Translations under genes and position numbers: made by a program
The notes under the pieces: model-generated
The model's database searches: none
Told to the model about the DNA's origin: nothing
Seen by the model: only the letters and a program-made list of their open reading frames with translations
From: Halomonas icarae
GTDB lineage: Bacteria > Pseudomonadota > Gammaproteobacteria > Pseudomonadales > Halomonadaceae
NCBI RefSeq assembly: GCF_009901955.1
Contig: NZ_WUTS01000001.1
Coordinates: 1,868,817-1,932,816 of the forward strand
DNA length: 64,000 nucleotides
Direction: 5' to 3'
Shown here: positions 1 through 64,000 of the stretch, in pieces
How the letters are laid out: each line of letters opens with the position of its first letter
Numbering within the stretch: the stretch's first letter is position 1

Positions 1-1
1 C

Positions 2-1078
2 GAGCAGACGGCGCTGTTTTGCGAACAACAGACGGTGATCGAGCGCTTTGTAGCGGGACTGCCGGCCTGTGCGCGCCTGCTCGCGCGGCTGCCCACCCTG
101 ATGATCTTCGATGATCACGATATCACCGACGACTGGAACCTCACCGCCGACTGGGAGCACACCGCCTACGGCCACCCCTTCTCGCGGCGCATCATCGGCA
201 ACGCCCTGCTGGGCTACCTGCTGTGCCAGGGCTGGGGCAACGACCCCGAACGCCTGGCCGAGCCACTGGATGAGTGCACGCGTGTGCTCAGGGCTGCCAG
301 GGCGAATGACGGCTGGCTCGACGGCGAGGCCCTGGATGCCCTGATCCAGCGTCTGCTGCGCTTCGAGGGGTGGGAGTACCAGGTGCCGGGGGAGCCACCC
401 CTGGTGGTGCTCGATACCCGAACCCGGCGCTGGCGCAGCGAGCGCAGTCCCAAACGCCCCTCGGGGCTGATGGACTGGGAGGCGCTCAGCGACTTCCAGC
501 AGGCGTTACTGGGCCACCCCTCGACGATCATCGTCTCGCCAGCGCCGATGTTCGGCGTCAAGCTGATCGAGGTGATCCAGAAGCTCTTTACCCTGGCCGG
601 CAAGCCACTGGTGGTCGATGCCGAGAACTGGATGGCCCATCGCGGCGCCGCCAGCGTGCTGCTCAATATCTTCCGCCACTCGCGCACCCCGGGAAACTAC
701 GTCATCCTCTCCGGCGACGTGCATTACTCGTTCGCCTACGACATCCGCATCCGCCAGCGCAGCCACGGACCGCGGCTCTGGCAGATCACCTCCAGCGGCA
801 TCAAGAACGCCTTCCCCGATACGCTGCTCGACTGGTTCGACCGCCTGAATCGCTGGCTCTATGCCCCCTGGTCGCCGCTCAACTGGTTCACCAAGCGCAG
901 GCGTCTGGCGATCACACCACGCGACCCGGATCGCGCCCGCGCCGGCGAGCGGCTCTGGAACGGCAGCGGGATCGGCCTGGTCGACTTCGATGAACGGGGC
1001 CGTCCCCGCGACATCCGCCAGCTCGATGCCCGCGGCTTCGAGGTGCACTTTCCACCGGGATCTCAGCAGGAAGCCTGA
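2..1078 (+). CDS. PhoD-like metallophosphatase (5' end outside window)
   Basis: The reading frame is open from base 2 without a convincing start, so the N-terminus lies upstream; about 358 residues are visible. The segment LMIFDDHDITDDWN is the metal-binding core typical of PhoD-like phosphodiesterases/alkaline phosphatases, and a later ILSGDVHYSFAYDI supplies the second conserved Asp-x-His metal motif. The family hydrolyses phosphomono- or diesters with Fe/Ca metals; the substrate cannot be read from sequence, and whether an export signal exists is unknown because the start is missing. Its stop overlaps the convergent pgpA by 16 bases, so the two messages are antisense at their 3' ends. Confidence 0.8.
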   Translation, partial: EQTALFCEQQTVIERFVAGLPACARLLARLPTLMIFDDHDITDDWNLTADWEHTAYGHPFSRRIIGNALLGYLLCQGWGNDPERLAEPLDECTRVLRAARANDGWLDGEALDALIQRLLRFEGWEYQVPGEPPLVVLDTRTRRWRSERSPKRPSGLMDWEALSDFQQALLGHPSTIIVSPAPMFGVKLIEVIQKLFTLAGKPLVVDAENWMAHRGAASVLLNIFRHSRTPGNYVILSGDVHYSFAYDIRIRQRSHGPRLWQITSSGIKNAFPDTLLDWFDRLNRWLYAPWSPLNWFTKRRRLAITPRDPDRARAGERLWNGSGIGLVDFDERGRPRDIRQLDARGFEVHFPPGSQQEA

Positions 1079-1539
1079 CGCCTCCGCCAGAGCATCAAGC
1101 CGCCGGCCATCACCAGCCAGGTCATGGCCGCGGCGATCACGTCGTCGAGCACGATGCCGACACCACCGGGCATGGCCTCGACCAGGCTCACCGGCGGCGG
1201 CTTGGTGGCGTCGAACACACGATAGACCACGAAGGCGGACGCCAGCGCCAGGGGCTGACGCGCCGCCGCCTGACCCACTACCGCCACCGGAAAGGCGACG
1301 ATCTCGTCGAGCACGATACGACCGTCATCCTTGCCGCCCAGCGCCTGCTCGGCCAGGTGACATACCGGCACCGCGGCCAGCAGCAGCGCCAGCGTGACCA
1401 CGACCTGTATCCGCCGAGTGCGTCCCAGCAGCCACCAGGCCAGCGGCAAGCCGAGCAGCGAGCCCAGCGTGCCCGAGGCCCAGGGCGAGAGCCCCAGACC
1501 CAAGCCGGTGGCCAGGGTCATCAAGGGGTCGATCATCAA
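1063..1539 (-). CDS. pgpA: Phosphatidylglycerophosphatase A family protein
   Basis: This 158-residue membrane protein matches PgpA, which dephosphorylates phosphatidylglycerol phosphate to phosphatidylglycerol at the inner membrane. Seen: an N-terminal glycine-rich SPWASGTLGSLLGLPLAWWL segment and the acidic IVLDEIVAFPVAV motif expected to bind the metal or phosphate, with several hydrophobic stretches. Length fits the family. Its start overlaps the stop of the upstream YebE-like gene (TGATG arrangement at 1536-1539), so the two are probably translationally coupled. The 3' end is convergent with and overlaps the PhoD-like gene. It is not next to thiL/nusB, its common neighbours. Confidence 0.8.
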   Translation of the reverse strand: MMIDPLMTLATGLGLGLSPWASGTLGSLLGLPLAWWLLGRTRRIQVVVTLALLLAAVPVCHLAEQALGGKDDGRIVLDEIVAFPVAVVGQAAARQPLALASAFVVYRVFDATKPPPVSLVEAMPGGVGIVLDDVIAAAMTWLVMAGGLMLWRRRQASC

Positions 1540-2297
1540 CCGGCCTCCCGGGCCTGGTGCTCGAGCTCCGCGGTCACCTCCCCCGGCAGCGACAGCGCAC
1601 GACCCAGCTGGTCGAGCCAGGCGCGCTCCATGGCGTTCTGCTCGTCGACCACCGCCACGCTGATCAGGTACATCTCACGGGCCGCCTGGGGTGAATCGAC
1701 CTGCGCCGCCAGCGCCTCGGCGTCCAGCGGCGCCTGGAGCTGACGCTCCACCCAGGCATGCAACTCCTGGTCGGCCCCCAGGGCATCGATCTGGCCGGCG
1801 ATCAACTCCCGCTCCTGCTCGTCGATATGACCGTCGGCGCGGGCGGCCATGATCATCGCCTGCAGCAGCTCCAGGCTGCGCCGCTCGCGCGCCTCTCCCC
1901 CCAGCTGCTCCACCGGCTCACCCTCGGCGGGCGCAGCACTGCCCTGCCAGCTCGACGGGGAGGAGCCGTCGCGCGAGCTCTGCCACGCCTTCCAGGCCAG
2001 CGCTCCCACGCCGGCGATGGCGCCGTACTTGAGCGCCTTGCCGCCCAGCTTGCGGCCCCGCTTGGAGCCCACCAGCAGCCCCAGGGCGCCACCGCCCAGC
2101 AGGCTCTTGACATCGATTCCCGAGCCACTGCCCCGATTATCGTCCTCCTGACGATCACCGCCCTGGCCACCGCCAAACTGACGGGAGAGGCCGTCGAGCA
2201 TCCCCTTGATATCCAGGCCCTGGCCGCCCTCGTTCGACCGACTGCCGGAACCACCGGCCTGCTTCATCAGCTGCTCGAGTATTCTGCTGGCATTCAT
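1536..2297 (-). CDS. YebE-like DUF533 protein with TerB-like C-terminal domain
   Basis: 253 residues from the start MNASRILEQLMKQ, chosen because GAGGAGAG lies just upstream; the frame stays open further 5' without a ribosome site. The N-terminal ~70 residues are Gly/Ser/Gln-rich and low-complexity. A glycine-rich hydrophobic stretch follows (around residues 70-105, with LLGGGALGLLVGSKRGRKLGGKALKYGA), then a Trp-containing linker, then an acidic helical TerB-like domain (MIMAARADGHIDEQERELI). This architecture is that of E. coli YebE and the DUF533 family, inner-membrane-associated proteins of unknown biochemical role often induced by envelope stress. Coupled to pgpA downstream. Confidence 0.75.
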   Translation of the reverse strand: MNASRILEQLMKQAGGSGSRSNEGGQGLDIKGMLDGLSRQFGGGQGGDRQEDDNRGSGSGIDVKSLLGGGALGLLVGSKRGRKLGGKALKYGAIAGVGALAWKAWQSSRDGSSPSSWQGSAAPAEGEPVEQLGGEARERRSLELLQAMIMAARADGHIDEQERELIAGQIDALGADQELHAWVERQLQAPLDAEALAAQVDSPQAAREMYLISVAVVDEQNAMERAWLDQLGRALSLPGEVTAELEHQAREAG

Positions 2298-2466
2298 CGC
2301 GCTCTCCTCATGGCTGATCACTCGCCCCAAGGGGGCATGGGTCGACTCTATCCCAGACATCGACCTTGCAACATCCGTTTCGCTATCCATTTCGACATGC
2401 CTTTCGACATCCTCCCCCTGAGACCGCATCATGAAAACCGGACAAGAAACAGGAGCCACCCTGGCC

Positions 2467-3714
2467 ATGAGCGTCACTCTCGATGATATTCGCACCGCCG
2501 CCGAACGCATCCGTGGCAGCGTGGAGCGTACTCCCTGCCTGCTCTCGCACACCCTGTCCCGCATCGCCGGCTGCGAGCTCTACATCAAGTTCGAGAACCA
2601 TCAGTTCACCGCCGCTTTCAAGGAGCGCGGCGCACTCAACCACCTGCTGACGCTAAGCGAGCAGGAGCGACAACGCGGCGTCATCGCCATGTCCGCCGGT
2701 AACCACGCCCAGGCGGTGGCCTACCACGCGGCACGCCTGGGCATCCGTGCCACCATCGTCATGCCTCGCCATACGCCTAACCTCAAGGTGCACAACACCC
2801 GCAAGCTCGGGGCGGAAGTTCACCTCGAGGGCGAAGGAGTGGCCGAGGCCGGCGAATATGCCCACCGCCTGGCCGCCGAACGTGACCTGGTGTTCGTGCA
2901 CCCCTACGACGACGAACGCATCATCGCCGGCCAGGGCACCATCGCTCTGGAGATGCTCGAGGACGCCCCCGATCTCGACACCCTGGTGATACCCATCGGC
3001 GGCGGCGGGCTGATCAGTGGCAATGCCATCGCCGCCACCGAGCTCAAGCCCGATATCGAGATCGTGGGGGTACAGACCCAGCGCTTCCCCGCCATGCAGC
3101 AGGCGCTGGCCGGAGAGGAGATCAACTGCGGCCTGGCCACCCTGGCCGAGGGCATTGCGGTCAAGCAGCCCGGCAAACTGACCCTGCCCATCGTGCGCGA
3201 GCGGGTGCGCGACATCGTGCTGGTGGACGAGCCGGAGATCGAGCGCGCCATCCTGCTGCTGCTGGAGATCGAGAAGAGCGTGGCGGAGGGCGCCGGCGCC
3301 GCCGGCCTGGCCGCCGTGCTCTCTGACCCCGAACGCTACCGTGGTCGCAAGGTGGGATTGGTGCTGTGCGGGGGCAATATCGACATGCTGGCCCTCTCCT
3401 CGGTGATTCAGCGCGGCCTGGTGCGCACCGGACGAATCGTGCGCGTGCGTGTGGCGATTCCCGACGTACCCGGCGCCCTGGCCGAGCTGACCCGGCAGCT
3501 TGCCGAGCAGCACGCCAACGTCATCCATATCGCCCACCATCGCACCTTTACCGACCTCTCGCTGCGCGCCACCGAGGTAGAGGCCACCCTGGAGACCCTG
3601 GGCAGCGACCACACCCACGAGGTGATCGAGGCGCTGCGACGCGACGGCTATGATCCAGTACTGCCGGCCAACGAGGTCCACCCGGACGAGCGTTGGGCCG
3701 GCAGCGGGAGCTGA
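2467..3714 (+). CDS. ilvA: Threonine ammonia-lyase (biodegradative-type, ACT domain)
   Basis: PLP-dependent enzyme, 415 residues, converting threonine (or serine) to 2-oxobutyrate and ammonia. Seen: FTAAFKERGALNHL with the Schiff-base lysine, SAGNHAQAVAYHA, and the phosphate-binding GGGGLISGNA. The last ~75 residues (RVRVAIPDVPGALAELTRQLAEQ onward) form an ACT-like regulatory domain. This shorter single-ACT form is usual for tdcB/catabolic threonine dehydratases, not the double-ACT biosynthetic IlvA, so the symbol is approximate. The start at 2467 (MSVTLDD) is preferred over 2431 because AGGAG lies 11 bases upstream and homologous proteins begin close to this point. Confidence 0.85.
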   Translation: MSVTLDDIRTAAERIRGSVERTPCLLSHTLSRIAGCELYIKFENHQFTAAFKERGALNHLLTLSEQERQRGVIAMSAGNHAQAVAYHAARLGIRATIVMPRHTPNLKVHNTRKLGAEVHLEGEGVAEAGEYAHRLAAERDLVFVHPYDDERIIAGQGTIALEMLEDAPDLDTLVIPIGGGGLISGNAIAATELKPDIEIVGVQTQRFPAMQQALAGEEINCGLATLAEGIAVKQPGKLTLPIVRERVRDIVLVDEPEIERAILLLLEIEKSVAEGAGAAGLAAVLSDPERYRGRKVGLVLCGGNIDMLALSSVIQRGLVRTGRIVRVRVAIPDVPGALAELTRQLAEQHANVIHIAHHRTFTDLSLRATEVEATLETLGSDHTHEVIEALRRDGYDPVLPANEVHPDERWAGSGS

Positions 3715-3811
3715 CCCGCAACGGGTCCGCCTGGTGTGACCACCCAACAGGTTGTTCCACGAGAAGCGCCAGACCTGCCCTGAGCGATGCAGCCAATCGA
3801 CGATGGCCCTG

Positions 3812-3821
3812 CCCCCCCCCC
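3812..3821. repeat. Poly-C tract (10 C) upstream of icd
   Basis: Ten consecutive C residues lie in the 181-base gap between the threonine ammonia-lyase stop and the isocitrate dehydrogenase start, about 75 bases before the start codon. Homopolymer G/C tracts of this length are slippage-prone; an expression effect is only a possibility. Confidence 0.6.
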
Positions 3822-3895
3822 TTGGAGGCATGGCGCCATCGTGCCTTCCGGCGTACCCTATATGCCCCTTCAAGTACGCTAAAAGAGGCGAGGCG

Positions 3896-5629
3896 ATGAG
3901 CAGCAAGATCAAGGTCGAGGCCCCCCTGGTCATTCTCCACGGTGACGAGATGGCTCAGGTAGCCTTCGAGAAGATTCTCGACACCTTCGTGACCTCCCGA
4001 CTAGAGATCCCGCTCGTCGAGATCGACCTCTCCGCCGAGAACCGCCTGGTGACCAACGGCCAGGTGGTGATCGATGCCGTGGAGGCCCTCAAACGTTACG
4101 GTGTAGGCATCAAGAATGCCGGCATGACGGTCAATCGCACGCAGCTCGGCGAACTGCTCGCCAAGCACCCCGACATCGACAGCGCTCGACTCCATCCGCT
4201 GGCTACCAAGTCCCCCAACGGGGCCATCCGCAAGGGGATCGGCGGCAACATCACCCGCGAGGACATCCAGTTCCGCAACCTGCTGGTCAAGCGCCCCGAG
4301 TGGGTCGGCCGCGATATCGTGGTCGACACCATGGAGAGTGGCGGCATCAAGGAGAGCTTCAACGAACTCTCCGGCGCTACCGGCGTGGTCAAGCTGATGT
4401 TCGTGGGCTCCAGCGGTGACCCGGTGGAGCTCCACCGCCGCGAGGTGCAGAAGGGCGATCCCTGGCTGCTGGCGACCAATGACCTGGAAGACGTCAGGGC
4501 CTGGGCACACCGTTTCTTCCAGCGCGCCGTCGACGAAAAGCGCGATATCTATCTTGGCCTCAAGGACACCGTCATCGCCGGCTACGATGGCGTGATGCGT
4601 GCCGCCATCGAGACCATCTATGAAGAGCACTACCGCGAGCAGGTCGAGGCCCTGGGACTCAGCTACTTCTATGAGCTGATCGACGCTCAGGCCGCGCGCC
4701 TGGTCGCCAACCCGCCCGAGCGTGCTATCTGGGGCGTGCCCGACAACAACACCGGACGCAAGCTCTACAAGCTGGTCGAGCAGCTCAAGCAGTTCGGCAT
4801 TCCCGACCGCAAGGCCCAGGTCTCAATCTCGCGCATGAGTGCCGGTGGCGGGGACCAGTACGGCAGCTTCAATGCTCCCGCCGCGGAGGACGGCATCCTC
4901 AAGGTAATCGTCGACGGTGAGGAGAAGCACGCTCGCCATATCAGGAAGGGCGACCCCATCCTGCTGATGTCCAACGATCATGTGGCGATCCGGGATTGGG
5001 TGCTGCAGGTGTTCCGCGATGCCTCGCGCAAGAACAAGGAGGTCTACTTCGGTCTCAAGCGCGAGTACATGGAGTATGACGAGGTGTTCAGCACCGTGAT
5101 CACCGACGTGCGTCGCAAGCTGGCCGAAAACGACACCGCGCCGCCCTCCTTCATGATCATGCGACCCTCCAGCCAGCTGATCAAGATGATCACCGATCCG
5201 CCCCGCAACGCGCTCTACCCGGCACAGAACCTGGACGGCGATATCTTCTCGGATATCTCCGCCGCCCTGGGGGGCAGCCTGGCCACCGCCAGCTCGATCA
5301 TCGAGAGCAAGGACGGCACCATGCTGTTCGAGGCGCCCCACGGCACGGCCCACGATCTCTACCTCAAGTACCTGGAGAGCGATGGCAAGGAGGCTCACTT
5401 CAACTCCTCCGCCCTGCTGTTCGCCGTGGCCAATGCCCTGGAGACCCTAGGAGAGCGTGAAGCGAATGCCACGCTGGTGGAGTACGCCCAGCGCCTCAAG
5501 GAGGCGCTGATCGACACCGTTGCTGCCGGCGTCATTACCGGTGATCTCAAGGGCAAGACCAGCGACCCGGCCAATGAGACCCTGGTCGATATGCAGGGCT
5601 TCCTCGACGCCGTGGCCAGCCGGCTCTGA
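3896..5629 (+). CDS. icd: Long-form isocitrate dehydrogenase with internal duplication
   Basis: 577 residues, versus roughly 400-420 for ordinary dimeric IDH and about 740 for monomeric IDH. It oxidatively decarboxylates isocitrate to 2-oxoglutarate in the TCA cycle; cofactor choice is not certain from sequence. The N-terminal part resembles eukaryotic-type (subfamily II) IDH: HGDEMAQVAFE near residue 15 and the substrate loop TKSPNGAIRKGIGGNITRE at 104-122. The metal site DGDIFSDISAALGGS sits at 447-461, followed by APHGTAHD. Residues 186-223 and 351-388 align without gaps (16 of 38 identical, including KGDP, ND and YxGLK), showing a repeat of about 165 residues. The first copy lacks the DxxxD metal motif. 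Start 3896 has a GAGGCG ribosome site; an in-frame upstream extension exists but looks non-coding. Confidence 0.85.
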   Translation: MSSKIKVEAPLVILHGDEMAQVAFEKILDTFVTSRLEIPLVEIDLSAENRLVTNGQVVIDAVEALKRYGVGIKNAGMTVNRTQLGELLAKHPDIDSARLHPLATKSPNGAIRKGIGGNITREDIQFRNLLVKRPEWVGRDIVVDTMESGGIKESFNELSGATGVVKLMFVGSSGDPVELHRREVQKGDPWLLATNDLEDVRAWAHRFFQRAVDEKRDIYLGLKDTVIAGYDGVMRAAIETIYEEHYREQVEALGLSYFYELIDAQAARLVANPPERAIWGVPDNNTGRKLYKLVEQLKQFGIPDRKAQVSISRMSAGGGDQYGSFNAPAAEDGILKVIVDGEEKHARHIRKGDPILLMSNDHVAIRDWVLQVFRDASRKNKEVYFGLKREYMEYDEVFSTVITDVRRKLAENDTAPPSFMIMRPSSQLIKMITDPPRNALYPAQNLDGDIFSDISAALGGSLATASSIIESKDGTMLFEAPHGTAHDLYLKYLESDGKEAHFNSSALLFAVANALETLGEREANATLVEYAQRLKEALIDTVAAGVITGDLKGKTSDPANETLVDMQGFLDAVASRL

Positions 5630-5669
5630 CCGCCTGACATCGCCGTTCGACACCGCGTTTGACCCATAC

Positions 5670-5693
5670 GGGGCCTGCCTTTGGGCAGGCCCC
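5670..5693 (+). terminator. Hairpin after icd
   Basis: Perfect 10-bp stem (ggggcctgcc / ggcaggcccc) with a TTTG loop, 41 bases after the icd stop. The trailing U-tract is weak, so termination may be incomplete. Confidence 0.6.
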
Positions 5694-5768
5694 GCTGCGT
5701 TGTGCCACTCGCCTCTGGTGTCAAAAATGCCGATACTGATTACCACCCCACCAGCCGGAGACTGCCCC

Positions 5769-6011
5769 ATGAGCGAGCACGAGCGCACCATCATGGCCTT
5801 CGACGATCAGGGCCGTGAGGTGATGATCGACATCCAGGTTAGCGTCAAGGAACTCGGCGAACTGACCCACGCCGGACCGGTCAGCGGCCCTCCCAGCCTG
5901 CGCACCCGCGAAGGTCATCCGGTCAACTACCTGGGGGGTGGCGAGTTCTCGGTGACACTACCCGGTGAGGAGGAAGCGATCTTTCGCAGCGACGACCCCG
6001 AGTTCGTCTGA
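5769..6011 (+). CDS. Small conserved-looking hypothetical protein
   Basis: 80 residues starting MSEHERTIMAF with GGAG about 8 bases upstream. No domain is recognised. The protein is acidic and soluble, with the sequence LRTREGHPVNYLGGGEFSV near the centre and an acidic C-terminus (GEEEAIFRSDDPEFV). High third-position GC matches the neighbouring core genes, which supports real coding. It follows the icd hairpin and precedes the YdhR-like gene by 59 bases on the same strand. Function unknown. Confidence 0.6.
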   Translation: MSEHERTIMAFDDQGREVMIDIQVSVKELGELTHAGPVSGPPSLRTREGHPVNYLGGGEFSVTLPGEEEAIFRSDDPEFV

Positions 6012-6070
6012 CCCACGTCACGACTCTACCTGCCAGCATTCATCGACTTCCCAACGAAAGGAGGCCAAAG

Positions 6071-6379
6071 ATGGCCGTAATTCTGCAGGTACACTTCCCT
6101 TTCGAGGGCCCCTTCGGCAAGGCAATGGTCAAGGCAATGACACCACTGGCCAGGTCCATCAACGATGAACCCGGCCTGATCTGGAAGATCTGGACGGAAG
6201 ACCCCCAGGCCGGTCTTGCCGGCGGCGTCTACCTGTTTGCCACCCGCGAGGACGCCGAAGCCTATCGACAGATGCATACCGCACGCCTGGAAGGCATGGG
6301 CGTGACGGGTATCGAGGCGCAGATCCTCGAGACCAATGAGGCACTATCCGCCATCAACGATGGTCCGGTAGAGGGCTGA
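6071..6379 (+). CDS. YdhR-family putative monooxygenase
   Basis: 102 residues with a very good ribosome site (AAAGGAGG). The sequence MAVILQVHFPFEGPFGKAM, GLIWKIWTED and GGVYLFATREDAEAY matches the small ferredoxin-like alpha/beta-barrel YdhR family, related to ActVA-Orf6/ABM monooxygenases that act without metal or flavin. Length matches the family. The natural substrate is not known. It stands alone between the hypothetical gene at 5769 and the gcvT control region. Confidence 0.8.
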   Translation: MAVILQVHFPFEGPFGKAMVKAMTPLARSINDEPGLIWKIWTEDPQAGLAGGVYLFATREDAEAYRQMHTARLEGMGVTGIEAQILETNEALSAINDGPVEG

Positions 6380-6413
6380 GCATCAGCAGCATGACCACCA
6401 CCCGGCGGCACAG

Positions 6414-6431
6414 TGTTTCCAATAAGAAAAC
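6414..6431. promoter_or_regulatory. Upstream copy of a gcvT-region palindromic operator
   Basis: TGTTTCC-AATA-AGAAAAC, an imperfect match to the perfect palindrome at 6588-6605. Centre-to-centre distance is 174 bases. A second, degraded copy of the same 18-bp element in one intergenic region suggests a cooperative repressor or a looping arrangement. Confidence 0.5.
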
Positions 6432-6587
6432 TCGACACCAAGCCGCGACGTACCACTGCCCGCCTCCTTCTCAAGCCGGCTATCAGGCTCGTGCCAGCGT
6501 GTTTCACGGCGCTCGCCACCCCCTTGCCAAGAGTGACTCACCTGCTCCTCATGCTCCAGCCGAGCGGGTATTCTTCTTGCCGCCCAT
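6432..6587. other. Non-coding leader region upstream of gcvT
   Basis: The 311-base gap between the YdhR-like gene (ends 6379) and gcvT (starts 6691) has no convincing ORF. Apart from the two palindromes at its sides I see nothing structured here, and in particular no recognisable glycine riboswitch core. Confidence 0.5.
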
Positions 6588-6605
6588 TGTTTCCAATAGG
6601 AAACA
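6588..6605. promoter_or_regulatory. Perfect 18-bp palindrome upstream of gcvT
   Basis: TGTTTCC-AATA-GGAAACA is a perfect inverted repeat with 7-bp arms, about 85 bases before the gcvT start, a typical position for a repressor operator. It is shared in degraded form at 6414. The cognate regulator is not in this window. Confidence 0.65.
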
Positions 6606-6690
6606 TCGTCTACCCTAGATACCGTGCTATCCGGTTGCCGCTACCCTTGTGGCACCCCGCTTCGTTATTTCCTGTTATCGGAGGCCCCCC

Positions 6691-7806
6691 ATGAGCGAGT
6701 TGAAGCGCACCCCTCTTTACGACCTGCACGTCGAGCTGGGCGCCAAGCTGGTCCCCTTTGCCGGCTACGAGATGCCGGTTCAGTACCCGTTGGGCGTAAA
6801 GAAGGAGCATGAGCACACGCGCACCGCCTGCGGGCTGTTCGATGTCTCGCACATGGGCCAGCTGCTGCTGCGCGGCCCCGCCCCCGCCGAGGCGCTGGAG
6901 ACCCTGGTCCCCTCGGATATTGTCGGCCTGCCGGAGGGCATGCAGCGCTATGCGATGTTCACCAACGACGCCGGCGGCATCCTCGACGACCTGATGGTGG
7001 CCAATACCGGCGCCGAACTCTATCTGGTGGTCAATGCCGCCTGCCGCGACCAGGATATCGCCCACCTGCGCGGCAACCTGCCCGCGGGGCACGAGATCGA
7101 GGAGCTGGATCGCGGCCTGATCGCCATCCAGGGACCGCAGACCGCCGAGGTGATGAAACGCCTCTGCCCCGCCGCCACCGAGCTGGTCTTCATGCAGCAT
7201 GGCCACTTCGAGATCGACGGCATTCCGGTCTGGATCAGCCGCAGCGGCTACACCGGTGAAGACGGTTTCGAGATCTCGATGCCCGCCGACCAGACCGACG
7301 CCCTGACTCGCCGCCTGCTGGCCGAGCCGGAGGTCGAGGCGATCGGCCTCGGCGCCCGTGACTCCCTGCGCCTGGAGGCCGGCCTGTGTCTCTACGGCCA
7401 CGATATCGACACCACCACCCTGCCGGTTGAGGCCGGGCTGATCTGGGCCATCGCCAAGCCACGCCGCAACGACGGCGAGCGCCCCGGCGGTTTCCCGGGT
7501 GCCGAAGCGATCCTCCATCAGGTCGAGGCCAAGGACCACACCCGCAAGCGGGTCGGTCTGCTCGGCGAGGGGCGTGCTCCCGTGCGTGAAGGCGCCCCGC
7601 TGGTCGACGCCGACGGCAACACCATCGGCACCGTGACCTCCGGCGGTTTCGGCCCCAGCGTCGGCAAGCCGGTCGCCATGGGATATCTGCCCATCGCCCA
7701 TGCCGAGATAGGCACCACCGTCTACGCCGAGGTGCGCGGCAAGCGCCTGCCCATGACCGTCAGCAAGACCCCGTTTATCACCCCGGGCTACTACCGTGGC
7801 AAATAA
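6691..7806 (+). CDS. gcvT: Aminomethyltransferase, glycine cleavage T protein
   Basis: 371 residues. The T protein takes the aminomethyl group from the lipoylated H protein, transfers the one-carbon unit to tetrahydrofolate and releases ammonia. Seen: LVPFAGYEMPVQYPLGVKKEH and RTACGLFDVSHMGQ in the N-terminal folate-binding part, then GYTGEDGFEI, GLGARDSLRLEAGLCLYGHDI, and a C-terminal barrel ending ITPGYYRGK. All are family hallmarks. Start MSELKRT at 6691 is preceded by GGAGG. gcvH and gcvP are not adjacent, so the remaining cleavage-system genes must lie elsewhere. Regulation probably involves the GTTTCC/GGAAAC palindromes upstream. Confidence 0.95.
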   Translation: MSELKRTPLYDLHVELGAKLVPFAGYEMPVQYPLGVKKEHEHTRTACGLFDVSHMGQLLLRGPAPAEALETLVPSDIVGLPEGMQRYAMFTNDAGGILDDLMVANTGAELYLVVNAACRDQDIAHLRGNLPAGHEIEELDRGLIAIQGPQTAEVMKRLCPAATELVFMQHGHFEIDGIPVWISRSGYTGEDGFEISMPADQTDALTRRLLAEPEVEAIGLGARDSLRLEAGLCLYGHDIDTTTLPVEAGLIWAIAKPRRNDGERPGGFPGAEAILHQVEAKDHTRKRVGLLGEGRAPVREGAPLVDADGNTIGTVTSGGFGPSVGKPVAMGYLPIAHAEIGTTVYAEVRGKRLPMTVSKTPFITPGYYRGK

Positions 7807-7882
7807 CGATCGCAGCAACTGATTGATCTACGCGGCACCGGTAAGGCGAACAACGCCTTCGGCCGCCACAGCAGTACCGCCT

Positions 7883-7912
7883 CCTGCCCTGGCGCCACCG
7901 CGCCGGGGCAGG
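7883..7912 (+). terminator. Strong hairpin between gcvT and sstT
   Basis: A 13-bp stem (cctgccctggcgc / gcgccggggcagg, one T-G wobble) with a four-base CACC loop lies in the 176-base gap between gcvT and sstT. No T-tract follows, so it may be a Rho-independent attenuator or a processing/stability element. Confidence 0.5.
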
Positions 7913-7982
7913 CTGCCATGCCAGGGCCGCGGATCCGGCCCAAGGGCAATCCAGCACGCTTCCAACCAGCGAGAGACCCTCG

Positions 7983-9206
7983 ATGACTTCCACCCTGAAA
8001 GCCCTCTTCGGCCCCCTGATGCGCCTGGGCCTGATTACCCAGATTGCCATCGGAATCGTCTGCGGCATCCTGCTCGCCGCCCTCTCTCCGGAGCTCGCGC
8101 TCTCGTTTTCACTGCTCGGCGAGCTGTTCGTCTCGGCCCTCAAGGCCGTGGCCCCGATCCTGGTCTTCGTGCTGGTGGCGGCCGCCATTACCGGTCATCG
8201 CAAGGGACAGCCCACTCATATTCGCGGCGTGCTGCTGCTCTATGTGATCGGCACCCTGGTGGCGGCGCTGGTCGCCGTGGTGGCAAGCTTCACCTTCCCC
8301 ACCACCCTGACGCTCGATATGCCAGAAGTCAGCGGCAACCCGCCGGGTGGCATCATCGAGATCCTGCGCAACCTGCTGCTCAACGCCGTTGCCAACCCGG
8401 TCAGCGCCCTGATGGAGGCCAACTTCATCGCCATCCTGGCCTGGGCCATCGGCCTCGGCCTGATGCTGCGCCACGCCAGCGACACCACCCGTAACACCCT
8501 CAACGATCTCTCCGAGGCGGTCTCGGGCATCGTGCGCGTGGTCATCCGTTTCGCCCCCTTGGGCATCTTCGGCCTGGTCGCCAACACTCTGGCACAGGCG
8601 GGACTGGGCGCCCTGCTCGAGTATGGCCAGCTGCTGGGCGTCATCGTCGGCTGCATGCTGTTCGTGGCACTGGTGACCAACCCGCTGATCGTCTTCTGGC
8701 AGACCCGTCGCAACCCCTACCCACTGGTCTTCGCCTGCCTGCGCGGCAGCGCCATCACCGCCTTCTTCACGCGCAGCTCGGCGGCGAACATCCCGGTCAA
8801 CATGGCGCTCTGCGAGCGCCTCGACCTGGACCCCGACACCTACGCCATCTCCATCCCGCTGGGCGCCACCGTCAACATGGCCGGCGCGGCGATCACCATC
8901 TCGGTGATCACCCTGGCCGCGGCCAATACCCTGGGGATCAGCGTCGACTTCCCCACGGCCCTGCTGCTGTGTGTGGTCTCGGCACTGGCCGCCTGTGGCG
9001 TCTCGGGCGTCGCCGGCGGCTCGCTGCTGCTGATTCCCATGGCCGCCAGCCTGTTCGGCATCTCCACCGATGTGGCGATGCAGGTCGTCGCCATCGGCTT
9101 CGTGATCAGCGTGGTGCAGGACTCCACCGAAACCGCGCTGAACTCCTCCACCGACGTGCTGTTTACCGCGGCCGCCTGTCGAACCGCGGAAAACCGCCAG
9201 AACTGA
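7983..9206 (+). CDS. sstT: Serine/threonine:Na+ symporter SstT
   Basis: 407 residues of the dicarboxylate/amino acid:cation symporter (DAACS) family. The N-terminus [30 protein letters not shown] and the motifs [37 protein letters not shown] and [21 protein letters not shown] are those of SstT, including the serine-rich re-entrant loop and the NMAG sodium-site motif. It takes up serine and threonine with Na+. It lies directly upstream of sdaA on the same strand, so imported serine would be deaminated to pyruvate. The ribosome site is a modest GCGAGAG. Confidence 0.93.
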
Positions 9207-9270
9207 CCCGTGTCACTCGAACAGCCGTCACATATCAAGCGGTCACTCAGACAATAAAAGGTGAATGACT

Positions 9271-10650
9271 ATGTCCATCAGCGTCTTTGACCTGTTCAAG
9301 ATCGGCGTGGGGCCCTCGAGCTCACACACCGTGGGCCCAATGCGGGCCGCCTACGACTTCGTCGGCGAGCTCAATGAGCGTGATCTGCTGACCCGTGTGG
9401 CCCGCGTGGAGGTCCAGCTCTACGGTTCGCTCTCCGCCACCGGCATCGGCCACGGCACCGATCACGCGGTGATCATGGGCCTGATGGGCGAGCGCCCCGA
9501 CAGCATCAATCCCGATATCATCGCGCCGGCCATCGAGGAGCTGAAGGAGTCGGAGGCACTGCTCCTGGATGACCGCCACAGCGTCTCCTTCCGATGGATC
9601 CGTGACATGCAGCTGCTCGAGGAGAACCTGCCCCACCACCCCAACGCCATGCGCCTGATCGCCCATGGACACGGCGATGAGCTCTACCGCAATACCTACT
9701 ACTCGGTGGGCGGCGGCTTCGTCGTCGACGAGGCCCAGGCCGCCGAAGGGGAGCTGGATACCGACCGGACCGAGCTGCCCTTCGACTTCCAGACCGGCGA
9801 CGAGCTGTTGCGCATGTGCCATGAGCACGGCCTGCGCATCAGCGAGCTGATGCTTGAGAACGAGAAGGCGTGGCGCAGCGAAGCGGAGATCCGTAAGGGT
9901 CTGCTGACCATCTGGACGGCGATGCAGGCATGCATCAAGAAGGGCATGGAAGCCGAAGGCGTGCTTCCCGGCGGACTCAACGTCAAGCGTCGCGCCAGGA
10001 ACCTGCACCAGCGCATGCTGGCCAGCGAGGATGACCACTCGCTGATCGCCTCCACCATGTCGGCCATGGATTGGGTCAACCTCTATGCGCTGGCGGTCAA
10101 CGAGGAGAACGCTGCCGGCGGGCGCATGGTCACCGCGCCTACCAACGGCGCGGCGGGCATCATCCCGGCGGTGCTCCAGTACTATATGCAGTTCCGCCAG
10201 GGCGCGTGCGAGCGCGACGTGGTCGACTTCCTGCTGGCGGCCGGCGCCGTGGGCATCCTGTGCAAGAAGAACGCCTCCATCTCCGGTGCCGAAGTGGGCT
10301 GCCAGGGCGAGGTGGGTTCGGCCTGCGCCATGGCCGCCGCCGGTCTCACCGAGGTGATGGGTGGCAGCGTCGACCAGGTGGAGAACGCCGCCGAGATCGG
10401 CCTGGAGCACAACCTGGGCCTGACCTGTGACCCGGTGGGCGGCCTGGTGCAGGTGCCCTGCATCGAGCGCAACGCCATCGCCTCGGTGAAGGCGATCAAC
10501 GCCGCCCAGATGGCGCTGCGTGGTGACGGCAAGCAGTTCATCTCGCTGGACAAGGTGATCCGCACCATGCGTGACACCGGCGCCGACATGCAGGACAAAT
10601 ACAAGGAGACCTCGAAGGGCGGCCTCGCCGTCAACGCCATCGAGTGTTGA
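9271..10650 (+). CDS. sdaA: L-serine ammonia-lyase (4Fe-4S)
   Basis: 459 residues; single-chain type II serine dehydratase converting L-serine to pyruvate and ammonia with an oxygen-labile 4Fe-4S cluster. Seen: [21 protein letters not shown] at the N-terminus, cluster cysteines in CKKNAS, VGCQGE and TCDPVGG, and a terminal cysteine (NAIEC) that in this family can cap the cluster from the C-terminal tail. ATG at 9271 is chosen over ATG 9265 because AAAAGG then has normal spacing (9 versus 3 bases). It follows sstT by 64 bases, a functional pair for serine use. Confidence 0.94.
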
Positions 10651-10680
10651 GGCACTGAGGCAAGGCTCCTCCCGAAATGC

Positions 10681-10706
10681 AGCAGGCCGCCCAAGGGCGG
10701 CCTGCT
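10681..10706 (+). terminator. Terminator hairpin after sdaA
   Basis: Self-complementary stem agcaggccgccc / gggcggcctgct around AA, 30 bases after the sdaA stop. Very stable, but without a long T-run. Confidence 0.65.
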
Positions 10707-10842
10707 GCGTTCTGAATCGGATAAACCGCGTCAACGCCTCAGGCGGAGCTGCGACCAATGTCTAACGCTAGACACGTCACTATTCCCCATTGGGCGATTG
10801 ACCCCACCGGGTGTGTCGCTTTACCTTAACGCAACTGGTACG

Positions 10843-10864
10843 GACGTCCTGACATAAGGACGTC
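10843..10864. promoter_or_regulatory. Inverted repeat upstream of the GntR/UTRA gene
   Basis: gacgtcct-N6-aggacgtc, perfect 8-bp arms ending 14 bases before the regulator's ATG. The position suggests an autoregulatory operator for the GntR protein at 10879, which would also control the tct genes behind it. Confidence 0.5.
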
Positions 10865-10878
10865 ATAAGGACTCCATC

Positions 10879-11628
10879 ATGACTTACACGACCGTCGACA
10901 AAACCAGCCCCATACCGCTCTACCTGCAGCTTGCCGAGATCCTGCAACAGCATATTGACAGTGGCGAGCTGGCCCAGGGCGACCCTCTGCCTTCCGAGCG
11001 GGTGCTGCGCGAGACCTATGATGTCAGCCGCTCCACCGTGCGGGAGGCGGTGCTGCACCTCAAGCAGAAGGGTACCGTCGAAACACGACGCGGCTCGGGC
11101 AACTTCGTGAAAGTGATTCCCACCGTGGATCGTGACCTGCTGGGGATTCACGACTTCGACGTGCAGATCGAACAAGGCGGTCACAGCAACCAGGTTCAGA
11201 TCCTCCACTTCACGGAGGAGCACCACTCGTCGCGAGTTTCGCAACTGCTGCAAGTGGAACCCGACGCACCGTTGATCAAGGTCACACGATTGCGCCTGGC
11301 CGATGGCGAACCGCTGTTCATCGAGAAGATCTATCTCGCGAGTGCCCGCTTTCCTCACATGAAGCGGGAGGACTTCAGTAACACCCAGGTATTCACCAAG
11401 AAGATCATCCAGGACTACGGGATGGACATCGACGAGGTGGTCATACAGCTCGAACCTATCCTGCTCAATCGCAAGGAGATCGAGAACCTGGGGGTTAAGC
11501 GGCATCCCGCCGCCGGATTACTCAACGAACGAACCACCTACAACAAACGAGGAGAACCGATCGTTTTTTCCAAGTGGGTCTTCAGCAGCAACCGCTGCCG
11601 TCACATGTTGAAAATAAAAGCCAAATAA
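10879..11628 (+). CDS. GntR-family regulator, HutC subfamily (UTRA domain)
   Basis: 249 residues. The N-terminal winged helix (PIPLYLQLAEILQQHIDSGELAQGDPLPSERVL, then SRSTVREAVLHLKQKG, residues ~12-75) is followed by a UTRA ligand-binding domain from about residue 95 (VTRLRLADGEPLFIEKIYL, ending FSKWVFSSNRCRHMLKI). HutC-type regulators sense the substrate or an intermediate of the pathway they control. It is 18 bases upstream of the tctC-like gene on the same strand, so it most likely regulates the transporter and the beta-propeller enzyme. A candidate operator sits just upstream of its own start. Confidence 0.9.
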   Translation: MTYTTVDKTSPIPLYLQLAEILQQHIDSGELAQGDPLPSERVLRETYDVSRSTVREAVLHLKQKGTVETRRGSGNFVKVIPTVDRDLLGIHDFDVQIEQGGHSNQVQILHFTEEHHSSRVSQLLQVEPDAPLIKVTRLRLADGEPLFIEKIYLASARFPHMKREDFSNTQVFTKKIIQDYGMDIDEVVIQLEPILLNRKEIENLGVKRHPAAGLLNERTTYNKRGEPIVFSKWVFSSNRCRHMLKIKAK

Positions 11629-11646
11629 ACCGCACAAGGTGTCCCG

Positions 11647-12609
11647 ATGAAAATGAAACTACTCGTTAGCGCACTTGCCGCCGCCACCCTGCTTCCCACC
11701 ACCGCCGCCCTGGCAGATGGCTACCCGGAAAAGCCAATCACCATGGTCGTCGCCTACTCTCCCGGCGGTGGCAATGACACCGTATCGCGCCTGATGGCCA
11801 AGCATATCGAGCCTTATCTAGGCACTCGCATGGTCGTGGAGAACCATCCCGGCGCAGGCGGTCAGGTCGGTTTCACTCGACTGGCTCGCGCCGATGCCGA
11901 TGGCTACACTATTGGCCTGCTCAGCTCGCCCTCGCTGTTCATGATCGAGATGCTGCGCGACGGCGTGGCCTACAGCCTGGATGACTTCCAGGCCGTGGCC
12001 AACATCCAGTCCGATCCGATCCTGCTGGCGGTGAACGCCTCCAGCGACTATGCCGACCTTGCCGCGCTGACCGACAATATCGCTGCTAACCCCGGCTATG
12101 TAAACGTTGGTGGCGACGGTCCGCAATCCAATGTGCACCTGCAGGCTGCAGCATTCGAGTCGGTCCTCGAGTTGGACACCAACTTCATCAGCTACAGCGG
12201 CTCCGGTCCCACTGCCACGGCGCTGCTTGGCGATGAGGTGGACGCCGCCCTGCTTAGCACAAGCTCAGCGCTACAGTTCATCGAAGCCGGACGTATTCGC
12301 CCGCTGGCGGTTTTCGACAGCGCCCGTCACCCAGCGCTGCCTGATGTGCCGACTCTGGCCGAGGCGGCCGGTGCGGAGGTTCCCAGCGTAGGCACAGCCG
12401 TCCGCGGCGTGGCCGGACCTGCCGGCATTCCCCAGGAGCGACTGGCCCACCTGGAGTCGGCCTTCGAGCAGCTGCTGCAGGATGACGAGTTCCAGGCTGC
12501 GGCCGCGAATCTGGGCATCGTCACTCACTACCTGGACAGCAACGACTTCACCGAGATGCTCGATGCGTCCCGCGAGGCCACTGCCCAGTACATCGACTTC
12601 ATGCAATAA
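11647..12609 (+). CDS. tctC: Tripartite tricarboxylate-type transporter substrate-binding protein (TctC/Bug)
   Basis: 320 residues with an N-terminal signal peptide (MKMKLLVSALAAATLLPTTAALA). The mature protein begins with YPEKPITMVVAYSPGGGNDTVSR, the Bug/TctC ligand loop, followed by VVENHPGAGGQVG. It is the periplasmic receptor that delivers an organic acid to the TctAB membrane complex. Ribosome site AAGGTG precedes the start. The ligand cannot be inferred from the receptor; the lyase-like protein encoded at the end of the cluster makes a uronate or related sugar acid possible. Confidence 0.92.
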   Translation: MKMKLLVSALAAATLLPTTAALADGYPEKPITMVVAYSPGGGNDTVSRLMAKHIEPYLGTRMVVENHPGAGGQVGFTRLARADADGYTIGLLSSPSLFMIEMLRDGVAYSLDDFQAVANIQSDPILLAVNASSDYADLAALTDNIAANPGYVNVGGDGPQSNVHLQAAAFESVLELDTNFISYSGSGPTATALLGDEVDAALLSTSSALQFIEAGRIRPLAVFDSARHPALPDVPTLAEAAGAEVPSVGTAVRGVAGPAGIPQERLAHLESAFEQLLQDDEFQAAAANLGIVTHYLDSNDFTEMLDASREATAQYIDFMQ

Positions 12610-12681
12610 CCCTCCCCCGGGTATCACGGCAGGCCGCCTCTTCAGTGGCCTGCCCTTCGCCCGTTTCCTGAGGACGCTCCC

Positions 12682-13164
12682 TTGACCAGCACCCGTAAAA
12701 ATCTAGTCCTGTCCAGCGCCTTTCTCGTGCTGGGCCTGGCGATCACCTGGGAAACATTCGACTACGGTGCCAAATCCGCGGTCTTTCTGCGCGGCCTTGC
12801 CGTGGCCTTGAGCCTGATGGCGTTGAGCTATCTGGCCATCAACCTGCTGCGCCGGCAACACCACAACTCCGACCAGCCGGACACCTCATCTCGGCCGTCG
12901 TGGCTGGCCAACCACGGCAATGCGCTCCTGATCTTCGGTGTGGTCGGTGGCTACGTCGCGCTCATGCAGATAGTGGGCTTTCTGCTCTCGACAATGCTGT
13001 TTGGTTATCTCACCCAGCTGGCTATCGCCCGCCGCCACCGCCTGCTCCATGTCGTCTATACGGTGCTGATGTCGGCCGCCATCTATCTGATCTTCTTCAA
13101 GCTCCTGGGGATCGCAGCGCCCGAAAGCCTCCTCTCCCTGGATCAAACGCTCAAGTTCCTGTAA
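12682..13164 (+). CDS. tctB: TctB small membrane subunit
   Basis: 160 residues, four predicted hydrophobic segments, matching the poorly conserved small subunit of tripartite tricarboxylate transporters. The start is a TTG at 12682 with GAGGA about 8 bases upstream; no ATG occurs near the expected N-terminus. Position between tctC and tctA supports the call more than sequence does. Confidence 0.8.
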   Translation: MTSTRKNLVLSSAFLVLGLAITWETFDYGAKSAVFLRGLAVALSLMALSYLAINLLRRQHHNSDQPDTSSRPSWLANHGNALLIFGVVGGYVALMQIVGFLLSTMLFGYLTQLAIARRHRLLHVVYTVLMSAAIYLIFFKLLGIAAPESLLSLDQTLKFL

Positions 13165-13177
13165 CGAGACTCCAGTC

Positions 13178-14677
13178 ATGTTCGAAGCCATGTCGCTCGG
13201 CCTTGCCACCGCCTTTCAACCGGCAATGCTGCTCGCCGTTCTTGTCGGGGTCACGGCGGGCGTATTCATCGGGATGCTGCCCGGCCTGACCAGTACCATG
13301 GGGGTGGCACTGCTGATCCCCGTGACCTTCTCCTTTCCCCCTGCAGTGGGCCTTTCGCTACTCGGCGGCATTTATCTCGCCTCTACATTCAGTGGCTCAA
13401 TCAGTGCCATTCTGCTGAACATACCCGGTACACCCTCGGCCGTGGCCACCTGCCAGGACGGCTTCCCCATGACCCAGCAGGGCAAGGCGGGGCGGGCCAT
13501 CGGTCTGTCGGTGTATGCCTCCAGCCTGGGCGGCATCTTCAGTACTCTGGTGCTGCTGTTCATGGCCCCAGCCCTCTCCGAGCTGTCATTGATGCTGGGC
13601 GCGCCAGAATATTTCCTGTTGGCACTGTTCGGCGTCACCATCATCGCCTCCCTATCCGAGGGCGACATGCTCAAAAGCATGATGGGCGGCGTACTGGGGC
13701 TGATCATCAGCCTGGTGGGAATGCACCCCATGACCGGCGAAATGCGCCTTACCTTCGGCCTTCCGGCGCTCTACGACGGCATCCCGCTAGTGATCTCGCT
13801 AATCGGGCTCTACTCCATCCCCGAGGTGATCAGCATGCTCAATGCTGACGGCAAGGCCGAGCAGGAGACCCGCTCCAGCTTTACAGGCGCATTGTCATCG
13901 CTTCGCGACGTAGTGGCCCAGAAGGTCAACCTGATTCGCTCCTCCATTATCGGCACCATCGTCGGAATCGTGCCAGGCGCCGGCTCCAGCATCGCCAGCT
14001 TCATCGCCTACGACTCTGCCAAGCGCGCCTCGCGTCAACCGCAAATGTTTGGCAAGGGGTCCGAGGAAGGGCTGATTGCTGCAGAGTCGGCCAACAACGC
14101 CGTCACCGGCGGATCTCTGGTACCTCTACTAACCCTGGGCGTACCCGGAAACCCAGTGACTGCCGTGCTGATGGGCGGCCTGATCATTCATGGCCTGGCA
14201 CCTGGCCCTGCGCTGTTCGAAAACACCCCCGACATCGCCTACGGCTTCATCTTCAGTCTGGTACTGAGCAACCTAATCTTCATCCCCATCGGGCTGCTGG
14301 TGGCCAAGTACTGCGTGAAGGTAATCCTTCTGCCCCGCGAAATTCTCGCCACGACGATCCTGGCGCTGGCGATTATCGGTGCATTCGCTCTTCGTGGTCA
14401 GGTCGGCGACGTATTGATGATGCTGGGCATTGGCATCGTCGGCTACCTGTTCACGGTGTTCTCCGTCTCTCGGGCACCCATGGTGCTGGGGCTGGTGTTG
14501 GGCGCCATGGCCGAATCGAACTTGTCCCGCGCGCTGATGCTGGTGCGTGGCGATACCGGCGAGCTGATTCTGCAGTTCCTCACCCGTCCGTTCTCCATCG
14601 GCCTGGTGCTGCTCTGCCTGCTCTCCATCTATCTGGGTTTCCGCAAAGGAAAGGTGGCCAAGCCCACCGCTCAATGA
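13178..14677 (+). CDS. tctA: TctA large membrane subunit
   Basis: 499 residues, about twelve hydrophobic segments. Family hallmarks are GVFIGMLPGLTSTMGVALLIP near the N-terminus and its internal repeat IVGIVPGAGSSIASFIAYD, both with the PG-x-x-S/T loop, plus GVPGNPVTAVLMGGL. It forms the Na+- or H+-coupled channel of the transporter that works with TctC and TctB. Its stop is followed within 20 bases by the start of the beta-propeller gene, indicating one operon. Confidence 0.93.
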   Translation: MFEAMSLGLATAFQPAMLLAVLVGVTAGVFIGMLPGLTSTMGVALLIPVTFSFPPAVGLSLLGGIYLASTFSGSISAILLNIPGTPSAVATCQDGFPMTQQGKAGRAIGLSVYASSLGGIFSTLVLLFMAPALSELSLMLGAPEYFLLALFGVTIIASLSEGDMLKSMMGGVLGLIISLVGMHPMTGEMRLTFGLPALYDGIPLVISLIGLYSIPEVISMLNADGKAEQETRSSFTGALSSLRDVVAQKVNLIRSSIIGTIVGIVPGAGSSIASFIAYDSAKRASRQPQMFGKGSEEGLIAAESANNAVTGGSLVPLLTLGVPGNPVTAVLMGGLIIHGLAPGPALFENTPDIAYGFIFSLVLSNLIFIPIGLLVAKYCVKVILLPREILATTILALAIIGAFALRGQVGDVLMMLGIGIVGYLFTVFSVSRAPMVLGLVLGAMAESNLSRALMLVRGDTGELILQFLTRPFSIGLVLLCLLSIYLGFRKGKVAKPTAQ

Positions 14678-14694
14678 AAGCTAAAGGAATACGC

Positions 14695-15978
14695 ATGACA
14701 CGCTCTTCTTCCGCCATCGCCGCAATCCCCTGCTCCATCGCCAAGTTGGGCCGTGATGGCATGCACTATTTCTTCGGGTACTACAACAAAAGTACCTGGA
14801 ACGCCCAGGGTACCCAGATCCTTGCCAATCGCGTGCCCTACATGGACCGCGACCTGACCCCCGAGCTCGAAGCCGAGGTGGGTTATTTCGACTCGGTGGG
14901 CGGTGACTTCCACACGATCGGAACTACCAGCGCCTGGAACTGGCAGATGGGCTGTCAATTACAGTGGCTGGAGGGGCAAGGCAAGCGCCAGGTCATCTAC
15001 AACGTTCGACATACCACGCCCCAGGGAAAGTACCCGAATTTCGGCTCAGTTATTCATGATCTGGACAGCGGCGAGTCGCGGACCCTCGCCGACCCGATCT
15101 ACTCGGTAGCGCCGGACAGTTCCTATGCGATCACCGTCGATTACCGTCGCCTCTACATCACTCATGAGACGATCGGCTACGCCGAGATTGAAGGCGAGAA
15201 GCTGCCCGTGGAGCACTGCCCGGCTGACGACGGTGTCTGCCGTGTGGACCTGGATACCGGCGACCTTCAGGTACTGGTAAGCTACGACGAGCTGAAGAAC
15301 TTCCATTACCGCGACTCCATGGCCAACGCCATTCACTGGGTCAGCCATATCGAGATCAATCCGGCCTCGAACCGCATCCTGTTCCTGCATCGCTGGACCG
15401 AGCGCGTGGAAGACGAGACCTGCTTTCTCCACCGCTTGATCACCATCAACTCCGACGGCAGCGACATGCGACTGCTGGAGTGCTCCGACCACCCGCTGCC
15501 ACAACTGGCTGAGGACTTCGACCCCAACGCCGTGGGCACCTACGACTACGAAAAGTCGGAGTATCAGATCTCCCACCCGCTGTGGAAAAGCGATGACGAG
15601 ATCATCGTCTGGGGACCGCATGACGGAGAGATCCACTATCATCTCTATCATGACGCCCCCAATGGAAAAGTCAGCGTGGTCGGTCGCGGCATCCTCACCG
15701 AGAACGGCCACATGAGCTACTCTCCGGTGAACTCACGCTGGCTGTTAACCGATACCTACCCGGACGCTGAAACCAACATCCGTAAGCTGCTGATCTTCGA
15801 TACCCAGGAGGAGCGAGCCATCGAGATCGGCGAGTTCTACACCTCGGATCTCAAGAAGGAGAACCGCTGCGACCTGCACCCTCGCTGGAATCATCAGGGC
15901 ACTCAGGTCTGCATCGACTCCGTACATGACAACGAACGCCAGATGTACATCATCGACGTCACCCCCGTGATCAACTAA
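14695..15978 (+). CDS. Oligogalacturonide-lyase-like beta-propeller protein
   Basis: About 427 residues without a signal peptide, so probably cytoplasmic. Repeated blade-like motifs and spaced histidines (IHWVSHIEINP, YQISHPLWKSDDEIIVWGPHDGE, NGHMSYSPVNSRWLLTDTYPD, CDLHPRWNHQGTQVCIDS) resemble the seven-bladed oligogalacturonate lyase (PL22) fold and its metal-binding histidines. If active, it would split unsaturated digalacturonate or a related uronate dimer imported by TctABC. Identity with true PL22 enzymes cannot be judged here, so a non-lyase relative remains possible. Start 14695 has AAAGGA six bases upstream; an alternative ATG at 14674 overlaps the tctA stop (ATGA) and would add seven residues. 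Confidence 0.6.
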   Translation: MTRSSSAIAAIPCSIAKLGRDGMHYFFGYYNKSTWNAQGTQILANRVPYMDRDLTPELEAEVGYFDSVGGDFHTIGTTSAWNWQMGCQLQWLEGQGKRQVIYNVRHTTPQGKYPNFGSVIHDLDSGESRTLADPIYSVAPDSSYAITVDYRRLYITHETIGYAEIEGEKLPVEHCPADDGVCRVDLDTGDLQVLVSYDELKNFHYRDSMANAIHWVSHIEINPASNRILFLHRWTERVEDETCFLHRLITINSDGSDMRLLECSDHPLPQLAEDFDPNAVGTYDYEKSEYQISHPLWKSDDEIIVWGPHDGEIHYHLYHDAPNGKVSVVGRGILTENGHMSYSPVNSRWLLTDTYPDAETNIRKLLIFDTQEERAIEIGEFYTSDLKKENRCDLHPRWNHQGTQVCIDSVHDNERQMYIIDVTPVIN

Positions 15979-16015
15979 ACACCAGCCTCTCAGGCAGCAT
16001 GACAGCCTGATCCAC

Positions 16016-16039
16016 TGCCCCCGGAAGCCCCCGGGGGCA
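16016..16039 (+). terminator. Hairpin after the tct operon
   Basis: TGCCCCC / GGGGGCA stem with a short inner loop, 38 bases after the beta-propeller gene's stop. The 471-base stretch from 15979 to 16449 has no gene; the rest of it is described in the promoter and riboswitch entries. Confidence 0.6.
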
Positions 16040-16171
16040 ATCCGTTCAAGCCCCCGGCACTGCACAAACTTGGTGACGCTGGCGCAGAACAAGCTCACCT
16101 CCTTCCCCCAATCACCGCCGCAAGCCCGCTCATGAGACAATGAAGGCACCCAGGCGCCTTCAAGGCAGCCA

Positions 16172-16200
16172 TTGACAGCTCCTTACCACCGCCGTACTGT
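16172..16200 (+). promoter_or_regulatory. Sigma70-type promoter before the tandem riboswitches
   Basis: TTGACA (16172-16177), a 17-base spacer and TACTGT (16195-16200). Transcription would start around 16207, exactly at the first base pair of the first riboswitch aptamer, which strengthens both calls. Confidence 0.7.
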
Positions 16201-16206
16201 GAACTC

Positions 16207-16258
16207 AGCGCCGATTTGACTATCAGCTTGCGGGCGCTCTACAAGTTCCGCTAAAGCG
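16207..16258 (+). ncRNA. SAM-II riboswitch aptamer, first copy
   Basis: Matches the SAM-II (metA, 'SAM-alpha') consensus as I know it: GATTTGA, CTTGCGGGCG, ACAA and GCTAAA in the right order and spacing. Stem P1 is a perfect 6 bp (agcgcc 16207-16212 with ggcgct 16233-16238) enclosing the U-rich loop. The 3' GCTAAAGCG (16250-16258) is the part used in the ligand-bound pseudoknot and is also perfectly complementary to 16271-16279. SAM binding should therefore release the downstream terminator: a transcriptional OFF switch. Confidence 0.8.
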
Positions 16259-16268
16259 ACGCCCAGAG

Positions 16269-16303
16269 CCCGCTTTAGCCCATGCAAAGCGGGTTTTCTG
16301 TTT
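16269..16303 (+). terminator. Riboswitch-controlled intrinsic terminator with alternative antiterminator
   Basis: CCCGCTTT (16269-16276) pairs with AAAGCGGG (16286-16293), followed by TTTTCTGTTT. The competing antiterminator pairs GCTAAAGCG of the aptamer (16250-16258) with CGCTTTAGC (16271-16279). The two helices share bases 16271-16276 and cannot coexist. Confidence 0.8.
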
Positions 16304-16318
16304 CTGGCCCTCGGGCCA

Positions 16319-16370
16319 CCGCCGATTTAAGCACCAACTTGCGGGCGGAATATAAATGCAGCTAAAGCGG
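16319..16370 (+). ncRNA. SAM-II riboswitch aptamer, second copy
   Basis: GATTTAAGC, CTTGCGGGCG, ATATAAATG and GCTAAAGCGG follow the SAM-II consensus even more closely than copy one. P1 is CCGCC (16319-16323) with GGCGG (16344-16348). Bases 16320-16373 align without gaps to 16209-16262 of copy one (41 of 54 identical). No terminator follows. A 7-bp pairing TCCCCTG (16384-16390) with CAGGGGA (16427-16433) brackets a GTCGGC/GCCGAC hairpin (16392-16407) and reaches the purine-rich ribosome site before 16450, which suggests translational control. Confidence 0.8.
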
Positions 16371-16449
16371 CGCACGGCTCCACTCCCCTGGGTCGGCGCT
16401 TGCCGACTACGCCAACCATCGTCTTACAGGGGAATGGGAGACCACCATC

Positions 16450-16689
16450 ATGACCTACTCGATACAGACCACCGCTAAACGGCCCTCGAACACCCCGCGC
16501 GCCTGCCTCGCGGCACTGGACCTGACTCAGGAAGACCTCGTCCGTCCGGAGCTGCGCGACGATGTCATCCTCGCCAAGCGACTGCCGCGTCATGGAAACA
16601 CCATCACCGGCCGGCATGATCCGCTGGTTGGCGGCCATCGAACCGGACGAACGGCTCTTGCTGTAACATCAACCAATCTAAATACCTGA
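16450..16689 (+). CDS. Short ORF behind the SAM-II riboswitches, function unknown
   Basis: 79 codons (MTYSIQTTAKRPSNT...) with GGGAG 10 bases upstream. I recognise no domain, and no known methionine-pathway protein. The C-terminal third (GHRTGRTALAVTSTNLNT) looks unstructured. It could be a genuine small protein, a leader ORF, or the remnant of a methionine/SAM gene that the riboswitches once controlled. It ends 30 bases before azlC on the same strand. Confidence 0.4.
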   Translation: MTYSIQTTAKRPSNTPRACLAALDLTQEDLVRPELRDDVILAKRLPRHGNTITGRHDPLVGGHRTGRTALAVTSTNLNT

Positions 16690-16719
16690 TCCGAGTACCA
16701 GGGCGTAGAGGAGCATGAC

Positions 16720-17436
16720 ATGGCACGCAAGGAGGCGACATTGCACCGGCTGGATCGAGCGCTGGTGTGGGATGGATTCAAGGCGCTGCTGCCCATCTCG
16801 CTATTCGTCACCATCTTCGGCATCGCCTTCGGCCTGGCCGCCACCCAGGCCGGGCTCGGTGACGGCACCATCATGCTGATGAGCACCCTGGTGTTCGCCG
16901 GCGCCTCCCAGTTTGCCGCCCTGGAGCTGTGGGAGCCGCAGATCCCGCTGTTCACCATGATGGTGACCGTCTTCGCCATCAATGCTCGACACCTGCTGAT
17001 GGGGGCTACCCTCTACCCCTGGCTCGAACCGCTCCCGCCTGCCAAGCGCTACGGCATCATGCTGGTCGCCTCCGACGCCAACTGGGCCATGGCCACCCAG
17101 GCGTTCACCCGCGGCCGCCCTGGGCTCGGCCTGATGCTGGGTGGCGGCATCGCCCTGTGGTGTTTCTGGGTTCTCGGCACCTGGCTCGGCCTCAACGTGG
17201 GGGGTGCCATAAGCGATCCCGCCAGCCTGGGACTCGACATGGTGATGGGCTGCTTCCTGCTGGCCATGGTGGTGGGCGGCGAGAAGAACCTGCGCATGCT
17301 GCTGATCTGGGCGGTGGCCGCCGGCGCCTCGCTGCTCGCCTTCTACTATCTCCCGGACAACAGCCACGTGGTGGTGGGAGCCATCGCCGGTGGCCTGGCC
17401 GGCCTGACCTGGGGGAAGCGTGACCATGAGCATTGA
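16720..17436 (+). CDS. azlC: AzlC-family branched-chain amino acid exporter large subunit
   Basis: 238 residues with several hydrophobic segments; FGIAFGLAATQAGL, FAGASQFAALELW and FAINARHLLMGATL are AzlC/YgaZ signatures. With its small AzlD/YgaH partner this family exports branched-chain amino acids and in some bacteria methionine. Ribosome site GAGGAG. It sits downstream of two SAM-II riboswitches and the short ORF at 16450, with no obvious terminator between, so SAM-responsive expression is possible. An exporter that is switched off by SAM would be counter-intuitive, which is why the short ORF may be the original target. Confidence 0.9.
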   Translation: MARKEATLHRLDRALVWDGFKALLPISLFVTIFGIAFGLAATQAGLGDGTIMLMSTLVFAGASQFAALELWEPQIPLFTMMVTVFAINARHLLMGATLYPWLEPLPPAKRYGIMLVASDANWAMATQAFTRGRPGLGLMLGGGIALWCFWVLGTWLGLNVGGAISDPASLGLDMVMGCFLLAMVVGGEKNLRMLLIWAVAAGASLLAFYYLPDNSHVVVGAIAGGLAGLTWGKRDHEH

Positions 17437-17752
17437 GGCAACCGGTCTGGGAACCGTGATCATTATCCTGGCCATGGCGCTGGTCACTCTGGCGACTCGC
17501 TGGGGCGGTGTATTCGTGATGTCCTTCGTCCCCATCGGCTACCGCGTCAGGCGCTTCATCCACGCCATGTCGGGCTCTGTGCTGGTGGCGCTGCTCGCCC
17601 CACTGGCGGTAAGTGGCGACAACGGCGCCCGCCTGGCCCTGCTGACCACCGCGGTGATCATGCTGACGCTGAAGAAGCCGCTGCCGGCCATTGCCGGGGG
17701 CATCCTGGTGGCAGCGCTGTTCCGACAGCTCTGGCCCGCACTAAGTGCCTGA
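17426..17752 (+). CDS. azlD: AzlD-family small exporter subunit
   Basis: 108 residues, four hydrophobic segments, with LATRWGGVFVMSFVPIGYRVRRFIHAMSGSVLVALLAP typical of AzlD/YgaH. ATG 17426 is chosen because GGGGAAG is 7 bases upstream; a GTG at 17420 is in frame. Its start overlaps the end of azlC by 11 bases, so the pair is translationally coupled and forms one exporter. Confidence 0.88.
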   Translation: MSIEATGLGTVIIILAMALVTLATRWGGVFVMSFVPIGYRVRRFIHAMSGSVLVALLAPLAVSGDNGARLALLTTAVIMLTLKKPLPAIAGGILVAALFRQLWPALSA

Positions 17753-17989
17753 TCTGAAGTTTTCGTGTAGTGTCGGTGTTTGGATCACTGACACGGATGA
17801 ACCCATGGCAAGGCGCCCCATGTGCTTCATTGGTCGGACTGGCGACGAAAGCACCAGTACCGGGCTTGGCGGTGCCACTGTCGGCAGCAGCAAGCCCGGA
17901 TGGCAATGCATGAACGATCACGGCATTAGTTACGACTGTAGTACTAAGCAGTAACTATGTCTCGCGGAAGGTTCCGGCGAGGCGCTCCG

Positions 17990-18415
17990 TCACTCTTTCA
18001 GTGTCGCCTCGAGGGTGATTCTCGCGGTCAGCAGCTTGGAGATCGGGCAGTTCTCCTTGGCGCCGTTGGCCGCCTCCTCGAAGGCCGCCTGATCGGCACC
18101 CGGCACGCGGCCCACGGTGGTCAGATGGACATCGGTAACCGTCAGGCTGTCCGGATCCAGGGTCACCTTGGCCTGGGTATCGATGCTGTCGGCGGTGTAG
18201 CCCGCCTCGCCCAGCACCAACGACAATGCCATGGAGAAACAGCCGGCATGAGCGGCTCCGATCAGCTCCTCGGGATTGGTGCCCGCGGCACCTTCGAAGC
18301 GGCGGCGGAAGTCATAGGGCGTCTCCTTGAGCGCGCCGCTACCGGTGGAGAGCGAGCCGCCCCCCTCCTTCAGGCTACCCTTCCACTGTGCACTTGCGGT
18401 GTTCTCGATGCTCAT
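17990..18415 (-). CDS. osmC: OsmC-family organic hydroperoxide reductase
   Basis: 141 residues. The two redox cysteines lie in AHAGCFSMALS and KENCPISKLL, the OsmC arrangement, and TNPEELIGAAHA is the conserved central helix. It reduces organic and lipid hydroperoxides with thiol reductants and is commonly induced by osmotic or stationary-phase stress. Its promoter region is the 249-base gap shared with the divergent DUF3100 gene. The 237 bases between azlD and this gene's stop hold no convincing gene, only a short agttac/gtaact inverted repeat at 17928-17956. Confidence 0.92.
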   Translation of the reverse strand: MSIENTASAQWKGSLKEGGGSLSTGSGALKETPYDFRRRFEGAAGTNPEELIGAAHAGCFSMALSLVLGEAGYTADSIDTQAKVTLDPDSLTVTDVHLTTVGRVPGADQAAFEEAANGAKENCPISKLLTARITLEATLKE

Positions 18416-18664
18416 GACGTCTCCTTATACTTGGCTTATATGAGTCGGTCGTATCATCCTTCACCCCAGACTATGCAGATGAGTGACCCAAACGGCAAGG
18501 TGCCACTTACGCCAGGCACCTGCCGTGACAGCATGACGATTACCGGAGGCGTTCCAATAATCAGAACATCGAGCGGCTTTCATTAGCCCATGGGGCTTGC
18601 CAATACTGCGACGGGCACGCCGCTGGCATAGCGATATTACAAACCGACCCACCGAGGACGCCCC

Positions 18665-19966
18665 ATGCCACTCTCTGCCCTGCTTAACTGGCGCCTTCAC
18701 GCGCTGGTCGCCGCCGTCGCCCTACTCTCCGAGTTCATCGGCATCCAGCGTCTGCCGCTGGGCCCCGGCACCCTGCTTCTTCTGCCGCTCTTCTATGCCT
18801 TCATTCTTGGCGTGCTGCTCAACCCCCATGTAACCCGTACCGCCGGTCGAGTGGTTCCCCTGAGCGTCAGCGACGCCGCCGGGCCGTTGACCCTGCTGGC
18901 GATCATGCCCTTCATCGCCCGGTTCGGCTCGACCATCGGTCCGGCCATCGAAGACCTGATCGATGCCGGCCCCGCGCTGATCCTCCAGGAGCTGGGCAAT
19001 CTCGGTACCATGCTGATCGCCATGCCGCTGGCGGTAGTGGTGTTCAAGATGGGCCGCGAGGCGATCGGCGCCACCTACTCCATCGCCCGGGAGCCCAACA
19101 TCGCGGTCATCTCCGACAAGTATGGCCTCAAGGGACCGGAGGGCATCGGCGTCATGGGCACCTACGTGGTAGGTACCATGTTCGGCACCCTGTGGTTCGC
19201 GTTGATGGCGGGCTATCTCACCTCTCTGGAGATCTTCGACCCCCGTGCCCTGGCCATGGCCTGCGGCGTGGGAAGTGGCAGCATGGTCGCCGCCTGCTCG
19301 GCGGCCATCGCCGGCACCCTGCCCGAGCTCAAGGAGGAGCTGCTGGCCTTCTCCGGCGCCAGTAACCTGATGACGTACGCCACAGGCCTCTACCTGTCGC
19401 TGTTCGTCGCCCTGCCCATCGCCGAGAAGCTCTATTCCCTGCTCGCCGGCAAGCGCCAGGCCAAGGCGGTAGGCGCCCAGGTCAGCATGCCCACCGAAGA
19501 AGCCCCGAGCAGCGCACCGGAAGAGGAGCGCCCCGAGCGCAACCTGCCCAAGACCGCCATGGCCATGGCCGCCGCCTGCGCCGTGGCCTGGGTGGCCAAC
19601 ACCGTCAACGGCAGCGACCTGATCACCGCCTTGCCCGGCATGCTGATCCTCTATGTGATGACCATGCTGGGCCTGATCATCACTCGCTTCGCGCCCTTCT
19701 ATCTACCTGGCGTGGCCTGGGTCTCGCTGGTCAGCATCGTCATGACCCTGCCCTGGTTCCCCGGCAACGCCTGGCTGATCGACCAGCTCAGCGCGGTCAA
19801 CTTCCTGGCCATCGTCACCCCGGTGCTGGCCTACGCCGGCCTGGCGCTGACCAGGCGCGAGCTGGGCATGTTCCGCAAGGCCGGCTGGAAGCTGGTGATC
19901 ATCGCACTGCTGGTGTTCACCGGCACCTTCCTCGCCTCCGCCCTGATCGCCGATCTGCTGCTGTGA
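18665..19966 (+). CDS. DUF3100 membrane protein, probable transporter
   Basis: 433 residues with about ten hydrophobic segments and a hydrophilic Glu/Pro-rich loop near residues 270-290. GPEGIGVMGTYVVGTMFGTLWFALMAGYL and GVGSGSMVAACSAAIAG are the most distinctive parts and match the DUF3100 family as I know it. Members usually sit next to M20 amidohydrolases, as here: the next gene starts inside this gene's stop (GTGA at 19963). I infer it imports the amide or conjugate that the hydrolase cleaves; no transport activity can be read directly from sequence. Confidence 0.75.
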   Translation: MPLSALLNWRLHALVAAVALLSEFIGIQRLPLGPGTLLLLPLFYAFILGVLLNPHVTRTAGRVVPLSVSDAAGPLTLLAIMPFIARFGSTIGPAIEDLIDAGPALILQELGNLGTMLIAMPLAVVVFKMGREAIGATYSIAREPNIAVISDKYGLKGPEGIGVMGTYVVGTMFGTLWFALMAGYLTSLEIFDPRALAMACGVGSGSMVAACSAAIAGTLPELKEELLAFSGASNLMTYATGLYLSLFVALPIAEKLYSLLAGKRQAKAVGAQVSMPTEEAPSSAPEEERPERNLPKTAMAMAAACAVAWVANTVNGSDLITALPGMLILYVMTMLGLIITRFAPFYLPGVAWVSLVSIVMTLPWFPGNAWLIDQLSAVNFLAIVTPVLAYAGLALTRRELGMFRKAGWKLVIIALLVFTGTFLASALIADLLL

Positions 19967-21156
19967 GCCGTTTCGCCATGACCCAGACCCTGACCACTGT
20001 TCCCGACGTCGATACCCTGCGCGAGTGGCGCCATGACTTCCATCGCCACCCCGAGACCGCCTTCGCGGAGCATCGCACCAGTCAGCGCATCGCCGAGATC
20101 CTGACCGAGGCCGGGCTCGACATCGTCACCGGCCTGGGCGGCGGCACCGGCATCGTCGCCATCCTGGACGGCAAGCGCGGGCCTGGGCGCAGCATCGGCC
20201 TGCGCGCCGATATCGATGCCCTCGATGTCACGGAAGCCAGCGATGCCCCCCACGCCTCGCGGATTCCCGGCAAGATGCATGCCTGCGGCCATGACGGTCA
20301 TACCACCATGCTGCTCGGCGCGGCCTGCCAGCTGGCCCGCAACCCCGATTTCGCCGGCCGCGTCCACTTCATCTTCCAGCCTGCGGAGGAGAGCGAGGGC
20401 GGCGGCCAGGTGATGGTCGAGGAGGGGCTGTTCGAGCGCTTCCCCATGGAGGCCGTCTACGGCCTCCACAACTGGCCAGGGCTGCCGGTGGGTGAGGCCG
20501 CGGTGCATGACTCCGCGGTGATGGCCGCCTTCGATGTCTTCACCCTGACCCTGACCGGCAAGGGGTGCCACGCCGCCATGCCGCATCTGGGCACCGATGT
20601 GGTGCTGGCCGCCTGCCAGCTGGTGTCGCAGCTGCAGGGGCTGATCAGCCGCGAGACGCCCGCGCACCAGACCGCGGTGCTCAGCGTGACCCAGCTCCAT
20701 GCCGGCGACGCCTTCAACGTCATTCCCGAAACGGTAGAGCTGCGTGGCACCCTACGCTGCTTCGATGAACCCCTTCGCGCCCACCTGCAGCAGCGCTTCC
20801 ACGACGCCGTCGAAGCGCTGGCCCGCTTCCATGGCTTGGGCGTGGCGTTCGACTACCAGCCCCGCTACCCGGCGACGATCAACACTCTGGAGCAGGCCCA
20901 GCACTGCGCCGCGGTTCTCGAGTCGCTGCCCGAGATCACCCGTGTGCATCACGACCTGCCGCCGAGCATGGCCTCCGAGGACTTCGCCTTCATGCTCAAC
21001 GCTCGCCCCGGCGCCTATATCTGGCTGGGCAACGGCGAGGAGAGCGCGGCGCTGCACAATCCCCACTATGACTTCAACGACCACCTGACCCCGATCGGCG
21101 TGAACTACTGGGTGCAGCTGGTTCGTCAGCTACTCGACACACCGTCGGTCGACTGA
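19963..21156 (+). CDS. M20D amidohydrolase (hippurate/N-acyl-amino-acid hydrolase type)
   Basis: 397 residues of the M20D/amidohydrolase family, which hydrolyses N-acyl amino acids, hippurate or indole-acetyl-amino acids with two metal ions. Seen: RHDFHRHPETAF, MHACGHDGHTTMLLGAA (metal ligands Cys and His), FQPAEESEGGGQVMVEEG (catalytic Glu pair), LHNWPGLPVG and PSMASEDFAFM. GTG at 19963 is taken because it overlaps the DUF3100 stop (GTGA); ATG 19978 is an alternative five residues shorter, and neither has a strong ribosome site. Cytoplasmic, no signal peptide. Confidence 0.87.
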   Translation: MSRFAMTQTLTTVPDVDTLREWRHDFHRHPETAFAEHRTSQRIAEILTEAGLDIVTGLGGGTGIVAILDGKRGPGRSIGLRADIDALDVTEASDAPHASRIPGKMHACGHDGHTTMLLGAACQLARNPDFAGRVHFIFQPAEESEGGGQVMVEEGLFERFPMEAVYGLHNWPGLPVGEAAVHDSAVMAAFDVFTLTLTGKGCHAAMPHLGTDVVLAACQLVSQLQGLISRETPAHQTAVLSVTQLHAGDAFNVIPETVELRGTLRCFDEPLRAHLQQRFHDAVEALARFHGLGVAFDYQPRYPATINTLEQAQHCAAVLESLPEITRVHHDLPPSMASEDFAFMLNARPGAYIWLGNGEESAALHNPHYDFNDHLTPIGVNYWVQLVRQLLDTPSVD

Positions 21157-21349
21157 GCGCCACCGCGCTCTCGCCGAACAAGACATTTCCCAAAGCCTGC
21201 CCGCCCGGACGCCTTGCGTCCGGCGCGGATGGCCGATCCTGGCCGTCAAAACGAGGTAGCCTCCGTCTCTCCCCCTGCCAACAACGCCATCTCACGACCG
21301 CCAGCTTCATGCATATCAACCACAAGACGCTCACCAGAAGGAGTGCATC

Positions 21350-22261
21350 GTGACCATCACCATCACCGTTATCGGATTGGGCAACATGGGCCGCGGCATG
21401 GCCCTGACCCTGCAGCGTGCCGGCTTCACCGTCCAGGGCAGCGACATCGATCCCGTCGCACGCCAGCGCCTTGCCGACGAAGGCCTCGCCACCCTGGCCC
21501 CCGAGGCGCTGGGCGCCAGCGACATCTACCTGCTGTCGCTGCCCACCTCGGCCCACGTCGAGCGGGTGCTCACCGAGTCGCCGGGGCTGCTCACCCTGGC
21601 GCCCAAGGGCAGCGTGATCATGGACACCTCCACCAGCGACCCCAGCGTGACTCGCCGCCTTGCCGCCCGGGTCGAGGCCGCCGGCCTCGAGTGGCTCGAC
21701 GCCCCTGTCAGCGGCGGCCCGGCCGGTGCCATCGAAGGCAAGCTGGGCATGCTGCTGGGCGGCAGCGCCGCCACCGTGGCACGTCTCGAGCCGGTGCTAG
21801 ACGCCCTCTCGGCCAAGGCCACCCACGTCGGCGGCCCCGGCAGCGGCCATGTGGTCAAGCTCGCCAACAACTACCTGTGCGCCGCTCATCTGCTGTCTAC
21901 CGCCGAGGCCGTGGCCATGGCGCGCCGCGCCGGCGTCGACCCCGCCGCCTGTCTGCAGGGGCTGAACAGTGGCTCGGGACGCAGCGCGGTGAGCGAGGTC
22001 AACTTCCCGCGCTGGATTCTCTCCGAGACCTTCGACTCCGGCTTCAGTACGGGCCTGATGCGCAAGGACCTGCGCCTGGCGCGCCAGACCGCCGACGCCC
22101 TCGAGATGCCCGAGGGGCTGCTGGGCAAGGTGGTCGAGGCCTGGCATGCCGATACCGAGAACCTGTCCGACGGCGAGGACTTCAACGCCATAACCCGCTT
22201 GCTGCTCGACGCCGCCGAGCGCTATGCGTCGACCCATAACGATGAGGAGACACACCCGTGA
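21350..22261 (+). CDS. 3-hydroxyisobutyrate-dehydrogenase-family oxidoreductase
   Basis: 303 residues from a GTG start with AGAAGGA upstream. Rossmann motif VIGLGNMGRGMALTL, DAPVSGGPAGAIEGKLGMLLGG (substrate loop) and VVKLANNYLCAAHL with the catalytic lysine identify the beta-hydroxyacid dehydrogenase family (3-hydroxyisobutyrate, tartronate semialdehyde and L-threonate dehydrogenases). Substrate is undetermined. It is coupled to the aldehyde dehydrogenase behind it (GTGA overlap at 22258), suggesting that a hydroxyacid is oxidised to a semialdehyde and then to an acid. Confidence 0.85.
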   Translation: MTITITVIGLGNMGRGMALTLQRAGFTVQGSDIDPVARQRLADEGLATLAPEALGASDIYLLSLPTSAHVERVLTESPGLLTLAPKGSVIMDTSTSDPSVTRRLAARVEAAGLEWLDAPVSGGPAGAIEGKLGMLLGGSAATVARLEPVLDALSAKATHVGGPGSGHVVKLANNYLCAAHLLSTAEAVAMARRAGVDPAACLQGLNSGSGRSAVSEVNFPRWILSETFDSGFSTGLMRKDLRLARQTADALEMPEGLLGKVVEAWHADTENLSDGEDFNAITRLLLDAAERYASTHNDEETHP

Positions 22262-23835
22262 GCAATGCCCTGAATCAGCGCGCCCGTGATGCCCTCGTGC
22301 TGCTGCTCGATGCCTACGGCATCGACCCCAGTGACCCGGCCACCAACTGGATTGCCGGAAACCTGGTGGCCGGCAAGGGTGAGACGATCACCCTGCTCGA
22401 CCCTGTTACGGATCTGCCGCTGCTGACGTATCGGGATGCGGGGGCGGCATGTGTCAGCGAGGCCGTGAGCGCCGCCACGACGGCCCAGTCGGAGTGGATG
22501 GCGCTGAGCGCCAGCGAACGAGGCCGCCGCCTGCAGGCCGCGGCTCGTGGACTCGCCGGGCACGAGGATGAGCTGTCTCGGCTGGAGAGCCTGATCGCCG
22601 GCAAGCCGGTCAGCGACTGCCGCGGCGAGGTCGCCAAGGTGCGCGAGATGTTCGAGTACTACGCCGGCTGGTGCGACAAGCAGCATGGCGAGGTGATCGA
22701 TGTCCCGACCACCCACCTGAATTACGTGCAGCGCATCCCCTACGGCGTGGTCGGCCAGATCACCCCCTGGAACGCCCCGATCTTCACCTGCGGCTGGCAG
22801 CTCGCCCCGGCCCTGGCGGCGGGTAACGCGGCGGTGCTCAAGCCCTCCGAACTCACCCCCCTCACCTCGGTGCTGCTTGCCATGCTGCTCGAGCACGGCG
22901 GCCAGCTACCGGCGGGGCTGATCGGCATCGTCAACGGCCTGGGCCACACTACCGGCCAGGCGCTGACGGCTCATGACGATATCGCCAAGCTGGTGTTCGT
23001 GGGCTCGCCCGAGACCGGCCAGAGGATCGCCGAAGCCGGCGCCCGGCGCCTGGTACCCAGCGTACTGGAGCTGGGCGGCAAGTCGGCCAACATCGTGTTC
23101 GACGACGCGGCTCTCGACGACGCGATCGGCGGCGCTCAGGCCGCCATCTTCGCCGGGGCGGGGCAAAGCTGCGTGGCCGGTTCGCGACTGCTGCTCCAGG
23201 AGAGCCTGCTGCCCGAGTTCACCACACGCCTGGCGCGCGCCGCCGAGGCGATACCCGTGGGGCTGCCCAGCGACGACGCCACGCGCATGGGGCCGCTGCA
23301 GAACGCGGCCCAGTATCGGCGCGTGCATGAGCTGATCGACGAGGCGCTGGCCCAGGGCGCCACCCTGTTGACCGGCGGCAAGCCCCCCGGCGACCTGCCG
23401 GCGGAGGCCGCCGAGGGCTACTTCCTGGCGCCGACCATTCTTACCGATGTCACCCCGGAGATGACCATCGCCAACGAGGAGGTGTTCGGCCCGGTGCTGG
23501 TGGTGATGAGTTTTCGTGATGAGCAGGAGGCAGTGGCACTGGCCAACGCGACCCGCTTCGGCCTGGCCGGCGCGGTATGGAGTCGCGACACCGCCAGGGC
23601 ACTGCGTATCGCCCATCAGTTGCGCGCCGGCACCGTATGGGTCAACAGCTACAAGACCATCAATGTGATGTCGCCCTTCGGCGGACTGGGGGAGAGCGGC
23701 TACGGGCGCTCCAGCGGCCTCGACGGCCTGCGCGAATACACCCTGCCGCGCAGCGTCTGGGTGGAGACCGCCGCCCACGCCACCGCCGCCATGGGCTACG
23801 GTGACGGCCAGGCCCGGCCAGACAATTCCCGATAA
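22258..23835 (+). CDS. NAD(P)-dependent aldehyde dehydrogenase
   Basis: 525 residues, slightly long because of an N-terminal extension of about 25 residues. PWNAPIFTCGWQLAPALAAGN, LELGGKSANIVF (general-base Glu) and FAGAGQSCVAGSR (nucleophilic Cys) are the ALDH catalytic motifs. It starts with GTG overlapping the preceding stop. The final 20 codons, VETAAHATAAMGYGDGQARP onward, are unlike the usual ALDH C-terminus. The last 59 coding bases plus stop recur at 46683-46741, marking the left edge of the putative island. If the island arrived by recombination here, this 3' end was rebuilt by the incoming copy. Confidence 0.88.
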   Translation: MSNALNQRARDALVLLLDAYGIDPSDPATNWIAGNLVAGKGETITLLDPVTDLPLLTYRDAGAACVSEAVSAATTAQSEWMALSASERGRRLQAAARGLAGHEDELSRLESLIAGKPVSDCRGEVAKVREMFEYYAGWCDKQHGEVIDVPTTHLNYVQRIPYGVVGQITPWNAPIFTCGWQLAPALAAGNAAVLKPSELTPLTSVLLAMLLEHGGQLPAGLIGIVNGLGHTTGQALTAHDDIAKLVFVGSPETGQRIAEAGARRLVPSVLELGGKSANIVFDDAALDDAIGGAQAAIFAGAGQSCVAGSRLLLQESLLPEFTTRLARAAEAIPVGLPSDDATRMGPLQNAAQYRRVHELIDEALAQGATLLTGGKPPGDLPAEAAEGYFLAPTILTDVTPEMTIANEEVFGPVLVVMSFRDEQEAVALANATRFGLAGAVWSRDTARALRIAHQLRAGTVWVNSYKTINVMSPFGGLGESGYGRSSGLDGLREYTLPRSVWVETAAHATAAMGYGDGQARPDNSR

Positions 23836-23841
23836 GCTCCG
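23775..23841 (+). repeat. 67-bp direct repeat, left copy (putative attL)
   Basis: Identical to 46683-46749 except G23816 versus A46724 (66 of 67). It covers the last 20 codons and stop of the aldehyde dehydrogenase gene plus six bases. The distance between copies is exactly 22,908 bases. Reformation of a gene's 3' end is the usual sign of site-specific island integration. Confidence 0.9.
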
Positions 23842-24011
23842 GCTACAGAGCGAAAACGTAGCCAGCCGCTCAGTCGACCTGGCGCGATATCCCATACTCG
23901 GGAGCACCGAACCCCAAGCTTCTCAGGTGAGTAAACCACCATCGAAATATAGCAAGACCGACAATAGAGGGCTTGGACTGGACAGCCCATAGACTAACGA
24001 TGCTATAGTGC

Positions 24012-24040
24012 CGCTGAAGATTGTACGACAATCTTCAGCG
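24012..24040. promoter_or_regulatory. Perfect 13-bp-arm palindrome before the aminotransferase
   Basis: cgctgaagattgt-ACG-acaatcttcagcg, 44 bases before the aminotransferase start. Its core TTGT-N3-ACAA has the form of operators bound by GntR/FCD regulators, and such a regulator is encoded at 27186 in the same cluster. Confidence 0.7.
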
Positions 24041-24083
24041 CATATCCTCCCGCCCTGCTCTCTGACAGAAATAGGTGCCAACA

Positions 24084-25346
24084 ATGAAAACTCCTGCATT
24101 ATGGAGCGCCCAGGCGCACATGCCATCCATCATCGATCGCCAGATTCGAGTGGTATCTGCGCAAGGCGCCTATCTCACCACCGACAAGGGCAGCCGACTC
24201 TTCGATGGAACCTCATCACTGTGGTATTCGAACATTGGCCATGGGCGTGAAGAGATGGCCCAGGTTGCCTACGAGCAGATGAGAACGCTCGATGCGTATC
24301 ATGTGTTCGGACGCTATACGAATGATCGCGCCGTTGAGCTGTCGGAAAAGCTGGTCGACATCGCACCAATGGATAACGCCAAGGTGATTCTGAACAGCGG
24401 AGGCTCTGATGCCATTGACGTGGCCTTGAAGCTTGCACGTCGTTACTGGAACCACATTGGCCGCAAGACCAAGACGGTAATTATCAGCCGGGAGCACTCC
24501 TATCATGGGCTTCACGCCTACGGCACTAGTGTCGCCGGCCTTGATTTCAACCGAGAGGGGTACGGCACTGATTCGCTAGTCAGTGGTACCGAGCGAGTTG
24601 AAAAACATTCAACCACAGCCTTCGCCGAAGCCATCGAGCGAATCGGTGCGGAGAATATCGCCGCCTATATTGCCGAGCCCATCCTCGGCACCGGGGGTGT
24701 ACACCCGCCTCAGGAAGGTTATTTTGAAGAAATTCAAAAGATGTGCCGTGACAACGAGATCCTCTTTATTGCCGACGAGGTCATAACCGGTTTCGGCCGC
24801 ACCGGCAGCATGTTTGCTTCAACGCGCTATGGTCTGCAGCCGGATATCGTTACTTTCGCAAAAGGGGTCACCTCAGGATATGCAGCACTGGGCGGCATCT
24901 TCGTTGCTCCTCGCCTGTGGCAGCCCTTCTTCGAGCGAAACGCCAATGCTCCAATCTACCGCCACGGCACCACCTACTCAGGACACCCTGTCACAGCTGC
25001 CCTGGCACTGAAGAATCTTGAGATACTTGAGCAAGAGAGCCTGATTGAGCGTTCAGCACATCTCGAGCAGGTTTTATCCAATTCATTATCGGAGATCGAG
25101 TCACACGAGCTCGTGGCCAGCACTCGTGTAGGTGGCTTACTCGGAGCAATAGAGCTTCGCGATATAGCCCAGGCCGAGGTGATCACCGACCAGCTCCTTG
25201 ACCTGGGCTTCATCAGCCGTCCCCTGAGGGGAAATAGCGTACAAATCAGCCCCCCCTTCATCTCCACGGATCAAGAGGTACGCAGTCTAGTCGAGGCAGT
25301 TCGATATCTTCTTGACGATATCCAGCCTGCTCGTATCCGAGCCTAG
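24084..25346 (+). CDS. Class III PLP aminotransferase (omega-amino acid type)
   Basis: 420 residues. SGGSDAIDVALKLARRYW, IAEPILGTGGVHPP, LFIADEVITGFGRTGSMFA and FAKGVTSGYAALGG (PLP lysine) are class III motifs, as in GABA, beta-alanine, taurine-pyruvate or diamine transaminases. It would move a terminal amino group to pyruvate or 2-oxoglutarate, leaving a semialdehyde for the dehydrogenase that follows. ATG 24084 has AGG eight bases upstream; a GTG at 24075 would add three residues. First gene inside the putative island, with noticeably lower GC and less biased codon use than 18-23.8 kb. Confidence 0.88.
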   Translation: MKTPALWSAQAHMPSIIDRQIRVVSAQGAYLTTDKGSRLFDGTSSLWYSNIGHGREEMAQVAYEQMRTLDAYHVFGRYTNDRAVELSEKLVDIAPMDNAKVILNSGGSDAIDVALKLARRYWNHIGRKTKTVIISREHSYHGLHAYGTSVAGLDFNREGYGTDSLVSGTERVEKHSTTAFAEAIERIGAENIAAYIAEPILGTGGVHPPQEGYFEEIQKMCRDNEILFIADEVITGFGRTGSMFASTRYGLQPDIVTFAKGVTSGYAALGGIFVAPRLWQPFFERNANAPIYRHGTTYSGHPVTAALALKNLEILEQESLIERSAHLEQVLSNSLSEIESHELVASTRVGGLLGAIELRDIAQAEVITDQLLDLGFISRPLRGNSVQISPPFISTDQEVRSLVEAVRYLLDDIQPARIRA

Positions 25347-25364
25347 AGATTAGTGCATGCACAC

Positions 25365-25392
25365 ACATCCTGCGCACTGGTGCGCAGGATGT
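25365..25392 (+). terminator. Hairpin between aminotransferase and SSADH-like gene
   Basis: Perfect 12-bp stem acatcctgcgca / tgcgcaggatgt, CTGG loop, 18 bases after the aminotransferase stop and 38 before the next start. No T-tract, so partial read-through to the next gene is likely. Confidence 0.6.
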
Positions 25393-25430
25393 TCAGCTGA
25401 TATAGACAAACAAGAAAAGGGAATAATAAC

Positions 25431-26912
25431 ATGAGCTTACTGGCCCCGTCACGAGAACGGCTTGCAGCTTCTGAACAGGCCCTGAAGAGTCTACAGGGCT
25501 ACAGCAACAACAAGCCAACCGATACGGAATTCTCGGTTTTCGACCCATCGACAGAGCAACGCATTGCCACCTTACGAAACATGACGGCCCAGGAAGCTAT
25601 CGTTGAGGTCAAAACGGCAGATAGTGCAGGACGTGCCTGGGCTAAAACGACACCGCGGCACCGTTCTGACACCCTCCATAACGTGTATTCGCTGCTAATG
25701 GAAAACCAGCACCGACTTGCCTATGTCATCAGCCGTGAGATGGGGAAACCCCTAGCGGAAGCTCAAGGAGAGGTGCAGTATGCTGCTGATTATGTCAGGT
25801 GGTACGCTGAAGAGCTGCTGCGCCCTGCCGGGGGGTATCGCGAAAACCCTGTGGGTGGCTCTACGATCCTGACCCGCCGCGCGCCTATCGGTCTGACACT
25901 GCTTATCGCGCCCTGGAACTTCCCCATGGCGATGATCACCCGCAAGATTGCCCCAGCCATCGCCGCGGGATGTGCATCGATTATTAAACCTGCGGCGTTA
26001 ACTCCACTCACCACTCTTCTCACCGTCGATCTAATGGCGGAAGCCGGTGTGCCGCGCGAACTAATGCGTGTGGTTACAACCACTGAGCCTGCGGCCTTTA
26101 GTGAGGCAGTGCTTTCAGACCCCCGCATAAGAAAATTATCCTTCACCGGATCCACCGGCGTGGGCAGCACATTGATGCACCTGGCGGCGAAGAATATCGT
26201 CAAGAGTTCCATGGAGCTCGGTGGTAACGCCCCACTCATCGTATTTGATGATGCCGACCTGGAGCGTGCCGTAGAAGGTGCCATGTTGGCGAAGCTGCGT
26301 AATGGAGGACAATCCTGTGTGGCAGCCAACCGCTTCTATGTCCAAGACGGCATAGCCGACGCTTTCATCGAAGCCTTCACCGAGAAGATGTCAAAAGTCG
26401 CTGTCGGTGATGCCATCGCCGAGGGCGTTGGTCTTGGCCCGGTCATCAATCAAGAAGCCGTCGACAAGCTCCAGCATCTTGTAGACGACGCCATCGCCTT
26501 GGGTGCAGAGCTGAAAACTGGTGGCAAACAACCGGAAGGCGATGGTTACTTCTTCTTACCCACTGTTCTCGATCAGGTCCCGGCAGAAGCCGATATCGCC
26601 AACGCCGAGATTTTCGGCCCCGTAGCGGCCATATCATGCTTTTCCACCCAAGAGGAGGTGATCTGGCGGGCAAACGATACTCCCTTCGGCCTGGCAGGTT
26701 ACGTGTTCACGGAAAATCTTGATCGCGCACTCAATGTTGCCGATGAGCTAGAGACCGGTCTGGTAGGCATCAATAACGGGGTACCCTCCAACCCAGCGGC
26801 TCCGTTCGGCGGGATGAAACAGTCAGGCCTTGGCCGCGAGGGCAGCCACGAAGGTCTCGAGGAGTATCAAGAGATTCGCTACTACAACATTGCTCGTCGT
26901 CCCACCGACTGA
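25431..26912 (+). CDS. Succinate-semialdehyde dehydrogenase-type ALDH (GabD family)
   Basis: 493 residues. APWNFPMAMITRKIAPAIAAGC, MELGGNAPLIVFDDADLE and LRNGGQSCVAANRFYVQ are GabD-like, and the C-terminal PFGGMKQSGLGREGSHEGLEEYQEIRY is the usual SSADH ending. It would oxidise succinate semialdehyde or a similar omega-semialdehyde to the dicarboxylate, feeding the TCA cycle. Ribosome site AAAAGGG. With the aminotransferase before it this forms a GABA-shunt-like pair, though the actual substrate may be another omega-amino acid. Confidence 0.88.
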   Translation: MSLLAPSRERLAASEQALKSLQGYSNNKPTDTEFSVFDPSTEQRIATLRNMTAQEAIVEVKTADSAGRAWAKTTPRHRSDTLHNVYSLLMENQHRLAYVISREMGKPLAEAQGEVQYAADYVRWYAEELLRPAGGYRENPVGGSTILTRRAPIGLTLLIAPWNFPMAMITRKIAPAIAAGCASIIKPAALTPLTTLLTVDLMAEAGVPRELMRVVTTTEPAAFSEAVLSDPRIRKLSFTGSTGVGSTLMHLAAKNIVKSSMELGGNAPLIVFDDADLERAVEGAMLAKLRNGGQSCVAANRFYVQDGIADAFIEAFTEKMSKVAVGDAIAEGVGLGPVINQEAVDKLQHLVDDAIALGAELKTGGKQPEGDGYFFLPTVLDQVPAEADIANAEIFGPVAAISCFSTQEEVIWRANDTPFGLAGYVFTENLDRALNVADELETGLVGINNGVPSNPAAPFGGMKQSGLGREGSHEGLEEYQEIRYYNIARRPTD

Positions 26913-27185
26913 CACACTTGGCTTGGAGGCTCTCCTTGCCTTGCGATGTCTGGCCTCCCTCTTACATTGCTGTCACCTACCCTTGTTCTGCTGTCGGCCA
27001 GGCGAGGGTAGTTGCAGGGCTGGAATCGACTCGCGAAAAGAAAAGTGCCGATACAACACAGACCCCCGACCCGCTATCATTACGCCATGAACTCATCCAG
27101 ATAACAGCAGCCGAGAGCGTACAGCCAGGACCCTTCATTGAGTGTTGCACGTTACCCCCGGTTTCACAGCCCAAGGCCCTACCTC

Positions 27186-27848
27186 ATGAGTACACCCAAG
27201 CTTCGCACTATCTCTGTCGTGGATGCTGTCGCCGAGCAACTCAGCGAGGCAATTTTTGACGGCACCTTTCAGCCCGGCGAGATACTGGTGGAGTCCCAGC
27301 TAGCCGCGCGCTATCAGGTACCTCGCCAGACCATTCGTTCAGCCATCGTGGTTCTCATTCATGATGGTATCCTGCGCCGAGAACCCAACAAGAGCGTATA
27401 CGTTCCAGAATTTTCCGAAGCAGACCTTCATGACCTTTTTGCTGTTCGCCGTTTGGTCGAAATGGAAGCCATTCGTATTCTGGCGACTCGAAAAATCGTC
27501 CCCCAGGAAGCCGAGACCGCCATGCGGTTCATGGAGGTACTATATGACGAGAATGATTGGAATGAAATCCTCAGGCTCGACTTCAAGTTTCATCAGGCCA
27601 TCATTGATGCTACCGATAGTCCCCGGCTGCAACGCTTTTACCGTAGCATCTCCGCCGAAAAACGGCTAGCACTGTGCTATTATCGGACTGCAGATACTTC
27701 ACCACGGATCATAGTCCAAGAGCATAAGGAACTACTGGATGCACTTCGGACAGGAGATCCGGACACGGCCGCTGAAGCCGCTAGCCGCCATATTCAGGAG
27801 TCGGAAGCCCTGATCAACAGCACGATCAGGGCCCAGGAACACCAATAA
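27186..27848 (+). CDS. GntR-family regulator, FCD subfamily
   Basis: 220 residues. Winged helix at ~10-75 (VAEQLSEAIFDGTFQPGEILVE, RQTIRSAIVVLIHDGILRR) and an all-helical FCD domain with metal-ligand positions DFKFHQAII, HKELLDAL and RHIQ. FCD regulators usually respond to an organic acid from their pathway. ATG 27186 (MSTPKLRTISVV) begins the domain; a TTG at 27138 is in frame but adds unlikely residues. It is the best candidate to bind the palindrome at 24012-24040 and govern the aminotransferase and SSADH-like genes. The 273-base gap before it shows nothing else recognisable. Confidence 0.87.
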   Translation: MSTPKLRTISVVDAVAEQLSEAIFDGTFQPGEILVESQLAARYQVPRQTIRSAIVVLIHDGILRREPNKSVYVPEFSEADLHDLFAVRRLVEMEAIRILATRKIVPQEAETAMRFMEVLYDENDWNEILRLDFKFHQAIIDATDSPRLQRFYRSISAEKRLALCYYRTADTSPRIIVQEHKELLDALRTGDPDTAAEAASRHIQESEALINSTIRAQEHQ

Positions 27849-27913
27849 GTAGCCTGCTGCTTCCAGGATATGGAACCAGAGCGTCCCAGGAAATTACCAG
27901 GTTACCGCTATGG

Positions 27914-29104
27914 CTATTCACAATTAGTCATGACCGAGTTCTCCGTGGTGATGCCTTGCTCAGGGTCCAGTATTGAAAAAACGGGGCTGGCTCGCTCAAG
28001 AAATCGGATATCTAGATCAGATTTTCCACTGATGACCAGTTGGCATCCAATTTCACCAATGGCAGGAGACACGCGAAAACCGTGCCCAGAAAAACCTGTC
28101 ATGACTAGCACGTTAGCGTTCTGGGGATGTGGACGAATATACTCAAGCATGGATCTTGTGTAGCTCTCGACGAAGGTATCAATACGATACGGTCGCCGAC
28201 TGATGCCGGGAAGCATTTCCTGCTGAATCCATTCGAATTTCTTTAGCTCTCTGATAAGGTCATCCCCCTCCAGCTGCCTGGGAAAGCGATCGGCATCACC
28301 GCTGACATAGTGGTTATTGAAACCGAGACCAAGTTTCACCGAACGGCGATCACGTGAGGGGATTCCATAGCAGTAGTGGGGTGCACATCTAAGGAAGGGT
28401 GGAAATCCTGTGAAATGGTTATCATCATATCCACTGAACCACATTGAAGTCAAGCGTCTGGTGACGACCTCACTGCGAATGTAAGGCACCAATTTCGACG
28501 ACCACCCCCCACAGGAAACCACGACTCGATCAAATACCTGCCAGCCAGTGGCGGTCAGTATCCTAACAGGATCATCCGAGACATCGATCCTTGATATGGG
28601 GCTAAATTCATGAATCCTAGCCCCATGACGTCGTGCCAGCTCAGCCGTCACTTCGACTGTCCTTTCCGGTCGAATCACAGCGCCTGTGGTATCCCATAGG
28701 CCTAACGAGTTTTGACCAAACAGGATGTGAGGAAATTGCTTACGCAAGCGTGAAGCCCCAAGCAGTTCGTAAGGGACACCAAGCTCCCGGGCAGACTTGT
28801 AAGCGCACTGAATTTGTGCGTCCCCTTCTCTCCCATAGATCAATACACCCGTCGGATCGCGCAACACCTGGTTACTGGCAGACTCCAGCTTTCGCCAAGC
28901 GGTCGCGGCACGATCAATCAGCGCTGTATAGTTCGGCTCAACCAACTCCATATTCCAGTAAAGACGGCTTTCACCACCGGCTCCAGCCGACGGATGGCCG
29001 GGGTATGCCCTGTCGAAGCCATGTGCCTCGATTCCGCTAGTCTGGCTCAATTGCCAAAGGACCTGAATACCGATGGCCCCTAGGCCAATCACTGCGACTT
29101 TCAT
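27914..29104 (-). CDS. SolA/sarcosine-oxidase-like FAD-dependent oxidoreductase
   Basis: 396 residues of the DAO family. The N-terminal KVAVIGLGAIGIQ is the FAD Rossmann motif; AGAGGESRLYW resembles the GSS-HG-RxxR-type flavin loop of monomeric sarcosine oxidase and N-methyltryptophan oxidase; the C-terminal VMTGFSGHGFRVSPAIGE closes the FAD site. Those enzymes carry covalent FAD on a cysteine in a CxYT motif. Here the equivalent segment reads VESYTRS, with no cysteine, so flavin should be non-covalent. It probably demethylates or deaminates a secondary amine. Start ATG 29104 is preferred over the TTG at 29107. Convergent with the GntR gene. Confidence 0.8.
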   Translation of the reverse strand: MKVAVIGLGAIGIQVLWQLSQTSGIEAHGFDRAYPGHPSAGAGGESRLYWNMELVEPNYTALIDRAATAWRKLESASNQVLRDPTGVLIYGREGDAQIQCAYKSARELGVPYELLGASRLRKQFPHILFGQNSLGLWDTTGAVIRPERTVEVTAELARRHGARIHEFSPISRIDVSDDPVRILTATGWQVFDRVVVSCGGWSSKLVPYIRSEVVTRRLTSMWFSGYDDNHFTGFPPFLRCAPHYCYGIPSRDRRSVKLGLGFNNHYVSGDADRFPRQLEGDDLIRELKKFEWIQQEMLPGISRRPYRIDTFVESYTRSMLEYIRPHPQNANVLVMTGFSGHGFRVSPAIGEIGCQLVISGKSDLDIRFLERASPVFSILDPEQGITTENSVMTNCE

Positions 29105-29280
29105 CAATTTTTCGCGAGATACCCAGCATCTATCACGTCTGGAGAAATGGCACTCTTACCGAAAGGGCTATTAGGATAATGCCACTATTGATGCCACTAT
29201 CTACTCGCTCCTCCCTTGTCGTTGAAGGTGGGAGACAGAGGATGGCCAGAACACTTGTGGCCATCACACCAATCCGTGCA

Positions 29281-30558
29281 TTAACTCAGCAAGTTTGGTA
29301 ATAACAGCGATATCTGTGGTACATAAGCCACCAGGAAGAGAATAGCAATAAGAACTGCCACAAATGGCAAGGCAGCAACGCTCACCCTTTCGATTGACAA
29401 CCCGCTGATCGCGCTGGCAACGTTCAAGTTGTCTCCCACTGGTGGTGTGGCGAACCCAATCATGGAAGCCATGATCATGACGATACCAAAATGAACAGGA
29501 TCCATTCCCATCAGCGTGACAACAGGCACAAGAATGGGAGCCAACAGGATAATTCCGGCCAATGTCTCCATGAACATGCCAATGAAAAGAAGAAGCAACA
29601 GAATGACAGCTAGTATGACCCAGAATGGCACCGGCAATGCCCCAAGAAAATTGGCAATGAGTGTCGGGATTCTTTCCAGTGTCAGGATTCTTGCATAGGT
29701 AGATGCAGTGGCAATGATTACCAGAATCATGCCCGAGATTAGCAAGGTGGTTTTCAGCATCAGCGGGATCTCTGAAGTCTTCGCCTCTCTATACAATAGG
29801 CTCAGCACAAGACTATAGGCCACGGCGATACCCGATGCTTCCGTCGGAGTGAAGATACCGCCATAAATACCGCCCAAGACCACTACAGGCATTAATAGTG
29901 TCCACTTTGCCTTCCATAAGGCCTCTCCGCGCTGCCCCCAGTTCGCCCTTTCAGTATGACCGCCGTAGCCTTTTTTACTGCATATATAACGGCCAACAAC
30001 ATATAGCGAAAGCACGATCACCAAGCCGGGAATCAGACCGGCAAGAAAAAGATCACCGATGGAGGTGTTTGTGGTAATGCCATAAATGATCAACGGAATA
30101 CTAGGTGGAATCACGATACCCACGCCACCAGCCGTAGCCAGTGTAGCAGCACTGAACCCCCTGCCGTAGCCCTCACGGATCATGGCAGGAATCATGATGC
30201 CACCGATGGCTGCTACCGTTGCCGGCCCAGAACCACTCAACATCGCAAAAACAGTGGTACCAACCAGGGTAACGGCCGGTAATCCCCCGGTAATGTGCCC
30301 TACAAACGTCTTGGCAGCATCGATCAGCCTCTTGGAGAGGCCTCCATACTCCATAATGACACCCGACAGTACAAAAAGGGGAACGGCAAGAAGAGAGTAA
30401 GAGTCGACCGCCCCAAACATGGTCTGTGTAAGATAATTTACCGGGACTACCTCAGTTATCATGACTGAGAGCATGGAGGCGATGCCCAATGCAAATGCAA
30501 CGGGCATTCCGAGGATAAGAAGAATGATAAAGCTGATCGCCAGAATACTAATACCCAT
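29281..30558 (-). CDS. dctM: TRAP transporter large permease DctM (transporter 1)
   Basis: 425 residues, about 11-12 hydrophobic segments. GSGPATVAAIGGIMIPAMIREGYGRGFSAAT, IPPSIPLIIYG and GIFTPTEASGIAVAYS are DctM signatures. It is the Na+-driven permease of a tripartite ATP-independent periplasmic transporter together with DctQ (30561) and DctP (31177). Start ATG follows AGGTGG. AT-richer than the core. A 176-base gap separates it from the SolA-like gene downstream. Confidence 0.92.
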   Translation of the reverse strand: MGISILAISFIILLILGMPVAFALGIASMLSVMITEVVPVNYLTQTMFGAVDSYSLLAVPLFVLSGVIMEYGGLSKRLIDAAKTFVGHITGGLPAVTLVGTTVFAMLSGSGPATVAAIGGIMIPAMIREGYGRGFSAATLATAGGVGIVIPPSIPLIIYGITTNTSIGDLFLAGLIPGLVIVLSLYVVGRYICSKKGYGGHTERANWGQRGEALWKAKWTLLMPVVVLGGIYGGIFTPTEASGIAVAYSLVLSLLYREAKTSEIPLMLKTTLLISGMILVIIATASTYARILTLERIPTLIANFLGALPVPFWVILAVILLLLLFIGMFMETLAGIILLAPILVPVVTLMGMDPVHFGIVMIMASMIGFATPPVGDNLNVASAISGLSIERVSVAALPFVAVLIAILFLVAYVPQISLLLPNLLS

Positions 30559-30560
30559 AT

Positions 30561-31094
30561 TTAATCCACCTCGGACTGTGACGGGGGAATAGGAGAAAAT
30601 GGGTTTCTAATCATATCCAAGAAAGAACGTACCGCATGTTGCGAGACACGGAAAGACATAAGAAAAAGCCCAAGAGGAAGTCCGATGTAGACAAGATACA
30701 TGGGAATCTGCGAGCCTGGCGACAACTGCCCAGTCATGATCTGTCGGCTCACCATCTCATTAGAAAGAGTGAACATATAAACAAGAAAAGCCAGCCATGC
30801 CAGGAAAACAGCGAGACTGATGATACGCTGTAAGAGTGGAAACTTCCTTCCTATAAAATCCACAATCACACTAAACTTAACATGTCTCTGGTATTTTATG
30901 GCATAGCTGCCACTAAGATAGACAAACCACACAAGAGAGTACCGCGCAATCTCTTCAGACCATGCAGGTGGGCTGTTAAACACATACCGCATCACAACCT
31001 GGAAGATCACGAGCGAGGTAAAAATCACCAAGGCGACCGACGCCAGATAGATCTCTATGTACTCATCCAAATGTTTATATAGCCATTTCAGCAT
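30561..31094 (-). CDS. dctQ: TRAP transporter small permease DctQ (transporter 1)
   Basis: 177 residues with four hydrophobic segments. FQVVMRYVFNSPPAWSEEIARYSLVWFVYLSGSYAIKYQRHVKF is the classical DctQ core. It ends two bases before dctM, so the pair is probably translated together. This is the most AT-rich gene of the window: bases 30841-30900 contain only 19 G or C. Confidence 0.9.
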   Translation of the reverse strand: MLKWLYKHLDEYIEIYLASVALVIFTSLVIFQVVMRYVFNSPPAWSEEIARYSLVWFVYLSGSYAIKYQRHVKFSVIVDFIGRKFPLLQRIISLAVFLAWLAFLVYMFTLSNEMVSRQIMTGQLSPGSQIPMYLVYIGLPLGLFLMSFRVSQHAVRSFLDMIRNPFSPIPPSQSEVD

Positions 31095-31128
31095 AAGTCA
31101 ACTATCCAATTCCGGAATAAAGACGGCT

Positions 31129-31164
31129 TACCCCTACCCGAGACCTGCAGTCTGGATAGGGGTA
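31129..31164 (-). terminator. Intercistronic hairpin between dctP and dctQ
   Basis: tacccctaccc / ggataggggta (one mismatch) continued by agac / gtct, a long stem in the 82-base gap between dctP (ends 31177) and dctQ. Such hairpins often let more binding protein than permease be made from one TRAP message. Confidence 0.5.
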
Positions 31165-31176
31165 GTTCAAAATGAC

Positions 31177-32202
31177 TTACTGAATAGCTTCAAGGTAAGT
31201 GATATTACCTGCTGCCTCTAGAATAGCCTTGAGTTTATCAGTATCTACTTTATCAGCGTTTTCCTTGTAGAAAGGAATAGCTGAATCAATCCAGGCTTGA
31301 CGCTCCTCATCTGTCAGGTCAGTGACCGTGCCACCTTCAGCCTCAATCTCAGCGCGAATCTCGTCGCTAACGGTCTTCTTGAGCGTACGAATCTTGTCGA
31401 CTGCGGCATCGGCCGCTTCCTGAATGATCATCTGATCTTCTTCAGAGAGGCCCTCGAAGAAGTCTTTATTGATGAGAATGACTTCAGGATCATAGATATG
31501 ACGAGTTTCTGTCAGATAGTTGGCGGGTTCAGTCAGGCGCGCTGAATAGAGCAGCTCATAGGGGTTTTCCACACCATCAACAACGCCTTGCTGCAGTGAG
31601 GTAAATACCTCGGGGAAAGACAGGGGTGTGGGTGCGGCTCCAATGCTTTCCCAGTAAGCGATATGCATCGGCACCTGCATGGTGCGCAGCTTGATCCCCT
31701 CCATATCTTCCGGCAATGTAACAGTACCATCCGTCATTGCCAGGTTACGGAAACCGTTTTCACCCCAACCGAGGGCAATCAAGCCACTGTCAGCCAAGCC
31801 TGCGAGCATTTCCTTCCCTAGCTCACTATCAAGCACCTTGTAGGCAGTCGCGGCATCCTCAAAAATAAAGGGGAAATCGAAGACTTCCAGGGACTTATCA
31901 AAGTTGGCAAGAACACCCACTGATGGAGCCGTCATCTCGATATCACCAAACTGAGTGGCCTCGATCATCTCGCGCTCACCACCAAGCTGGCTGTCCGGGT
32001 AGACCTGGACCTCAATACGCCCATCGGTGCGCTCGGTTACTTGCTCGGCAAATAGGTCGTAACCCTGATTTTGCGTGTCGTCTGGCGAGATCACGTTACC
32101 GAACTTAATCGTGTGAGTGTCCTCGGCAACAACGCTGCCCGACCAGACGGCGAGGCTTAGGGCAGCAACAGTTCCTGCAGCGATAAAACTGGTGTTACGC
32201 AT
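31177..32202 (-). CDS. dctP: TRAP transporter substrate-binding protein DctP (transporter 1)
   Basis: 341 residues with a signal peptide of about 26 residues (ending SGSVVAEDT). IKFGNVISPDDTQNQGYDLFAEQVTERTDGRIEVQVYPDSQLGGEREMIEATQFGDI is the DctP fold start, and KLRTMQVPMHIAYWESIGAAPTPLSFPEVFTSLQQGVVDGVENP contains the Arg that salt-bridges the ligand carboxylate. The ligand is therefore a carboxylate, probably the amino or organic acid handled by the neighbouring aminotransferase/oxidase module. Promoter region is the 189-base gap before the LysR stop. Confidence 0.93.
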   Translation of the reverse strand: MRNTSFIAAGTVAALSLAVWSGSVVAEDTHTIKFGNVISPDDTQNQGYDLFAEQVTERTDGRIEVQVYPDSQLGGEREMIEATQFGDIEMTAPSVGVLANFDKSLEVFDFPFIFEDAATAYKVLDSELGKEMLAGLADSGLIALGWGENGFRNLAMTDGTVTLPEDMEGIKLRTMQVPMHIAYWESIGAAPTPLSFPEVFTSLQQGVVDGVENPYELLYSARLTEPANYLTETRHIYDPEVILINKDFFEGLSEEDQMIIQEAADAAVDKIRTLKKTVSDEIRAEIEAEGGTVTDLTDEERQAWIDSAIPFYKENADKVDTDKLKAILEAAGNITYLEAIQ

Positions 32203-32391
32203 CGTGTCGCACTCCTATTGTTGGTAGTCGTGTCTAGGTAGCTGTGCGGTAGCTGTTGTCTCTATTTTTGCGCTGACCGACGCTTGACCTCCCACACTGT
32301 CTAACAGTAACACAACTTTTACTGCCTGCAACTCATGCGATATCCGAAGCGCCATGCGTGATCAACGAACCACCTGGCCCACATCGCAGGC

Positions 32392-33324
32392 TCACCTCGC
32401 CCTGCCGTTGGTCTGGATACTTGCCACCCGCCGTGGTATCTCTTGCTGCAATAGATCAATAAAGGCCCGCAATCTGGCCGGTACGTTTCTACGCTGCAGG
32501 TAAACGGCATGAAAGTCGGCTCTAACCCCCTGCCATTGCGGCAGTAACTGAACCAGGCGACCAGCATCCAGGTGAGCCTGAATATCCCAGCAGGAGCGCA
32601 GAATCAGGCCATGGCCATCCAGGGCCAGGCTCACAATGACCTCACCATCATTGCTGGCCAGTGGGCCGGAGACCTTGACCGCCTGATCCTTGTGTTGACC
32701 TGAGCGATGGACAAAGCGCCACACCGCAAAGTCACTGTCATTCTCGCGCAATACCAGACATGGATGCTTCGACAGGTCCGCCGGCACCGATAACGGGGGC
32801 ATTCGTTCTATATAACATGGTGCTGCACAAAGGATTCGACGATTCTCCAGGATGCGCTTGGCAACCAGTCTTGAATCCGGAAGCTCCCCAACACGAATGC
32901 AGATATCCACCCCCTGCTCACCAGGCGTCATGGGAAAGTTAGTGAGCTCAAGAATTCCCTCTACATTTGGGTGGCTGTCGCAGAAGCGCGATAACAGCGG
33001 AGCCACATGGCGGCGCCCAAAGCCAAAGGTGGCATTGATCTTGAGAGTTCCCGAAAGCGAGGCGCGCTGGGCGCTCAAGCCTTCCTCCAACTCCGCAAGC
33101 TCGTCGAGTATCGCTCCACCACCGGCCAGATATCGCTCTCCCTCCACCGTCAAGGAAAGGCGGCGCGTGGTTCGAGTAGCCAAACTGACTCCGAGGCGCG
33201 ATTCAAGCTGCTTCAGCCGCTTGCTGACAGCCGACACAGACAACCCAAGATCACGCGCAGTCGCGGTCAAGCTACCAGCCAGCGCAAGGCGCTGGAAAAA
33301 GGCGAGGTCATCAATCTGTGACAT
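32392..33324 (-). CDS. LysR-family regulator (DmlR-like)
   Basis: 310 residues. The N-terminal HTH is DDLAFFQRLALAGSLTATARDLGLSVSAVSKRLKQLESRLGVSL, followed by a periplasmic-binding-like effector domain. The alanine/serine-rich HTH that starts 'SQIDDLAFF' resembles the DmlR/TtuA group that controls D-malate or tartrate dehydrogenase. It is divergent from exactly such a dehydrogenase at 33434, with about 110 bases between the starts for a shared operator. ATG 33324 is chosen; a GTG at 33336 would add four residues. Confidence 0.88.
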   Translation of the reverse strand: MSQIDDLAFFQRLALAGSLTATARDLGLSVSAVSKRLKQLESRLGVSLATRTTRRLSLTVEGERYLAGGGAILDELAELEEGLSAQRASLSGTLKINATFGFGRRHVAPLLSRFCDSHPNVEGILELTNFPMTPGEQGVDICIRVGELPDSRLVAKRILENRRILCAAPCYIERMPPLSVPADLSKHPCLVLRENDSDFAVWRFVHRSGQHKDQAVKVSGPLASNDGEVIVSLALDGHGLILRSCWDIQAHLDAGRLVQLLPQWQGVRADFHAVYLQRRNVPARLRAFIDLLQQEIPRRVASIQTNGRAR

Positions 33325-33433
33325 CCAATTGTCCACTTCAAGTTAATAGTCTTTTGAATCTTATAACGATTATCTCTGGAGCGTCAGCGATTAGAGTGAA
33401 GGTACGTTCAAATGGATGGATAAGGATGCTCCC

Positions 33434-34507
33434 ATGACCCACCGTATTGCCGTGATCCCCGGCGATGGCATCGGCAAAGAGGTAATGCCCGAAGGCGTGC
33501 GTGCCCTGAAGGCTGCTGCCGAACGCTTCGGCATCGACCTCGAGCTTGAGCCCTTCGGTTTCGCGAGTTGCGACTACTATGCCGAGCATGGCCAGATGCT
33601 CCCGGATGACTGGTTCGAGATCCTCGAGAAGTTCGATGCGATCTTTTACGGCGCCGTGGGCTGGCCCGAGACCGTGCCTGACCATATCTCACTATGGGGC
33701 TCACTGCTGCAGCTCCGCCGCCGCTTTGACCAGTACATCAACCTGCGACCTTGCAGGCTGTTACCAGGGATCCAAAGCCCCTTGGCAGGCCGCAAGCCCG
33801 GCGACATCGACTTCTACGTGGTCCGGGAAAACACCGAGGGTGAGTACTCAAGCGTAGGCGGCAAGATGTTTGAGGGCACCGAGCGTGAGATCGTGATCCA
33901 GGAAACGGTGATGACACGCCACGGTACTGATCGTGTTTTGAAGTTCGCCTATGAGCTAGCCCAGAGCCGTCCCCGTAAAAAGCTTACCTCTGCGACCAAA
34001 TCCAACGGTATCGCCATCACCATGCCATGGTGGGACGAGCGTGTCTCGGAGATGAGTGGACACTACCCTGACGTGACCGTTGACCAGTTTCATATCGACA
34101 TCCTTACCGCCAATTTCGTGATGCACCCGGATTGGTTTGATGTCGTCGTAGCGAGCAACCTGTTTGGCGATATCCTCTCCGACTTGGGACCCGCCTGCAC
34201 CGGCACCATCGGCGTGGCCCCCTCGGCCAATATCAACCCCGAAGGTACCTTCCCTAGCCTTTTCGAACCGGTCCACGGCAGCGCTCCCGATATCGCGGGC
34301 AAAGGTATCGCCAACCCTATCGGCCAGATCTGGTCGGCAGCGATGATGCTTGAACACCTCGGCTATCAGGAAGCAGCAGGCGCCATCGTCGCCGCCTTCG
34401 AGGAGGTACTTAGCGAAGGCGATGTGACCCTGCTCACCCCCGATGTAGGCGGCCACGGCACCACGGAAAGCCTTGGCCTCGCCATTGCCGAACGCATCAT
34501 GCGCTGA
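33434..34507 (+). CDS. Tartrate/D-malate dehydrogenase (decarboxylating)
   Basis: 357 residues of the isocitrate/isopropylmalate dehydrogenase family. RIAVIPGDGIGKEVMPEG, the substrate-arginine region QYINLRPCRLLPGI, FYVVRENTEGEYSSVGG, and the metal motif DVVVASNLFGDILSDLGPA are present; ending NPIGQIWSAAMMLEHLG. This pattern fits TtuC/DmlA enzymes, which oxidise D-malate, meso- or L-tartrate with NAD+ and Mn2+. ATG 33434 has AAGGA 8 bases upstream. Regulated most likely by the divergent LysR. It lies next to the threonate/erythronate operon, so related C4 hydroxy acids are a shared theme. Confidence 0.88.
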   Translation: MTHRIAVIPGDGIGKEVMPEGVRALKAAAERFGIDLELEPFGFASCDYYAEHGQMLPDDWFEILEKFDAIFYGAVGWPETVPDHISLWGSLLQLRRRFDQYINLRPCRLLPGIQSPLAGRKPGDIDFYVVRENTEGEYSSVGGKMFEGTEREIVIQETVMTRHGTDRVLKFAYELAQSRPRKKLTSATKSNGIAITMPWWDERVSEMSGHYPDVTVDQFHIDILTANFVMHPDWFDVVVASNLFGDILSDLGPACTGTIGVAPSANINPEGTFPSLFEPVHGSAPDIAGKGIANPIGQIWSAAMMLEHLGYQEAAGAIVAAFEEVLSEGDVTLLTPDVGGHGTTESLGLAIAERIMR

Positions 34508-34513
34508 AGGCAG

Positions 34514-35440
34514 CTATTCGACGGCCAACGTTTTACTCACCCTCATCTCGAGATGTCGCTCGTAAAGCCCCTTGGCCGTCAGGGTTCCCAGCACAAGAGC
34601 ACCGCCCACGAAGGCCACCGCGCTGGGGCGTTCTCCAAGAATGCCCCAGGCCCACAAGGTGCCGATAACGACTTCCAGGAGGAGTAGCAACCCGACCTCG
34701 GCCGCCGGCAGGTAGAGAGGGCCTCGTTGCAGGAGCGTCACTCCGGCGGGAACGATCACCAGGCACAACAGCACAACATAGATACCGCTGCTAATACTCG
34801 GCAACGAAATATGGCCACTCCCCATCAGCAGTAGCAGTGCACCACCGCTACCAACGATCAATCCGTTGAACACCAGCATCGGACTCATGTCGATACCCGG
34901 TCGCCGCCGGCACAATGTGAAATTCAGCGCCAGCGTGGTCGCTGCGATCAGGGCAAAGCCATTACCCAACCAACTTCCTGCCCCGACATCGTCGATGACG
35001 ATCATGCCGATGCCCAGCATGCACGTCCCTATCGCCAGCCAGGTCCGCAACGGCAGTCGCTCGCCCAGGATCACCCGAGAGAACAATGCCGCGATCAAGG
35101 GTGCGGCGGCAAGAATCATCAGGACATTACCCGCCTTCGTGTACTGGTTACCCAATACAAAGCCGCAGGTGGTCATACTGAACAACAGCGCCACGGCAAT
35201 CCCGGTGCCACCACATCGGCGATAGACACCCAGGGTATTACGACCATGGCGCGCCAAGTTGATCAGGAAGAAGCCCAGCCCGGACAGGAAGCCTCGCCAC
35301 ATCAGAATCTCGGCATCCGGCAGCGCCGCGAGCTTGATGAGCAAAGCATCCGGCGACATGATCAAGGCACCGCCTCCGGTCAGGAGTAGACCCCGTTGGC
35401 GCTGAGTTAGGCCTAGGCCCAGCTGAGCTTCTCCCATCAT
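34514..35440 (-). CDS. EamA-family drug/metabolite transporter
   Basis: 308 residues, ten hydrophobic segments in two EamA halves (LLLTGGGALIMSPDALLIKLAALPDAEILMWRGFLSGLGFF; second half around PAAEVGLLLLLEVVIGTLWAWGILGERPS, whose ending is diagnostic). These exporters or importers carry amino acids, nucleosides or sugar-derived metabolites. Last gene of the minus-strand sugar-acid operon; its ATGATG start overlaps the stop of the preceding reductase. Possibly an overflow exporter for a pathway intermediate. Confidence 0.85.
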   Translation of the reverse strand: MMGEAQLGLGLTQRQRGLLLTGGGALIMSPDALLIKLAALPDAEILMWRGFLSGLGFFLINLARHGRNTLGVYRRCGGTGIAVALLFSMTTCGFVLGNQYTKAGNVLMILAAAPLIAALFSRVILGERLPLRTWLAIGTCMLGIGMIVIDDVGAGSWLGNGFALIAATTLALNFTLCRRRPGIDMSPMLVFNGLIVGSGGALLLLMGSGHISLPSISSGIYVVLLCLVIVPAGVTLLQRGPLYLPAAEVGLLLLLEVVIGTLWAWGILGERPSAVAFVGGALVLGTLTAKGLYERHLEMRVSKTLAVE

Positions 35441-36318
35441 CAGTTGGCCTTGTCAGCCAACACACCAATCAGCTCTGGCACCAGTAGATCCTGCTGTTCG
35501 ATGCTGCGATAGAGCCCCACCACGGCGTCAGCGACATCACGTTGTGCCCCCAGTGCCTCCGTCATGGCGTGATAATAGCCGAGGTCCTTCGTTGCATTGG
35601 CTACGCTGAACCGAAAGCCCGAGGGGTCTCCGCTTTCGATGAAAGGACGCATGCGTTCGAATACCACACCACCGCCTCCTCCCTTGCCAAGCACTTCCAG
35701 CAGTGCGCCATCCCCGATCCCCGCCCGACGAGAGGCCGCCGCCGCTTCAGCGAGTACCGCCGAGAAGCCTAGAGAGACGAAGTTGTGCAGCAACTTCAGG
35801 GTGTGGCCGGCACTGACATCCCCGGCATGGGCAATATTTTCCGCGAAAGACTCAAGCAACGGCCGTGTAGCGGTAAACAGCGCTTCAGAGGCACCGACAA
35901 TCAGGTTCAAGCGCCCCTCTTCTGCCTCCTTCGGCGTTCGGGTCATGGCTGCATCCATGAAGCGGCCTCCGGCTTCCTCAATGCGCTTGGCAATCGAGCG
36001 GGTGGCACTGGGGATAGCCGTCGAGCAGTCGATGACCACCATCTCGGTCCGGATACCCTCCACCACGCCATCGGCCTCGAAGAGCACACTCTCCACTTGC
36101 GGTGTGCCGGTAACGCACAGGATGACCACATCTGAGCGTTCGGCCACCTCGCGTGGAGTGCCAGCCAGCTTCCCACCAGCTGACAGCAGATCATCCATTG
36201 GCTGGTTGCCGGGGTGGTCCAGAATCACCAGCGGGTAGTCGGCCTTCAGGATGTTGCGGGCGATTCCATGTCCCATCAGCCCAGCGCCAATCAAGCCAAT
36301 ACGCTGATTGCTTTGCAT
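35440..36318 (-). CDS. Beta-hydroxyacid dehydrogenase (GlxR-like)
   Basis: 292 residues. RIGLIGAGLMGHGIARNI (NAD(P) motif), MDAAMTRTPKEAEEGRLNLIVG (substrate loop, here TRTP in place of the usual PVSGG) and GHTLKLLHNFVSLGFSAVLAEA (catalytic lysine). Related to tartronate-semialdehyde reductase and 3-hydroxyisobutyrate dehydrogenase. The altered substrate loop suggests a substrate other than the classic ones. ATG 36318 has AAAAGGAGA upstream and is chosen over 36348. It lies between an aldehyde dehydrogenase and the EamA gene in the same operon. Confidence 0.84.
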   Translation of the reverse strand: MQSNQRIGLIGAGLMGHGIARNILKADYPLVILDHPGNQPMDDLLSAGGKLAGTPREVAERSDVVILCVTGTPQVESVLFEADGVVEGIRTEMVVIDCSTAIPSATRSIAKRIEEAGGRFMDAAMTRTPKEAEEGRLNLIVGASEALFTATRPLLESFAENIAHAGDVSAGHTLKLLHNFVSLGFSAVLAEAAAASRRAGIGDGALLEVLGKGGGGGVVFERMRPFIESGDPSGFRFSVANATKDLGYYHAMTEALGAQRDVADAVVGLYRSIEQQDLLVPELIGVLADKAN

Positions 36319-36347
36319 CTTATTCTCCTTTTCTACCGTCCGTGGCA

Positions 36348-37808
36348 TCAGCCGTGATGTAGAGCCACTGTTTTGATACGGGTATAACTGCGCAGTCCTT
36401 CGAAACCTTTCTCGCGTCCATGGCCGGAGCGCCCCACGCCACCAAAGGGCAACTCGATACCGCCTGCCGCGCCATAGTTGTTGATAAAGACCTGACCACT
36501 TCGGATCCCCTTGGCCAGCCTCAACTGCCGGCCTCCATCACGGGTCCAGATACCGGCACACAAGCCAAAATCAGTGGCATTAGCTTGCGCCAGGGCTTCC
36601 GCTTCATCCTCGAAGACCTGCACCGCCAGAATGGGACCGAAAAGCTCCTCCTGAAGCACGTCATGCCCGGCGGGGATATCGGTGAGAAGACGCGGCACCA
36701 CGAAATAACCACTAGCCAACTCGGACTCTGCCAGGCTGCCTTTTGCCAAGGTACGAATGCCGTCTCGCGCCGCCGCTTCCAAACGTGCCTCCAGCTTGGC
36801 TTTCTGGCGGGCATTGATCAGGGGTCCACAGTCTGCATCGGCCTCCCCCACATCGCAGCGCAGCGCCGTGAAGCGCTCGGCGAGTCGTTCAAGCACCTGG
36901 TCGGCAATCTCCCGCTGCACCAACAGACGACTGCCGGCCGAACAGGTTTGCCCGGCATTCTGGATGATGCCGCGCACCAGGAATGGCAACGCCGCGTCGA
37001 GGTCCGCGTCGGCAAACACCAGCTGGGGTGACTTGCCTCCCAACTCCATCGTGACGGGCACATGGTGTTCGGCGGCAGCCTGGGTCACCAGCGTGCCCGT
37101 CTCGGGTGAGCCGGTAAACGAAAGATGATCGACGTCAGGATGCCTCGACAGTGCAGCACCGGCCTCACTGCCCAGGCCGGGAACGACGTTGAGCACCCCC
37201 GGGGGCAGGCCCTGCGTCACCGCCAGCTCAGCCAGTCTCAGCACACTAAGACAGGCGTCCTCCGCCGGCTTGAGCACCACGGTGTTGCCGGCAGCCAGAG
37301 CCGCCGCCACACAGCGTCCGAAAATCTGGGCTGGATAGTTCCAGGGAATGATCTGCGCGCAGACCCCATAGGGTTCGCGCAGCGTCATGACGGCAAAGTC
37401 ATTTTCAAACGGAATCGTCTCGCCATGCAGCTTGTCGGCGGCTCCGCCATAGAACCGGAAGTAGCGGGCACACGCGGAGATATCTCCGCGAGCCTGGGTC
37501 ATCGGCTTCCCCGTATCGATACATTCGAGCCCGGCGAGCCGGTCGCAATCCGCCTCGATGGCGGCGGCAAAGGCCATGAGCCACTCGCCACGACGCCGTG
37601 CTGTCCACGACGACCAATCTCCTATACCACCCGCAAAGGCCAGCTTGGCGGCCTTGACGGCCGAGTCCACCTCGGCTGCCTGGCTACGTGCGATCCGGGT
37701 AATGACCTTACCGTAGGACGGTGTCTCGATATCCAGCGTGGCCTGAGTGGTGACCCAGTCACCTCCGATCAATGCCTGCTCACGGGGATACTCAAGCTGT
37801 TCCATCAT
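36348..37808 (-). CDS. Aldehyde dehydrogenase in sugar-acid operon
   Basis: 486 residues. IIPWNYPAQIFGRCVAAALAAGN, MELGGKSPQLVF and IQNAGQTCSAGSRLLVQ are catalytic ALDH motifs; ELPFGGVGRSGHGREKGFEGLRSYTRIK closes the protein, similar to betaine/aminobutyraldehyde-type ALDHs. Start has AAGGAG six bases upstream. Presumably oxidises a hydroxyaldehyde such as glycolaldehyde, or a C4 aldehyde such as erythrose, to an acid that enters the pathway encoded by the rest of the operon; that is inference from position only. Confidence 0.88.
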   Translation of the reverse strand: MMEQLEYPREQALIGGDWVTTQATLDIETPSYGKVITRIARSQAAEVDSAVKAAKLAFAGGIGDWSSWTARRRGEWLMAFAAAIEADCDRLAGLECIDTGKPMTQARGDISACARYFRFYGGAADKLHGETIPFENDFAVMTLREPYGVCAQIIPWNYPAQIFGRCVAAALAAGNTVVLKPAEDACLSVLRLAELAVTQGLPPGVLNVVPGLGSEAGAALSRHPDVDHLSFTGSPETGTLVTQAAAEHHVPVTMELGGKSPQLVFADADLDAALPFLVRGIIQNAGQTCSAGSRLLVQREIADQVLERLAERFTALRCDVGEADADCGPLINARQKAKLEARLEAAARDGIRTLAKGSLAESELASGYFVVPRLLTDIPAGHDVLQEELFGPILAVQVFEDEAEALAQANATDFGLCAGIWTRDGGRQLRLAKGIRSGQVFINNYGAAGGIELPFGGVGRSGHGREKGFEGLRSYTRIKTVALHHG

Positions 37809-37836
37809 GCATTACTCCTTGTTGTTATCAACGCTC

Positions 37837-39111
37837 TCAATAGAGCAGGTCCACCAGGCCAAGCGAGATCCACGGCATATAGGTGATCGCCAGGAGGCAG
37901 GCCAACACAACCAGTACAAACCGGAGCAGCCACGGTAGCAGTTGATCGATGGACAGCTTCGCCACTGCACAGGCGGCAAACAGGTTCACACCCAATGGTG
38001 GGGTGAACATGCCAAGCGCCAAATTGACCACCACGACCAGACCAAAATGCACGGGATCGATGCCGTACTGCATGGCGATCGGGGTGAAGATGGGGGCGAG
38101 CACGAGAATGGCGGCCGAGGTCTCGATGAACATGCCGATCACCAGCAGCATGACGTTGACCGCCAGCAGGAAGGTCCAGGGGCTCTCAAAAACCTGGGTG
38201 ACCCACCCCGCCACCTGCATTGGCAACCCAGAACGACTGATCAGGAAACTGAAGAGCGCCGCGGCCGAGATGATCAGCATAACGGCGGCCGTCGAGATAA
38301 CACTCTCCTTCAATATTGGAACCAATTCTGCCCAGCTAAGCTCACGGTAGATCAGTCCTCCCACAATTAGCGCATACACCACCGCAACGGCGGAGGCCTC
38401 GGTCGGGGTGAACACACCGCCGTAGATTCCGCCGATGACCACAACCGGCATCAACATCGCGGCCCAGGCACGCTTGAAGGCGGTGGGGAAGGCTTCACGG
38501 TCCTCTCTGTCTTTCAGCCCGTATCCTCTGACCTTGCAGAAAAGGTAAAGGAAGAGAAGCAGCGCGCCCCCGATCAGCAGGCCTGGCCCGATTCCCGCAA
38601 TGAACAGTTTCCCGATGGAGGTGTCGGTGCTGACGCCATAGAGGATCAAGGGAATCGACGGGGGAATCAGCACGCCCAACTCTGCCGATGAGGCCTGGAT
38701 CGAGGCTGCCAGCGGCCGCGGGTAGTCGTGCTTGACCATCGCCGGAATCAGAATGGAGCCAATCGCAAAGGTGGTCGCCACGCTGGATCCGGAAACGGCG
38801 GCAAACATCATGCATGTCAGCACGCAGGTCATCGCCAGGCCGCCCTGCAAGCCGCCGACAATAGACTTGGCCAGATCCACGAGGCGCCTGGAAATTCCAC
38901 CGGCAGCCATCAAGTTGCCGGCCAATATGAAAAAGGGGATCGCCAGCAATGGGAAATTGTCGATACCGACAAACATCTGCTGCGGGACCAGCAGCAGAGG
39001 CAGCCGCGAGAAAAACTCGATACCGATGATCGACGCCAGCACGATGGAGACGGCAATCGGAACGCCCAAGGAGAAAAGGATGATCAGGGATAAGCCGATG
39101 GCAGCATTCAT
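37837..39111 (-). CDS. dctM: TRAP transporter large permease DctM (transporter 2)
   Basis: 424 residues. AVSGSSVATTFAIGSILIPAMVKHDYPRPLAASIQASSAELGVLIPPSIPLILYG and GVFTPTEASAVAVVYA are DctM hallmarks. Its start overlaps the dctQ stop (ATGA, 39108-39111), so translation is coupled. Part of the operon with ltnD/otn genes, hence a likely importer of threonate, erythronate or a close relative. Confidence 0.92.
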   Translation of the reverse strand: MNAAIGLSLIILFSLGVPIAVSIVLASIIGIEFFSRLPLLLVPQQMFVGIDNFPLLAIPFFILAGNLMAAGGISRRLVDLAKSIVGGLQGGLAMTCVLTCMMFAAVSGSSVATTFAIGSILIPAMVKHDYPRPLAASIQASSAELGVLIPPSIPLILYGVSTDTSIGKLFIAGIGPGLLIGGALLLFLYLFCKVRGYGLKDREDREAFPTAFKRAWAAMLMPVVVIGGIYGGVFTPTEASAVAVVYALIVGGLIYRELSWAELVPILKESVISTAAVMLIISAAALFSFLISRSGLPMQVAGWVTQVFESPWTFLLAVNVMLLVIGMFIETSAAILVLAPIFTPIAMQYGIDPVHFGLVVVVNLALGMFTPPLGVNLFAACAVAKLSIDQLLPWLLRFVLVVLACLLAITYMPWISLGLVDLLY

Positions 39112-39656
39112 GAAGCGTCACTCCTGTCTGCCACAATGGGCGTTTCTTCCAAGATATCTTCTGTTACCGGCCCTACCGGTTCCATCCCCAGCGCTTGCGC
39201 GACAAGCCTCGCCATCACGGCAATCAGCGCAAACCCAGACCCAACCGGCATGGCGGCATAAGCCCAGGCAATCGAAATTTCCAGACCCGACAGCATCTGG
39301 CTACGCACGCGCAGCATCATGGCGATACCAAAGACAATCAGCACCATCAGCACGACGGCACAGCAAAGTGCGATAAACACCTCTATCCAGATCAGCTTCC
39401 GACTGGGCAACAGTCGAAAGATGACCTCCACCGACATCATGAAGCCACCACGAAACCCCGCGGCAGCCCCAAGGAAGACGCACCAGACCATGCTCGAACG
39501 CGAGATCACCTCCGACCAAGTCGACGGGGCATCAAACACGAAGCGGGTCAGCACCTGATAGAAGCCCAGGCTGACAGATATGATAAGCATTACGATCGCG
39601 CCTAATAGTGCAAGACGTGTCGTCTGCTGCTCAAAACGCAAGAAGAGTCGCAGCAT
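39108..39656 (-). CDS. dctQ: TRAP transporter small permease DctQ (transporter 2)
   Basis: 182 residues, four hydrophobic segments; the core YQVLTRFVFDAPSTWSEVISRSSMVWCVFLGAAAGFRGG is DctQ. ATG 39656 with AAGGTGG upstream is preferred over GTG 39665. Sits between dctP and dctM with a coupled junction to dctM. Confidence 0.88.
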   Translation of the reverse strand: MLRLFLRFEQQTTRLALLGAIVMLIISVSLGFYQVLTRFVFDAPSTWSEVISRSSMVWCVFLGAAAGFRGGFMMSVEVIFRLLPSRKLIWIEVFIALCCAVVLMVLIVFGIAMMLRVRSQMLSGLEISIAWAYAAMPVGSGFALIAVMARLVAQALGMEPVGPVTEDILEETPIVADRSDAS

Positions 39657-39721
39657 CGCAGCCACCTTATCGCTATGGAAGGCACCCGGCCCTGTACGGA
39701 CCGGGCTGACGTCATCGCGGG

Positions 39722-40714
39722 TTAGCAGCTACTGGCGCGAACGCGTTCCAGCATCTCACTGCCATACTGCTCGGTGTAGATCTCGTAGGCCGGCTGCACC
39801 GCCTCCTGGAAGGGGGCCTTGTCGATCTCGGTCTCGACAGTCATGCCGTTCTCGCGAAGCAGTTCGATGCCCTCGCGCTCGAGGCGAGAGACCTCTTCAC
39901 GGGTTGCCTCGGCGGAGGCCCGGGCAGCCTCAATGAACCACCCACGCTCTTCGTCAGACAGGCCGTCGAGCAGGATTGGCGAGCCCAGGATGGCGGCCGG
40001 TGAATAGACATGCCCCGTGAGCGACAGGTGATCCTGTACCTCCCAGAACTTGGTCGCCACGATGACGGTAATCGGGTTCTCCTGACCGTCCACCGTGCCC
40101 TGCTGCAGCGCGGTAAACACTTCAGGAAACGCCATCGGCGTTGGGTGCACGCCCATCTGCTCGAAGGCCTCCATATGCACCTTGTTCTCCATGGTGCGCA
40201 CCTTGAGCCCTTCTGCATCGGCGGGCGTCTTCACGGCTCGCTGACTGTTGGTCATGTGGCGGAAGCCATTTTCCGACCAGGCCAGGCCCACGATGTCGTG
40301 GTCGCTCATCTTGTCGAGCAGGTCCTGACCAAGATCGCTGTCCAATACGCAGCGAGCCTGATCGTAATCCTCGAACAGGAATGGCAGATCAAGCACATAG
40401 GTTTCCGGTACAAAGTTACCCAGCGGGCCAGTGGAGGTAATCACCACATCCACCGTGCCAATCTGGAGGCCCTCGATCAGCGCCCGTTCACCACCCAGGG
40501 CACCGGCCGTATGCTCGACGACTTCGAACTCGCCATCACTAAGACGCTCAAGTGTTTCCTTGAAGGCATCGGCACCCACGGAGTAGTGCGAGCTATCCGA
40601 CAGGGTATGTCCCAGGTTGACGGTCTGCGCCGCCTGTACCTGAACAGCCAGCAAGGCCAGGCTGGCACCGGTGATGGCAGTGGTAAGCGTCTTGCGTGCA
40701 AAGTTGACTGTCAT
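39722..40714 (-). CDS. dctP: TRAP transporter substrate-binding protein DctP (transporter 2)
   Basis: 330 residues with a clear signal peptide (cleaved near VQAAQTVNLG). GADAFKETLERLSDGEFEVVEHTAGALGGERALIEGLQIGTVDVVI starts the fold; LKVRTMENKVHMEAFEQMGVHPTPMAFPEVFTALQQGTVDGQENP holds the ligand arginine. Two additional cysteines (ARCVLD and the terminal SSC) could form a disulfide. ATG 40714 has GAGG upstream; upstream codons to 40741 are unlikely. Probable receptor for a C4 sugar acid. Confidence 0.92.
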   Translation of the reverse strand: MTVNFARKTLTTAITGASLALLAVQVQAAQTVNLGHTLSDSSHYSVGADAFKETLERLSDGEFEVVEHTAGALGGERALIEGLQIGTVDVVITSTGPLGNFVPETYVLDLPFLFEDYDQARCVLDSDLGQDLLDKMSDHDIVGLAWSENGFRHMTNSQRAVKTPADAEGLKVRTMENKVHMEAFEQMGVHPTPMAFPEVFTALQQGTVDGQENPITVIVATKFWEVQDHLSLTGHVYSPAAILGSPILLDGLSDEERGWFIEAARASAEATREEVSRLEREGIELLRENGMTVETEIDKAPFQEAVQPAYEIYTEQYGSEMLERVRASSC

Positions 40715-40761
40715 TGTTATTACCTCTGTTTGGTGAGTCACGCTTGAGCGACCGGTTAGGG

Positions 40762-41724
40762 TCAGTGGCGCTCTTCCTGAAACGCCTGGAGAATGTCGCG
40801 AAAGTCCCTATCGCGCTTGAAGCCCAGCGCATCGGCACGCCGGGTATGAAACCGCGTCGGCCAGCTACCGACGATAGACTGGATCCTGGGGTCCGGCTCA
40901 TGCCGAATCCGATCCACGGCCTCTGAGCCAGCCACACTCCTGAGTGCTTCGATCATGTCGGCGACACTGACGGTGATACCAGGCAGCATGAACGCACGGA
41001 ATGGCCCCACCGCCTCGCCATCAACCTCAGCACCATGTACCAGGGCCTCCACCACCTTGCCAGGCGACATCACGAAAAGCTCAAGATCGGTGGGTACCGG
41101 ACAGACAGCCTCTTCACCGTTCAATGGTTCGCGCATGATGCTGGACGCGAAGCTGGACGCCGCCGCGTTGGGCCGGCCGGGTCGAATCACAATGGTAGGG
41201 AGGCGCAGTACGAGTCCATCAATGAGCCCGCGTCGGCTATAGTCGTTTATCAGCAACTCGGATACTGCCTTTTGCGCCCCGTAGGAGTTCTGCGGATGCA
41301 GCGCCGTCATGTCGTCCAGTGTCTCAGGCAGCTCCCCCCCATAAGCGGCTACGGAGCTCGCCATGATCAAGCGAGTGGCACAGAGGTCGCGATGACGACA
41401 ACCCTCAAGCAAGGCTCGTGTGGCATCCAGATTGACTGCAAGGCCCAGGTCGAGATCACCTTCCGCAGCTGAGCTAACCACGGCGGCCAAGTGATAGATC
41501 ACATCGGGCCGTGCATCGAGCATTTCATTGAAGGCCCCTGGGGCGGTGATATCCACTGCAAAGGAGACAATGTCGACATCTCCCGAATCGGGCACATCCA
41601 CTTCTACCTGGTCGAGAAGCGTAAGCCTCGAGATCGTTTGACCGCGAAGCTGCCCACGCTCGAGAAGCTGACGAATCAGGCGTTGTCCAAGAAAACCGGC
41701 GGCACCGGTTACAGCAATATGCAT
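40762..41724 (-). CDS. denD: D-erythronate dehydrogenase (SDR/epimerase family)
   Basis: 320 residues of the extended short-chain dehydrogenase family. HIAVTGAAGFLGQRLIRQL is the NAD motif; the active-site YGAQKAVSELLINDY gives YxxxK, and ASSVAAYGG the catalytic serine. The family as characterised in sugar-acid clusters oxidises D-erythronate to 2-oxo-tetronate. The neighbours otnI, otnC, otnK and ltnD are the rest of that pathway, which makes this assignment firmer than sequence alone. ATG 41724 begins the Rossmann strand directly; upstream in-frame codons to 41769 look spurious. Confidence 0.85.
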   Translation of the reverse strand: MHIAVTGAAGFLGQRLIRQLLERGQLRGQTISRLTLLDQVEVDVPDSGDVDIVSFAVDITAPGAFNEMLDARPDVIYHLAAVVSSAAEGDLDLGLAVNLDATRALLEGCRHRDLCATRLIMASSVAAYGGELPETLDDMTALHPQNSYGAQKAVSELLINDYSRRGLIDGLVLRLPTIVIRPGRPNAAASSFASSIMREPLNGEEAVCPVPTDLELFVMSPGKVVEALVHGAEVDGEAVGPFRAFMLPGITVSVADMIEALRSVAGSEAVDRIRHEPDPRIQSIVGSWPTRFHTRRADALGFKRDRDFRDILQAFQEERH

Positions 41725-41804
41725 GGTCTTGTGCGTCCTCTGAGTTGTACTTGTGTTTACCTGCTGCACTGGGATCTAGGCGTGTTGGCAGTAACGGACT
41801 GAAC

Positions 41805-42602
41805 TTACTCCGGCCTTAGACCGAACGGCCTCCCCCAGGCCAGTCCTGCCCGGGTATTGCCAGCCGGACGATACTCGCATCCCACCCAGTCCACATAGCC
41901 AAGCTCCTTGAGGCGCTCGAAAACCGCGGGATAGTGCACCTCCCCGACATCCGGCTCATGACGCTCCGGAACACCGGCAATCTGAATGTGGCCGATGTGC
42001 TCGAACTGGCATTCAAGGTGACGTACCAAGTCACCTTCCATGATCTGGCAGTGGTAAAGATCGAACTGCAGGCGCAGGTTGGGCTCCCCCACCTCCTGCA
42101 ACACCGCCATCGCCTGGTCTTGATGCGACAGGAAATATCGCGGCATGTCACGCGTATTGATCGGCTCTATCAACACCTCCCGCCCGAGCTTGGCGGCTTC
42201 CCGGGCCGCAAAACGTAGATTGGCGACATACGTTGCGTGATGGGCCTGCCGTGTACTCTCATCAGCACCTTCGGGAATCAGGCCCGCCATGGCATGCACT
42301 CGAGGGCAGTCCAGCGCTACCGCATAGCGCAGTGCCTCCGTCACCGAGTCACGAAACTCGGCTTCTCGGCCAGGTAGGCTTGCCACCCCCCGCTCCCCTG
42401 CCTCCCAGTCTCCCGGCGGCAGATTGAACAGTACCTGCTGCAAACCAGACGCTTCCAAGGCAGAGCGCAGCGTGTCGGGTGAATAGGCGTAAGGGAACAG
42501 GTACTCCACTCCGCTGAAGCCTGCGTCAGCGGCGGCAGCAAAGCGCTCTAGAAAATCATGCTCGGTGAACAACATGCTCAGGTTAGCCGCCAGGCGAATC
42601 AT
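41805..42602 (-). CDS. otnI: 2-oxo-tetronate isomerase
   Basis: 265 residues of the hydroxypyruvate-isomerase-like xylose-isomerase TIM-barrel family. IRLAANLSMLFTEHDFLERFAAAADAGFSGVEYLFPY, LIEPINTRDMPRYFLS (metal Glu), LQFDLYHCQIMEGD and HIQIAGVPERHEPDVGE follow the family. In four-carbon sugar-acid catabolism this enzyme converts 2-oxo-tetronate to 3-oxo-tetronate. ATG 42602 has AAGGAG; the gene starts 10 bases after otnC stops. Confidence 0.9.
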   Translation of the reverse strand: MIRLAANLSMLFTEHDFLERFAAAADAGFSGVEYLFPYAYSPDTLRSALEASGLQQVLFNLPPGDWEAGERGVASLPGREAEFRDSVTEALRYAVALDCPRVHAMAGLIPEGADESTRQAHHATYVANLRFAAREAAKLGREVLIEPINTRDMPRYFLSHQDQAMAVLQEVGEPNLRLQFDLYHCQIMEGDLVRHLECQFEHIGHIQIAGVPERHEPDVGEVHYPAVFERLKELGYVDWVGCEYRPAGNTRAGLAWGRPFGLRPE

Positions 42603-42612
42603 GGTGGGCTCC

Positions 42613-43260
42613 TTAATCACGGGGGAAACGTCTTTCTAGCTCAGCCACCTGTTCAGGCGTTAAAGCCCGAGGATTTTTACCATGCAGAAGCAGGAAGAGC
42701 TTGGCGGTCTCTTCCAGCTCCTCTGTCGCATATACCGCCGCCTCCAGGCTCTTCCCCGCCACGACCGGGCCGTGGTTGGCCAGTAACACCGCACTGTGCT
42801 GGCCCGCCAACCCGCGCACCGCATCACCAAGGGTGGGATCCCCAGGCACGTGATACGGCACCAGTGGTAACTTCCCTACGCGCATCACGTAGTACGCGGT
42901 CAGCGGAGGAATGCAATCGCACGGGTCAATATCAGGCAGGCAAGACACGGCCACCGAGTGCGTCGAGTGAAGATGCACTATTGCCTGAGACTGAGGACGC
43001 TCGGCGTACATTGCCATGTGCAGGAAGTGCTCCTTGGTGGGCTTGTCGCCATCCAGCCACTCCCCCTGTCGATCCAATCTCGAAATCGTGGCAGGGTCGA
43101 GGCGCCCCAGACAGGCATTGGTGGGGGTCATCAGCCAGCCACCATCATCCGTCCGAACGCTGATATTGCCGCTGGACCCCATCGTCAGCCCACGATCGAA
43201 CAGAGACTGACCCAGCGTGGCGATCTGCTCACGGATTCGATGCTCATCGTGCCGACTCAT
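42613..43260 (-). CDS. otnC: 3-oxo-tetronate 4-phosphate decarboxylase (class II aldolase family)
   Basis: 215 residues. MGSSGNISVR, the zinc histidines in IVHLHSTHSVA, and LLANHGPVVAGKSLEAAVYATEELEETAKL identify the class II aldolase/adducin family; in this context it is OtnC, which decarboxylates 3-oxo-tetronate 4-phosphate to dihydroxyacetone phosphate. It overlaps the end of otnK by 17 bases, showing tight coupling. Confidence 0.9.
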   Translation of the reverse strand: MSRHDEHRIREQIATLGQSLFDRGLTMGSSGNISVRTDDGGWLMTPTNACLGRLDPATISRLDRQGEWLDGDKPTKEHFLHMAMYAERPQSQAIVHLHSTHSVAVSCLPDIDPCDCIPPLTAYYVMRVGKLPLVPYHVPGDPTLGDAVRGLAGQHSAVLLANHGPVVAGKSLEAAVYATEELEETAKLFLLLHGKNPRALTPEQVAELERRFPRD

Positions 43261-44563
43261 GCCCCGCCCTCCCAGTCGTCAACTCATCGAGCACGCCGAA
43301 GGCGCGAGAGAAGAAATCCTCACCACCGAAGTTCCCGGACTTCAACGCCAACGACAATTGACCGTCGCACCCCGGCATGGGCGACTGGGTCCAAGGCACC
43401 CCTGGATCGATCTGGCCGCCGATGCGAAGCTGCCGCACCCCAAGCGCCGTCACGACCGCACCCGATGTTTCACCACCCGCGACCACAAGCCGACCCACTC
43501 CCTCATCGACCAGACAACTTGCCAGCTGCCCCATGGCGTGCTCTACCAGCTCGCCGGCTCGAGCCACACCCAGCGCATCCTGGGCTGCCTTGACGCGCTC
43601 GGGATCGGCAGATGCATAGATCAGTACCGGACCACCTGATGCCAGCTGCTCTCGCGCAAAGGCCAGCGCCTGTGCCAGATGCTCGTCCCCTTTCGACAGC
43701 GCCAAGGGATCAAGGGCGATACCAGGATAGTGTTCCAGGAAGCGGGCAACCTGAGCCAGGGTGGCACGTGAACAGCTGCCCGAAAGCACCAGCGCACTGC
43801 CTGTCGCCTTATCCAGGCGCCCCGGCTCGGCCACCGGCTGCAGCCAGCCACGACGACGATATTGATCCGGCAGCGCAAGACCCAACCCGGAACCGCCGGT
43901 GACCAGGGGATAGTCCACCACCGCGTCAGCCAGCACATCAAGATCATTTTCATCCAGGGTGTCGCATATCACATGTCGAACGCCCTGCTCGGCTAGGCTG
44001 CCCAGGTGCCGGCTTGTGGCATCAACGCCTTGCGACAAGACAGTACGAGACGTGAGACCGACCGGATGCGGTGTCTGACGAGCTAGAAAGCGCACCAGGT
44101 CCGCATCCGTCATGGGGGTAAGCGGATGGTGTTCCATACCGCTCTCATTGAGCAGACGATCCCCGACGAACAGGTGACCTTGATAGACAGTGCGTCCATT
44201 GATAGGAAATGCCGGCACCATCACCGTCTGACGACCGCTCAGGTGCTCCAGCAAGGCATCAGAGACTGGCCCAATGTTGCCCTCTTCCGTGGAGTCGAAC
44301 GTGGAGCAGTACTTGAAGAAAATCTGACGAGTTCCCTGAGCTTGCAACCACTCCAGAGCTTCCAGAGATTGCGCAACGGCTTCATCAGCCGGAATGGAGC
44401 GTGACTTCAGTGCCACCACGACAGCATCGACGTCGGGCAACTCAATCGATGAGTCTGGGACGCCAAGAACCTGAACGCAGCGCATACCGGCGCGCACAAG
44501 ATTGTTCGCCAGGTCGGTGGCGCCCGTAAAGTCGTCAGCGATGGCCCCCAGCAAAAGCGCCAT
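43244..44563 (-). CDS. otnK: 3-oxo-tetronate kinase (DUF1537)
   Basis: 439 residues. The N-terminal GAIADDFTGATDLANNLVRAG is the DUF1537 substrate domain; the C-terminal ATP domain ends with VVAGGETSGAVVTALGVRQLRIGGQIDPGVPW and LSLALKSGNFGGEDFF, both typical. It phosphorylates 3-oxo-tetronate at C4. Starts two bases after ltnD ends. Confidence 0.92.
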   Translation of the reverse strand: MALLLGAIADDFTGATDLANNLVRAGMRCVQVLGVPDSSIELPDVDAVVVALKSRSIPADEAVAQSLEALEWLQAQGTRQIFFKYCSTFDSTEEGNIGPVSDALLEHLSGRQTVMVPAFPINGRTVYQGHLFVGDRLLNESGMEHHPLTPMTDADLVRFLARQTPHPVGLTSRTVLSQGVDATSRHLGSLAEQGVRHVICDTLDENDLDVLADAVVDYPLVTGGSGLGLALPDQYRRRGWLQPVAEPGRLDKATGSALVLSGSCSRATLAQVARFLEHYPGIALDPLALSKGDEHLAQALAFAREQLASGGPVLIYASADPERVKAAQDALGVARAGELVEHAMGQLASCLVDEGVGRLVVAGGETSGAVVTALGVRQLRIGGQIDPGVPWTQSPMPGCDGQLSLALKSGNFGGEDFFSRAFGVLDELTTGRAGHESAR

Positions 44564-44565
44564 GA

Positions 44566-45495
44566 TTACACCTCCTCCGGATCATTTGCCGCTGCGGGAA
44601 GTTCGATGCCACCGAGCCGTTGATAGACCTTTATCACTGCCGAATCGTCATCACGACCGAACCCGGCACCCTTGGCCGCCGTAAACTGTTGGAGTGCGCT
44701 GGACGAAAGCGGCGTAGGCATGGCCAGGTCGCGGCCTGTTTCATGCACCAGGTTGAGGTCCTTGACGAAAATATCGACAGCGGAGAGCGGGGTGTAATCC
44801 CCTTTCAGAATGTGGGGAACACGGTTTTCAAACATCCAGGAGTTGCCGGCAGAGTGGGTGATGACCTCATACACCGTCTCGGGGTCCAGGCCGAGGCGTA
44901 TACCTAAAGCCATCGCTTCCGCTGCCGTGGCAATGTGCACGCCGGCAAGCAGCTGGTTGACCAGCTTCATGCTAGAACCAACTCCCGGCCTATCCCCCAG
45001 CCTATACACGGTGGCAGCCATCGCGCCAAGCACCGGCTCGGCCTTGTCGAAGGCATTCTTGTCACCCGATGCCATCACTGACAGGTCACCGCTACGCGCC
45101 TTGGCGACACCACCACTCACAGGCGCATCCAGCATCGACAGCCCCATGGCATCCAAACGTTCACCCAGCTCCCGTGCAAAGGCAGGGGCCACCGTGGCGC
45201 ACTGTATGATCAGGCTCCCCGGGGCTAGGTGCTTGGCCACCCCCTGGTCGCCATATAGGACCGTCTCCACCTGCTGTGCATTGACCACCAGCACCACCAC
45301 AACCTGGCACCCGCCTAGTTCTGATGGAAGCGAGGCGCTTCGCCCCCCTTCGGCTTCAAAGGCGTGACGTGCCTGCTCGACGATGTCACAGCCCACGACA
45401 TCCAGGCCGCGCTCGTGCATCGCAAGTGCACTACCTCTGCCCATGGCGCCCAGGCCAATCACACCGATGCGCAGGCTTTCGTTTGAATGGCTCAC
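44566..45495 (-). CDS. ltnD: L-threonate dehydrogenase
   Basis: 309 residues of the beta-hydroxyacid dehydrogenase family. LRIGVIGLGAMGRGSALAMHERG, LDAPVSGGVAKARSGDLSVMASG and SSMKLVNQLLAGVHIATAAEAMALG (catalytic lysine) fit LtnD, which oxidises L-threonate to 2-oxo-tetronate. GTG 45495 (VSHSNESLRIG) is chosen for the GGGGGAG site just upstream; the frame remains open through the operator to 45606, where initiation is implausible. First gene of the operon and directly downstream of the LacI-type operator. Confidence 0.88.
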   Translation of the reverse strand: MSHSNESLRIGVIGLGAMGRGSALAMHERGLDVVGCDIVEQARHAFEAEGGRSASLPSELGGCQVVVVLVVNAQQVETVLYGDQGVAKHLAPGSLIIQCATVAPAFARELGERLDAMGLSMLDAPVSGGVAKARSGDLSVMASGDKNAFDKAEPVLGAMAATVYRLGDRPGVGSSMKLVNQLLAGVHIATAAEAMALGIRLGLDPETVYEVITHSAGNSWMFENRVPHILKGDYTPLSAVDIFVKDLNLVHETGRDLAMPTPLSSSALQQFTAAKGAGFGRDDDSAVIKVYQRLGGIELPAAANDPEEV

Positions 45496-45553
45496 CGGAC
45501 TCCCCCTGTTTGGTTGTCTTGTACTTGTTCCGGATGTAGCTGGTAGCGCTAGC

Positions 45554-45569
45554 ATGTTAGCGCTAACAT
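45554..45569. promoter_or_regulatory. LacI-family operator between ltnD and its regulator
   Basis: ATGTTAGCGCTAACAT is a perfect 16-bp palindrome with the central CG typical of LacI/GntR-type (gluconate-like) repressor sites. A second half-strength palindrome TAGCGCTA lies at 45544-45551. The site is 59 bases from the ltnD start and 55 bases from the regulator start, so it can control both directions. Confidence 0.8.
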
Positions 45570-45623
45570 TGTTGTAGAGGATCGGCCTATTTCCATCAAG
45601 CCTCACGAGAGGGAGTGAGACTA

Positions 45624-46649
45624 ATGTCTAAACACACGCCACGTCACCGCAAGGGAACAGACCAACCGACCCTGGCTCAGGTGGCAGAAATGGCTGGTGT
45701 CTCTTCCATCACGGCTTCTCGGGCACTGAACTCTCCGGAAAGGGTTAGCGATACGACCCGTCAACGCGTGCTGGACGCCATGGACCACCTGGGTTATGTG
45801 CCGAACCTCGTGGCGGGCAGCCTCGCCTCCTCCCGCTCGCGCTTTATCGCCGTCATCGTGCCGTCGCTGGCCAATGCGGTATTCATCGAGGTGATCAAGG
45901 GCCTGCAATCCACCTTCGAGTCGGCGGGCTATCAGATCCTGCTGGGCAACACGGATTACGATATCGAGCGAGAGCACCAACTGGTCAGAACGTTCCTGGG
46001 GTGGTCGTGCTCAGCGCTAGTCACGGCGGGTCTCCGGCATACCCATGCCTGCCACAAGCTGCTCAAGGACTGCGACCGCCCGGTGATGGAGGTGATGGAG
46101 CTGGGCGAGGCACTGGATCTCAACGTGGGGCTCGACCATGTGGCAGCGGGACGCACCATGGCACGCCACCTGCTCGACAAGGGGTATCGGCGACCGGTCT
46201 ATGTAGGAGCCAGGCTCGATGACGATTACCGTGCTCAATTGCGTTACAGCGGCCATGCCGAGGTCTTGAGGGAGGCCGACATCGCACCGCTGGTGCTGGA
46301 GCTCGACCAGCTGGGCAGCCTGGAAGAGGGCATGAAGGGGCTCGAGCGTGTTCGAAACGAGCACCCCGACGCAGATGCCATCCACTTCGCCAACGATGAC
46401 CTGGCCACCGGCGCCCTCCTTCACGCTCTTCGGCTCGGCATGCGAGTACCAGATGATATAGCGATTGCAGGCTTTAACGGATTACCACTGGGCCAGTTCA
46501 CCACCCCTCGTTTGACAACCATTCAATCACCCCGAGATACCATCGGGCGACTGGCGGCCAAAGAAGTTCTCAGCCGCTTAGAAGGTAAGCGAGTGACGCG
46601 TCGACAGCATGACGTGGGCTTTGAGCTTGTCGTAGGCAACAGCACCTAA
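45624..46649 (+). CDS. LacI-family repressor of the sugar-acid operon
   Basis: 341 residues. The HTH TLAQVAEMAGVSSITASRALNSPERVS and hinge helix (VPNLVAGSLASSRS) precede a periplasmic-binding-like effector domain (FIAVIVPSLANAVFIEVIKGLQ onward). The overall sequence resembles the gluconate repressor GntR group, whose effectors are sugar acids. ATG 45624 follows GAGGGAG. Divergent from ltnD across a perfect operator, so it most likely represses the whole minus-strand operon and itself until a C4 acid or oxo-tetronate binds. Last gene of the putative island. Confidence 0.9.
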   Translation: MSKHTPRHRKGTDQPTLAQVAEMAGVSSITASRALNSPERVSDTTRQRVLDAMDHLGYVPNLVAGSLASSRSRFIAVIVPSLANAVFIEVIKGLQSTFESAGYQILLGNTDYDIEREHQLVRTFLGWSCSALVTAGLRHTHACHKLLKDCDRPVMEVMELGEALDLNVGLDHVAAGRTMARHLLDKGYRRPVYVGARLDDDYRAQLRYSGHAEVLREADIAPLVLELDQLGSLEEGMKGLERVRNEHPDADAIHFANDDLATGALLHALRLGMRVPDDIAIAGFNGLPLGQFTTPRLTTIQSPRDTIGRLAAKEVLSRLEGKRVTRRQHDVGFELVVGNST

Positions 46650-46682
46650 ACCCCGCAATATCCAGTCTGGGCTTTTTGGAAT

Positions 46683-46749
46683 CCACGCCACCGCCGCCAT
46701 GGGCTACGGTGACGGCCAGGCCCAGCCAGACAATTCCCGATAAGCTCCG
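46683..46749 (+). repeat. 67-bp direct repeat, right copy (putative attR)
   Basis: Duplicate of 23775-23841 (one mismatch). It encodes the detached aldehyde dehydrogenase C-terminus HATAAMGYGDGQAQPDNSR with stop, but has no gene body in front of it, so it is a non-functional 3' fragment. Confidence 0.9.
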
Positions 46750-46766
46750 CCTTCACGTCACGCAAC

Positions 46767-46801
46767 GCACACAAGGCCCGCTGACGCCGGGTCTTGTGTG
46801 C
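46767..46801 (+). terminator. Hairpin behind the right repeat copy
   Basis: gcacacaaggcccg / cgggtcttgtgtgc, 14 pairs with one G-T wobble and a 7-base loop, only 26 bases after the stop codon inside the right repeat. It is placed as the natural terminator of the aldehyde dehydrogenase gene, from which it is now separated by 22.9 kb. Confidence 0.65.
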
Positions 46802-46881
46802 TAGCCCGGTCACATGCAGCGTGATAGATTTATCGAATACTCATATAAAATCGCCACATAGATATCATAAGGAACAATATA

Positions 46882-47661
46882 ATGTTGCGACTCCCCTATA
46901 CGCTTTCGATAACACTGGCCTCGCTGCTGATCGCCGTTTCGGCCCAGGCCGATGAGCCGCTTAAGCTCGCCGTGGATATTCCCTTCGAGCCCTTCGAGTA
47001 TCGTCTGCCCGACGGCACCCTGACCGGTTTCGAGGTGGAGCTGGGCGAAGAGGTATGCCGACGTATCGAACGCCAATGCGAGTGGGTGGAGCAGGGGTGG
47101 GACGGCATCATCCCCGGCCTGTTGGCCCGCAAGTACGACGCCATCATGTCGTCGATGGCCATCACCGAGGAGCGCCGCAACAAGGTGCTATTCTCCGAGC
47201 CCTACTACAGCAACCCCAGCGTCTGGGTCACTCAGGCCGGCCAGGAGATCGATATCGAGGATCGCGATTCGCTGGAGGGGCTTTCGGTGGGCGTGCAGCG
47301 CGGTACCATCCGCGACAACTACATCACCGATACCTATGGCGATATCGTCGATGTGCGTCGCTATGCTACCGGCGAGGATCTGGCCCTGGACGTCAGGACG
47401 GGGCGTCTCGATGCCGCCTTCATGTATTATCCCTTGGCCCTGTCGGCGCTCGATGTCGACGCCGAGGGGAGCAATATCGTCACCAGCTCACCGCTGATCC
47501 GCGAGCCGAAGAGCTATTTCGGCCACGGCGTGGCGGTCGCCTTCCATCCGCGCAACGAGGCCCTGGCGGCACAGTTCAACGAGGCCTTGCGCGAGATCAA
47601 GCAGGACGGCACCTACGATGAGCTGATGCACAAGTACGTCGACTACGACATCAAGATCTAG
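46882..47661 (+). CDS. Periplasmic amino-acid-type solute-binding protein (SBP family 3)
   Basis: 259 residues with a signal peptide (MLRLPYTLSITLASLLIAVSAQA). KLAVDIPFEPFEYRLPDGTLTGFEVELGEEVCRRI, GIIPGLLARKYDAIMSSMAITEERRNKVLFSEPYY and GVQRGTIRDNY are family 3 (lysine/arginine/ornithine, histidine, glutamine) motifs. Only the receptor is present: no ABC permease or ATPase gene follows, so it must share a remote transporter or act as a sensor. Ribosome site AAGGA. Convergent with the LysR gene. Confidence 0.87.
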   Translation: MLRLPYTLSITLASLLIAVSAQADEPLKLAVDIPFEPFEYRLPDGTLTGFEVELGEEVCRRIERQCEWVEQGWDGIIPGLLARKYDAIMSSMAITEERRNKVLFSEPYYSNPSVWVTQAGQEIDIEDRDSLEGLSVGVQRGTIRDNYITDTYGDIVDVRRYATGEDLALDVRTGRLDAAFMYYPLALSALDVDAEGSNIVTSSPLIREPKSYFGHGVAVAFHPRNEALAAQFNEALREIKQDGTYDELMHKYVDYDIKI

Positions 47662-47683
47662 CCCGTCGAACGTCGGAGCGGAC

Positions 47684-47708
47684 ACTGCCCCATCACCGAT
47701 GGGGCAGT
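47684..47708. terminator. Bidirectional terminator between convergent genes
   Basis: Perfect 10-bp stem actgccccat / atggggcagt with a 5-base loop, midway between the binding-protein stop (47661) and the LysR stop (47722). Confidence 0.65.
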
Positions 47709-47721
47709 CACGCGCCCTTGA

Positions 47722-48654
47722 TCAACTGCCGGGGCCGACATCATCGCAGCGAAAGGCACACATCCAGCGCTGCAGATGGCGCAGCAGCTGCAGGGTCACC
47801 CGCGGCATGCGCCGCCCCACCCGAGTAACCATGTGCGCATTGGCCTGAGTGAAGTGCTTGCCCACCAGATCGCGCGCCACCAACGCTCCCTCCTCCAGCT
47901 CCCTGGCAGCGGCAAATCGCGGCAACAGCGTCAGGCACAGCGCGGCGCGCGCCGAATGCTTGAGCACCTCCAGCGAGCCGGTCTGGATGCCAACCAGGGG
48001 GCGCTGGTTGGCCTCACGAAACGCCAGATCCACCAGCTCGCGCACCCCGTGCCCGGAATGCCACAGCGCCAGGGGGTACTCGGCCAGGGTGTCCAAGGCA
48101 ATGGGCGCGCGACTCTCCCTCGCCAGTGGATGACTGGGTGACATCAGCAGCACCAGCGGCTGGCGGGTGGATTGCCAGAACCGCAGATGGGGGTGCACCT
48201 GTTCGTGGTACATCAGGCCGATATCCACCTCGTCGTTGACCACCGTCTCGATGATCTCCCGCGTGCTGCCGGTATCGATCTTCAGGCGGACCCCCCGATG
48301 CGACTCGGTAAAGTCTCGCAATGGCTGATTGATCAGATCACCGACGAAGCCCTCTCCCACATGCAGCGTGATCTGGCCGGTTTCCAGCCGTTGGTGGGCA
48401 TCGAGGGCATCACTGAAATGGCGATCCAGCAACGTGCGCCGCTGACAGTAGTCGAGCAGCAGTTCACCCTCCGGGGTCGGGCAGACGCCGTCGCGACGCC
48501 GCTCCAACAGGGTGACATCCAGCGCCGATTCCAGCAGCGCAATCTGGCGACTGACCGCCGAGGGGGCGATATCCAGTCGAGCCGCCGCCCCGCGAATGGA
48601 GCCGGTTTCGACCGTCAGCTGGAAGTAGATCAGTCGTTGATGGGGAATTTCCAT
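47722..48654 (-). CDS. LysR-family regulator
   Basis: 310 residues. HTH LIYFQLTVETGSIRGAAARLDIAPSAVSRQIALLESALDVTLLERR, then a LysR effector domain with LMYHEQVHPHLRFWQSTRQPLVLLMSPSHPLA. The 'PHQRLIYFQLTVETGSIRGAAARLDIAPSAVSRQ' start resembles regulators of aromatic or dicarboxylate genes, but the target is not clear: neighbours are a lone binding protein and cobW. ATG 48654 gives the canonical N-terminus. Confidence 0.88.
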   Translation of the reverse strand: MEIPHQRLIYFQLTVETGSIRGAAARLDIAPSAVSRQIALLESALDVTLLERRRDGVCPTPEGELLLDYCQRRTLLDRHFSDALDAHQRLETGQITLHVGEGFVGDLINQPLRDFTESHRGVRLKIDTGSTREIIETVVNDEVDIGLMYHEQVHPHLRFWQSTRQPLVLLMSPSHPLARESRAPIALDTLAEYPLALWHSGHGVRELVDLAFREANQRPLVGIQTGSLEVLKHSARAALCLTLLPRFAAARELEEGALVARDLVGKHFTQANAHMVTRVGRRMPRVTLQLLRHLQRWMCAFRCDDVGPGS

Positions 48655-48728
48655 GGTGGAACGTGCCGCGCCTCAGCCTGAAACAGGAGGCACCAAGCCT
48701 AGCATGAGGCTAACGGGCGCGGCGTATA

Positions 48729-49679
48729 TCAGGTCTCCAGCGCCTTGAGACGAGGCTCGAGCCACGTCCACAACGCCGTGTCATCCTCGCCGATAAACAC
48801 CAGTCGACTGTCGCTTGCCGCCGATGGTGCCAGCTCGCGGCTAGTCACCCGGCCAGCGGCGCGCTGCAGCGCCAGCACACGCCCCCCCTCAAGGCTTACC
48901 ACGCCCTTGAAGCGCAGCACCTGAGGGGGAAGTGCCTCGATCAACTCACGCAGCGGCTCGGCACGGACCGCGCCGGCATGCTGCCAGTGTTCGGTCCTGA
49001 GCCCCAGCGCCGCCACGCTTGTCGCCGCCGCGTCTGCCGTCCGGGGTACCCGTGGTTGGCGTTCGTCGGCCTCCCCCGACGCCGGCCACAGCACGAAGTC
49101 GGCAGGCAGTGCGGCCTCGGTGGTGCGCAAGTGACGGGTGTCGGGCAGCAGCAGCGTCTCCTCGAGCCGTGCCAACCGTGGCTCATCCACGAGATCGACC
49201 TTATTGATCACCACCAGGTCCGCCACCTCGACCTGTGCCGTCACCAGCTGGCGAAGCGGTACACTCAGGCTCTCGCTATCGAGGGCAGCATCCACCAGCG
49301 TGATCACGCCGTCGAGGTGCGCCCGGGCACGAATCCGCGGATAGTGCAGCACGTTAACCACCCGCGCCGGATCCGAGACGCCGCTACATTCGATCAACAG
49401 ATGATCCAGACTATCACCACGCCGGGCGAGCAGAGACTCGATGGCTCCCGATAGCTCGCCCTGCAGGCTACAGCACACACAGCCGTTGCTCAGCGCGATC
49501 ATGTCGTCGCGGCGCTCATCGATCAACGTCTCGTCGATATTGAGGGCGCCGAAGTCATTGACCATCACCCCCAGGCGACGCCCACCGGCATGCTCCAGCA
49601 GGTGATTGATAAGGGTGGTCTTGCCGGCACCAAGGAACCCGGCGACCACCGTCACCCCCAGCTCGGTCGTTGTGCTCAC
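48729..49679 (-). CDS. CobW/COG0523-family GTP-dependent metallochaperone
   Basis: 316 residues. TVVAGFLGAGKTTLINHLL (Walker A), SNGCVCCSLQGEL (the CxCC metal motif), LIECSGVSDPARV and INKVDLVDEP (G4) are seen, and a shorter C-terminal CobW domain follows. COG0523 proteins insert or traffic Zn2+, Co2+ or Fe2+ using GTP. GTG 49679 is chosen because AAGGAGG is five bases upstream; GTG 49685 overlaps that site. It lies downstream of the TRAP/M20 genes on the same strand, and the nearby M20 and amidohydrolase enzymes both need metals, so a dedicated supply role is possible. Confidence 0.88.
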   Translation of the reverse strand: MSTTTELGVTVVAGFLGAGKTTLINHLLEHAGGRRLGVMVNDFGALNIDETLIDERRDDMIALSNGCVCCSLQGELSGAIESLLARRGDSLDHLLIECSGVSDPARVVNVLHYPRIRARAHLDGVITLVDAALDSESLSVPLRQLVTAQVEVADLVVINKVDLVDEPRLARLEETLLLPDTRHLRTTEAALPADFVLWPASGEADERQPRVPRTADAAATSVAALGLRTEHWQHAGAVRAEPLRELIEALPPQVLRFKGVVSLEGGRVLALQRAAGRVTSRELAPSAASDSRLVFIGEDDTALWTWLEPRLKALET

Positions 49680-49690
49680 GGCCACCTCCT

Positions 49691-49745
49691 TAGTTACGGG
49701 ACTTGATAGTTACGGAACCTGATAGAGCTTCGATACCTGGTATCG
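49691..49745. promoter_or_regulatory. Direct repeats and palindrome upstream of the cobW-like gene
   Basis: tagttacggNacNtgatag occurs twice with a 16-base period (49691-49709 and 49707-49725, 17 of 19 identical), and cgatacc-T-ggtatcg is a perfect inverted repeat at 49731-49745. They lie 12-66 bases upstream of the cobW-like start, an operator-like position. No known box is recognised. Confidence 0.45.
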
Positions 49746-49816
49746 GGCAGCAATCATCTCCTGCTGCCGCCAGACAGTTGATCGAAGGTTGTCATGGCGG
49801 CTTATTGAGTTGGTAT

Positions 49817-51139
49817 CTAATCGAAGATCAGCCCCGGCAGCCACAGTGCAATTTGGGGAAACAGCACCAACAGCACGATGCCCAGGATCTGCATGGCCAA
49901 AAACGGCACCACCGAACGGTAGAGATCGCCGGTGGTTACCTCGGGGGGCGCCACCGACCGCATATAGAACAGGTTGTAACCAAACGGTGGCGTCAGATAG
50001 GCGCTCTGCATGGCCAGCACGAACAGGGTGGCAAACCATATCGGATCGAAGCCCAGTGCCTTGATGATCGGCACGTAGAGCGGCACCGTGATAAACAGGA
50101 TCGCCGAGTCGTCGAGGAACATCCCCAACACAAGATAGCTGAGCAGGATCACCGTCAGCACCAGGTAGGGACTCAACTCGGCGGCCATGACCTGTGCAAC
50201 GATTGCCTGCCCCGCTCCCAGCGCAATATAGATCTTGGAGAAGATCACCGCGCCAATCATGATCCACATCAGCATGCCCATGATGCGTGCGGTGCTGTAG
50301 AGTGCCCCGCTGAGCATGGGGATATTGAGCCGGCCATGCACCAGTGCACACAACATGGCACCGGATGCACCCAACGCCGAGGCCTCGGTGGGCGACGCCA
50401 CCCCGGTGGCCATGGTGCCTAGCACCACGGCAATCAGCCCACCGGGCAGGATCATGGCATTGAGCGCCTTGATCTTGTCCCAGGTGCCCAGTCGTTCAGA
50501 GGCGTCGATGGGCGGCCCCATCTCCGGGTTGCGGTAGCAACGTATGCCGATATAAACGATATAGATACCCGCCAGCATCAACCCTGGCATCACCCCGGCG
50601 GCGAACAATTTGCCCACCGACTCACGCGTCAGGAAGGCGTAGAGGATCATCACCAGCGATGGCGGAATCAGAAATCCTAGCGCCCCCCCGGCCATCACGG
50701 CTCCCGCCGACAGCTGCTTGCTGTAGCCGCGCTTGAGCATGGCCGGCAGCGCAATAAGCCCGAGGCTGACCGTCGCCGCACCGGTGATGCCCACCATCGC
50801 GGCAATCAGCGCGCAGATCACCACGGTCCCCATTCCGAGACCGCCGCGCACGCCGCCCATTATCTTGTAGACCATGCCGAACAGGTCGTCGGCGATGCCG
50901 GATCGCTCCAGGATCATGCCCATCAGAATGAACAACGGCAGGGCGACCAGGATGAACTCGTTCATCAGGCCGAACACCGATGGCAGCATGATACCCAGAC
51001 TATCCGGCCCCCAGATCCAGTAGCCAAAGCCTACGCCGACCCCCATCAGGGTCCAGGCCAGCGGCACGCCGACAAACATCAGCCCCAGCATGGCACCGAA
51101 CATCAGCAGCGTGAGCAGGATGGGATCAATGCTCCCCAT
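49817..51139 (-). CDS. dctM: TRAP transporter large permease DctM (transporter 3)
   Basis: 440 residues, larger-loop DctM of the group seen with mannitol/chloroaromatic-type TRAP systems. VPLAWTLMGVGVGFGYWIWG, VGITGAATVSLGLIALPAMLKRGYSKQLSAGAVMAGGALGFLIPPSLVMILY and GVASPTEASALGASG are seen. ATG 51139 has GAGG upstream and overlaps the dctQ end by 14 bases. Downstream of the M20 hydrolase in the same operon direction. Confidence 0.9.
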   Translation of the reverse strand: MGSIDPILLTLLMFGAMLGLMFVGVPLAWTLMGVGVGFGYWIWGPDSLGIMLPSVFGLMNEFILVALPLFILMGMILERSGIADDLFGMVYKIMGGVRGGLGMGTVVICALIAAMVGITGAATVSLGLIALPAMLKRGYSKQLSAGAVMAGGALGFLIPPSLVMILYAFLTRESVGKLFAAGVMPGLMLAGIYIVYIGIRCYRNPEMGPPIDASERLGTWDKIKALNAMILPGGLIAVVLGTMATGVASPTEASALGASGAMLCALVHGRLNIPMLSGALYSTARIMGMLMWIMIGAVIFSKIYIALGAGQAIVAQVMAAELSPYLVLTVILLSYLVLGMFLDDSAILFITVPLYVPIIKALGFDPIWFATLFVLAMQSAYLTPPFGYNLFYMRSVAPPEVTTGDLYRSVVPFLAMQILGIVLLVLFPQIALWLPGLIFD

Positions 51140-51692
51140 GGGAATCCTCGCGGGTATCGGTGGTATTTTTTTCGCCATCGCGCTCTACAGGGTGGCCCAG
51201 CAGCGTACAGAGATGGCGTGCGGTATTGGCCAGCATCTGCAACATAAGTAGCGCCACCGCGACCGGAATCATCGCCTTTACCGGCCAGATGATCGGCGCC
51301 CAGGTGCTGCGAAACGAGCGTTCCTGAATGGCAATGGACTGCAGTGCGAACTCCGCCGCGCTATTGAGCAGCAGCCCCAGGATGCATAATGCAAACAGGC
51401 CGATGCAGAAGGAGATCAGCGCCTGCCCCTTGGCCGACAGATGCTGATAGAAGATGTCGATCCGTACGTGGCCCTGCCACTTCTCGGTATAGGCTCCGGC
51501 CAGGATGGCATAGACGCCATACGTCATTGTCGAGGCCTCATGTGCCCAACTGGTAGGCGAGCTCAACAACTGGCGTGCCGCCACCTCGAACACCAGGACG
51601 ACCACCAGCACGAAGCCCAACCAGGCGATGAACCGCCCGAGCCACTCGCTCAGGCGGTCTTGCCAACGGATCCAGGCATGAAAAAACGCCAT
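51126..51692 (-). CDS. dctQ: TRAP transporter small permease DctQ (transporter 3)
   Basis: 188 residues, four hydrophobic segments, with FEVAARQLLSSPTSWAHEASTMTYGVYAILAGAYTEKWQGHVRIDIFY typical of longer DctQ proteins. ATG 51692 with GGGAG upstream is preferred over the open frame to 51710. Its C-terminal tail is hydrophilic and charged. Overlaps dctM. Confidence 0.88.
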   Translation of the reverse strand: MAFFHAWIRWQDRLSEWLGRFIAWLGFVLVVVLVFEVAARQLLSSPTSWAHEASTMTYGVYAILAGAYTEKWQGHVRIDIFYQHLSAKGQALISFCIGLFALCILGLLLNSAAEFALQSIAIQERSFRSTWAPIIWPVKAMIPVAVALLMLQMLANTARHLCTLLGHPVERDGEKNTTDTREDSHGEH

Positions 51693-51706
51693 GGTCTGTC
51701 TCCCAC

Positions 51707-52753
51707 TCAATCGAGACGTCCCTTGTCACGGGCAAGGTCACGTACCATCTCGATAGCCTCGGCGGCCACTGGCGACTTCTCGGCCTCGGTGTCCCAGACC
51801 TCCTGGGCCGCCTCGGTCATCGCCAGTACGTCATCGTCGGGCAAGGAAGTAACCTCGAAGCGGTGCGCCTCTTCCTCATTCCACTCGACGAACTTCTGAT
51901 GGCGATAATCGGCCCACTCAGCAGTGACCTCCATGAAGGTATCCTGCAGCTCCTCCGACATGCGGTTCCAGGTATTCTGGTTGACCAGAATATTGTCGAC
52001 GAAGCCCGGGTAGAGCATGTTCAAGTCGGTGTAGTGGGTCGCCACCTCGTCGAGCTTGAGCACCGAATAGTCATAGGGACCACCGTAGATCAGGCCATCG
52101 ATGGTGTTGGTGCTCAGGGCGATGTAGAACTCCTGAGGCGGGATGTAGACGGTGGGAATATCGAAGTGCTCGAGCACGGCAGACACGGAAGGCGTGGCAC
52201 GAACCTTGAGCTCGCTCATGTCCTCGAGGGAGTTCACCGGCTCCTTGGTCAGCAGATCGAAGCGACCGCCGAAGATCGGCACCGTATACTGCACGCCTTG
52301 ACGAGCATAGTTCTCGCTTAGCAGGTCGCCCAGACCACGCTCGCTCCATAGCTCCTTGGCTTCCTCGAGGCTGGTCCACGCCATGGGAATACCGGACTCC
52401 AGGACGGCGGTGTCCATCTGCCCTCCCCAGTAGCCGGCATAACCGTAGATGGCCTGCAGGGTGCCGCTACGCAGTGCAACGAACATCTGGTCGTTGGGTA
52501 CCAGCTCTCCGCCGCGGAAGATCTTGAGCTGGATGCGGCCATCGCTGGCCTCGGCCAGCATCTCCTGGTAGCGCTCGAAGATGGGATCCTCTTCGGTGCC
52601 TGTATATCGTTGCATGCGAATCTCGACAACGTCACCATCCTCGGCCATCACGGCTCCCGATACGACACTAAGGCCGCCGGCCAGGGCGAGCCCTGCCAAG
52701 GTGCTGGTTACCGAAGCGGCCACACCGCCCATCGCGAACTTGTTGTTATGCAT
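51707..52753 (-). CDS. dctP: TRAP transporter substrate-binding protein (transporter 3)
   Basis: 348 residues with an N-terminal signal (hydrophobic stretch LAGLALAGGLSVVSGAVMAED). EIRMQRYTGTEEDPIFERYQEMLAEASDGRIQLKIFRGGELVPNDQMFVALRSGTLQ and ELKVRATPSVSAVLEHFDIPTVYIPPQEFYIALSTNTIDG mark the DctP family, including the ligand arginine. The 'YTG..EDPIFERY' group is associated with larger organic acids in my experience of the family, but the ligand is unknown. Ribosome site AGGAGAG. Confidence 0.9.
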   Translation of the reverse strand: MHNNKFAMGGVAASVTSTLAGLALAGGLSVVSGAVMAEDGDVVEIRMQRYTGTEEDPIFERYQEMLAEASDGRIQLKIFRGGELVPNDQMFVALRSGTLQAIYGYAGYWGGQMDTAVLESGIPMAWTSLEEAKELWSERGLGDLLSENYARQGVQYTVPIFGGRFDLLTKEPVNSLEDMSELKVRATPSVSAVLEHFDIPTVYIPPQEFYIALSTNTIDGLIYGGPYDYSVLKLDEVATHYTDLNMLYPGFVDNILVNQNTWNRMSEELQDTFMEVTAEWADYRHQKFVEWNEEEAHRFEVTSLPDDDVLAMTEAAQEVWDTEAEKSPVAAEAIEMVRDLARDKGRLD

Positions 52754-52782
52754 CTCGAAACTCTCCTGCTAAGGGATGGGTA

Positions 52783-54390
52783 TCACGCTTTATCGGGATG
52801 AGTATCCGCCGCGCTAGCGGGGATCACCCAGTCATGTTCACCACGCGGCGTGGTGACATATTCAGGCCAGCGGAACTGCAGCGGCGGCTCATAATCGCAC
52901 AGCGGCGCCATCCAGTCCTCGCCACCGATGCCTCCGCCGGTGCGCTCGACAAATTCGGCACGCGCCTGCTCTAGCGCACCTGGCTCCTGGAACAGGTCCA
53001 GCAGCGTCAGTCCTACCGTCTTGGCGGCGGTGGCGATCATCGGATCGATGCAGGGCGCCAGGCCACCCAGAGCATTCATCGTCCAGGCTGGATAGGCACG
53101 CCCATCATCGCGGGGTGCGAGAGTGGGCCGGCCAATGTAGAGGCGAACCGTCGGCGCATGCCAGGAGTACTCGGTGTAGTCGTCCGAGGTGAAATGGGTC
53201 TGACTGGGTGCCAACATCTGGCGCAACTCATGCTCGGCCTCCTGGGGCGGACGCAGCCGCTCGATATCGGCCAGGAAGGGACGCTCCATCGGCGTCATGC
53301 CCAGGCTTTCCTGGATCTGGCGAGCCTGGGCCCCGGCCTCCTCGCCCAGCCGGGGCGGTCCAACCCGTTCCAGATTGCGGTAGGTCAGCTCGGCCAGGGC
53401 GTGGTTGGGCAGACCGGGGCGCGACTTGGCCACCCAGTGGCGCTCCACGCGACAGTGAGTCAGCCCGGCGACATGCTCGGCAATATGGTCGAGCCCGCGC
53501 ACCACATGCTCGGCCTGCTCGACCGACGCCACCCGGATGAAGTACTGAATCTCGGCCATCTGGGCGGGCAGATTGTCGGCGGTCGCCTGCCCAGCGTTGA
53601 GGATCGCCTCGTTCATCGACCAGTTGAGGCCACTGGCCAGCACATGCTCGCGCAGCGCCTTGGCATTGAGATACATCTGGGTGACCGCATCATTGGCTCC
53701 CGGCGCTCGCGCGCTGGCGTGGGAGGCGGCGATGGGTGATTGCACCGCGCTGGTCAACCAGGTCTCGGGGCTATCGCACACGAAACGATAGATAACGCCG
53801 TAGGCGGCACCGCAGTGGGTATCCCAGCGGGTGGTGTTACACAGCGGCAGCATGTAGAAAGGATGGAAGCTGATCGCCGCATCCAGGTCATCGTAGTACC
53901 CCCGGGCGGCGTGAATCGGCTTGGAGCCACGCACCTTCTCCGCCGGCTCACCGAAGAATTTCAGGGTGCCGCCGATGCCCTGCTCCTTCATCAGCGCCTG
54001 CACGGCCAGAAACCCGCCCAACGAACCGATACCCAGCGCCGAGTGTGGATCGGTATGCCCGCCGGCCCAGGGACTCAGGCCATCACGGGGCCGCTGAACC
54101 ACATCGGCCGCCTGACAGTTGCCTGGCACGGCGTCATACTCGGCATAACCACCCAGCGTGGGCCCCTCGCCATTGCTCCAGGTAGCGCAGAAGGCGGTAG
54201 GCATACCGCCCGAGCCCTCTTCGACGGTGAAGCCATGCTGGCGCAGTAGATCCACGTAGAAGCGCGCCGAGCGGTACTCCCGCCAGGCCGTCTCGGCGTA
54301 GTGCCAGATCGTCTGGTTCCACTCCGACAGCCTCGGCATCAATGCCTCGACCCCCTGAATGAGCGCCTCGCGTTGAGCGGGTGTGGTCAT
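52783..54390 (-). CDS. AbgB-like M20 amidohydrolase
   Basis: 535 residues, longer than typical M20D (about 390-480). LGGYAEYDAVPGN, GGHTDPHSALGIGSLGGFLAVQALM, LKFFGEPAEKVRGSKP and ITFHP-like AISFHPFYML follow AbgB (p-aminobenzoyl-glutamate hydrolase subunit B). The first metal motif reads GGHTDPHSAL, as in AbgB. It should cleave an amide of an amino acid or similar conjugate, in the cytoplasm. ATG 54390 follows GAGGAAG. First gene of the minus-strand operon with TRAP transporter 3: import followed by hydrolysis. Confidence 0.83.
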   Translation of the reverse strand: MTTPAQREALIQGVEALMPRLSEWNQTIWHYAETAWREYRSARFYVDLLRQHGFTVEEGSGGMPTAFCATWSNGEGPTLGGYAEYDAVPGNCQAADVVQRPRDGLSPWAGGHTDPHSALGIGSLGGFLAVQALMKEQGIGGTLKFFGEPAEKVRGSKPIHAARGYYDDLDAAISFHPFYMLPLCNTTRWDTHCGAAYGVIYRFVCDSPETWLTSAVQSPIAASHASARAPGANDAVTQMYLNAKALREHVLASGLNWSMNEAILNAGQATADNLPAQMAEIQYFIRVASVEQAEHVVRGLDHIAEHVAGLTHCRVERHWVAKSRPGLPNHALAELTYRNLERVGPPRLGEEAGAQARQIQESLGMTPMERPFLADIERLRPPQEAEHELRQMLAPSQTHFTSDDYTEYSWHAPTVRLYIGRPTLAPRDDGRAYPAWTMNALGGLAPCIDPMIATAAKTVGLTLLDLFQEPGALEQARAEFVERTGGGIGGEDWMAPLCDYEPPLQFRWPEYVTTPRGEHDWVIPASAADTHPDKA

Positions 54391-54410
54391 CTGACTTCCT
54401 CGATCGGGAA

Positions 54411-54428
54411 TGATTGATTTGCCAATCA
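54411..54428. promoter_or_regulatory. LysR-type inverted repeat between hydrolase and regulator
   Basis: TGATTG-N6-CAATCA, a T-N11-A-like dyad 21 bases from the hydrolase start. A related AATC-ACCC-GATT element lies close to the LysR start. The 93-base divergent gap is the natural place for the regulator's sites. Confidence 0.55.
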
Positions 54429-54483
54429 CTATAGATAAAAATCCGCTCATCAAAAGCCAAAATTAATCACCCGATTGGTTAAA

Positions 54484-55407
54484 ATGACTCAACAAAAAAT
54501 CTCGCACCTGCCCTCCCTTCAGGCGCTGCGCGCATTCGAAGCGCTGGCCCGACTAGGCAGCCTGACAGAGGCCGCCGACTACCTTAGTCTCACCCGCAGT
54601 GCCATCAGCCATCAGCTTCGCCTGTTGGAAAGCCAGCTTAATCTGCGACTCTACGAGCGGAGGGGGCGCGGGGTCATTCTGACACCGGCAGGCCAGCTCT
54701 ATGCCGGCGAGGTACGCGAGGTGCTGCAGAGCCTGGAGCGTATTCATGCCAACCTGCCCGACCAGGAGTACAACGGACACCTCCATGTATGCATGCCGCC
54801 AGGCTTCGCTTCCAGCGTTATCAGCCGCCATATCAACGACTTCTATCGCAGCTATCCGACGATTCGTCTGCACCTGAGCACCAACCGCGAGGACGAGACG
54901 GTCCACCAGCCCAACTTCGACCTGTTTGTGGTGTTCAGCAAGGGCATTCACAGCGATCACCACGTCGAACGCCTCACCCAGCCCACCTACCAACCGGTAT
55001 GCAGCCCCAGGCTGCTCAACGAACTGAACATCTTGCATCCTCGGGACCTCAACCGTGCCACCCTGCTGCACCTGCACAGCGCTCACGACTGGCAGCTGTG
55101 GCTCTCCGGACGCACCGGCAAGCATCCGGTCAAGGTAGATTCCGGGCTCTATTTCTCGAACATTCTGCTGGTGCTCCAGGCGGCCATCTCGGGTCAGGGC
55201 ATTGCCATCGGCGACGATGTGGTGTGTGGCGAGAGTCTGCGCCAGGGTCAACTGGTACGCCCCTTCGGTGAAAGCATCCCCGGCGATCGTGCCTATTATC
55301 TGGTGACGCCCCACAGCCGGCTCGAAGATCCCAATGTCCAGGCCTTCAGCGAGTGGATAAAAAGACGGCTCAGCGGCCTGCTCAGCGCCTCTGCCGTGAT
55401 GCCGTAA
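54484..55407 (+). CDS. LysR-family regulator (GcvA-like)
   Basis: 307 residues. HTH LPSLQALRAFEALARLGSLTEAADYLSLTRSAISHQLRLLESQLNLRLYERRGRGVILTPAGQ, the GcvA/AmpR-type beginning, then an effector domain. ATG 54484 gives the canonical N-terminus though no ribosome site is clear; a leaderless or weak start is possible. Divergent from the AbgB-like gene and followed by the amidohydrolase gene on its own strand, so it can control both arms of the locus. Confidence 0.88.
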   Translation: MTQQKISHLPSLQALRAFEALARLGSLTEAADYLSLTRSAISHQLRLLESQLNLRLYERRGRGVILTPAGQLYAGEVREVLQSLERIHANLPDQEYNGHLHVCMPPGFASSVISRHINDFYRSYPTIRLHLSTNREDETVHQPNFDLFVVFSKGIHSDHHVERLTQPTYQPVCSPRLLNELNILHPRDLNRATLLHLHSAHDWQLWLSGRTGKHPVKVDSGLYFSNILLVLQAAISGQGIAIGDDVVCGESLRQGQLVRPFGESIPGDRAYYLVTPHSRLEDPNVQAFSEWIKRRLSGLLSASAVMP

Positions 55408-55520
55408 GTTGCATTGCCACACGCCAACATCGCTCACCTATGACGCAAGAAATTACCACCTCATGGCCATATCAGGTGGTTTATGGTGAATCCTACACGA
55501 CAATCAACGAGGTGATAGCG

Positions 55521-57251
55521 ATGTTCGACCCATGGCGTTCCAGCCACGCTCCCGCCCCGCGTCATGCCGATATCGTGCTGACCGGCGGCGCGATCTACAC
55601 CCTCGACCCTAGTCGCCCCTGGGCCGAGGCGCTGGCCATGGCGGGCGGACGGCTGTGTGCCATCGGCGACGCCAGCAGCATGGCCGAGTGGATCGGACCC
55701 CACACCCGCGTGGTAGAACTCGGCGGTCGCTTCGTCATGCCCGGCCTGCACGACATGCATACCCACCCCGACCTCGGTCTGGCGGCCAAATATGACGACA
55801 CCCTCACGATCGGCGTCGAGGACCCCACTCCTGAGCAGGTCAAGCAGGCGATTCTTGACTACGCCGAGAGCCACCCCGGGGACGGCTGGATCCATGGTGC
55901 CTACTTCGTACGCTATACCTTCCGCCAGGCGGGCCTGGTGCCGGGGCGGGCCTGGCTCGACAGCGTGATGCCCGACCGGCCGGTGGCGCTCCTCGATCGC
56001 ATGTGGGGCACCATGATGGTCAACAGCAAGGCGCTGGCCCTGGCCGGCATCGACCGTCACACCCCGGATCCGCGCAATGGCTACATGGAGCGCGATCCAC
56101 TTACCGGCGAGCCGACGGGGCTGATGATCGACGGTGCCTACGCGATGATCCACGCCGCCATGCCACCGACACCGGTGGCCGCACTGCGTCAGGCCTATGA
56201 GGAAGGACTGCATTTCCAGACCAGCCGGGGTGTCACCGCCACCAAGTACGTGCATGTCTGTGAACAGCGCCTGACCGCACTCAAGGAGCTCGACGATACC
56301 GGCCGGCTTAGCCTGCGTGTCGAGGCCGCTATCAGCTGGCAGGACGACATCTTCCCGGTGGCACGGCGTTGGGAGCTGCTTTCTGGTGAGCGGCACTACT
56401 ACGCCAGCAGCCGACTCAGTGCCAACGCCGTCAAGTTCCACTTCGATGGTACCGTGGAGCCACGCTCCTCGTTTCTGCTCACCCCCTGGGAGAGCGACGA
56501 TGACTGGCGTGGCAAGATCAACCTGACCCCCGAGCACCTGCGTGACATGCTGATCGACATGGATCGTCGCGGTATCCGTGTCATTGCCCACTGTACGGGC
56601 GACGGTGCCTCCGACCTGTTCCTCGATGCGGTGGCGGCCACGCGACGTGCCAACGGCCCCGGGGTGCGTCACCAGTGCGCCCACAGCACCATCCTTCACG
56701 ATGCCAACCTGGCGCGCTTCGCCGAACTCGACGTGATTGCAGAGTTCTCTCCCGCCGCCTGGTACCCCTCGCGCTTCACCTCCGGGGCGCGCGCCGGCTA
56801 TGGTGCCGAGCGACTGTCACGCGCCTATAACCTGCGCGGCGTGCTCGACGCCGGCGGTGTGGCGGTATTCGGTACCGACTTCCCGGTAGCCTCCATCGAT
56901 CCCTGGCTGGCACTGGAAACTCTGGTGACTCGGCAGAACCCCTGGGAGCCGGGCGAGGAGCGCTTTGGCACCCCCATTTCCCTGGAAGAGGCGCTGCGCG
57001 TCGCTACCCTCAACGGCGCCTACGCCATGGGGCTGGAGCAGGAGAGTGGGTCGCTGGAGGTGGGCAAGTCGGCCGACCTGATCGTGTTGGATCACAACCC
57101 TTTCGCCCGTGAGGTGCGCGGTAACCTGCACCGCACCCAAGTCGAGCTTGGTTTCCTGCAGGGACAGCCGGTATACGATCGCTCCGGCGAGCTTGACGCC
57201 CATGGCCTCACCGCCACCTGGCAGGGTGAATCGCCCACGCTGCAGCCTTGA
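55521..57251 (+). CDS. Amidohydrolase family 3 (YtcJ-like) protein
   Basis: 576 residues. Metal ligands appear in MPGLHDMHTHPD (HxH), VIAHCTGDGASDLFLDAV, RHQCAHSTIL and VFGTDFPVASIDPWLALE, the amidohydrolase-3 pattern found in N-substituted formamide deformylase and YtcJ. It would hydrolyse an amide or formamide with a Zn-type centre in the cytoplasm. ATG 55521 has GAGG eight bases upstream. Upstream frame to 55353 is open but overlaps the LysR gene and is rejected. Followed by the ThDP enzyme 72 bases later. Confidence 0.85.
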   Translation: MFDPWRSSHAPAPRHADIVLTGGAIYTLDPSRPWAEALAMAGGRLCAIGDASSMAEWIGPHTRVVELGGRFVMPGLHDMHTHPDLGLAAKYDDTLTIGVEDPTPEQVKQAILDYAESHPGDGWIHGAYFVRYTFRQAGLVPGRAWLDSVMPDRPVALLDRMWGTMMVNSKALALAGIDRHTPDPRNGYMERDPLTGEPTGLMIDGAYAMIHAAMPPTPVAALRQAYEEGLHFQTSRGVTATKYVHVCEQRLTALKELDDTGRLSLRVEAAISWQDDIFPVARRWELLSGERHYYASSRLSANAVKFHFDGTVEPRSSFLLTPWESDDDWRGKINLTPEHLRDMLIDMDRRGIRVIAHCTGDGASDLFLDAVAATRRANGPGVRHQCAHSTILHDANLARFAELDVIAEFSPAAWYPSRFTSGARAGYGAERLSRAYNLRGVLDAGGVAVFGTDFPVASIDPWLALETLVTRQNPWEPGEERFGTPISLEEALRVATLNGAYAMGLEQESGSLEVGKSADLIVLDHNPFAREVRGNLHRTQVELGFLQGQPVYDRSGELDAHGLTATWQGESPTLQP

Positions 57252-57323
57252 CAGTCGGCCCCGCCTGCCGCGGGGTACGACATTCGCCCCCTTGTTACCT
57301 CTTCTGTCCCTCGGAGTCATGAC

Positions 57324-58955
57324 ATGACCTGTGCTGAACTGCTGCTTCGCCTGCTGCGCGACCGCTATGGCATCGACACCCTCTTCGGTATCCCCGGCGT
57401 GCATACCGTCGAGCTCTACCGTGGCCTGAGCCACAGCGGCGTGCGCCACGTGACCCCGCGTCATGAGCAGGGTGCCGGCTTCATGGCCGACGGCTACGCC
57501 CGCGCCACCGGCAAGCCCGGGGTATGCCTGATCATCACTGGCCCCGGCATGACCAACATCACCACCGCCATGGGCCAGGCACTGGCGGACTCGGTACCGA
57601 TGCTGGTGATCTCCAGCGTCAACCGCCGCGACACCCTGGGGCGCGGCCAGGGCCGTCTGCACGAGTTGGAGAGCCAGTCGAACCTGGTGGGCAACGTGGC
57701 TCGTTTCAGCCATACCCTGCTCGACCCGGACGGTCTGCCCGAGGTTCTGGCCCGCGCCTTTGCCATCTTCCAGGGGGCCCGCCCGGGGCCGGTGCATATC
57801 GAGATTCCCATCGACCTGTTCGATGCCCCCGTCACCCCACCCACCCACTGGCCCGCCCCGCAGCTGCACCCTGCCGCCCCGGACCCGGCCGGCCTCGACG
57901 TTGCCGCCGAGTGGTTGCACGCTGCCGAGCGTCCGTTGGTGCTGCTTGGCGGCGGCTGTGTGGCGGCCCCTGAAGCCGCTCGAGAGCTGGTCACCCGCCT
58001 CGATGCTCCCACCGCCACCACGGTCAACGCCAAGGGGCTGCTGGGCGATGCCCATCCTCTCGACCTGGGCGCCACCACCGGCCTGCCGGCAGTGCGCGAG
58101 CTAGCCCGGGAGGCCGATGTGATCCTCGCCGTCGGCACCGAGCTTGGCGAGACCGACTACGACGTGGTGTTCGACGATGGCTTTACCCTCAACGGCCGAC
58201 TGATCCGCATCGACGTGGACGCCCAGCAACTGGTGCGCAACCAGTCACTGGCGCTGGGGCTGGTCAGCGACGCCGCCCGTGCCCTGGAGGGGCTGCTCTC
58301 CCGGGTGCCCGATACCCTGGCGCGAGATGGCGTAGTGCGTGCCACCGCGGCTCGCAAGGCTCTCGCTCTTCATCAGGAGCCACTGCTCGCCCCCTTTGTG
58401 CCGCTGTGTGCCACCCTCCGCGAAGCGCTGCCCGACGCAGTCTGGGTGGGTGACTCCACGGCACCGGCCTACGCCGCCAACCACCTGCTGTCACTGCCCG
58501 CGCCACGTCGCTTCTTCAACGCCTCCACCGGCTACGGCACCCTTGGCTACGGCCTGCCGGCGGCGCTGGGTGCTCAGCTCGGCAAGCCTGAGCAGCCGGT
58601 GATCGGCCTGGTGGGCGACGGCGGAGTCATGTTCAGCCTGGCGGAACTGGCCACCGCCGTGGAAGAGCGGCTGCCGGTGGTGATCCTGCTGTGGCACAAC
58701 CACGGCTACGAGGAGATTCGCCGCTACATGGATGAGCACGGCGTCGAGCGGCTGGGCGTGGATATCCAGGCGCCCGACTTCCAGACCCTGGCCCAGGGCT
58801 TCGGCTGCGCCGCCACCCGCGTGTCCAGCCCCGCCGAGCTGGGCCAGGCACTGCGTGAGCGCCCGCCCCAGGCGCCCTATCTAGTAGAGATCGACGCCGC
58901 GGCCTGGTGCCGTCAGCTCGAACTACCGCCACCCGCTGCTCAGGAGGCCCCATGA
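57324..58955 (+). CDS. ThDP-dependent 2-oxo acid decarboxylase (AruI-like)
   Basis: 543 residues. RHEQGAGFMADGYARATGKPGVCLIITGPG carries the catalytic Glu, and GDGGVMFSLAELATAVEERLPVVILLWHNHGYEEIRRY the GDG-x-Nx thiamine-diphosphate motif. Annotations of this subfamily range from acetolactate-synthase-like to 5-guanidino-2-oxopentanoate (2-ketoarginine) decarboxylase, AruI. The immediately following aldehyde dehydrogenase (overlapping ATGA) makes a decarboxylase that yields an aldehyde likelier than acetolactate synthesis. GGAG lies 8 bases before ATG 57324. No AruH-type arginine transaminase is nearby. Confidence 0.8.
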   Translation: MTCAELLLRLLRDRYGIDTLFGIPGVHTVELYRGLSHSGVRHVTPRHEQGAGFMADGYARATGKPGVCLIITGPGMTNITTAMGQALADSVPMLVISSVNRRDTLGRGQGRLHELESQSNLVGNVARFSHTLLDPDGLPEVLARAFAIFQGARPGPVHIEIPIDLFDAPVTPPTHWPAPQLHPAAPDPAGLDVAAEWLHAAERPLVLLGGGCVAAPEAARELVTRLDAPTATTVNAKGLLGDAHPLDLGATTGLPAVRELAREADVILAVGTELGETDYDVVFDDGFTLNGRLIRIDVDAQQLVRNQSLALGLVSDAARALEGLLSRVPDTLARDGVVRATAARKALALHQEPLLAPFVPLCATLREALPDAVWVGDSTAPAYAANHLLSLPAPRRFFNASTGYGTLGYGLPAALGAQLGKPEQPVIGLVGDGGVMFSLAELATAVEERLPVVILLWHNHGYEEIRRYMDEHGVERLGVDIQAPDFQTLAQGFGCAATRVSSPAELGQALRERPPQAPYLVEIDAAAWCRQLELPPPAAQEAP

Positions 58956-60400
58956 CACGTCTCGACCAGCAGTTTATCGACAACCGCTGGGTGACCTCCC
59001 GGGCCCATCGCTGGCTGCCGGTCACCAACCCTTATAGCGAGGCGCAGATCGCCGAGGTTACCGCCGGCCACCCGGCCGACGTGGACGCCGCCGTGGACGC
59101 CGCGCGTCGCGCGCTGCCCGCTTGGCGCGCGCTCCCCGGCGCCCAGCACGCCGATTACCTGGAGGCCATCGCCAGCGCCCTGAGTCTGCGCCGCGAGGCA
59201 CTGATCCTCGCGTCCGTCACCAATAACGGCAAGGTGCGTGGCGAGGCTGCCATCGACCTGGACGACGCCATCGCCTGCTATCGCTACTACGCCGAACAGG
59301 CTCGCCAGCTGGACGCCCGCCAAGGCACGCCGGTGGCGCTGGCAATGGCCGGGGCCGAGGCACGCTGCTATCACGACCCGGTTGGCGTGGTGGGACTGAT
59401 CACGCCGTGGAACTTCCCGCTGGTGACCAGCGCGTGGAAGATCGCGCCGGCGCTGGCCGCGGGCTGTACGGTAATTTTCAAGCCTTCCGAGGTGACGCCA
59501 CTGCCTGAACTCGCCCTGGCCGAGATCGCCATGGAGATCGGCCTCCCGGCGGGAGTGCTGAACCTACTCAACGGCGACGGCGAGGGCATCGGAGCCCCGC
59601 TCAGCCGCCACCCAGGGGTCGACAAGCTATCGTTCACCGGTAGCAACACGGTCGGCGAGGCGGTCATGCAGGCCGCCGCCTCTCATACCGCCAACGTCTC
59701 GCTGGAGCTGGGCGGCAAGTCGCCGATCATCGTGATGGAAGACGCCGACCCCGAACAGGCCGCCGACTGGGTGATGGCGGGCATCTACTACAACGCCGGC
59801 CAGATCTGTTCGGCCACCTCACGCCTGCTCGTCCATGAAGCACTTGCCGAGTCACTCTACGCGGCCCTGGCCACACGCATCGACGCCCTGACGCTGGGCG
59901 ACCCGCTGCAGGCAGAAACCGATATTGGGCCACTGACCCGCGCCCAGCAGCGCAGCAGCGTCCAGCGCTACCTCGATATCGCTCACCAGGAAGGGCTAGT
60001 GGCGGTACGCGATGGACGCCACCGCACGCTGCCCGACACCGGCTTCTTTATCGCCCCGACCCTCTATCGCGACGTGCCGGTTGCAAGCACCCTGTGGCGT
60101 GAAGAAATCTTCGGTCCGGTGCTGTGCGGACGCAGCGTCGTCGACGAGGCCGAGGCCATCACCTTGGCCAACGACAGCGACTTCGGCCTTGCCGCCACGG
60201 TGATCAGCGGCGACGCAGAGCGCGCCCGACGCATCGGTCGCCAGCTGCAGGCCGGCAGCATCTGGTACAACAGCGAGCAGCTGGTGCTGCCACAGACCGG
60301 CTGGGGCGGCTTCAAGCGCAGTGGCATCGGTCGTGAGCTCGGCCCGTGGGGGCTTTCTGCCTATCTCGAGGTGAAGCATCTCATCGGGCCCAGCGACTAG
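58952..60400 (+). CDS. Aldehyde dehydrogenase (betaine/aminoaldehyde type)
   Basis: 482 residues. ITPWNFPLVTSAWKIAPALAAGC, LELGGKSPIIVMEDADPEQ and YYNAGQICSATSRLLVHE are the ALDH motifs, closest in style to betaine aldehyde and aminoaldehyde dehydrogenases. ATG 58952 overlaps the stop of the ThDP decarboxylase (ATGA), so both are made together: decarboxylation to an aldehyde, then oxidation to an acid. Ends in a 4-base convergent overlap with the DUF1415 gene. Confidence 0.88.
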   Translation: MTRLDQQFIDNRWVTSRAHRWLPVTNPYSEAQIAEVTAGHPADVDAAVDAARRALPAWRALPGAQHADYLEAIASALSLRREALILASVTNNGKVRGEAAIDLDDAIACYRYYAEQARQLDARQGTPVALAMAGAEARCYHDPVGVVGLITPWNFPLVTSAWKIAPALAAGCTVIFKPSEVTPLPELALAEIAMEIGLPAGVLNLLNGDGEGIGAPLSRHPGVDKLSFTGSNTVGEAVMQAAASHTANVSLELGGKSPIIVMEDADPEQAADWVMAGIYYNAGQICSATSRLLVHEALAESLYAALATRIDALTLGDPLQAETDIGPLTRAQQRSSVQRYLDIAHQEGLVAVRDGRHRTLPDTGFFIAPTLYRDVPVASTLWREEIFGPVLCGRSVVDEAEAITLANDSDFGLAATVISGDAERARRIGRQLQAGSIWYNSEQLVLPQTGWGGFKRSGIGRELGPWGLSAYLEVKHLIGPSD

Positions 60401-60960
60401 GTGTCTTTGATCTGCCCGCGCAGCCTGGCGAGGGCCGTGCTGAGTCCAGCATGGCCCTCCTCGCGTAGCGCCGTCACATTACGCTCGGGTATCGCCTCGG
60501 GGTCGGGGTAGCGGGCAAGCGCCTGCTCGAGGCCCGCCTCACGCAGCAAATGCAGCATCGGCAGGGGCGAGCGATTGGTATAGTTGGCGGGATCTTCCGG
60601 CTCGGCATCGGCGAAGCAGTAGTCCGGATGAAAGCTGGCCAGCTGATAGACTCCTTCATAGCCTTGGTCCACCAGCAGCGTCTCGGCTATCTCGAGAAAA
60701 TCCAGATAGTCATCGAAGGCCGCTAGCCCCGGTGTCAACACCAGCAGGGTCGTCTCGATGCCGGGCGTCTCGTCGAGACGCTCACATTCGGCCACCAGCG
60801 CCAGCAGGGCGGGCTCCCAGTCGCCGGCATCCTGTACCACATAGCGGATGGTGTCGCGGGCCACCTCTCGGCCGGCAAAGGGGCAGATATTGCGGGCGAC
60901 CACGAAGGTCTCCACCCACTGGCGGGTCGCGGCAATGGGATCAACGGTTGTGGGACACAT
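60397..60960 (-). CDS. DUF1415 family protein
   Basis: 187 residues. The conserved features CPFAGRE near the N-terminus, TTLLVLTPGLAAFDDYLDFLEIAETLL, and YQLASFHPDYCFADAEPEDPANYTNRSPLPMLHLLRE match the DUF1415 family of unknown function, common in gammaproteobacteria. ATG 60960 (MCPTTVDP) with GGAAG upstream is preferred over the open frame to 61041. Cys and His in CPFAG and FHPDYC could bind a metal or be redox-active; this is only a suggestion. Confidence 0.85.
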   Translation of the reverse strand: MCPTTVDPIAATRQWVETFVVARNICPFAGREVARDTIRYVVQDAGDWEPALLALVAECERLDETPGIETTLLVLTPGLAAFDDYLDFLEIAETLLVDQGYEGVYQLASFHPDYCFADAEPEDPANYTNRSPLPMLHLLREAGLEQALARYPDPEAIPERNVTALREEGHAGLSTALARLRGQIKDT

Positions 60961-61063
60961 GGCAAGCTTCCGGCAGCAGGAGGAGACCCGCCATGGTCCG
61001 CCGAACTGCATCGGCAGGCAAGTCGACCGAGACCAAGCCACCTGAGGACGAATCGAGCCTCGC

Positions 61064-61762
61064 CTAGCGCCGCTTCTGGTCGCGACGCGAGGCCAGACGA
61101 TCCGCCAGCCGGGTCGGCTCCGGCAGCTTGGTACGCCGCAGACACGCCGCCACCCACCCGAGCGCCGTGGGCAGCGAGACCCTGTGGCCGATGGAGACGA
61201 AGATCGGCTTCACCCTGGGCCGCGAGCGCAGCACCGCCGCGATCACCTCATCGTCAGGACCGTCGACCAGCGGCGTCCACTCTCCCCGTTCGGCGCCCGG
61301 CTCGGCGTGACGACCGCACAGCCGCGACTTGGCCACGCCGATGGTGGGCAGGTCGAGCCACAGCCCCAGGTGACTGGCCACCCCGAGCCGCCGGGGATGC
61401 GCGATGCCCTGGCCGTCCACCATCACCAGATCCGGTCGTACGCTCAATCGCTCGAATGCCTCCAACGCCGCCGGCACCTCACGGAACGACAGCAGCCCTG
61501 GGATATAGGGCATCCGTGTCGGCTCGCGATGGACCACCCGCTCCACCAGCGAGAGTTCACCTCCCTCCTCCGGCGGCCAGGCCAGCACCACCACGGCGGC
61601 TCGGGTGATCTCACCGCCCTGCTCGAAGCCGATATCGACGCCGGCGAGATGGCGCACCTCGGCCAGGCGATCCTCCCGCTCGACACGCCCGGCCAGGCGT
61701 TTCTGCAGGGCGATGGCGTCCTTCGGCGACAGATTCCAGTCATGGAGTGGGGTCGTCGTCAT
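61064..61762 (-). CDS. nfi: Endonuclease V (deoxyinosine-specific)
   Basis: 232 residues. VAGVDIGF-like [34 protein letters not shown] and [23 protein letters not shown] are Nfi motifs including the metal-binding aspartates. The enzyme cleaves DNA one phosphodiester 3' of deoxyinosine and acts in repair of deaminated adenine. ATG 61762 has AGGAG; upstream codons to 61837 overlap the sbcD start and are rejected. Divergent from sbcD. Confidence 0.92.
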
Positions 61763-61835
61763 CAGTACTCCTGAACAGCCGCTGTGAGTCACGTAGACTA
61801 ACGCCTTCGGGACGCTGGATGGAAAGGGAGAGACC

Positions 61836-63155
61836 ATGAAGTTGATTCACACCGCCGACTGGCACCTGGGCCAGAGCTTTCACGGCCAGGAGCGCCACAC
61901 CGAACACCGCGCCTTCCTGAACTGGCTGCTCGACACCCTGGAGGAGCGCCAGGCCGACGCCCTGCTGGTGGCCGGCGATATCTTCGATGTGGTCAATCCC
62001 TCGCTGCGTGCCCAGGAGCTGTTGTTCCACTTTATCGTCTCCGCCCACGAGCGGCTGCCGACCCTGGATATCGTCCTGATTGCCGGCAATCACGACAGCG
62101 GCAACCGCATCGAGCTACCCGCCCCGCTGATGCGTCGTCTACGCACCCACGCCCTGGGCCGGGTCAGCTGGCTGGACGACGGCACCCTCGACGCCGAGCG
62201 CCTGCTGGTGCCGCTCACCGATTCTTCGGGTGAGACGCGTGCCTGGTGCCTCGCACTGCCCTTCCTGCGCCCCGCCGAGGTGACCGGCGCGGCGCTGGCG
62301 AACGACGACGACGGCCCCGACGATACCCCCAACGACTATGTAGCCAGCATCACCCGGGTACACCGACAGCTGATCGATGCCGCCGGAAAGTGCCGCGAGC
62401 CTGGCCAGGCGCTGGTGGCCATGAGCCACGCCCACCTGCACGGTGCCGCGGTGTCCGAGGCCAGTGAGCGCCCCATCGTGATCGGCGGCGAGGAGTCGAT
62501 CTCCGCCGCCCTGTTTCCGGACTCTATCGCCTATGTTGCCCTGGGCCACCTGCATCGCGCCCAGCAGGTCGGCGAAGCACGCATCCGCTACAGCGGCAGC
62601 CCCCTGCCGCTGGACTTCAGCGAGGTGGCCTATCCCCACCAGGTGGTGGAGGTGGTGCTCGACGACGAGACACTGGCCGCCACCGAGGCACTTCCCGTGC
62701 CCCGCCCGGTGGCCATGCACCGCGTCGGTCCCGCGCCGCTGGAGCAGGTGCTGGCCGAACTTGAGGCCTTAGAGGACGCTCCCGCGTTATCAAGAGATCG
62801 CTGGCCCTGGCTGGAGGTGCGTGTGGAGCTCGACTCACCGACTCCCGACCTGCGTGCCCGCGTGGAGGCCGCCCTCGAGGGAAGGGCGCTGCGTCTGCTG
62901 CGCCTCGAGCGGCGCCTGCCCCGGGTCGGAGACGACGACCAGAAGACCCGAGCCGACCTGGAGACCCTGGGCCCACGCAGGCTATTCGAGCACACCTGGG
63001 AGAGGCGCTGGGGCCAGCCACCGGAGGAGGACGTGCTCGCCGACTTCGACCGCCTGCGTCAGGACGTGCTCGACGCCGATGACACCTCGGACGACAACAC
63101 GTCGGCCGACCGCACATCGGCCGAACAGCCATCAACCGGGGAGGCGCATCAATGA
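61836..63155 (+). CDS. sbcD: Exonuclease SbcCD, nuclease subunit D
   Basis: 439 residues. Metallophosphoesterase motifs [45 protein letters not shown] and [10 protein letters not shown] are all present in order, followed by the capping domain. SbcD is the Mre11 homologue and cuts hairpins and protein-blocked ends together with SbcC. The final ~25 residues ([19 protein letters not shown]) are a low-complexity acidic tail. ATG follows AAGGGAG. Its stop overlaps the sbcC start (ATGA). Confidence 0.94.
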
Positions 63156-64000
63156 GAATCCTCGCCCTGCGCCTGGAGAACCTGGCCTCCCTGCCCGGCC
63201 CCCTCGAACTCGACTTCACCACGCGCCCCCTCAGCGAGGCCGGCCTGTTCGCCATCACCGGTCCCACCGGGGCCGGCAAGAGCACCCTGCTCGACGCCCT
63301 GTGCCTGGCGCTCTACGGCGGTACACCGCGGCTGCGCCAGGCGCCGGCCCGGGACAGCCAGGTCGAGGACACCGCGGACACCAAATTGACCACCAGTGAT
63401 CCGCGCACCCTGCTGCGCCGGGGCACCGCCTCGGGCTTCGCCGAGGTCGATTTCCTGGGCCGCGACGGACACCGCTACCGTGCACGCTGGGCGGTACGAC
63501 GCGCCAGGGAGAGGGTCACCGGCAAGCTGCAGAAGGCCGAGCAATCGCTGCGCGACCTCGAGGATGGCCGCCTGCTCACTACCCAAAAGCGTGAATTCGA
63601 TCGTCTGCTGCCGGAGCGCCTGGGGCTCACCTTCGACCAGTTCACCCGCGCCGTGCTGCTCGCCCAGAGCGAGTTCGCCGCCTTCCTGCAGGCCGACGAC
63701 AACGCCCGCAGCGACCTGCTGGAGCGCCTGACCGGCACACGCGAATACTCCGAGATCTCGATGGCCGCCTACCACCGCGCCAGCCAGGCAAGAAAGGGAG
63801 TGGAGGCGCTGGAAACGCGACTCGCCGAGGACCTGCCCGCCGACGCCGAGGCCCGTGCCGAGCTGGAGCACGCTGCCCAGGCCAGCCGCCAGGCCCTGAA
63901 CGAGCTGCAGCAGCAGGCGGAGTCACTCAAGGGCAAGCAGCGCTGGCTCCATGAGGACGCCCGGCTGCACGAAGGCTATCGGGACGGTCATGCCGAGCAA
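63152..64000 (+). CDS. sbcC: Exonuclease SbcCD, ATPase subunit C (3' end outside window)
   Basis: 283 codons visible, running off the right edge in an open frame. [22 protein letters not shown] and the Walker A FAITGPTGAGKSTLLDALCLALYGGTPRL are the Rad50/SbcC N-terminal ATPase; the Q-loop region LAQSEFAAFLQADDNARSDLLERLTGT and the beginning of the coiled coil (from about residue 200) follow. Translationally coupled to sbcD. Confidence 0.94.
   Translation, partial: MRILALRLENLASLPGPLELDFTTRPLSEAGLFAITGPTGAGKSTLLDALCLALYGGTPRLRQAPARDSQVEDTADTKLTTSDPRTLLRRGTASGFAEVDFLGRDGHRYRARWAVRRARERVTGKLQKAEQSLRDLEDGRLLTTQKREFDRLLPERLGLTFDQFTRAVLLAQSEFAAFLQADDNARSDLLERLTGTREYSEISMAAYHRASQARKGVEALETRLAEDLPADAEARAELEHAAQASRQALNELQQQAESLKGKQRWLHEDARLHEGYRDGHAEQ

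Follow-up and report, generated by a model that had tools for sequence, protein, structure and literature searches.

Tandem SAM-II aptamers in a Halomonas leader, joined to a terminator and to a ribosome-site hairpin: a probable bi-mechanism OFF switch

The leader described here, within the 64-kb stretch of Halomonas DNA that we analyzed (the window), raises two questions: whether both of its SAM-II-like segments are SAM-II aptamers, and whether each of them acts on gene expression through a platform of its own. An earlier note, made from the letters of the sequence, had placed both copies behind one promoter. The promoter TTGACA-17-TACTGT does lie at the position then given, and promoter-like boxes occur at the equivalent place in relatives according to our sequence comparison. 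Its assignment is a consensus match, and the transcript would be expected to start near the first base of aptamer 1. The coordinates of the two copies and the landmarks GATTT, CTTGC, GGGCG and GCTAAA in both also stand, but not the 41 of 54 shared bases: our alignment gives 39 identical bases in 53 columns. All predicted features are collected in Table 1.

Table 1. Predicted elements of the tandem leader and the genes behind it; positions are those of the window
Feature	Position	Strand	Details and basis
Sigma-70-type promoter	16172..16200	+	TTGACA 16172-16177, spacer 17 nt, TACTGT 16195-16200
SAM-II aptamer 1	16207..16259	+	RF00521 27.0 bits, E 2.5e-4; pair counts; two relatives above gathering score
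Aptamer 1 P1	16207-16212 with 16233-16238	+	
Aptamer 1 pocket	GAUUU 16213-16217, UUGC 16228-16231, GCUAAA 16250-16255	+	
Aptamer 1 pseudoknot	C16231-G16250, G16230-C16251, U16229-A16253, U16228-A16254, C16227-G16256, C16224-G16258, U16223-A16259	+	
Antiterminator	16250..16279	+	GCTAAAGCG 16250-16258 with CGCTTTAGC 16271-16279, 9 bp; shares GCUAAA pocket strand
Intrinsic terminator	16269..16303	+	CCCGCTTT 16269-16276 with AAAGCGGG 16286-16293; U-rich tail TTTTCTGTTT 16294-16303
Small linker hairpin UGGCC-CUCG-GGCCA	16305..16318	+	adjoins aptamer 2 on its 5′ side; sequence
SAM-II aptamer 2	16319..16370	+	RF00521 18.5 bits, E 0.052; 28-mer in 32 of 90 genus genomes
Aptamer 2 P1	16319-16323 with 16344-16348	+	
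Aptamer 2 pocket	GAUUU 16324-16328, UUGC 16339-16342, GCUAAA 16361-16366	+	
Aptamer 2 pseudoknot	C16342-G16361, G16341-C16362, U16340-A16364, U16339-A16365, C16338-G16367, C16335-G16369, C16334-G16370	+	
Anti-sequestor	16370..16399	+	16370-16373 with 16396-16399; 16376-16380 with 16390-16394; overlaps 3′ strand of aptamer-2 pseudoknot
Sequestor hairpin	16376..16443	+	16378-16381 CUCC with 16437-16440 GGAG; 16384-16390 with 16427-16433; alignment fold
Sequestor inner hairpin	16391-16397 with 16402-16408	+	
Shine-Dalgarno GGGAG	16436..16440	+	9 nt 5′ of start codon; sequence
79-aa conserved ORF, core LTQEDLVRPELRDDVILA	16450..16689	+	first gene 3′ of leader; coding signal
azlC-like transporter gene	16720..17436	+	Pfam AzlC 120.1 bits; 30 nt 3′ of ORF
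azlD-like gene	17420..17752	+	Pfam AzlD 49.6 bits; overlaps azlC end

When 311 bases (16150-16460) were analyzed with cmscan, the family SAM_alpha (RF00521) matched 16198-16277 with 27.0 bits (E 2.5e-4) and 16309-16386 with 18.5 bits (E 0.052), both under its gathering score of 36 bits, which is a rule for database inclusion and not a biochemical feature. No Rfam family reaches its gathering score anywhere in the 64-kb window, the two aptamer copies included. The check that had been proposed, two Rfam matches above threshold, thus fails for the window itself, whereas the first copies of L001 (41.9) and L002 (37.2), which are homologous to copy 1, exceed the score. It was passed by nine of the 20 loci tried (L001, L002, five metZ-linked, one metK-linked and L165), and five of ten metZ-linked loci stay below it. 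As the window copies score below threshold, the case for SAM-II rests on relatives.

We aligned 31 aptamers, a subset of those detected; the window supplied 2 of them, the genus 22 and genomes beyond it 7. P1 and the pseudoknot were paired in 94.8% of 403 cells compared to 89.2% in shuffles, and none of 500 shuffles matched the real alignment in paired cells or in covariation score. Sliding the helix partners by 1-3 columns lowered pairing to 30-54%. The count of further pair types in these 31 aptamers was not above that of the shuffles, and the outermost P1 pair is broken in 15 of them. P1 pair 9-41 swaps between G-C and C-G (16/15) and pseudoknot pair 27-64 between C-G and U-A (15/11, with 5 unpaired); since the swaps mostly divide first from second copies, they represent few events, counted many times. 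The fold is that of an H-type pseudoknot, with a P1 hairpin whose loop pairs with the 3′ strand to form P2, and double changes are found in both helices.

Both window copies contain GAUUU, UUGC and GCUAAA, which we take to be the places of the ligand-contacting nucleotides in the numbering of 2QWY; if so, all 13 pocket nucleotides are present in both. The invariant SAM-II pocket consists of U10-12, U20, U21, G22, C23 and G42-A47 of that structure (PMC3764141). For copy 2 we also considered SAM-V and rejected it, SAM_alpha being the only match there in a cmscan with all families at E up to 10. An accidental likeness, or a repeat that has no role as RNA, would account for the below-threshold Rfam scores; the paired changes in P1 and the pseudoknot largely refute this, conservation, placement and family matches also speak against it, and we give it practically no weight. 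Our comparison confirms that the window holds two SAM-II-type aptamers behind one predicted promoter.

SAM is the likely ligand of the leader, because similar aptamers elsewhere precede metZ, metN, metF and metK. Among the 29 best covariance-model loci outside the window (L142-L170), which are the closest matches and not a random sample, the downstream genes, assigned by eye, were 19 metZ-like, two metK, one metN and one metF; the rest comprised two MoxR-like ATPase genes, two other ORFs and two loci without ORF. In an NCBIfam check of one locus each, metZ, metF and metK passed the cut-off; MetN was the top match with 453.7 of the 499.7 required, and its NIL domain passed in Pfam. The immediate targets of the leader are not textbook methionine genes, as might be the case if the SAM-II fold had changed its ligand, for example to another adenosyl compound. 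Set against this are the kept pocket nucleotides and the methionine genes behind similar aptamers, and a changed ligand appears very improbable to us.

The window's own genome carries a further SAM-II before a metN-like gene (L032, minus strand, G000:C1 near 772957), of which Rfam shows only a fragment (17.6 bits). With up to 2 mismatches, the pattern of this metN-type SAM-II occurs in 81 of 90 genus genomes. A hairpin of variable sequence is inserted in its loop L3 at all 31 loci examined (L032, L259-L288), and the distance from GGGCG to GCTAAA is 32-51 nt, against 13 nt in window copy 1. GAA(G/A)UGC(A/G) is conserved 5′ of GCUAAA, an ACCC/GGGU pseudoknot is present in 15 aligned loci, a terminator was found by regular expression at 29 of 31 loci, and the first ORF chosen by script has a MetN-type Walker A at 23 of 31. 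The current Rfam cut-off misses part of gammaproteobacterial SAM-II, including this very common leader of the genus. On the minus strand, window positions 16173-16299 match RF02424, the Bp2_287 sRNA (E 4.6e-5, 29.7 bits vs a gathering score of 70). The part of the RF02424 consensus that is printed contains, in reverse complement, SAM-II landmarks and a terminator, and Bp2_287 has been described as lying 5′ of methionine genes in the majority of genomes (PMC3521395). According to this comparison, RF02424 probably represents a SAM-II leader whose annotation was placed on the opposite strand by mistake.

At a cut-off of E 1, SAM_alpha pairs about 110 bases apart were found in six genus genomes among 58 relatives searched; at this cut-off 8 of 14 control genomes also match, none above the family cut-off, and lone weak matches mean little. 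A 28-mer of copy 2 with one free position gave 39 matches in 32 of 90 genus genomes, all with 0 mismatches where two were permitted, and its reversed control gave none in the same 90 genomes. A longer pattern run on named contigs found 35 stretches, 31 in Halomonas or Billgrantia and the other four in an Ectothiorhodospiraceae bin (two contigs), a Thioalkalivibrio bin and gamma proteobacterium NOR5-3. Copy 1 lies upstream of copy 2 at 37 of the 39 genus sites (36 by regular expression, L049 by covariance model with 72.3 bits) and is absent upstream at two, the second sites of L090 and L091. The covariance model, which is independent of the 28-mer, adds only one strong genus site, a copy-1-type aptamer alone (G101). 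As far as pattern and model recognize it, roughly one genome in three of the genus retains the tandem pair.

Mean pairwise difference among the sites is 7.5% for copy 1, compared at equal lengths only, and 3.1% for copy 2, the latter partly by selection since the sites were located with the copy-2 pattern. For the core of the ORF behind the leader it is 13.4% at first and second codon positions and 34.9% at third. Judged by these differences, the RNA rather than the ORF is the constrained part, with copy 2 having doubled as the search key. Across the class, our own covariance model, made from the aptamers of these leaders, matched 182 of 369 sampled genomes at E 0.01, the calibration being short and the E-values rough. 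SAM-II had been described in the earlier note as mainly alphaproteobacterial, a view these matches contradict; gamma-Proteobacteria were already listed for SAM-II in 2007 (PMC2258182), and a survey of about 200 genomes reported SAM_alpha from Rhizobiales and Rhodobacterales alone (PMC4239095). Viral contigs gave no exact match to the 28-mer; in plasmids, 16195-16460 had no blastn match and protein B (see below) no tblastn match. Spread by phages or plasmids is unsupported by these searches, in which absence is weak evidence.

Platform 1 was analyzed in 31 leaders, namely 30 of the 36 with a copy 1 found by regular expression and Thioalkalivibrio L128. The terminator is paired in 98.6% of 216 cells, with a single doubly changed pair, in L128, and the antiterminator in 98.2% of 279 cells, with zero paired changes. 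Shuffles reached values as high as the real ones in 33 of 500 cases for the terminator and in 500 of 500 for the antiterminator; they fail to single out either helix because both hardly vary. In the folding of the window RNA, the antiterminator has -12.1 kcal/mol and the 8-bp terminator alone -11.3, while the best fold with 16250-16258 blocked, an extended terminator, has -19.5. The antiterminator is the first of the two to form and the terminator the more stable, which is the pattern of kinetic switches. The two helices had been predicted at these positions, and our alignment shows copy 1 to be joined to a terminator and an antiterminator that are conserved and predicted to be mutually exclusive.

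The stem said to reach the ribosome site behind copy 2 is likewise real and conserved in the aligned leaders. In 31 of the 38 leaders reaching the start codon, the sequestor CUCC..CCCCUG..CAGGGG..GGAG is paired in 96.8% of 443 cells, its structure being partly derived from the fold of the same alignment. It has three doubly changed pairs (five cells), a number reached by none of 500 shuffles. The CUCC/GGAG helix is 90.8% paired, the misses being leaders with the Shine-Dalgarno sequence aligned one base off; a hairpin at the linker position also appears in the alignment fold of the 31 leaders. With the aptamer strand blocked, the mean probability of the Shine-Dalgarno sequence being unpaired is 0.13 over the 38 leaders (0.23 in the window, maximum 0.50). 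From this comparison, copy 2 is joined to a conserved hairpin predicted to pair the Shine-Dalgarno sequence.

Whether copy 2 could open this hairpin is less clear, and the translational layer is the weakest inference of our reading. The anti-sequestor, formed by 16390-16399 and the 3′ strand of aptamer 2, is paired in 99.6% of 270 cells of the aligned leaders, without covariation. For the window RNA in isolation, the sequestor has -32.8 kcal/mol compared to -23.2 with the anti-sequestor enforced. Since the complete sequestor is better by about 10 kcal/mol, copy 2 could switch only during transcription, or never, and the steeper or two-layer response suggested earlier is not borne out by these energies. 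When the RNA ends before the sequestor is completed, the outer helix of the anti-sequestor is in the minimum-energy fold of 38 of 38 leaders, and a translational layer is plausible in the folding model only as a co-transcriptional choice.

The second layer may instead be fixed repression: only copy 1 would switch, while copy 2 binds or once bound SAM and the ribosome-site hairpin closes regardless, giving constant low translation. The folding energies and the anti-sequestor pairs without covariation are as this alternative predicts, whereas the anti-sequestor adopted by all truncated transcripts and the low variability of copy 2, which varies less than any other measured segment of the leader though it was also the search key, are not. 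Tandems of other families also argue against it. Regular expressions found eight such tandems in five genomes of four other families; all eight have a T run behind the first aptamer and none behind the second, from which a start codon is 68-74 nt away on the 3′ side. We consider a leader switched by copy 1 alone unlikely, at perhaps one chance in a handful. A rule by which GATTTG marks the upstream and GATTTA the downstream aptamer was dropped; its upstream half holds in nine of nine non-Halomonas tandems and its downstream half fails in two of the nine (L215, L218).

We favor, with good though not full confidence, a bi-mechanism tandem SAM-II leader acting as an OFF switch. At low SAM, the aptamer-1 3′ strand GCUAAAGCG would pair with the 5′ arm of the terminator and polymerase would read on; the aptamer-2 3′ strand would then pair with 16390-16399 and keep the sequestor open while the ribosome binds. 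At high SAM, both aptamers would close their pseudoknots. The first would release the terminator, and in transcripts that escape it the second would allow GGGAG to be covered by the sequestor. The 79-aa ORF would be the direct target, and azlCD, 30 nt further on, should come under transcriptional control as well.

A core like DDIVRPELRNDAIL is encoded by the equivalent ORF at 31 of 39 genus sites; of the other eight, seven have a protein of about 210-270 aa (B) instead, and one lies at a contig edge. Entropy of the ORF core by codon position is 0.36/0.30/0.86 bits, highest at the third position and therefore as expected of coding sequence. The 79-aa ORF has no match in Pfam, NCBIfam or PHROGs. 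The position of azlC could be measured at six of eight loci tried, with a gap of 10-50 nt in five and of 1454 nt in one, and azlC is probably on the same transcript as the ORF. An OFF switch on the exporter-like azlCD makes no obvious sense, which counts against the OFF-switch reading. Elsewhere in the window (14674-15978), a 434-aa ORF follows tctC, tctB and tctA and has no Pfam match at E 0.001.

Two further proteins were analyzed together with B, c2 (218 aa, behind the same leader in relatives) and a 215-aa protein. None of the three has an NCBIfam or PADLOC match; B and the 215-aa protein have none in Pfam. In PHROGs, c2 and the B homologue of L125 have no match and the 215-aa protein has one (E 0.047). 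For c2 and B, no solved structure matched below E 0.2, their AlphaFold models are poor (mean pLDDT 50.5 and 61.6, respectively), and Foldseek found no match for the B model at E 0.001. Some match to c2 occurs in 15 of 90 genus genomes, full-length (> 370 bits) in ten of these, and outside the genus in five of 369 class genomes. The stretches of about 3.5 kb around these five c2 genes contain no SAM-II detectable by regular expression, and a tie between c2 and SAM-II outside the genus was not seen. B was found in none of the 369 class genomes, a sample without any known B carrier and hence uninformative.

The B cassette of G060 adjoins BrxL and PglZ (BREX genes) and that of G093 adjoins SspA and SspB. 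In the unscanned ORF list of G004, some ORFs begin at almost the same positions as the BrxL and PglZ genes of G060. Unscanned ORF lists of the remaining B loci showed no such defence neighbours, and we set a defence link of B aside as island company only. The loci of tandem plus B in this company are L086/L233, L046/L232 and L097/L234, and a tyrosine integrase lies near the G060 and G093 copies.

The same leader also stands before metK homologues at L090, L091, L036 and L097, in three genomes (G073, G027 and G093). These leader-linked copies are frameshifted, partial or degenerate, and each of the three genomes has an uninterrupted metK elsewhere; L090/L235, L091/L236, L036 and L097/L234 are the loci of this broken or partial second metK behind tandem leaders. 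No metK remnant and no c2 are detectable in the window. Because the same leader precedes metK pieces in three relatives, an operon serving SAM synthesis may have given rise to that of the window, and the ancestor may have been a leader-ORF-c2-(aptamer)-B-metK operon, as in G073.

Such descent could have left a relic, the switch of a former accessory metK operon that now stands before a vestigial ORF and does little. The broken or partial metK pieces fit this, as does c2, which has no match in the window's genome (G000) and of which G005 and G016 keep mere fragments close to the leader. Yet the aptamers are far less variable than the silent sites of the ORF, whose core protein sequence is kept at 31 of 39 sites with a third-position bias. 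A leader that has become a relic thus seems rather unlikely to us, somewhat more so than one switched by copy 1 alone.

In G228 and G440, from a family outside the order, a tandem (its first aptamer in G228 detected by covariance model only) is followed by a MoxR-like ATPase. Farther downstream, and in the same orientation, come a VWA/DUF2201 protein and a MetK that is divergent (140 bits vs a cut-off of 309.4; 27-30% identity). In G440, which is 94% complete, the divergent protein is the sole metK match. SAM-II before a MoxR-like ATPase was seen at L224 and L225 (G228 and G440), L116 and L130, with a PcfJ-like gene upstream at L116. We tentatively raise the possibility, which we hold to be less probable than its opposite, that the leader belongs to a SAM-fed module which is portable and has moved between gammaproteobacteria, partly on islands. 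In it, a switch of two SAM-II layers would stand before small proteins without assigned function and a SAM synthetase of accessory or divergent type, joined in other families by a MoxR-type ATPase and by VWA proteins. If true, an acquired SAM-making operon would be shut off by its own product, and the window would keep only the switch and the first ORF, re-used before azlCD. Other accumulations of aptamers were observed: G356 has ten SAM-II matches in one genome, including two pairs of tandem loci that resemble each other and precede ORFs of 74 aa and 98 aa (L215-L219), and L220 (G469) has four aptamers within about 3.2 kb, before ORFs without assigned function.

Taken together, these results make tandem SAM-II a recurring trait within a single cultivable genus, which offers dozens of naturally occurring versions of what would be one two-layer design, and the leader points to protein families without known function that share it with SAM synthetase pieces. 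Our literature search, which left subscription papers and supplements outside, found nothing relevant on SAM-II or another SAM riboswitch in Halomonas. SAM-II was described in the earlier note as usually single; two in series are already in print, with 44 tandem SAM-II reported by Sherlock et al. 2022 (PMC9481103), in some of which an intrinsic terminator goes with the first aptamer and the second is placed where the ribosome binds ahead of the following ORF. The passages of that paper on the tandem examples do not name the organisms or genes of the 44, and Halomonas could already be among them.

Several known systems resemble the window leader in part. In Sinorhizobium, SAM-II acts in vivo on metZ with a terminator and on metA with ribosome-site control (PMC9373788), the same two types of control as in the window, but with single aptamers at separate genes. 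The metXZ element of beta-proteobacteria was described as a separate RNA element with a pseudoknot and a terminator in metX and metZ leaders (PMC4239095); like RF02424 (PMC3521395), it is not called SAM-II in the sections that describe it. The SAM-II/SAM-V tandem shares with our leader a transcriptional SAM-II followed by a putative translational SAM aptamer, the second aptamer being SAM-II in the window and not SAM-V; in the Pelagibacter example, the SAM-II domain was described as responding little within the full-length RNA. The closest likeness is to the bi-mechanism tandems of PMC9481103, with two SAM-II each followed by its own platform, as far as that text describes them. The window leader differs from these in that its direct target lacks a family match and those of its relatives include metK pieces, and it adds a case to this published mixed-platform kind of tandem SAM-II.
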